In this document: positions 1-22,579 of the stretch, one piece after another
Position numbering within the stretch: the stretch's first letter is position 1
Layout of the letters: each line of letters starts with the position of its first letter
IMG/VR virus record: IMGVR_UViG_3300047560_000237
Location: 1-22,579 of that record
From: a virus
Direction: 5' to 3' (one strand)
DNA: 22,579 nt
The notes under the pieces: generated by a model
Databases searched by the model: none
What the model saw: the letters and a program-made list of their open reading frames with translations, nothing else
Told to the model about the DNA's origin: nothing
Program-made: the position numbers and the translations under genes

Positions 1-342
1 GGCGCTGGCAACATCACTGTGGCTCCTATCTACACTGCCGCTAACGCTTTGGCAACTGTGGACAGCTTCCCTGCCTCTGGCAAAGCTGTGGTGTTCATCG
101 GTACTGCATCAACTGCTTACCCACAAAACTTGGTGTACCACAAAGACGCCATCACCTTCGCAACTGCAGACTTGTTGTTGCCACAAGGTGTGGACATGGC
201 TGCTCGTGCTGTTCACAACGGCATCAGCTTGCGTGTGGTTCGTCAATACGACATCAACAACGATCGTATGCCTTGCCGTATCGACGTGTTGTATGGCTAC
301 AGCACCATCCGCCCACAAATGGCTGTTCGCCTCTGGGGCTAA
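1..342 (+). CDS. Major capsid (coat) protein, P22 gp5-like, C-terminal fragment
   Basis: This is the 3' end of a gene that begins upstream of the window. The frame is open from base 1, so the GTG at 19 is an internal codon and not a start. The visible 113 residues match the C-terminal part of the P22 coat family as I know it: a segment rich in 'HKDAITFATADLLLP', then 'RVVRQYDINNDRMPCRIDVLYGY' (split here only for reading) and an ending in RPQMAVRLWG. In this family the protein forms the T=7 icosahedral shell. The gene is followed at once by a strong hairpin terminator, as expected for the most abundant virion protein. I recognise the family from memory of its conserved C-terminus and no alignment was run. 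Confidence 0.82.
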   Translation, partial: GAGNITVAPIYTAANALATVDSFPASGKAVVFIGTASTAYPQNLVYHKDAITFATADLLLPQGVDMAARAVHNGISLRVVRQYDINNDRMPCRIDVLYGYSTIRPQMAVRLWG

Positions 343-350
343 TCTGAAAC

Positions 351-367
351 GGGGCTTCGGCCCCTTT
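351..367 (+). terminator. Rho-independent terminator after coat gene
   Basis: A perfect 5-bp GC stem with a UUCG tetraloop (GGGGC-TTCG-GCCCC) starts 8 bases after the coat stop codon and is followed by TTTCTT. A further run of T residues follows at 380-385. The same hairpin sequence recurs after the gene ending at 1175. Confidence 0.75.
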
Positions 368-398
368 CTTCGCAAACTCTTTTTTAAGGAAATTTATC

Positions 399-803
399 AT
401 GGCACTCCCTAACGGCGCAGGCGGTTATCAAATCGGCGACGGCAACTTGTCTGAAGTTCAGATCAATGTTCAAGCCGCTCCAGCTACCGCAACTGACACT
501 GCAACTTTGACCGTTGCTCAAATCACCAACGGCATCATTTTGGCTACTCCTACAGCCGCAGCCGCTTACACTTTGCCCACCGTGGCTTTGTTGGAAGCAA
601 CTGTGTCTAGCGCCAAAGTGAATAGTTCTTTCGACTTCGTTGTCGTGAACTTGGCATCTTCCAACTATGACATCACCATGACTACAGCTACTGGCTGGAC
701 TCTCACTGGTGGCGGCGTAATGGTTGTGCAAGAAGCATCTTCTGCCACATTCCGCGCCCGTAAAACAGGTGACGGTACTTGGCAACTGTATCGCTTGGCC
801 TAA
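399..803 (+). CDS. Hypothetical head-region protein (candidate decoration protein)
   Basis: A 134-residue protein starting at ATG 399, with AAGGA at 386-390 as ribosome site. It is rich in Ala, Thr and Val and has no membrane segment or recognisable catalytic motif. The alternating small and hydrophobic residues (for example ATDTATLTVAQITNGIILATP and TGWTLTGGGVMVV) suggest an all-beta virion protein. It lies directly after the coat gene and is bracketed by two hairpin terminators, a position where phages often keep decoration or stabilisation proteins. That role is inferred from position and composition only, since I do not recognise a named family. Confidence 0.6.
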   Translation: MALPNGAGGYQIGDGNLSEVQINVQAAPATATDTATLTVAQITNGIILATPTAAAAYTLPTVALLEATVSSAKVNSSFDFVVVNLASSNYDITMTTATGWTLTGGGVMVVQEASSATFRARKTGDGTWQLYRLA

Positions 804-811
804 ACTTAAAT

Positions 812-833
812 GGACCCTTCGGGGTCCGTTTTT
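812..833 (+). terminator. Rho-independent terminator with UUCG loop
   Basis: A perfect 6-bp stem GGACCC-TTCG-GGGTCC spans 812-827 and is followed by GTTTTT. It begins 8 bases after the stop codon of the gene ending at 803 and lies between that stop and the ribosome site of the next gene. Confidence 0.75.
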
Positions 834-845
834 AAAGGAACTAAC

Positions 846-1175
846 ATGGCTACTAACACCAAACCAGTCGGCGTTGCATACGAAGACCCACAACTGGATG
901 GCGCTATCATTGGTAAATCTGGTGGTACTGCTGGTTTTTATGGCACAACTCCTGTGGCTCAAGGCGCTGCTTTGACTGCTCAGTTGACCACAATCACTAG
1001 CACTGCTCCCGGTACTGCTGATTACGCAATTCAGGATTTGACACAAACCACACCCTTTGGCTTTGCAACCAAAGACGAAGGTAATACAGTTTTGGCCGTG
1101 ATCGCCAACTTGCAAGCCCGTCTTGCTCAAGTTGAATCACGACTCGAAACCGTCGGTTTGATCGCATCTAACTAA
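846..1175 (+). CDS. Hypothetical head-region protein (possible head-fibre-like)
   Basis: A 109-residue protein. An ATG at 810 is in frame, but it lies inside the terminator region. ATG 846 is preferred because AAAGGAA at 834-840 gives it a good ribosome site. The protein is rich in Gly, Thr and Ala and has motifs such as GKSGGTAGFYGTTPV. It ends in a short predicted helix, LAVIANLQARLAQVESRLETVGLIASN, which looks like a heptad coil and is split here only by description. Similar small proteins with a C-terminal helix ending in 'GLI' occur near capsid genes in many phages and are sometimes called head fibre proteins. The family assignment is weak. The gene sits between two terminators in the head cluster. 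Confidence 0.6.
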   Translation: MATNTKPVGVAYEDPQLDGAIIGKSGGTAGFYGTTPVAQGAALTAQLTTITSTAPGTADYAIQDLTQTTPFGFATKDEGNTVLAVIANLQARLAQVESRLETVGLIASN

Positions 1176-1198
1176 AAAAAAGGGGCTTCGGCCCCTTT
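1174..1198 (+). terminator. Bidirectional-looking UUCG terminator
   Basis: Eight A residues (1174-1181, partly inside the stop codon) precede GGGGC-TTCG-GCCCC at 1182-1195, and TTTCT follows. The flanking A and T tracts would allow termination on either strand. The stem-loop is identical to that at 351-364. Confidence 0.72.
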
Positions 1199-1206
1199 CT
1201 CAAAAC

Positions 1207-1419
1207 ATGGCAACAATCTACTTAACACACCCCGTTCACGGCGCTAAAGTTGCAACAATGGAACTTGAGGCTGTTGCTGATGAAAAAAATGGCTGGACGC
1301 GCTACAATGTCGATACGCCTTCGGACTCCGAAGATGCGGCCCCTGTAAATGTATTGGGGACTAAGCGCAAATATACCCGTCGAACTGAAGTTGTCGAGGG
1401 TGAAACCGAAGGAGTCTGA
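1207..1419 (+). CDS. Small conserved phage protein, unknown function
   Basis: A 70-residue protein with an N-terminal pattern 'LTHPVHGAKVATMELEA' followed by 'DEKNGWTRY'. I recognise this pattern from short proteins encoded between capsid and tail genes of many tailed phages. The N-terminal half looks like a small alpha/beta domain. The C-terminal half is acidic and ends in a basic KRKYTRR patch and an EVVEGETEGV tail. Its ATG lies only 8 bases after the T tract of the preceding terminator, and I see no Shine-Dalgarno sequence. The downstream gp4-like gene has its ribosome site (AAGGAG, 1409-1414) inside this gene's last codons. The function is unknown. Confidence 0.65.
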   Translation: MATIYLTHPVHGAKVATMELEAVADEKNGWTRYNVDTPSDSEDAAPVNVLGTKRKYTRRTEVVEGETEGV

Positions 1420-1421
1420 TA

Positions 1422-2135
1422 ATGGCAACGTACACCGCTGGCGATCAAATCAACCGTGCATTGCGATTGCTGGGCGTACTTGCAGAAGGTGAGACACCCT
1501 CGGCAGATATGTCAAATGACGCCTTGATGGCGCTCAATCAAATGATCGACAGTTGGCAAACCGAGCGCCTATCTGTCTTTTCCACACAAGATCAAGTCTT
1601 CACATGGCCCTCTGGCCTGATTAGCCGCACACTTGGCCCATCGGGCGATTTTGTGGGCAATCGTCCTATTTTGTTTGATGACGCCACATATTTCAAAGCG
1701 TCTAGCGGCGTGTCGTATGGCATCAAATTCATCAACCAACAGCAATACGATGGCATCGCTGTCAAGACGGTAACTTCTACATTTCCGCAGGTGATCTTCG
1801 TCAACATGACGTATCCCAATGCTGAAATGTTCATTTACCCACGTCCTACGCAAGACTTGGAGTGGCATTTCATTTCGGTGGAAGAACTGGATAATCCAGC
1901 CACACTGTCCACGGTTTTGTACTATCCACCGGGCTATCTGCGGGCATTTACCTACAACTTGGCGATGGAAATTGCACCAGAATTCGGCGTCGAACCAAGT
2001 CCTCAAGTGCAACGTATCGCAATGACCAGCAAGCGTGATCTGAAGCGCATCAACAATCCTGATGATGTGATGGCAATGCCGTATGCTATTGTTGCAAACC
2101 GCCAACGCTACAACATTTACGCTGGTAACTACTGA
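1422..2135 (+). CDS. Tail accessory factor / head-completion protein, P22 gp4-like
   Basis: A 237-residue protein whose N-terminus (GDQINRALRLLGVLAEGETP, then DALMALNQMIDSWQTERLSVF) is the hallmark of the P22 gp4 family. In that family the protein binds beneath the portal after DNA packaging, closes the head and begins the short tail. The remainder fits too: SRTLGPSGDF, RPILFDDATYF, a central beta region and a C-terminal helix with KRDLKRINNP. P22 gp4 is 166 residues, so this is a longer version. It starts at ATG 1422 with AAGGAG at 1409-1414. It overlaps the next gene by one base (TGATG), which fits coupled translation with the gp10-like gene, its assembly partner. Confidence 0.85.
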   Translation: MATYTAGDQINRALRLLGVLAEGETPSADMSNDALMALNQMIDSWQTERLSVFSTQDQVFTWPSGLISRTLGPSGDFVGNRPILFDDATYFKASSGVSYGIKFINQQQYDGIAVKTVTSTFPQVIFVNMTYPNAEMFIYPRPTQDLEWHFISVEELDNPATLSTVLYYPPGYLRAFTYNLAMEIAPEFGVEPSPQVQRIAMTSKRDLKRINNPDDVMAMPYAIVANRQRYNIYAGNY

Positions 2136-3784
2136 TGAAAACCCCCATTCTTGGGTCATCTTATGTGGCCCGCAGTGTCAATGCTGCTGATGCCCGCATG
2201 GTCAACCTTTTTCCAGAGGTGATTCCCGAGGGTGGTAAAGAAGCAGCTTTCTTAAATCGCGCACCCGGTTTGCGTTTCCTTGCAAACATGGGTGATGGTC
2301 CAATTCGTGGCATGTGGCAATTCGATGGGTACGGTTACGCTGTATCTGGTGAATCGTTGTACAAAATTGACACGTTGTGGAACAGCACATTTATAGGCAC
2401 AGTATCTGGCTCGTCTGGTCCTGTCAGCATGTCTGACAATGGCACCCAGATGTTTATTGCTTGTAACGGCCCCAGCTACATTTACAACAGCCTGACACTT
2501 GAGTTCAAGCAAATCGATGACCCAGACTTTCCCGGTGCTGTCACCGTAGGCTATCTGGATGGGTATTTTGTGTTCAACGAACCCAATAGTCAGCGCCTGT
2601 GGGTTACCAGCTTGCTGGACGGCACATCTATCGACCCACTTGACTTCGCCAGCGCCGAGGGTTCTCCTGACGGTTTACTGTCGGTTCTTGTGGATCACCG
2701 TGAAGCATGGTTGTTTGGCACCAACTCGGTCGAGGTTTGGTATGACTCGGGCGGCGCTGACTTTCCACTAAGTCCTGTTCAGGGTGCATTTAACGAAGTG
2801 GGCTGTATTGCACCATTCTCAGTCGCTAAGTTGGACAACGGCATCTTCTGGCTGGGCGCTGACGCGCGCGGTCAAGGTATTGTTTACCGCGCCAACGGCT
2901 ACACGGCGCAGCGCGTATCTACACATGCGGTTGAATGGCAAATTCAGCAGTACGGCAACATGGCCGATGCAATTGCATACACATATCAGCAAGACGGTCA
3001 TGCGTTCTACGTTCTGATATTTCCTTCGGCCAATACCACATGGGTTTATGACGTTGCTACATCGTTGTGGCACGAACGAGGTGCATTTATCAACGGCAGC
3101 TTCACTCGCCATCGCTCGAATTGTCAAATGTCGTTTAACAATGAAATTGTTGTAGGCGACCATGAACTTGGCAATATTTACGCATTTGATTTAAACGTGT
3201 ACACAGACAACGGAGCGCCGCAAAAATGGTTGCGATCTTGGCGCGCGCTTCCCACGGGTGCCAATGATCTGAAGCGTACCGCTCATCATTCGTTGCAACT
3301 TGATGCTGAAACAGGCGCGATTGAGTCAAGTGTTATCACACCATTGGTAGTCACCGATATCTCGGACCCTGATGACGAATTGCTTGCCGAAAACGGTGAT
3401 GTTCTTGTTTGGGAACAAACAACGTATGCGTCTTTATTGACTGAAAGTGGCGACATTATTGTTCAAGAAGATGGCTCGTTTATGTACTATGACGGATCGC
3501 CATCTACAGTTGGCGGCGCAATTCTTATAGAAAAAGGACGCGTTGGCGCTGCTGGAATTGATCCACAAGTTATGTTGCGTTGGTCTGACGATGGCGGTCA
3601 CACTTGGAGTAATGAACATTGGCGTTCGATGGGTAAGACAGGCACTTACGGTACTCGTGTTATTTGGCGTCGATTGGGTATGACACTCAAACTACGCGAC
3701 CGTGTATATGAGGTTTCAGGCACTGATGATGTGAAAATTGCAATCATGGGTGCTGAACTTATTGCGAGTCCGACAAATGCCTAA
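2135..3784 (+). CDS. Packaged-DNA stabilization protein, P22 gp10-like
   Basis: A 549-residue protein with the N-terminal signature of the P22 gp10 family: TPILGSSYVARSVNAADARMVNLFPE followed by a GGKEAAFLNRAPGLR segment (quoted in parts). In P22, gp10 forms the hexameric tail hub that holds DNA in the capsid and anchors the tail needle and tailspikes. The middle of the protein is a long series of beta-strand repeats consistent with a propeller-like fold. P22 gp10 is 472 residues, and the extra length here lies in the C-terminal part around residues 390-480. No clear ribosome site precedes the start, so translation is probably coupled to gp4 through TGATG. It overlaps the next gene by 8 bases. 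Confidence 0.85.
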   Translation: MKTPILGSSYVARSVNAADARMVNLFPEVIPEGGKEAAFLNRAPGLRFLANMGDGPIRGMWQFDGYGYAVSGESLYKIDTLWNSTFIGTVSGSSGPVSMSDNGTQMFIACNGPSYIYNSLTLEFKQIDDPDFPGAVTVGYLDGYFVFNEPNSQRLWVTSLLDGTSIDPLDFASAEGSPDGLLSVLVDHREAWLFGTNSVEVWYDSGGADFPLSPVQGAFNEVGCIAPFSVAKLDNGIFWLGADARGQGIVYRANGYTAQRVSTHAVEWQIQQYGNMADAIAYTYQQDGHAFYVLIFPSANTTWVYDVATSLWHERGAFINGSFTRHRSNCQMSFNNEIVVGDHELGNIYAFDLNVYTDNGAPQKWLRSWRALPTGANDLKRTAHHSLQLDAETGAIESSVITPLVVTDISDPDDELLAENGDVLVWEQTTYASLLTESGDIIVQEDGSFMYYDGSPSTVGGAILIEKGRVGAAGIDPQVMLRWSDDGGHTWSNEHWRSMGKTGTYGTRVIWRRLGMTLKLRDRVYEVSGTDDVKIAIMGAELIASPTNA

Positions 3785-4475
3785 TCCTCAGAATATTACT
3801 AAAATTCCTTCTTCTAGGGTTGCCTTTATCAATCCCGTAACAGGATTGATTTCGCGTGAGTGGTTTCGTTTTTTGAATAACATTTATATTGTGTCAGGAG
3901 GCTCTACTTTAGGTATTGCTCAAATTGAAAACGGAGGGACTGGTGGTTCTACCGCTGCGGAAGCCCGCGCTAATTTAGGCGCCGGTACGGTAAATTCCGT
4001 AACTGGTATTGGTTCCGCAAATGGTATAACTTTGACGGGGACTGTCACCACAACTGGTGACATTACATTAGGTGGCACACTATCGGGTGTTGTATTGGAT
4101 TCCCAAACAATAGGCGCTCTTAACCTTTCTACCCGCGCGTCGGGTGTTCTACCTGTCGCTAACGGTGGTACAGGCTTGGCCGCACGGTACACGGTTGCCA
4201 CCAAGACAGCCGACTTCACAGTTGCCGACACCGAGGGGTGGTTAATCAACAACAAATCAGGTTCGACTTGTGTTGTCACATTACCAGATGCTACGCTGTG
4301 GGCCGGTCGTCAAATCACATTTAAAAACCTACAACTTCAAACGGTTGTGTCAGCATCGAGTAATGTTGTGCCGATTGGCAGCACCACACCTGGTACGGCA
4401 ATTCTTCCCTTGCTGGTTGGCGCATGGGCAACCCTCGTGTCAGATGGCACAAACTGGGTGATCATGGCATCATGA
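3777..4475 (+). CDS. Putative tail fibre / appendage protein
   Basis: A 232-residue protein. An in-frame ATG at 3738 lies deep in the gp10-like gene, and ATG 3777 is preferred because it gives the compact ATGCCTAA overlap. The N-terminus contains 'PVTGLISREWFRFLNNIY', a pattern common in phage tail-associated proteins. Two NGGTG motifs follow (about residues 50 and 135), one within 'ENGGTGGSTAAEARANLG', a repeat typical of phage tail fibres and collar proteins. The remainder is Gly/Thr/Val-rich beta structure. Its place right after the gp10-like gene is where P22-type phages put needle or fibre genes. Whether it is a receptor-binding fibre or only a connector is not shown. Confidence 0.65.
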   Translation: MPNPQNITKIPSSRVAFINPVTGLISREWFRFLNNIYIVSGGSTLGIAQIENGGTGGSTAAEARANLGAGTVNSVTGIGSANGITLTGTVTTTGDITLGGTLSGVVLDSQTIGALNLSTRASGVLPVANGGTGLAARYTVATKTADFTVADTEGWLINNKSGSTCVVTLPDATLWAGRQITFKNLQLQTVVSASSNVVPIGSTTPGTAILPLLVGAWATLVSDGTNWVIMAS

Positions 4476-5029
4476 TGAAATACTACCCAACATCAGTGAC
4501 TTACGGTAAAGGGTTTGCTGTTGCTGACCCTGAGCGTGTCAAAGTCGAATTTCGTGAAAAGATCATGGTGATTCAAGACGGACTGCAACAGTTGATCGAC
4601 AGTGGTGCGGTGCAGTCAACTCTCGAAGATTGCACATTGAAGCACTATTTCACACCCAAGGATGACACCTACGGGTGCTGCACCTACGCCCGAGAAATGA
4701 TGATCCCAAAAGGAACATTGATTATTGGCAAGATTCATCGCCACAAGCACTTGAACTTCATCGCCAAGGGTAAGGTGACAGTATTCACAGAATTCGGCCA
4801 AAAACACCTCGAAGGGCCATGTACTTTTGTGTCCGAGGTGGGTCTAAAACGCGCAGTCTACGCTGAAGAAGATACACTCTGGACAACGGTGCATTTGACA
4901 GAGTTTGAATCTGAGGCCGAATTGGATAAAATTGAGCAAGAGGTCATTTCCCCGTCGTATGACGACATGGGCCTAATTGCTTCTGTTGACGCTTTGCCTA
5001 AATTGACGGCACAAGGAGAGAAATTATGA
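4472..5029 (+). CDS. Cupin-like phage protein
   Basis: A 185-residue protein beginning at ATG 4472, which overlaps the previous stop as ATGA; ATG 4475 is equally possible. An in-frame ATG at 4424 would overlap the fibre gene needlessly. Around residues 85-115 it has 'IHRHKHLNFIAKGKVTVFTEFG' (quoted in parts), followed by beta segments. This HxHxH cluster, a Gly and an alternating strand pattern suggest a small cupin-type beta barrel that may bind a metal. Cys residues occur at CTLKHYF and GCCTYAR. Similar unassigned proteins occur between tail and ejection genes in some phages. I infer a virion or assembly role from location only; enzymatic activity is possible but unsupported. Confidence 0.62.
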   Translation: MMKYYPTSVTYGKGFAVADPERVKVEFREKIMVIQDGLQQLIDSGAVQSTLEDCTLKHYFTPKDDTYGCCTYAREMMIPKGTLIIGKIHRHKHLNFIAKGKVTVFTEFGQKHLEGPCTFVSEVGLKRAVYAEEDTLWTTVHLTEFESEAELDKIEQEVISPSYDDMGLIASVDALPKLTAQGEKL

Positions 5030-6216
5030 CATGGGGATTTGTAGCTGTAGCCGGTGCGACTGTTGTAGGTGCAAAAATGAGTTCGGATGCAGCATCAAGT
5101 GCAGCAGCAACTCAAGCCGCTGCTGCTGAAAAAGCAGGCACCGTGGGTCTTGAGGCAACTCAACTGCAAATTGCCGCTGATAAAGAATCCGTTGATAAAC
5201 AGATTGCCGCGCAAAAAGAAGCACTGAATCAAACGCTTGCTGCTCAAAAAGCCGCCGCTGATGCTGGCAACGCTGCAAATGCTGCTGCGCTAGATAAGCA
5301 GTTGGCGGCTCAACAAGCAGCACTTCAGCAGCAATTGGCGCTGCAACGTGAACTCTACAACAAACAAGTTGAAAACCTGAGTTCATTTAAAGCTGCTGGT
5401 GAAAAAGGTCAAGAACGCTTGATGGACCTTTTGGGTCTCAGCGGCAATACCAGCGCACCCGGTTACGGCTCGGCCACGACTACGTTTAAAGTCGAGGGGT
5501 TTGACCCCAACTCGCTGCTTCAAGACTTCAACAAGACGCAGATGGAGCAAGACCCCGGTTATGCGTTCCGCTTGGCTGAAGGTCAAAAAGCACTTGAGCG
5601 ATCAACGGCAGCGGCGCGTGGTTTGCAATCTGGCGCTGCACTCAAGGCTGCTGCTCGATATGGTCAGGAAATGGGTTCTCAGGAATACCAGAATGCGTAC
5701 AACCGCTTCATGACCACAAAGGCTGCACAAGCGCAAGAATATGGCAACGCATTCAATCGTTTCCAAACTGAGCGCGCTAATCAACTCGCGCCATTACAGT
5801 CATTGCAATCAATTGGTCAAGCCTCGGCGGCCCAGCAAGCGGCTGCTGCTGGTAACTTGGCACAAGGTGGATCGCAAGCCATTCAAACCTACGGCACTGG
5901 CGTTAGTAACGCGCAAGGTGCTTATGGTGCAAATGCAGCCAACATCGCCGCGCAATCTGGCGCTGGTGCAACTTCGGCGTATGGCAATTACGGTACTGGG
6001 TTAACTAACACATACGCAGGATCAAACGCCGTTCGTCAAAGTGCTTACGGTACAGGTGCAGCTAACCAGATCAATGCGATCACTGGCGCAGCTAATGCGT
6101 CTGCTGCTGGGCAAATTGGCTCGGCAAACGCTTATACAAATGCTTTGGGTGGTCTGACTAGCTTGTACGGCATGTACAACCAAAATCAGTTGCTGAGCAA
6201 ATATCTCTCAAAGTAA
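5026..6216 (+). CDS. DNA ejection / transfer protein (P22 gp7-like position)
   Basis: A 396-residue protein with a strong ribosome site (AAGGAGAG just before ATG 5026), overlapping the previous gene as ATGA. Residues 1-20 are a short hydrophobic GxxxxG-like stretch. Residues about 22-125 are an Ala/Gln/Lys-rich coiled coil. A conserved-looking core around 165-215 contains 'QDPGYAFRLAEGQKALERS' and 'GLQSGAALKAAARYGQ', a pattern I recognise from phage DNA-transfer proteins. The C-terminal third is a low-complexity series of YGTG/YGNYG and Ala/Asn repeats. In P22 the three ejection proteins leave the capsid with the DNA and form a channel across the envelope. The role here rests on this core and on the three-gene order. 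Confidence 0.7.
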   Translation: MTWGFVAVAGATVVGAKMSSDAASSAAATQAAAAEKAGTVGLEATQLQIAADKESVDKQIAAQKEALNQTLAAQKAAADAGNAANAAALDKQLAAQQAALQQQLALQRELYNKQVENLSSFKAAGEKGQERLMDLLGLSGNTSAPGYGSATTTFKVEGFDPNSLLQDFNKTQMEQDPGYAFRLAEGQKALERSTAAARGLQSGAALKAAARYGQEMGSQEYQNAYNRFMTTKAAQAQEYGNAFNRFQTERANQLAPLQSLQSIGQASAAQQAAAAGNLAQGGSQAIQTYGTGVSNAQGAYGANAANIAAQSGAGATSAYGNYGTGLTNTYAGSNAVRQSAYGTGAANQINAITGAANASAAGQIGSANAYTNALGGLTSLYGMYNQNQLLSKYLSK

Positions 6217-6226
6217 GGACGGAATC

Positions 6227-7453
6227 ATGCCACTCGATCCCAGTATTATCCTTGGTGCAAAGCCAGTACAAGTCGATCTATCTCAGTTCTCTCCAGTGAA
6301 CACGCTGGCGAGTGCAATGAAAATTAAACAACTCGAGCAAGAAGGCGAGTTGAATGCCTTAACACTCAAAGAACGCCAAGGTGTCAAAGATTATCTTGCT
6401 ACAAAACCTGATCTCAAAACGCCAGAGACTCGTTACAAATTAGCAACTGAGTTTGGTGAAACCGGTCGCAAGTTAGCTGCCGCTGCCACTGACATTGGTA
6501 AAGCTGAAACCGAAGAAGCCAAGCGCCGTGCTGAAGTAACCGCAGCAAAAACAAGCCAGTATCGTGATGCGTTGATTAACGTGAATGATCGCAATAGCGC
6601 GCTTCAGTGGATCGATATGCAAAAGAACGATCCCGACATGGCCGGTTCACCAATCGCTCAAATGTCAATGATGCAAGCTGCCAACATGATTCCCGCTGAT
6701 CCAGCAGGGTTTGAACAGTGGAAGCAAAAGGCTGCACTGGGTATGGGTGAGTACATCAAGCGCAACACCATGACCGCTGCCGAGTCGGCGCGAAATGACA
6801 AAGAAGCCCAACGAATCCGACAAGAAGGTCAACGCATTGGTCTTGAAGGCCGTCGTGTTGCCGTGCTTGAGGAAGAAGCCAAGCAGAAAAAAGACCCAGC
6901 GTTCCAGCAACAAATGGCGCAGGCCAAGGCCACAGGCGAAGCAATCGCCAAGGGCAACGTGGCCGCACAGCAAGCATTGCCGGGCATCATTGCCAACGCT
7001 ACTACGGCAATCGACAACATCGACCAGATGATCGGTAAGCCTGCTGTCAAAGATGCCAGCGGTAAAGTCATTCAGGCTGCTACAAAGCCACATCCCGGCT
7101 TCCAAGACGCCGTGGGTGCTACATGGAAGCCCGGTGCTCGATTCATCGACGGTACAGCGGCGTCTGACTTTCAGACAATGCAAGATCAGGTCGAAGGTGC
7201 TGCGTTCCTGTCAGCATTTGAGGCGCTCAAGGGTGGTGGTGCGATTTCCGAGAAGGAAGGCGCAAAAGCCACGGCTGCACGACTTCGCATGAAACTGTCG
7301 CAGAGTGAAACCGAATATGTGCGCGCCGCTCGTGAGTTCCAAGATATTGTTCGCCAAGGTGTTGAAAATGCCAAGAGTAAGGCTGGCGCTGGTGGCACAA
7401 TTGCAGCACCTGTCAATCCAGCTATCGACGCTCTTCTTGAGAAGTACAAATAA
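6227..7453 (+). CDS. Internal virion / DNA ejection protein (second of three)
   Basis: A 408-residue, highly helical, Ala/Lys/Glu-rich protein starting at ATG 6227, with AAGGACGGA just upstream. The N-terminal 25 residues (PVQVDLSQFSPVNTLASAMKIKQ) resemble the start of phage internal proteins that are otherwise long helices. A charged coil runs from about 175 to 235. The C-terminal region contains 'AAFLSAFEALKGGGAISEKEG' (in parts) followed by 'AREFQDIVRQGVENAKSKAG', a pattern I recall from many phage internal virion proteins. It follows the gp7-like gene after a 10-base gap and precedes the third protein by 2 bases. I infer that the three are co-ejected as in P22 gp7/gp20/gp16, though sequence similarity to gp20 itself is not evident by eye. 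Confidence 0.68.
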   Translation: MPLDPSIILGAKPVQVDLSQFSPVNTLASAMKIKQLEQEGELNALTLKERQGVKDYLATKPDLKTPETRYKLATEFGETGRKLAAAATDIGKAETEEAKRRAEVTAAKTSQYRDALINVNDRNSALQWIDMQKNDPDMAGSPIAQMSMMQAANMIPADPAGFEQWKQKAALGMGEYIKRNTMTAAESARNDKEAQRIRQEGQRIGLEGRRVAVLEEEAKQKKDPAFQQQMAQAKATGEAIAKGNVAAQQALPGIIANATTAIDNIDQMIGKPAVKDASGKVIQAATKPHPGFQDAVGATWKPGARFIDGTAASDFQTMQDQVEGAAFLSAFEALKGGGAISEKEGAKATAARLRMKLSQSETEYVRAAREFQDIVRQGVENAKSKAGAGGTIAAPVNPAIDALLEKYK

Positions 7454-7455
7454 TC

Positions 7456-9603
7456 ATGGCTACACTCGAACAACTCACCGCAGCGTTGGTCAAGGCCGAT
7501 GCTGCGGGCAATGCCGCAGATGCCAAAGCAATCGCTGACGAGATTCGTCGAGTGCGTTCAACACCCGCCGCAGAACCCACAAGTCTGGCCCTGACACCCT
7601 CAGTGCGAACTGACGCTGGCATCCCCGGCCCACGTCAAGACCTGACCATGGGTCAACAGGTCTACCAAGCTGCCCGCCCCTATGTCGCCCCACTCGTTGA
7701 AGCTGGTGGCGCAATCGGTGGTGGCCTGCTTGGTGGCACTGCTGGCACGTTTGGTGCTGGTCCTGTAGGCACAGTGGCTGGCGGTGTCGCTGGCGCTGGT
7801 CTTGGCTACGGGATTGCCAAAGAGGGTCTGGAAGCTGCCGATGTGGCGATGGGTATGAAAGCCCCACGCGAGGGTGCAGCCCAAGTAGTTGAGCCAGTTC
7901 GCAACATTCTCGAAGGCTCGACCTTTGAGGCGGGTGGTAAGGTGCTCGGCCAAGCCCTTGGTTACGTTGGCGGCAAGATTGCCGACCTGCGCCAAATCCC
8001 GTTACAGAAGGCATCCAAGATCGTCAAAGACGCCCTTGGTCCTGATCTCGAACAAGTCACCAACGCCCTGCGCGCAGCGCAAGGTAAAGGTGTCAGCGCA
8101 GCGCAAGCCACCGCCGACATCAACAGCCCAACATTCCAAGCCCTGATCGAACGTGCCACGGCGCGTGATCCACGGTTCCTGCGCGCGCTGGAGAAAACCC
8201 AAGGCGAAGAGTCAGTAAACGCCCTTGCCAAACTGGCCGGTGGCGCAACAGCCGCTGAAGCCCGAGGTACAACTGAGAATGCAAAGAATGCGCTCAACAC
8301 CGTGCAAGGTCCAGCCCGCGAGGCTGCACTCAATCGTGCGAATTTGGGCAAAGCTGTGGCCGAATACGAGGCGCAAGCTGGTAAGTTGGGCGAGGAAGCA
8401 GCGGCCAAAGTGGCTGACGTTCGCCGTCTGATCGATGCTGGCAAGATTGCCGAAGCCTCTGCCCGCCTCGATCTGATCAAAGCTGGAAAGCCAGTTGGCT
8501 TGACTCAATACACCTACAAAGGTGAGTTGGGTAAGATGGCTGACGATTGGGCATCCAAGGCTGCTGACGCATCTCTTGATCTAGGTCAAGGCGCTCGGTT
8601 TGCCCAAGGCGCTGCCGATGCTATGCGTTCAGTGGGTATCAAGCCGCTTGAGGGTGACAAGATTGTCAATTCGATTCGACAAGTGGCGAACAATCCAGAG
8701 TTTGCCGGAAATGATGTGCTCATGGGTGCGGTCAAGAATGTGGCCGATGATGTGGCAAAGTGGACCAGCAGCGGTGGTGTCATCGATGCCAAAGCATTGG
8801 ACGCAATTCGTAAGAACTCGGTCAATGCTGCAATCCAGCAACTTCGCCCCGGCATGGATGCCACTGCCCAGCGCAATCTGGCAGCCAGCGTGATGAACGA
8901 CATCAAGCCCACGCTGATCAACGCAATCGAAGAAGCCGGTGGCACAGGCTACCGTCAATACTTGGCCGATTACACCAAGGGTATGCAAAAGATTGCCGAA
9001 AAGAAATTGGCCGGCGAAGCCCTGAATATGTGGAAGACCAACAAAGACGAGTTTGTGCGCTTGGTGCAAAACGAGTCGCCCGAGACTGTCGAGAAGATTC
9101 TTGGCCCCGGTCGCTACAACATCGCCACCGAACTGGCCGACAGCACAATGAGCGTTTTGCAGGATCAGGCTAAAAAGCGCCTGACGGAAATCGCTGTCAA
9201 AGAACAGGTAAGCGCAGGTCAAGACGCACTGAAGACGTTGTTGCTAGACAACATGTCCAAGCTGCGCGTCCCCTCGTACCTGAGTGCCGTGGCCGCGACC
9301 ACCAACAAGGCGCTGAACATCTTGGAGAACAAGATCGGCAAGAAGACAATGGAGACATTGACCGAAGCCTTGAAGACTCCTGAAGGTGCAGCCGACTTGC
9401 TGGCAACACTGCCCGGCAGCGAACGCAACCGTGTGCTCAACTTGCTCAGTGACCCATCAAAATGGACCTCTGGCGGCAAGGCTGCGGCCACAGGCACCAC
9501 AACCATGGGCGTCAATGCTCTGGCCCCTGATCGCAACGACGATGCTGCCTATAACCAGCCAGCGCGAATCATCCTCAACAACATGGCCCCGGGAAGACCA
9601 TAA
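7456..9603 (+). CDS. Large internal virion / DNA ejection protein with glycine zipper
   Basis: A 715-residue protein starting at ATG 7456. Residues 1-32 form a short helical motif (LEQLTAALVKADAAGNAADAKAIADEIRR, in parts) seen at the N-terminus of several phage virion proteins. Residues about 80-125 are a Gly/Ala-rich segment with GGGLLGGTAG and GGVAGAGLGYG, a glycine-zipper pattern suited to membrane insertion. The remainder is almost entirely Ala/Lys/Glu helices up to a low-complexity tail. Length, composition and its position as last of three ejection-type genes match P22 gp16, which helps DNA cross the cytoplasmic membrane. No lytic transglycosylase motif is visible. It overlaps the next gene by one base (TAATG). 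Confidence 0.68.
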   Translation: MATLEQLTAALVKADAAGNAADAKAIADEIRRVRSTPAAEPTSLALTPSVRTDAGIPGPRQDLTMGQQVYQAARPYVAPLVEAGGAIGGGLLGGTAGTFGAGPVGTVAGGVAGAGLGYGIAKEGLEAADVAMGMKAPREGAAQVVEPVRNILEGSTFEAGGKVLGQALGYVGGKIADLRQIPLQKASKIVKDALGPDLEQVTNALRAAQGKGVSAAQATADINSPTFQALIERATARDPRFLRALEKTQGEESVNALAKLAGGATAAEARGTTENAKNALNTVQGPAREAALNRANLGKAVAEYEAQAGKLGEEAAAKVADVRRLIDAGKIAEASARLDLIKAGKPVGLTQYTYKGELGKMADDWASKAADASLDLGQGARFAQGAADAMRSVGIKPLEGDKIVNSIRQVANNPEFAGNDVLMGAVKNVADDVAKWTSSGGVIDAKALDAIRKNSVNAAIQQLRPGMDATAQRNLAASVMNDIKPTLINAIEEAGGTGYRQYLADYTKGMQKIAEKKLAGEALNMWKTNKDEFVRLVQNESPETVEKILGPGRYNIATELADSTMSVLQDQAKKRLTEIAVKEQVSAGQDALKTLLLDNMSKLRVPSYLSAVAATTNKALNILENKIGKKTMETLTEALKTPEGAADLLATLPGSERNRVLNLLSDPSKWTSGGKAAATGTTTMGVNALAPDRNDDAAYNQPARIILNNMAPGRP

Positions 9604-9836
9604 TGAACGCACCTGAAATCGATCCAGTTAAATACGGCGTCCTTTGGCAAAAGGTCCAAGATTACGAGCGCCGGTTTGACAGCATGGAAATTAAAATCGA
9701 CAAGCTGGAAAACCACATCGAAAAGCTGGTCGCCCTTGCCAATCAGGGCCGTGGTGGATTTTGGGCCGGTATGGCCTTCGTGTCGTTCATCTCCAGTGCT
9801 GTAGGGTTTGCCCTAAGCTACTTTAAAGGCCACTGA
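9603..9836 (+). CDS. Small coiled-coil membrane protein (XhlA/holin-like topology)
   Basis: A 77-residue protein. Residues about 17-48 form an amphipathic coil (ERRFDSMEIKIDKLENHIEKL). Residues about 50-72 form one hydrophobic span beginning GGFWAGMAFVSFISSAVGF. The protein ends in a short FKGH tail. This coil-then-TM design is the one seen in the XhlA hemolysin family and in many small lysis-region phage proteins, but I cannot assign a family with certainty. It starts on a TAATG overlap with the preceding ejection gene and lies at the head of the lysis block, so a lysis or membrane role is plausible. A late virion role cannot be excluded. Confidence 0.62.
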   Translation: MNAPEIDPVKYGVLWQKVQDYERRFDSMEIKIDKLENHIEKLVALANQGRGGFWAGMAFVSFISSAVGFALSYFKGH

Positions 9837-9858
9837 GATTGACCCGTTTACCCTTCTC

Positions 9859-10608
9859 ATGGCTGCACGAGCGGCTGTTAGCTTTGTCCAACAAGGCTGC
9901 GAGATGCTTCGAGAGGGTCAAGCAATTGTCAAAGAATTTCAAGGCGATGCCGAAGGTATCGTTAATCAGTTTGTCAGCACTGCGGACACGATTAAGGGTT
10001 TTATCCCGTGGGCGACGACGCTCTGGGATAAGTTACTTGGAGCATTTAAAATTGTGGGACCGCGCACACCGGGACTTCAAGCAACGGTGCAATCAGCCAA
10101 GCCTGTGGCAAAAAAGACAAAAAAGCGTGAGCCAGAGCCGGACGCCGCCATTCTCCAGATGCAGGTTGTACATGATGTCAGTCAGCAATTGGGTAAGTTC
10201 TTTGACATCCAGCAACAAATCATCACCCACTACGCGGAACTAGAAGAGACCTCATTACACGTCTACGAAGAAGGCCAGAATCATGCGATGAAGGCAATCG
10301 AACGAGTTGAGGTCGAGTTACAAATGGAAGAGATGACGGTGCTGATCAGGGAAACCATGGTCTACGCACCCAAGGAATTGAAGGATTTGTACACGCGCTT
10401 TTTGCAGATGTATGGCAGGATCAAAGACGAGCAAGAGTTTGCTCGTCAGGAACAATTAGCCGCACGTCGGTACAAGGAAGCAAGTAAATGGCAACGTCGA
10501 AGTTTCAGAATCGAAATGGGGATGTGGGCCGTGGGTCTGGTGTGGGTGCTATTGATCCTGTGGGGAATGCTACTGGAACTGGAAAGTCTTACTGGATCGC
10601 TGGGATGA
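9859..10608 (+). CDS. Helical C-tail-anchored membrane protein, unknown function
   Basis: A 249-residue protein if it begins at ATG 9859, which lacks a ribosome site. An upstream in-frame ATT at 9838, 8 bases after AAAGG (9825-9829), would add seven residues and give a start reading MDPFTLLMAA. The protein is mostly helical, with a Lys-rich linker around residues 82-90 and a long charged helix from about 95 to 215. A strongly hydrophobic segment, MWAVGLVWVLLILWGMLLEL, lies near residues 220-240. The last 121 bases also encode the next gene in another frame. I do not recognise the family. Its position before the holin and endolysin suggests a lysis-associated or membrane role. Confidence 0.55.
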   Translation: MAARAAVSFVQQGCEMLREGQAIVKEFQGDAEGIVNQFVSTADTIKGFIPWATTLWDKLLGAFKIVGPRTPGLQATVQSAKPVAKKTKKREPEPDAAILQMQVVHDVSQQLGKFFDIQQQIITHYAELEETSLHVYEEGQNHAMKAIERVEVELQMEEMTVLIRETMVYAPKELKDLYTRFLQMYGRIKDEQEFARQEQLAARRYKEASKWQRRSFRIEMGMWAVGLVWVLLILWGMLLELESLTGSLG

Positions 10609-10760
10609 TTTTCTTTGGCGTGGTGGCATCGATCACGTTGCCGATTTCAGCAATGATGCTGATACGGTCTGAAAAGTTGATGATGAAAGCGGATGCGATT
10701 CTCCAAGAGAACAAAAAACTCAAGGAAACGCCCAAAATTGAAAAGGAACCTGAACAATGA
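10488..10760 (+). CDS. Small membrane protein overlapping its upstream neighbour
   Basis: A 90-residue protein if started at ATG 10488, which has AAGGAAG at 10474-10480 with ideal spacing. It would overlap the previous gene by 121 bases in the -1 frame. The N-terminal 37 residues are polar and Gly/Asn-rich (for example GRGSGVGAIDPVGNATGTGK). One long hydrophobic span (YWIAGMIFFGVVASITLPIS and onward) follows, then a charged Lys/Glu tail. A shorter alternative starts at ATG 10605, which forms ATGA with the previous stop and would give about 51 residues consisting of the TM and tail. The topology resembles inner-membrane spanins or holin partners, but no family is recognised. It overlaps the holin start as ATGA. 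Confidence 0.5.
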   Translation: MATSKFQNRNGDVGRGSGVGAIDPVGNATGTGKSYWIAGMIFFGVVASITLPISAMMLIRSEKLMMKADAILQENKKLKETPKIEKEPEQ

Positions 10761-11260
10761 TTTCTCTATTTTCCACACTCGGCGGTTTGCTGATCTCCAT
10801 GTTCCCCAAGCTGATGGAACTGTTTCAGAGTCGCAACGACCAGAAGCACGAGGCTGAACTGGCCCGCATCCAAACCGAGCGTGAACTGCAACTGGCTGCC
10901 GCTGGCTTTGCCGCCCAAGCCAAAGTCGAAGAGATGCGAACCGATCAGGTGTCCATCCAAGCCGATGCAGCCATGACTCAAGCAGCCTACGCGCATGATG
11001 TCAAAGTGCTGGAACGTGCTGCGCCATGGGTGTCCACCTTTGTTGGCACAGTGCGCCCAGTGGTCACCTACATGTTCGTCTTGGAACTGTTGTTCATCAA
11101 TATGGGCCTTGGCTGGTATGTGTGGACTCACCCGGACATGATCAAAACCGTGGACGACCTGATCCGCATCGGCAATGAAATCTTCAGCGAAGAAGAGATG
11201 GCAATGCTGGGTGGCATCATTGGTTTCTGGTTTGGTTCTCGCGGTCAAGAAAAGAAATGA
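10757..11260 (+). CDS. Holin, 3-TM type (GTA_holin_3TM-like)
   Basis: A 167-residue protein with an N-terminal hydrophobic helix (residues 1-18) and a charged amphipathic helix rich in Glu, Ala and Gln (about 28-75). Two further hydrophobic segments follow near 92-125 (VRPVVTYMFVLELLFINMGL) and 148-162. The C-terminal 'EEEMAMLGGIIGFWFGSRGQEKK' (in parts) closely resembles the end of the 3-TM holin superfamily found in phages and gene transfer agents. Holins form holes in the inner membrane and trigger lysis. The gene lies immediately before the endolysin and overlaps it by four bases (ATGA), the classic holin-endolysin arrangement. Confidence 0.75.
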   Translation: MISLFSTLGGLLISMFPKLMELFQSRNDQKHEAELARIQTERELQLAAAGFAAQAKVEEMRTDQVSIQADAAMTQAAYAHDVKVLERAAPWVSTFVGTVRPVVTYMFVLELLFINMGLGWYVWTHPDMIKTVDDLIRIGNEIFSEEEMAMLGGIIGFWFGSRGQEKK

Positions 11261-11760
11261 ACACCAGTGACAAGGGCATCGAGTTGATGCACAAGTTCGA
11301 GGGCTACCGCGACAAGCCCTACCAGTGCAGTGCCCACATGTGGACGATTGGCTGGGGCCATGTGATTTATCAGGATCAGATCAAGTTCCCCATGGTCGCC
11401 AAAGAGGGCTACACCGGGATGATCCGCAAGGATTACCCGCTGCGCCCTGAAGACAACCGCACATGGAGCAAAGATGAACTCAAAGCGATATTCCGAAAAG
11501 ACATCGAATCTTTTGAACGTGGTGTTCTTAGACTTGCTCCCGGTCTCATTGGTCATCAAGGTAAATTTGACGCTTGTGTCGCTTTTTCCTTCAATGTGGG
11601 ACTTGGTAATTTCCAGCGTTCTACCATTCGCATGAAGATCAACCGCGAAGAGTGGGATGCGGCAGCCGAGGCATTCATGGGTTGGACCAAGGCAGGTGGA
11701 AAAGTCCTTCGCGGTCTGGTGCTTCGCAGACAAGCGGAAAAGGACTTGTTCGAGTCGTGA
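11257..11760 (+). CDS. Endolysin, lysozyme (glycoside hydrolase family 24)
   Basis: A 167-residue T4/P22-type lysozyme that cleaves the glycan chain of peptidoglycan. The catalytic pattern E-x8-C/D-x5-T is present as Glu15, Cys24 and Thr30 within FEGYRDKPYQC and WTIGWGH. A later conserved block reads DACVAFSFNVGLGNFQRST, followed by a C-terminal GWTKAGGKVLRGLVLRRQAE, which is typical of the family. The length is normal. The N-terminus is polar (MNTSDKGIEL), so there is no signal-anchor sequence and release should depend on the upstream holin. The stop codon abuts the stop of the leftward operon with no gap. I see no clear Rz/Rz1 spanin pair after it. Confidence 0.9.
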   Translation: MNTSDKGIELMHKFEGYRDKPYQCSAHMWTIGWGHVIYQDQIKFPMVAKEGYTGMIRKDYPLRPEDNRTWSKDELKAIFRKDIESFERGVLRLAPGLIGHQGKFDACVAFSFNVGLGNFQRSTIRMKINREEWDAAAEAFMGWTKAGGKVLRGLVLRRQAEKDLFES

Positions 11761-12228
11761 TCACTGTACCCGGTGCTCTGACCATGATGGGACTTTGACC
11801 CACACGGTTTTCTCGGGAACGTGCTTCTCAGCCTTGAGTCGTTCTTTTTCCGCTTTTGCAGCAGCCCTGATCTTTTCGTTGGCGCGTTTTTGAAGCAGTC
11901 GTTCTCTTTGCTTTTGCTCACGCTTAGCGTTTCTGCGACGCTCTTCGTCAGCCTTGATTTCGTCCATCAACAATGCTCCGATTGATGGCTTCGGCGGGTT
12001 GGCGGGCACGGGCACACAGCACCACACCGAACTGAGATTCAAATAGCCCGACGGGTTCGGGATGTATTGCGAGATATAGAACCCGTAGTTGCGTTGCAGA
12101 CACGCAATCACTTTGTCCTGCGTGTACCCTGCGGCCTTGGATAACTCGCGCACCGTGAGACCTTTGGGGTTCTCAAGCAGCACTTTCCTGATGACCTCGC
12201 TGATTGTGTTGCGTACACGAACAGTCAT
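11761..12228 (-). CDS. Putative winged-helix DNA-binding protein with basic coil
   Basis: A 155-residue protein, last gene of the leftward operon. Residues about 5-60 look like a winged-helix or helix-turn-helix domain: ISEVIRKVLLENPKGLTVRELSKAAGY, then a second helix with DKVIACLQRNYGFY and a strand pair ending SSVWCCVPVP. Residues about 90-145 are a very basic/acidic helix (ERRRNAKREQKQRERLLQKR). It may bind DNA or RNA, and its targets are unknown. Its start overlaps the previous stop as ATGA, with GAGGTGAAGG upstream. I do not recognise a named family. Confidence 0.6.
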   Translation of the reverse strand: MTVRVRNTISEVIRKVLLENPKGLTVRELSKAAGYTQDKVIACLQRNYGFYISQYIPNPSGYLNLSSVWCCVPVPANPPKPSIGALLMDEIKADEERRRNAKREQKQRERLLQKRANEKIRAAAKAEKERLKAEKHVPEKTVWVKVPSWSEHRVQ

Positions 12229-12437
12229 TCCTTCACCTCAACTGTAGCGTTTTGAATGTAGGCGTTGAGTCGCTTGATCTGCGCCTCGTGGAACTTGCAC
12301 ATCGACTCAGCGTATTCCTTGCCGGTCTGTGCCGACAGCAACTTGCGCTTGGCTTCTTCTAATTCAACAACAGCCAGCACCTCGGCGCTGGGCATCGTGA
12401 AGTATGTGCGAATGGTTTCAAATAGTTTACGGATCAT
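12225..12437 (-). CDS. Small hypothetical protein
   Basis: A 70-residue, mostly helical protein (MIRKLFETIRTYF, then an Ala/Glu/Lys-rich helix reading EEAKRKLLSAQTGKEYAES and a second helix). It has no membrane span and no catalytic motif. The ribosome site AAAGGAG is well placed upstream of ATG 12437. It is sandwiched by ATGA overlaps on both sides, so it is almost certainly translated as part of a three-gene unit with the Nmad5-like gene and the winged-helix gene. The function is unknown. Confidence 0.62.
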   Translation of the reverse strand: MIRKLFETIRTYFTMPSAEVLAVVELEEAKRKLLSAQTGKEYAESMCKFHEAQIKRLNAYIQNATVEVKE

Positions 12438-12916
12438 TTTGTTGCTCCTTTAGGCCAGCCCAATTTAGATAAGTCAGCCACCACATTTGAAAGTGCTGGC
12501 AAATTTGCTACAGGCTTCTCGACTGTTGGAAAATACTTCTTGAACTCAGGCAGTCGGTCGTTCAATTGTTTCATGGTGGTGCATGACTCAATGGCATTCT
12601 TTAGATTGCGCTCGGTCTGAAAAAATGCCTCTTCTTCTTGTTTGTATTTTTTACACAAATCTTCAATCTGTTTGTCGGTTACATCTCCTACTACAACATC
12701 TCTGTCGCTGTAACTGGTGTCTGAAATTAAGTACCCGACGTGATACTTAGCAAGTGCTTTCGGATTGGTCTTGTACACCTTACGCACTTCAGGCGACATG
12801 AGTTTTACAACTGCTGCTTGAAGGTCTTCCTTGCGCTTTCTCTTGTCAATCTTTGGCACGTCGGCCATGATTGCCTTGACGATTGATTGTTTATCCCATT
12901 TAGTGATACGTGACAT
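12434..12916 (-). CDS. Hypothetical protein, possibly Nmad5-like (nucleotide modification associated)
   Basis: A 160-residue protein starting at MSRITKWDKQ. A GTG/ATG-type start 36 bases further upstream is in frame, but AAGGAG lies 6-8 bases before ATG 12916 and settles the start. It is a charged, mostly helical protein. The opening 'MSRITKW', the spaced helices and a C-terminal 'VANLPALSNVVADLSKLGWPK' (in parts) remind me of the Nmad5 family found in phages and linked by context to DNA base modification. This is recognition from memory and is tentative. No methyltransferase or other base-modifying enzyme is visible in the window. A promoter/operator-like palindrome ends 18 bases upstream, so this gene probably heads its own transcript. 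Confidence 0.55.
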   Translation of the reverse strand: MSRITKWDKQSIVKAIMADVPKIDKRKRKEDLQAAVVKLMSPEVRKVYKTNPKALAKYHVGYLISDTSYSDRDVVVGDVTDKQIEDLCKKYKQEEEAFFQTERNLKNAIESCTTMKQLNDRLPEFKKYFPTVEKPVANLPALSNVVADLSKLGWPKGATK

Positions 12917-12933
12917 GATTACTCCTTGTTGTG

Positions 12934-12957
12934 GTGTTACACAGTGTAACACACTTT
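12934..12957 (-). promoter_or_regulatory. Leftward promoter -10 with nested operator palindromes
   Basis: On the + strand a perfect 9-1-9 inverted repeat, GTGTTACAC-a-GTGTAACAC, spans 12934-12952. It overlaps a second 5-3-5 repeat, AGTGT-aac-ACACT, at 12943-12955. Read leftwards, the site contains TGTTACACT, an extended -10 element, about 27 bases before the start of the Nmad5-like gene; no good -35 is seen. The leftward sequence AAGTGTGTTACACT matches 13 of 14 bases of the site at 19605-19618, which has the same position relative to its gene. I infer a shared operator. Confidence 0.6.
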
Positions 12958-14362
12958 AATGACCTTTGGACTGGCGATATTCTTTAATCGCGTTACGCAG
13001 TCCTGCTTGTGTTGTTGCCTTGTCATCCAGCGCCAGCGCCTGTGCTTGGTCCAATGTGTCGCGCATCATGATTCGATGGCAGATTACCGGCACACCCTGA
13101 CCTTGGCGGCGCACACGAGCGTTGAACTGCTCGTACAGATCAAGTGACCAGTTCAGCCCGTACCACACAAGAATGTGGCCGTTCTTCTGGAGACCGTCAA
13201 TTCCGTGACCCATCGAGGCTGGGTGGCCGATCATCAATTGGCAGTCGCCCGTCTTCCAACGGTGCATGGCGTTTGTCAGTGACGACTCGCTTTTGCATTC
13301 GGTCAAGTTGATCGGGTCAAGTTTTTTGAACTTCTCCATGATGCGCGCAGCGTCCGAACGGTAAGCGTAGGAGCACAGAATCGGTGATCCGTTGGCCTCG
13401 TCGATGATGTCACTGAGTGCTTCTAGTTTCAGGTCATGCACAGGTTCCCACAGCGGCATCCCAGCGATGGGGTACATGGCCCCGTTGGAGAACTGCAAAC
13501 ACTTGTTGGTCAGCGATGCCTGATTGAACGCCTCGACTGTTGTGCCGCTGTCAAGCGTGAGGAAGAACTCCTTCTCCATCTTGTCGTACTTGCCGCGCAA
13601 CTCGTCAGGCATCTCGATCTCGACGTTGTTCACCACGAGGTCGGGCAGCGGGTTGTAGTCCTCTGCGCTCATTTCCAGCGTGATGTCACCGATCAGCTTT
13701 TTGATTGTGTCCTCGGTATCTTCGTAAGCAACTTCCTTGTACGGTCCGACCTTCTTGTAGAACCGTGTGCGAAATGCTGTCTTCGATGTGCCGAGTCGTT
13801 CACCCTTGTCCACCACGAGGAACTGACCGTGCAGGTCTTTGTAGCCGTTGCTGGCCGGTGTGCCCGTGAGTCCAGTGGTCCAGTCAAACTTGTCGGCGAT
13901 CTTGCGAAACGCCTTGACTCGGTTGGTGGCCGAGTTTTTCATCTTGCTGATCTCGTCCCAGATGATTCCGTTGAACGGCATCGGCTTGTCCTTCTTGACG
14001 AAGTAAGTCTGGAGCGTTTCGGCCAGCCACCCAAGGTTCTCGTAGTTGATCATGTAGATGTCAGCCGGGCGCAGGAGTGCGCGAGTGCGCTGATCTTTTG
14101 TGCCCGAGACCATGCTGAACTTCAAGTGCTTGGTGTGCTCCCACTTCGCAGCTTCTTGACGCCACACCAATCGGATGACTCGGATCGGGGCGACGATGAT
14201 CACGCCGCGCAGGAACTGGGTCTTGATCAAGTGGGCCAACGAGGTCAGCGTGATCACGGTCTTACCCAGTCCCATGTCAAGCCACAGCATCGAGTGGGGG
14301 TGAGTGCATTGGAAGTTCACGGCCTTTTGTTGGTAGCCGTGAAGCAGATTGGGAGTCAGCAT
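12956..14362 (-). CDS. SNF2-family DNA helicase/translocase
   Basis: A 468-residue superfamily-2 ATPase. Motif I is DMGLGKT at residues 29-35. Motif Ia includes IIVAPIRVI at about 55-63. Motif II is DEIS at 136-139 (DExx box). Motif III is LTGTP at 165-169. The second RecA domain ends in an NARVRRQGQ motif VI near 415. The 'GLGKT', 'NYE' (106-108) and 'RRQGQ' features are those of phage SNF2-type helicases used in replication, recombination or fork repair. The length fits a minimal helicase without accessory domains. It overlaps the VRR-NUC gene by 7 bases, an arrangement common in phages that suggests the two proteins act together. Confidence 0.85.
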   Translation of the reverse strand: MLTPNLLHGYQQKAVNFQCTHPHSMLWLDMGLGKTVITLTSLAHLIKTQFLRGVIIVAPIRVIRLVWRQEAAKWEHTKHLKFSMVSGTKDQRTRALLRPADIYMINYENLGWLAETLQTYFVKKDKPMPFNGIIWDEISKMKNSATNRVKAFRKIADKFDWTTGLTGTPASNGYKDLHGQFLVVDKGERLGTSKTAFRTRFYKKVGPYKEVAYEDTEDTIKKLIGDITLEMSAEDYNPLPDLVVNNVEIEMPDELRGKYDKMEKEFFLTLDSGTTVEAFNQASLTNKCLQFSNGAMYPIAGMPLWEPVHDLKLEALSDIIDEANGSPILCSYAYRSDAARIMEKFKKLDPINLTECKSESSLTNAMHRWKTGDCQLMIGHPASMGHGIDGLQKNGHILVWYGLNWSLDLYEQFNARVRRQGQGVPVICHRIMMRDTLDQAQALALDDKATTQAGLRNAIKEYRQSKGH

Positions 14363-14640
14363 CCCATCACCATTAAGTCAATCATGTTCTTACCTTCAAT
14401 TACGTTATCAATTACAAACACGTTTACTCTTTGTGCTCTGAGTCGGGCATGTTCCCGCTCTTGTGCAGCAGTAGGCTTCTGGCCTCCACGCTTGAATTCA
14501 CAAAACCACACACGGCCATCTGGCGCGATGAACAAACGATCGGGCACAGCAGCCCGTGCGGGGCTGGTGAACTTGTAAGCAAGCACACCCTTGGTACGGG
14601 CGTACTCGCAGACTCTGGCTTCAATGTCCTTTTCCAGCAT
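14356..14640 (-). CDS. VRR-NUC domain nuclease
   Basis: A 94-residue single-domain nuclease of the PD-(D/E)xK superfamily. The active-site pattern is complete: Glu7 in EKDIEARV, Asp34 in VPDRL, and Glu48-x-Lys50 in EFKRGGQ, followed by the typical KPTAAQ. VRR-NUC proteins of this size act on branched DNA, such as Holliday junctions or flaps, and are usually found next to SNF2 helicases in phages, as here. The gene overlaps the DUF3310 gene upstream by 20 bases and the helicase gene downstream by 7 bases. The substrate was not shown and is inferred from the family. Confidence 0.85.
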   Translation of the reverse strand: MLEKDIEARVCEYARTKGVLAYKFTSPARAAVPDRLFIAPDGRVWFCEFKRGGQKPTAAQEREHARLRAQRVNVFVIDNVIEGKNMIDLMVMGC

Positions 14641-15025
14641 TGCAGTCCCCGTCAGATTTCTTACCTTCCAACTCGATCAGCAACTCGATGTAATGCTTGG
14701 CTTTGAGCAAATCAGCGAGGCCGTTCTTTTTGCGCCAGCGACTGATGTACTTAATCACGTTGCCCTCGAAGTACCCCAGCGCGTTGGCGTGGATGTACTC
14801 GACTGGTTGGATCGGCAAATCTTTGTAGTGGTTGCCATCGATTTGTTGTTTCAGTGCTGTCACTTGTTGTTCCTTTACATCTATGATTCCAGTTTTTACA
14901 TATTCAGAACGTGCGTTCGGAATTGTCGGGTTCGTCATGTTGCACCACGGGCAATATGAATACATTGAATTTTTGGATGACCATCCGTGAACAGCGCATT
15001 GATTGTTTATGCCAAACCCAAACAT
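14621..15025 (-). CDS. DUF3310 protein with N-terminal zinc-ribbon-like motif
   Basis: A 134-residue protein. The C-terminal half (about 62-125) contains the DUF3310 signature: 'HYKDLPIQPVEYIHANALGYFEGN' (in parts), VIKYISRWRKKNG and an LKAKHYIELLIE helix. This family includes T7 gp1.7, a nucleotide kinase, so a nucleotide-related role is possible. The N-terminus carries C10-x2-H13 and C25-x2-C28, a plausible zinc-binding site that is not part of the core family. GGAGAA lies 3-4 bases before ATG 15025, which supports this start and therefore the zinc motif. It overlaps the polymerase gene by 19 bases. Confidence 0.75.
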   Translation of the reverse strand: MFGFGINNQCAVHGWSSKNSMYSYCPWCNMTNPTIPNARSEYVKTGIIDVKEQQVTALKQQIDGNHYKDLPIQPVEYIHANALGYFEGNVIKYISRWRKKNGLADLLKAKHYIELLIELEGKKSDGDCNAGKGH

Positions 15026-16860
15026 AATTTCTCCACTTCTCGAACGTAGTAATCAAAATCAACTGGCAGCTTGCCAGCGTTGCGAATGTCGTTGCAGGGC
15101 TGCACACCCCAACCGGACTCGATGCCGATCTTGCGCCATTCTTGTTTGCCTTTGAGTGGTGGCATCCACTTAAACAAACGCCCACCACCCTCGGCGATGT
15201 AGTAGCGTGTGATGTTTTGCAACTGCGTGGTCACACCATCGTGCTCAAGACCCAAGTGACTTGAGCGCGGCACTTTGGTGCGAAGCATGAAGTCCATGAT
15301 GTCGGGCCAGTTGTGCAAAGTCTCGCGGATCGGTGCGTTCTCGATCATGACCTTCTCGGCCACCTTGGCAACCACCAAGGCGCTGTGATTTTGATGCCAG
15401 CCCATCTCATACTCATACGCACCCTTGCGCTTCACAGAGCCGTTCTCGTACTGGGCGATGTAGTTGTTCACATCACGAATCATCATCGACTTGTAGATCG
15501 CTTCTTCAAGGACCAGCCCGGTGCGTGACTGCCATGCAGCGCGAACCATGTCCACCTCGATCTTGCGACTGCGCGGCACACGAACAGTCAAGCCGTCGGT
15601 GTTCACTTGAATCAGTTGCAGACCCTCGATGTGCAGCAGCCCTTCGGCCAGCACACACAGCAACAGTTGACCGTTGAGTGTGATCGACATTGTGAACAGC
15701 GGATCGTAGAACACGCTGAACCTGTTGTTGCTGTCACCGTACACACCGTTGAGCGCCAGCTTCAGCATGGCCGACTCTGCTGACTTCTTGGGGTACGTCT
15801 TGCGCTGCTCGAACAGGTGTTTGTAGATGCCTACGAAAGCAGAGCCAAGGTGTTGAGGATAGAAGCCGTTAGTAATAGCGAGGTTCGGGTAATAGCTAGC
15901 AACATCCAAATCAACAATGACGTGATCATCGTCCGATTCGACCACTTGAGACTCCACGCTGCCGTGAATACCCCCAAGGCCAAATACGAAAGTAAATCCA
16001 TCCACAACAGCAGTGAGATCATTGAAAACTCCTTTGGTCTCGGTGATGGTCTGGTCTTTGAGCCAGTTCAGCACACGGGTAAATTCTGATGATTGAAATT
16101 GAATCCACGGCAGAATGGCATCGCGCAACGCAATCGATGGGCGAGGTGTTTGTCGTGGTGTGCGGCCACTCGGGCCGAAGTCGTAACAGGTCACACCGGC
16201 TTCTTCTAACTTCATGATGAAGTAGTCCTTGCCGATCTTTGTGTCGTTGTGGTTCATGAAGTCGCGGTTGTACTTGGCAGTCAACTCTTCGCGGAACTTG
16301 ATCATGCCCAGCGTTTTGTAATAGAACGCCTTGGTCTGATCCACGTCATGCGCGTTGTATGACTTCAGCTTCACCGCTTGCTCTTGCGTCAGCGTTGTGC
16401 CGACTTTGAAGGGCAGGTCTTCGATGTTGTCCGAGCGCATGTTGAACTCCAGCATTTTCAAGCTGGTGGCGCGCGCCTTGTTGTCGAAGTGATGAATCTT
16501 GAACAGATCGATCTGCTGCACAAAGTGATCAGAGGGTTTGATGAAGTGCATCCACTTGCCACTCTCGTCATCACTTTGCGAGTTGATGATCGCCATCGCC
16601 TTTTGGTACAGCATGTTGGCATCGCTGTGACCCATGCGGATCAGTGTATGGAGAACGGGGTAATCGAACCCGAGTGAATTGAAACCAACCATGCGTGAGT
16701 TGGTATCTTTAAGGTACTGGAGGAAGGCGACGATTTCTTTTGAATCATTGCGCCAGTCACTAATCTCGAACGCCCAGCGAAACGGTGCTTCTGCATGTTC
16801 CACCGCCAGCGTGAAGATGTTGGGGTAGGTCTCGATGTCAAATACATAGTCATTACTCAT
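15007..16860 (-). CDS. DNA polymerase, family B-like, with 3'-5' exonuclease
   Basis: A 617-residue replicative polymerase. The N-terminal exonuclease has all three motifs: Exo I DIET (Asp8, Glu10), Exo II with Asn61 and Asp66 in GFNSLGFD, and Exo III YNAHD (168-172). The polymerase part shows motif A DVASYYPN (about 316-323), motif B KLALNGVYGDS (about 362-372) and motif C as VNTDGL (about 417-422). A KGAYEYE segment follows. These are family B motifs, but motif C has Asn where the usual DTD has its first Asp. I recall the same NTDG form in other phage polymerases. The protein is short for family B and has no obvious protein-priming insertions. It lies between the putative ssDNA-binding gene and the DUF3310 gene. 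Confidence 0.83.
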   Translation of the reverse strand: MSNDYVFDIETYPNIFTLAVEHAEAPFRWAFEISDWRNDSKEIVAFLQYLKDTNSRMVGFNSLGFDYPVLHTLIRMGHSDANMLYQKAMAIINSQSDDESGKWMHFIKPSDHFVQQIDLFKIHHFDNKARATSLKMLEFNMRSDNIEDLPFKVGTTLTQEQAVKLKSYNAHDVDQTKAFYYKTLGMIKFREELTAKYNRDFMNHNDTKIGKDYFIMKLEEAGVTCYDFGPSGRTPRQTPRPSIALRDAILPWIQFQSSEFTRVLNWLKDQTITETKGVFNDLTAVVDGFTFVFGLGGIHGSVESQVVESDDDHVIVDLDVASYYPNLAITNGFYPQHLGSAFVGIYKHLFEQRKTYPKKSAESAMLKLALNGVYGDSNNRFSVFYDPLFTMSITLNGQLLLCVLAEGLLHIEGLQLIQVNTDGLTVRVPRSRKIEVDMVRAAWQSRTGLVLEEAIYKSMMIRDVNNYIAQYENGSVKRKGAYEYEMGWHQNHSALVVAKVAEKVMIENAPIRETLHNWPDIMDFMLRTKVPRSSHLGLEHDGVTTQLQNITRYYIAEGGGRLFKWMPPLKGKQEWRKIGIESGWGVQPCNDIRNAGKLPVDFDYYVREVEKLCLGLA

Positions 16861-16954
16861 TACGATTACTCAGTTGGATGGGGTACTTGCTGCTCTATTG
16901 CTCATCGCCAAATGGATAGTGGACGAAATTGTCCTCAGCTTTCCCCCAATTTGA

Positions 16955-17644
16955 TTACTGACCGCCTAAGAACGAAGGAAGGCCAGCCGGTGCCGCAAAC
17001 GGCGCAGCAGGCATCGCAGTCGCACCTTGAGGCGCAGGAGCAAACATTCCAGCAGGAGCACCCGCAACCGCACCAAATAACCCAGACGCATCAACGGCCC
17101 CTTCACCAAATGCAGTATCGTCACCAGCAAATTGAACAGCGATCAAGTCGCAACGGATGCCGCGACCATGCTTGTTTTCTTGCAACCAAGGTTTGATGGC
17201 CGCATTCACACGGCAACCGCCGTACATCTTGCGGGCCAGTTGTTGAAACGCCATCGTGTTCGCTGGGTCGATGGGTGTGCCATCGGCTTGGATCATTTGT
17301 GGCGCGTTGTCACGGCCAGCAGTGATGAACACGTTGCCAGCGTAGCCATCGTAGGGTTGGAAAGTCTTTTTGTTGACCTTCTCTGAACCCATACCAAAGC
17401 AACGCAGCTTGCGGTCTTGCTGGATCATGCCCATGACGGTCTGAGCGTGTTCTTTCCACTTCTCCAAGGCCATCGCGCCGTACTTCTGCATGAACTGCTG
17501 GAACCCAGCGTGATCTTGCGGCATGAGGAACTCGCAGTTGTAAGAGATGCGCTCTTTACCTGTGGCTTCGTTCACTTGACGCTGTGGTTCAGCAAGGTGA
17601 GGGAAAGACAGACGGACGTTTGACAAGAAAATAATATCGGACAT
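16955..17644 (-). CDS. DUF2815 protein, putative ssDNA-binding protein
   Basis: A 229-residue protein with the DUF2815 signature: an N-terminal 'LSNVRLSFPHLAEP' strand, the middle 'YDGYAGNVFITAGRDNAPQM' and a later 'KMYGGCRVNAAIKPWLQ' followed by 'GIRCDLIAVQFAGDDTAFG'. The family has an OB-fold related to T7 gp2.5 and is regarded as a phage ssDNA-binding protein acting with the polymerase. The last 45 residues are a flexible Ala/Pro/Gly tail (GAVAGAPAGMFAPAPQG and onward) ending in SFLGGQ. It lacks the strongly acidic tip seen in many SSBs. GGAG lies 9 bases before ATG 17644. The 94 bases between this gene and the polymerase hold no gene I can support. Confidence 0.8.
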   Translation of the reverse strand: MSDIIFLSNVRLSFPHLAEPQRQVNEATGKERISYNCEFLMPQDHAGFQQFMQKYGAMALEKWKEHAQTVMGMIQQDRKLRCFGMGSEKVNKKTFQPYDGYAGNVFITAGRDNAPQMIQADGTPIDPANTMAFQQLARKMYGGCRVNAAIKPWLQENKHGRGIRCDLIAVQFAGDDTAFGEGAVDASGLFGAVAGAPAGMFAPAPQGATAMPAAPFAAPAGLPSFLGGQ

Positions 17645-17663
17645 TACATTTACTCCAGTTGAT

Positions 17664-18974
17664 TTACATGAGCCACGAGGGCAAGGATTCCACAGCGGGT
17701 GCTGCTTCTACTGCACTGAACATCGGTGCAGCATTGGTGATGACAGCCGGGCGGCTATCAGATTCGGGGACCACAGTGATCTTGCCTGCCATCTTGACGA
17801 CATACTCTTGATCCATGCGTTTGAGTTGGCGATCTGTGAGTTGTACCTTCGTGCCGTCTTTCTTTTCCCACACCAGCTTCTCAGCCTTCGCAGGGGTCAC
17901 GAGTTTGGTTTCATAGATGATGGTCTTGGGGATGCCCATCTTCGTCAGCTTCTCGGCCATCTCAGCTTCAGGCAGTGCCCAAGCGCGAGAGCCGCGACCA
18001 TTGACGAGTTTGAGTCCGGGGATTGTTTGACCTGCTTGCATACGGCGCAGTGCTTCAGCTTCAACACCTTCAAGGAGTTGGCGCATCAACGGGGCTGCTT
18101 CCATGATCTGTGCGATCTGTGCATCATCCATTGCGGATGGGTCTTTGTCGGCAGATTGCTGCGCGACATCGAGTGTTTGATTTACTACTGGCTGGAACAT
18201 GATTCCGACCTCCTTCATTACGTTACTTGCCAGCGCGGCACAGGAGCCTTTAGCGCGACAAAATTTACATTGACTTTCACCCGGTACAAGCGGTGCATCT
18301 GGTTTGTCAGTTGCAGCAGCTTGGGTGATGATTGTACCCATGTTGTCCAACAGTGACCTTACAGTGACCGTGTGCGAAGTGATCGCAGGCATACCACGCA
18401 GCGCCAGCTTGGGCTGAATGATCGTCATCTTCACAAACTCAAAGGGATAGACACCGTTAACGGGCAGCTTGTAGTCTGCCAACACACCATAGGCGTATTG
18501 TTCAAGCTGCATGTTGCCTTCGGCGCTAACGATGCCCATACCATCTTTATAGTCGATCAACTCAAGTGTGTCACCACCAGTGATTTGAATGTCCACCGTA
18601 CCCGACAAGTCTTTGCGACCTAACAGGTGCTCGGGGTTCACACGAGTTTCGGTGAGCACTGTAGGGAAGTGACCAGTTTGAACAATCTCAACAACCCGCG
18701 ACATGATGTAGTCGTAGGCAATCTTGACTCGTTCAGCACGAGATGCGTCAACTACGAAATCACCTTCGTGGTCTGTCAAAGTCAGCCCGATGAACGCAGC
18801 CGGTTCAACGGGATCGCCTTTGAAGCATTCTTCAAGCAGTGTGTGGCTGTGAGTGCCGTCCACGGCAGCAGGACCGCTGCCAGTGTCGGGGTACTTGGCC
18901 TCTTCACGAATCGAGCCGGGGCACAAGGCCCAGCGGCTACGTTTCGATGGAGACAACATAGCGTGGCCGCTCAT
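17664..18974 (-). CDS. DUF2800 protein: Cas4/RecB-type PD-(D/E)xK nuclease with Fe-S cysteines
   Basis: A 436-residue protein. RecB/Cas4-like nuclease motifs are visible: His44 in GTHSH, Glu109, Asp128 in GTVDI, Asp141-x-Lys143 in LIDYKDG and a QLEQYAYG motif near 155-162. Four cysteines fit an iron-sulphur cluster as in AddB and Cas4: Cys18 in LCPGS and a C-x2-C-x5-C group near 236-245 (CKFCRAKGSC). The C-terminal 190 residues are helical and unassigned, ending in PSWLM. Such phage proteins are placed in replication/recombination modules and probably act as single-strand exonucleases. It lies 2 bases after the stop of the Ala/Pro-linker gene and 19 bases before the DUF2815 gene. Confidence 0.82.
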   Translation of the reverse strand: MSGHAMLSPSKRSRWALCPGSIREEAKYPDTGSGPAAVDGTHSHTLLEECFKGDPVEPAAFIGLTLTDHEGDFVVDASRAERVKIAYDYIMSRVVEIVQTGHFPTVLTETRVNPEHLLGRKDLSGTVDIQITGGDTLELIDYKDGMGIVSAEGNMQLEQYAYGVLADYKLPVNGVYPFEFVKMTIIQPKLALRGMPAITSHTVTVRSLLDNMGTIITQAAATDKPDAPLVPGESQCKFCRAKGSCAALASNVMKEVGIMFQPVVNQTLDVAQQSADKDPSAMDDAQIAQIMEAAPLMRQLLEGVEAEALRRMQAGQTIPGLKLVNGRGSRAWALPEAEMAEKLTKMGIPKTIIYETKLVTPAKAEKLVWEKKDGTKVQLTDRQLKRMDQEYVVKMAGKITVVPESDSRPAVITNAAPMFSAVEAAPAVESLPSWLM

Positions 18975-18976
18975 GA

Positions 18977-19390
18977 TCAGGCTTTCAGTGCTTCGATGCC
19001 TGCGAACAGAGAACCGTAGTGCTCTGGCTTCACGTCGTTGATGTTGGCGTAACCGAGTTGGGTCAGCACAGCTTGGATGCTTGCACCCTTTGTTGGACCA
19101 AGAGCCTTGTATGCGCCCATGACGTAATCGATCAGACCTTTGCCGTCAGTGAACGGTGCGCCACCGGTAGGAGCGGGTGCAGTCACTTCGGGTGCTACGA
19201 ATGTGGGTGCAGCGGGCATCACAGGTGCTGGCGCTGCAACAGGGGCAGCGGCAACCACGGGTGCGGGGGCGGCAACAGGTGCGGCCACTTGTGCAACAGG
19301 AGCCACTGGTGCTACATTGCTGGTCTCCAGTTTGGCGGTGAGTGCGATGACAGCTTGCGTCAGTGCTTCAATTTTAGTTTCGAGTGACAT
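18977..19390 (-). CDS. Two-domain protein with Ala/Pro linker, unknown function
   Basis: A 137-residue protein in three parts: an N-terminal coil (1-25, KIEALTQAVIALTAKLE), a low-complexity Ala/Pro/Val linker (about 26-76, APVAPVAQVAAPVAAPAPV), and a small C-terminal helical domain (about 80-137, DGKGLIDYVMGAYKALGP and onward). The design suggests a multimerising coil joined by a flexible tether to a binding domain. AAAGGAA lies upstream of ATG 19390. It sits between the RHH regulator and the DUF2800 nuclease in the replication operon, so a scaffold for replication proteins is a reasonable guess, but I recognise no family. Confidence 0.6.
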   Translation of the reverse strand: MSLETKIEALTQAVIALTAKLETSNVAPVAPVAQVAAPVAAPAPVVAAAPVAAPAPVMPAAPTFVAPEVTAPAPTGGAPFTDGKGLIDYVMGAYKALGPTKGASIQAVLTQLGYANINDVKPEHYGSLFAGIEALKA

Positions 19391-19574
19391 ACAAAGATTC
19401 CTTTACGTTTACAGGGGGTTGAATTGTGAGACGGTCTTCATTGAACGCCTCAACTATTTCACGAAGGACTTCTGACGGTTGCCCGTACTTCCGAACCTTG
19501 GTGTGAAATTTGGAGTGTGTCTTGTCAGTCACTCGGACTACAAGAAACTTGGATTTGATTTTGGGAATTGCCAT
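19374..19574 (-). CDS. Ribbon-helix-helix (Arc/CopG-like) transcription regulator
   Basis: A 66-residue protein starting at MAIPKIKSK. A longer in-frame start at 19655 would run through the promoter region and is rejected. The layout is that of a ribbon-helix-helix domain: a strand at about 9-16 (KFLVVRVT), helix A about 18-30 (KTHSKFHTKVRKYG) and helix B about 33-46 (PSEVLREIVEAFNE). These proteins dimerise and bind short palindromes in tandem as repressors. It is the first gene of the leftward replication operon, and a palindrome lies 30 bases before its start, so autoregulation is likely. It overlaps the next gene by 17 bases. No good ribosome site is seen. Confidence 0.72.
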   Translation of the reverse strand: MAIPKIKSKFLVVRVTDKTHSKFHTKVRKYGQPSEVLREIVEAFNEDRLTIQPPVNVKESLYVTRN

Positions 19575-19603
19575 GACAAAATAAATTTTGGTTGCGTTGG
19601 GCA

Positions 19604-19618
19604 AAGTGTAGCACACTT
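19604..19618. promoter_or_regulatory. Operator-like palindrome AAGTGT-agc-ACACTT
   Basis: A perfect 6-3-6 inverted repeat in the divergent region. It covers the -10 of the leftward promoter and touches the -35 of the rightward promoter, so one bound protein could block both. Its core recurs at 12943-12956. The neighbouring RHH protein is the obvious candidate ligand, which is an inference. Confidence 0.6.
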
Positions 19619-19635
19619 GTGATACGATTGTGCAA
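19605..19635 (-). promoter_or_regulatory. Leftward promoter for replication operon
   Basis: Read leftwards, TTGCAC (19630-19635) serves as -35 and the extended -10 TGCTACACT ends at 19605. The 19-base spacer is long, but an extended -10 can compensate. Transcription would start near 19598, giving a leader of about 24 bases to the RHH gene. Confidence 0.5.
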
Positions 19636-19638
19636 CGG
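19617..19638 (+). repeat. Tandem imperfect 11-base repeat
   Basis: TTGTGATACGA and TTGTGCAACGG follow each other directly (8 of 11 bases identical), one helical turn apart, next to the palindrome and inside the rightward promoter. It could be an extra protein-binding site. Confidence 0.4.
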
Positions 19639-19646
19639 TTTAAAAT
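19617..19646 (+). promoter_or_regulatory. Rightward promoter for leader ORF and primase-helicase
   Basis: TTGTGA (19617-19622) and TAAAAT (19641-19646) are separated by 18 bases and would start transcription near 19653. The -35 overlaps the right end of the palindrome at 19604-19618. Confidence 0.5.
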
Positions 19647-19653
19647 ATTTTGC

Positions 19654-19687
19654 AAAAAAGAAAGCCCCGGTGGTAAGACCGAGGCTT
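19654..19687 (-). terminator. Leftward terminator / rightward 5' UTR hairpin
   Basis: AAGCC-C-CGGT, loop GGTAAG, then ACCG-A-GGCTT (19662-19687) gives 9 base pairs with one mismatch. Read leftwards the stem is followed by TTTCTTTTTT, a standard terminator. Read rightwards it is a hairpin starting about 10 bases from the transcript start and ending exactly before AAAGGAGG. Confidence 0.55.
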
Positions 19688-19704
19688 AAAGGAGGTTTCA
19701 ACCC

Positions 19705-19752
19705 ATGAACAAACAAACAGTTGGCAACATGCTTGTCGAGGCGATTATATGA
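19705..19752 (+). CDS. Leader micro-ORF (15 codons) coupled to primase-helicase
   Basis: ATG 19705 is preceded by a near-perfect ribosome site, AAAGGAGG (19688-19695), better than that of any large gene nearby. It encodes MNKQTVGNMLVEAII and stops in TGA at 19750-19752, which overlaps the ATG of the primase-helicase gene (ATGA). This suggests that ribosomes load at the strong site and restart on the large gene, making the peptide a translational coupler. Whether the peptide itself does anything is unknown. Confidence 0.55.
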   Translation: MNKQTVGNMLVEAII

Positions 19753-22232
19753 GCGTAGTTTCAACAGTGCAACAACACCCCGCCTCAGTGGATGCTTACA
19801 TCCGACACGGTTGGAATCTTGTACCGATTCCAATGGGAACCAAGGGGCCACGCACCCCCGGCTGGAACCTCAAAGCCAATGCACTCAAGTCTCAGACTGA
19901 TCTGCCACCGGGCTACGGCATCGGCTTGGCCCACGCATACAGCGGCACGATGGCGCTTGACATCGATGAATGGGAAAGCACATCCGTTGCGTTAAAACAA
20001 CACGGCATTGAATTGGCGGCGTTGTATGACGCCAACGATGCAGTGATCGTGGACAGTGGCCGCGCAGGTCATGGCAAGCTGTTGTACGCGATGCCCTTTG
20101 GGCTGGCGCTGCCCTCGAAGAAGATCATCATCAACGGTTTGACCGCCTACGAGTTGCGCTGCGCCACGGCCAATGGCCTCACGGTGCAGGACGTGCTGCC
20201 CCCATCGATTCATCCCGACACCAAGCAACCCTACCGCTGGGCAGGCAAGGGTCACTGGATGCGCTTGCCCACCATCCCCCAGCCAATCCTCGATCTGTGG
20301 CAGTCCATGCTCGATGCCGACAAGATTCGCGCCATTGGTACAGGTGGGTCAGTTGATGCGTCATGGGAAGAGATTCGCCAAGCCATCGAGTCCATCCCTG
20401 CTGACTGCACCCGAGAAGAGTGGGTCAACGTGGGCATGGCCCTGCACTGGGCGGGCAACCAAACCAACCAACTCGATCAGGCACTGTCACTGTGGAATGA
20501 GTGGTCCATGCAGTCAGCCACCAAGTACCCCGGCGAAGGTGGCATGATCACGCAGTGGGCTAGCTTCAGATCAGACAAGGCCACGGCCGTCAAGCTGGGA
20601 ACCCTTTTCCACATTGCCAAGAGTCACGGCTGGCAGCGCCCCTTGCCCGATGCGGCTGCCCTTTTCTCAGCGGTCAAGACAGCACCGATTGAGCCGATTC
20701 ACATCACGGCCAGCATTCGGCCACCAGCCCCCGAGATGGATATGTCGGTGTGGCCTAGCATATTGAGCACCCGCGCTCAAGAAATATCAGATAGCGTGGG
20801 CTGCGACCCTTTGGTTCCTTTGTTTGCCGGACTCTCTGCGGTCTGCGGTGTGGTAGATGCCCAGATGCGCCTCGAGTTGATGCCGGGCTTTAAGGTTCCC
20901 CCAGTTCTCTGGTTGATGACCTTGGGCGATCCGGCAGACAAAAAATCCCCCGGCTCACGTCCCATGCTGGCCCCGCTCAAGAATATCGAACTCGAAGACC
21001 GCCCACGCTACGGCAAAGAGTTGATGGACTGGGAGGGCAAAGAAGCTGCACACGCTGCGGCCAAGAAGGGCTTCCTTGAGTGGAGCGCCACGCCTGACGC
21101 GATGCTGGGCGGCGATGCACCCTCAGTGCCCGACCTGCCAGCGCAGCCCGTGCCCTTGAAGATCACGGTGTCGGACATCACGAGTCAGAAGCTGGTAAGG
21201 TCTGCGGCAGAGCGGCCACGGGGTCTGCTGTGCTACCTCGACGAGATGAACTCGTGGATCAAGAAGATGACCGACAAAACCAGCGGCGAGGATCGTTCGG
21301 CATGGGTTGTCAGTTATGAGTCAGAACCCTATGAGATGGACCGAGTGGGTGCTGGCGCGATTCACGCCGACAACTTGGCCGTGTCGATCTATGGCAACAT
21401 CCAGCCCCGAGTGTTCAAGGACAGCTTGGCGAGTCTGTCAAGTGATGGCCTGCTCCAGCGATTCATTCCCGCCATCTTGCGCGGGCATAAGACACGCCTT
21501 GGCAACCCCACCCCCGAATATTTGACGAGTGCTGCCGCATGGGAGAACACGCTGCGCTTGGTCTACGCCATGCCCCCGATGACCTACAAACTGAATCCCG
21601 AGGCATTCTTGGCGTTCCGTGAGTTCCAATCATGGTACGAAGAGGCCAAGCAGGACGAGCGGTTGCTGCTGTCCAATGAGACATTTATGACAGCATTCGG
21701 CAAACTTGAAGGTACTGCTGGCCGATTGATTCTGTTATTCCATGTGATGGAGAACCCATTCAGCCCGACAGTCGATGTGGCCGTGGTGAATCGCGTGGTG
21801 CAGTTGGTCAAGTCCTACATCATCCCAGCGTTTCGTTACGCCTTGGGCGAAGTGGCCGGTGTGGACATTTTTGATCAGTGGGTGGCCGACTACATCATCC
21901 AGCACTACGACAAAGGGCACATCACCTTGAGCGAGTTGAAGCGCGGCGCGCGCAGGCAGCTTGAGGGCAAGACATCGTGGATTCAAGATCAGATGGTGTT
22001 GGGGGCCATGCACACATTGGAACAGGCGAGTTGGGTGCTTCGTACCGATGATGGCAGCAAGGAGCACATGCACATTGCCGAGTGGGTGATCAACCCCGCA
22101 CTGGGTGAGAAGTTCGCAGAGCACCGCAAACGCGTGATTCTGGTCAAGCAGCGCCAGCGGGAAGAGATGTACCGCTTGTCACCAAAGCCGGTCAAGCCGG
22201 TCAAGGGATACAGTCCAGATATGGACGAATGA
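19749..22232 (+). CDS. Primase-polymerase / DUF3987 helicase fusion
   Basis: An 827-residue replication initiator. Residues about 12-190 are a bifunctional primase-polymerase (archaeo-eukaryotic primase fold), with Asp71-x-Asp73 in ALDIDEW, SGRAGHGK (103-110, catalytic His108) and ELRCATANG. Residues about 203-290 resemble the PriCT domain (EEIRQAIESIPADCTREEW, then ATKYPGEGG). The C-terminal half is a DUF3987 helicase-like ATPase, with a Walker A of the family's GDPADKKSP type near 391-400 and an LDEMNSW Walker B near 496-502. It should make primers and unwind DNA for the phage polymerase. GAGG lies 7 bases before ATG 19749, and the start also overlaps the leader ORF stop. Confidence 0.85.
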   Translation: MSVVSTVQQHPASVDAYIRHGWNLVPIPMGTKGPRTPGWNLKANALKSQTDLPPGYGIGLAHAYSGTMALDIDEWESTSVALKQHGIELAALYDANDAVIVDSGRAGHGKLLYAMPFGLALPSKKIIINGLTAYELRCATANGLTVQDVLPPSIHPDTKQPYRWAGKGHWMRLPTIPQPILDLWQSMLDADKIRAIGTGGSVDASWEEIRQAIESIPADCTREEWVNVGMALHWAGNQTNQLDQALSLWNEWSMQSATKYPGEGGMITQWASFRSDKATAVKLGTLFHIAKSHGWQRPLPDAAALFSAVKTAPIEPIHITASIRPPAPEMDMSVWPSILSTRAQEISDSVGCDPLVPLFAGLSAVCGVVDAQMRLELMPGFKVPPVLWLMTLGDPADKKSPGSRPMLAPLKNIELEDRPRYGKELMDWEGKEAAHAAAKKGFLEWSATPDAMLGGDAPSVPDLPAQPVPLKITVSDITSQKLVRSAAERPRGLLCYLDEMNSWIKKMTDKTSGEDRSAWVVSYESEPYEMDRVGAGAIHADNLAVSIYGNIQPRVFKDSLASLSSDGLLQRFIPAILRGHKTRLGNPTPEYLTSAAAWENTLRLVYAMPPMTYKLNPEAFLAFREFQSWYEEAKQDERLLLSNETFMTAFGKLEGTAGRLILLFHVMENPFSPTVDVAVVNRVVQLVKSYIIPAFRYALGEVAGVDIFDQWVADYIIQHYDKGHITLSELKRGARRQLEGKTSWIQDQMVLGAMHTLEQASWVLRTDDGSKEHMHIAEWVINPALGEKFAEHRKRVILVKQRQREEMYRLSPKPVKPVKGYSPDMDE

Positions 22233-22257
22233 AAAAAGGGGCCGTTGGCCCCTTTTT
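22232..22257. terminator. Bidirectional terminator between convergent genes
   Basis: AAAAAA-GGGGCC-GTT-GGCCCC-TTTTT begins at the primase-helicase stop codon. The A and T tracts on both sides allow termination in either direction, and the leftward small gene ends on its right edge (stop at 22256-22258). Confidence 0.8.
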
Positions 22258-22327
22258 AGTTGAAGAACATGACCAAAACGATCATGACGGCAGCGAAGCC
22301 CATCAGGTCTTCCATGATGTCATCCAT
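22256..22327 (-). CDS. 23-residue single-TM micro-protein
   Basis: A short ORF beginning MDDIMEDLMG, then a hydrophobic stretch FAAVMIVLVMFF and a final Asn. AAGGAG lies 7-8 bases before ATG 22327 and the stop runs into the bidirectional terminator, so it has both translation and transcription signals. It overlaps the upstream gene by 8 bases. The acidic N-terminus and single span are like small phage membrane peptides. The function is unknown. Confidence 0.5.
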   Translation of the reverse strand: MDDIMEDLMGFAAVMIVLVMFFN

Positions 22328-22579
22328 GATTTTTCTCCTTGAGTTTGGCTTCATGGAAAAACGCCAACAGAGATTCGCAACTATCAAACTCAAGACCGCC
22401 ACAGGCATGTTTTCGTGCAATCTCAACGATCTTCGCATCCATCAGCGGCTTCTGTGCTGGTTGTGGTGTGGTGTATTCATCAAGGACATATTCAAGCAAA
22501 TCATCAAGACTTTCTTTGTCCATGAAATCATCAAGCGCTAATTGGTCGCCACTTCGATTCACGAAACTTTGTCGCCAAG
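22320..22579 (-). CDS. Hypothetical acidic protein, 5' end outside the window
   Basis: The frame is open to the right edge, so the true start probably lies beyond 22579. A GTG at 22562 and an ATG at 22523 are internal candidates without ribosome sites. The visible part is acidic and helical (LALDDFMDKESLDDLLEYVL), then a Pro/Gln linker, then DAKIVEIARKHACGGLEFD with two Cys near the end. No family is recognised. It is followed by the 23-residue micro-protein in an 8-base overlap. Confidence 0.5.
   Translation of the reverse strand, partial: WRQSFVNRSGDQLALDDFMDKESLDDLLEYVLDEYTTPQPAQKPLMDAKIVEIARKHACGGLEFDSCESLLAFFHEAKLKEKNHG

Follow-up and report, generated by a model that had tools for sequence, protein, structure and literature searches.

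The rep genes of the I-complex plasmids are coupled to a leader frame, and in phage lambda the antisense OOP RNA is complementary to the end of cII and not to the coupled leader of a replication gene. One of the closest described arrangements to the locus presented here is the copA/tap/repA region of plasmid R1 (IncFII). The leader frame of R1 is translationally coupled to the replication gene, and an antisense RNA transcribed from the other strand across the leader acts through the translation of this leader (PMC5717011). In the I-complex group (IncI, IncK, IncB), the antisense stem-loop RNA called RNAI inhibits translation of the rep mRNA (PMC10724649). Extrachromosomal mycobacterial prophages possess RNA-based origins, in which an initiator RNA is used instead of a RepA protein (PMC7157519).

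The window analysed here, the whole stretch of 22,579 nucleotides of viral DNA, carries a comparable arrangement. As in R1, a leader ORF led by a Shine-Dalgarno (SD) sequence runs into the start of a replication gene, and a putative antisense RNA gene, composed of a promoter, stem-loops and a terminator, lies opposite this leader (Table 1). Unlike R1, the phage protein is of the Prim-Pol/PriCT_2/DUF3987 type and not a RepA-type plasmid initiator, the predicted antisense promoter sits on the ATGA junction itself, and 31 phage records were without a ParA (AAA_31) or integrase match. The resemblance to RNAI lies in an antisense stem-loop RNA directed against translation of a replication gene; I-complex control involves a pseudoknot, as indicated by reference titles, and the present comparison uses hairpins and Pfam domains only. 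The likeness to lambda OOP is that of a short phage antisense RNA encoded near replication genes, whereas the element described here covers the leader and the SD of the primase gene. With the mycobacterial prophage origins, the locus would share a reliance of phage replication on RNA; the RNA predicted here would keep a protein from being translated. The phage module had no Rfam match above the gathering score, which sets it apart from the known Rfam antisense families. Because of this and of the different Pfam domains, we do not claim that it belongs to the CopA family; the module would work like CopA/tap/repA of R1 and not be a member of it. In the open-licence PMC literature, no antisense RNA with a coupled leader was found at a phage primase. 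We propose, with a probability of roughly 0.8, that the leader ORF and the antisense RNA form a single regulatory module of the phage primase gene.

Table 1. Features predicted at the primase start and upstream of it (window coordinates).
Feature	Coordinates	Strand	Basis or remark
Divergent small gene, 66 aa, MAIPKIKS...	19374..19574	-	Upstream neighbour, outside the module
Alternative sense promoter, TTGTGA-18-TAAAAT	19617-19646	+	Promoter scan
Candidate -10 of the sense transcript, TG-A-TACGAT	19623..19628	+	By eye, upstream sequences of 15 loci
Predicted antisense RNA, ~83 nt	19655..19737	-	Putative transcript, beginning ~7 nt after the -10 and ending within the T run
Intrinsic terminator, AAGCCTCGGTCTTACCACCGGGGCTT then TCTTTTTTGC	19662..19687	-	Contains a U.G pair whose plus-strand counterpart is a C-A mismatch
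Leader Shine-Dalgarno, AAAGGAGG	19688..19695	+	SD:anti-SD energy
Leader ORF, 15 codons, MNKQTVGNMLVEAII	19705..19752	+	Stop overlaps the primase start (ATGA)
Hairpin I, antisense 5' stem-loop	19712..19737	-	Fold; the pairing in the window is an alternative one that differs from the family form
Antisense promoter -10, TATAAT	19744..19749	-	On the leader stop/primase start
Primase-helicase-like gene, 827 aa (Prim-Pol/PriCT_2/DUF3987)	19749..22232	+	Pfam; downstream coupled gene
Antisense promoter -35, TTGCAC	19767..19772	-	Over primase codons 7-8; conserved with 17-bp spacer

Relatives of the Primase Locus

The primase was searched against IMG/VR (best 80 of 106 matches), GenBank phages, plasmids and genome contigs, and two relatives served as extra IMG/VR queries, giving at least 67 loci and the best 80 of 122, respectively. 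A locus was retained when one of seven query primases matched near its start. Of the 228 loci, five were left out, either without a usable start (L068, L069, L104) or too short (L177, L216). Merging of identical regions from -100 to +60 yielded 122 distinct primase starts, the window and phage DSL-LC05 among them; these loci are related, and the locus counts given below do not correspond to independent events. Among GenBank phages, DSL-LC05 was the only record to carry a close relative. Its genome was assembled from lake water; BACPHLIP classed the phage as virulent, and host prediction linked it to Enterobacterales (PMC10611076). Plasmid matches to the primase were at most 25.4% identical among the best 10 of 23. 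In a prophage search of the genome contigs, five stretches fitted a pattern and none of them codes for a primase relative.

A Leader ORF with a Conserved Frame

The primase protein matched the Pfam families PF09250 (5e-15), PF08707 (1.3e-15) and PF13148 (7.9e-41). The leader starts at an ATG (19705-19707) with AGGAGG nine bases before it, and its TGA (19750-19752) shares bases with the primase ATG (19749-19751), thus forming ATGA. The first-pass annotation had described a 15-codon leader with a strong SD joined in this way to the primase gene; its coordinates were correct and the arrangement recurs in relatives. It had also taken the leader SD for the best ribosome site near this locus, in agreement with the SD:anti-SD energies in the window of -12.3 kcal/mol for the leader and -5.9 kcal/mol for the region upstream of the primase, where GAGG lies 7 nt before the ATG as the gene's own site. 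Across the loci, the medians were -8.7 kcal/mol for the leader and -3.6 kcal/mol for the primase start. Of the two sites, the leader SD was the stronger in 86 of 96 loci and the weaker in 10.

An SD-led ORF ending in the primase ATGA was found at 97 of the 122 distinct primase starts by a rule-based scan that rewarded an end in ATGA with a bonus; one of the 97, a 6-codon TTG leader in L010, is doubtful and likely a miscall. A second scan ignored the end of the ORF and looked for an SD (at least 5 bases) before an ATG or GTG. It detected a start in 66 of the 100 module loci (34 had no qualifying start), and all 66 ORFs ended in the primase ATGA. The 22 non-module loci yielded one start (L110), for an ORF ending elsewhere. 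The leaders measured 9-15 or 29-33 codons, and most of the long ones start upstream of the hairpin and still end in ATGA. When relatives were compared, as the first-pass annotation had suggested, the reading frame proved to be conserved and the length did not. In L126, L130, L133, L140, L163 and their kin, the called leader of 30-33 codons starts upstream of the terminator hairpin and traverses it in frame.

The same annotation had interpreted the leader as a device either for translational coupling or for peptide-dependent control. Coupling of the leader to the primase is supported by the kept frame, the ATGA overlap and the stronger leader SD. It may be partial, since the window primase keeps its GAGG and 10 of 96 loci have the stronger site at the primase. 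In the second interpretation, the nascent leader peptide would stall the ribosome or sense something, as in arrest-peptide or attenuation leaders. The peptides are indeed alike within large groups (LATAITSE, TTALSE), a likeness which can also stem from the overlapped antisense hairpin and -10. However, amino-acid changes do not seem to be held back: nearest-neighbour codon differences among leaders of 12-15 codons amounted to 63 nonsynonymous and 14 synonymous, a random single change giving 75:25, and in these comparisons purifying selection on the leader amino acids, the mark of sensing or arrest peptides, was not found. In addition, some indels between the hairpin arms (L003 versus L012, L058 and L052) alter the residues of the peptide and leave the arms and the frame intact. 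We regard control by the peptide as extremely improbable. Because the frame is kept while the ratio of changes is near random, the leader frame looks selected and the peptide does not.

A Predicted Antisense RNA Opposite the Leader

The opposite strand, overlooked in the earlier reading, carries a conserved unit of promoter, hairpin and terminator which predicts an antisense RNA over the leader SD. The sigma-70-like promoter TTGCAC-17-TATAAT (19772-19744, minus strand) lies on the leader/primase junction. It was not listed by a generic promoter scan of the window, the rule of which demands four of six positions per hexamer, TTGCAC having three. In relatives the -10 takes the forms TATAAT, TACAAT, TAGAAT, TAAAAT, TATACT and TACACT, and the -35 is mostly TTGCAC, TTGTAC or TTGAAC. 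When up to 1000 bp of each of the 122 loci were scanned for TTGN3-17-TAN3T, 113 sites were found on the minus strand, 99 of which were at the junction, and 16 in all on the plus strand.

The primase codons under the promoter are biased. The Gln8 codon, over the -35, is CAA in 99 of 99 loci (1065 of 3603 in the rest of the gene). The 100 module loci were picked for TTG at the -35, which for an in-frame Gln already implies CAA; no locus possessed a junction TAnnnT -10 without the TTG, so that no CAG case was excluded by the selection. The Val7 codon is GTC in 0 of 95 loci (1279 of 4666 in the rest of the gene) and GTA in 28 of 95 (185 of 4666). This bias is not implied by the TTG selection. By eye, the promoter was retained despite altered surroundings in L013, which has extra codons, and in L079, where the site moved by 2 bases. 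Further upstream, the window segment 19590-19650 contains overlapping divergent promoter-like sequences, TGTAGCACA...TGTGATACGATTGTGCAACGG, and sequences of this type recur in the relatives inspected.

The putative terminator is a GC-rich hairpin located directly upstream of the leader SD, and the RNA predicted to end there has a median length of 77 nt (range 57-94 nt, 98 loci). An earlier count of minus-strand T tails (98 of 98) had used hairpins chosen for such a tail and was repeated without the tail rule. Of the 8 bases that follow the stem, at least 6 were then T on the minus strand of all 100 module loci; on the plus strand, 0 of 100 reached this number. The means were 7.05 and 2.09 T, respectively. 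A plus-strand terminator was thus rejected.

The wobble pairs of the hairpins also fit the minus strand, as G.U pairs are far more frequent than A.C pairs. A strand-symmetric search of unique stems gave 11 G.U versus 2 A.C in the terminator (43 stems; both A.C pairs come from one miscalled stem, in L014) and 37 versus 2 in the 5' hairpin (24 stems), or 48 versus 4 for both hairpins. The model-fitted alignment gave 139 versus 2 (56 rows). In the 57 covariance-model matches, one of which is a partial match of 28 bases, 16 of 19 pairs changed on both sides and 95.7% of the cells were paired. None of 500 shuffles reached any of the five measures, and slid versions were 33-51% paired. The structure-guided alignment leans towards structure, and the strand-symmetric G.U/A.C count does not.

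The model used (R2) was built from a structure-guided alignment of 10 rows with slid and shuffled controls; an earlier one (R1), from a 44-row MAFFT alignment, was set aside. On that antisense alignment (A1), RNAalifold found only 5 pairs because MAFFT had shifted the hairpin registers, and on the 44-row sense-strand alignment (A2) it found none. The rows of A1 and A2 are 44 of 54 nonredundant antisense stretches, and 10 that were hard to align were left out (L014, L015, L027, L076, L079, L094, L117, L127, L159, L168). Run on 82 chosen sources, 59 of which bear the module, the covariance model recovered the element from 55 of these 59, at the primase start, and missed L027, L076, L079 and L117. 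The window was among those recovered (19656-19735, minus strand), with a modest score of 39.2 bits (E 1.9e-6). Elsewhere in the 634,528 bases, only a 28-base partial match in L082 and a displaced copy in L046 were detected.

The antisense strand of the window folded with a z score of -2.86, and the minus strands of the window and four relatives ranged from -2.9 to -4.2. The plus strands of the same stretches scored weaker in three of the four relatives tested and equal in L047 (sense -4.25, antisense -4.19); a longer plus stretch of the window gave 0.1. GCAG is found in most loops of the 5' hairpin, and in L034 the linker exposes CUCCUUU and UUCAU, the complements of the SD and the start. Compared by eye, the antisense loop does not show the YUNR loop motif. 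Hairpin I was uncalled in 8 of 100 module loci and doubtful in others, such as L027, L079 and L127. In the clade of the window, L001 and L002, the 5' antisense hairpin deviates from the family form; judged by eye, the pairing of the leader codons there is better on the sense strand and includes G.U pairs. The antisense terminator of L014 and L015 has a mismatched upper stem and an enlarged loop.

Exact DNA patterns for two forms of the 5' hairpin had 55 matches in IMG/VR, of which 51 fell at this primase start (49 recognized by motif, L208 and L228 by eye). The matches in L201, L213, L230 and L235 were not at the primase start and were taken as chance. A search of Rfam 15 with positions 19400-20000 returned 8 matches up to E 5, all below the gathering scores, and these weak matches (rnk leader, snoRNAs and others) were set aside.

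Joint Presence of the Leader, Promoter and Terminator

The promoter, the leader and the terminator were found together at 95 of the 122 primase starts, none of the three at 18, and a mixture at nine. Among the mixed loci, L076, L127 and L169 (3 of the 100 module loci) had the promoter and the terminator without a leader call. L014 and L015 had the promoter and the leader with an uncalled terminator, the hairpin of which has a longer loop and was found without the tail rule. The remaining four (L157, L170, L179, L183) were off-site promoter calls with CATATT at another place; they were counted as non-module after this tally, and the later comparisons set 100 module loci against 22 non-module loci. 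On an unrooted FastTree tree of 118 primases, built without the first 30 residues, the presence of the module changed 5 times, versus 19.6 times in shuffles. The non-module sets were the L084 clade, the L061+L170 clade, the L044 clade, the single L046, and L099/L106/L110, which are outlying and long-branched. Repeated loss of the whole module would be the simplest reading of this pattern. Three clades lack the leader, the antisense promoter and the terminator together and represent natural controls; the members without the module are L044, L055 and L059; L061 and L063-L066; L157, L170, L179, L181 and L183; and L084, L085, L087 and L088.

This distribution bears on two other explanations. The leader could be an ordinary coupling ORF, in which case the minus-strand hairpin would be a terminator insulating against stray leftward transcription and the promoter-like site would be incidental. 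The kept leader frame fits such a view, and the terminator would shield the minus-strand upstream neighbour present at 76 of the 100 module loci (the neighbour is on the plus strand in 16, 7 loci are too short and 1 has none). However, the module was retained in the 16 loci where the neighbour runs in the primase direction, and conversely 15 of the 22 non-module loci lack the terminator while their neighbour is on the minus strand. An incidental site would leave unexplained that TTG-17-TAnnnT occupies a constant place in 99 loci and comes with a codon bias not accounted for by protein coding, that it was retained in L013 and L079 (by eye) and re-formed in L046, and that loci without the leader also lack it, with the exception of L076, L127 and L169. 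Hairpin I would have no role, and yet it covaries. We consider it unlikely that coupling is the whole explanation.

Alternatively, the site might be an additional promoter of the divergent early operon, the hairpin acting as an attenuator read through by antitermination. In the window, the divergent gene, the 66-aa product of which had no Pfam match, starts about 80 bases past the terminator, as this explanation would have it. But among the 92 module loci that could be classified, 16 have a neighbour that runs in the same direction as the primase, to which read-through would be antisense, and the 15 non-module loci mentioned above keep their minus-strand neighbour without this promoter. An attenuated leftward promoter thus appears very improbable.

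In L046, a gene of 158 aa for an HNH_3 endonuclease (1070-1543, E 1.4e-22) lies between the leader and the primase. The leader now terminates in the ATGA of the HNH_3 gene, and the old -35 remains with the primase. A replacement promoter, TTGACA-16-TAGAAT, is found where the HNH_3 gene splits the original one (L046:979-1547).

Proposed Regulation of the Primase

We propose that the leader and the antisense RNA act together in the following way. Ribosomes would load on the strong leader SD, translate 9-15 codons (about 30 in one group), stop at the ATGA and re-initiate at the primase start, the own site of which is mostly weaker as judged from the sequence. The minus-strand sigma-70-like promoter on the leader/primase junction would direct a short RNA made of a 5' stem-loop, a single-stranded linker that is complementary to the SD and the start of the leader, and a terminator hairpin. 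Comparative sequence analysis establishes the promoter, the terminator, the hairpins, the frame of the leader and the concerted presence or absence of these parts. We infer from this layout that the RNA is made, pairs with the leader mRNA and represses: by covering the SD it would halt translation of the leader and, via the coupling, synthesis of the primase. Since the antisense RNA would be produced from each copy of the genome, repression would increase with the copy number and exert a negative feedback on replication, as in plasmid R1. At 17 of 95 loci, the antisense 3' end falls short of the chosen leader start, which is located upstream of it; simple masking of the SD misfits these loci, in which the RNA would have to block an internal start or elongation.

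The combination of an antisense RNA and a coupled leader is classic in plasmid copy-number control, and the same layout is encountered here at an unrelated phage primase. It suggests that some phages count their genome copies, as opposed to simply replicating until lysis. The use of the RNA to the phage can be put forward only tentatively. These podovirus-like phages of about 37 kb may meter their own replication by means of the plasmid-style antisense RNA and coupled leader. A shut-down of the primase in proportion to the copy number would set the rounds of replication, time the shift from early to late, or maintain a low-copy carrier state, and the RNA would block superinfecting relatives. 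The module thereby predicts incompatibility between related phages. It is a compact unit spanning about 130 bp that is conserved in roughly a hundred related phage sequences, and it points to an annotation miss in DSL-LC05, the GenBank annotation of which shows nothing at 1950-2119, the site of its module, neither for the leader nor for the antisense RNA.

A carrier or plasmid state of these phages is possible. The 31 records of 36-39 kb contained no match to a phage integrase or to AAA_31 (ParA-type). A small HTH_3 protein was found with E <0.001 in 11 of 17 records, six of them above the family cut-off. Together with positions 36014-36325 of L241 (OR003940.1), these HTH_3 matches correspond to small HTH or repressor-like proteins, present despite the lack of an integrase or ParA match.
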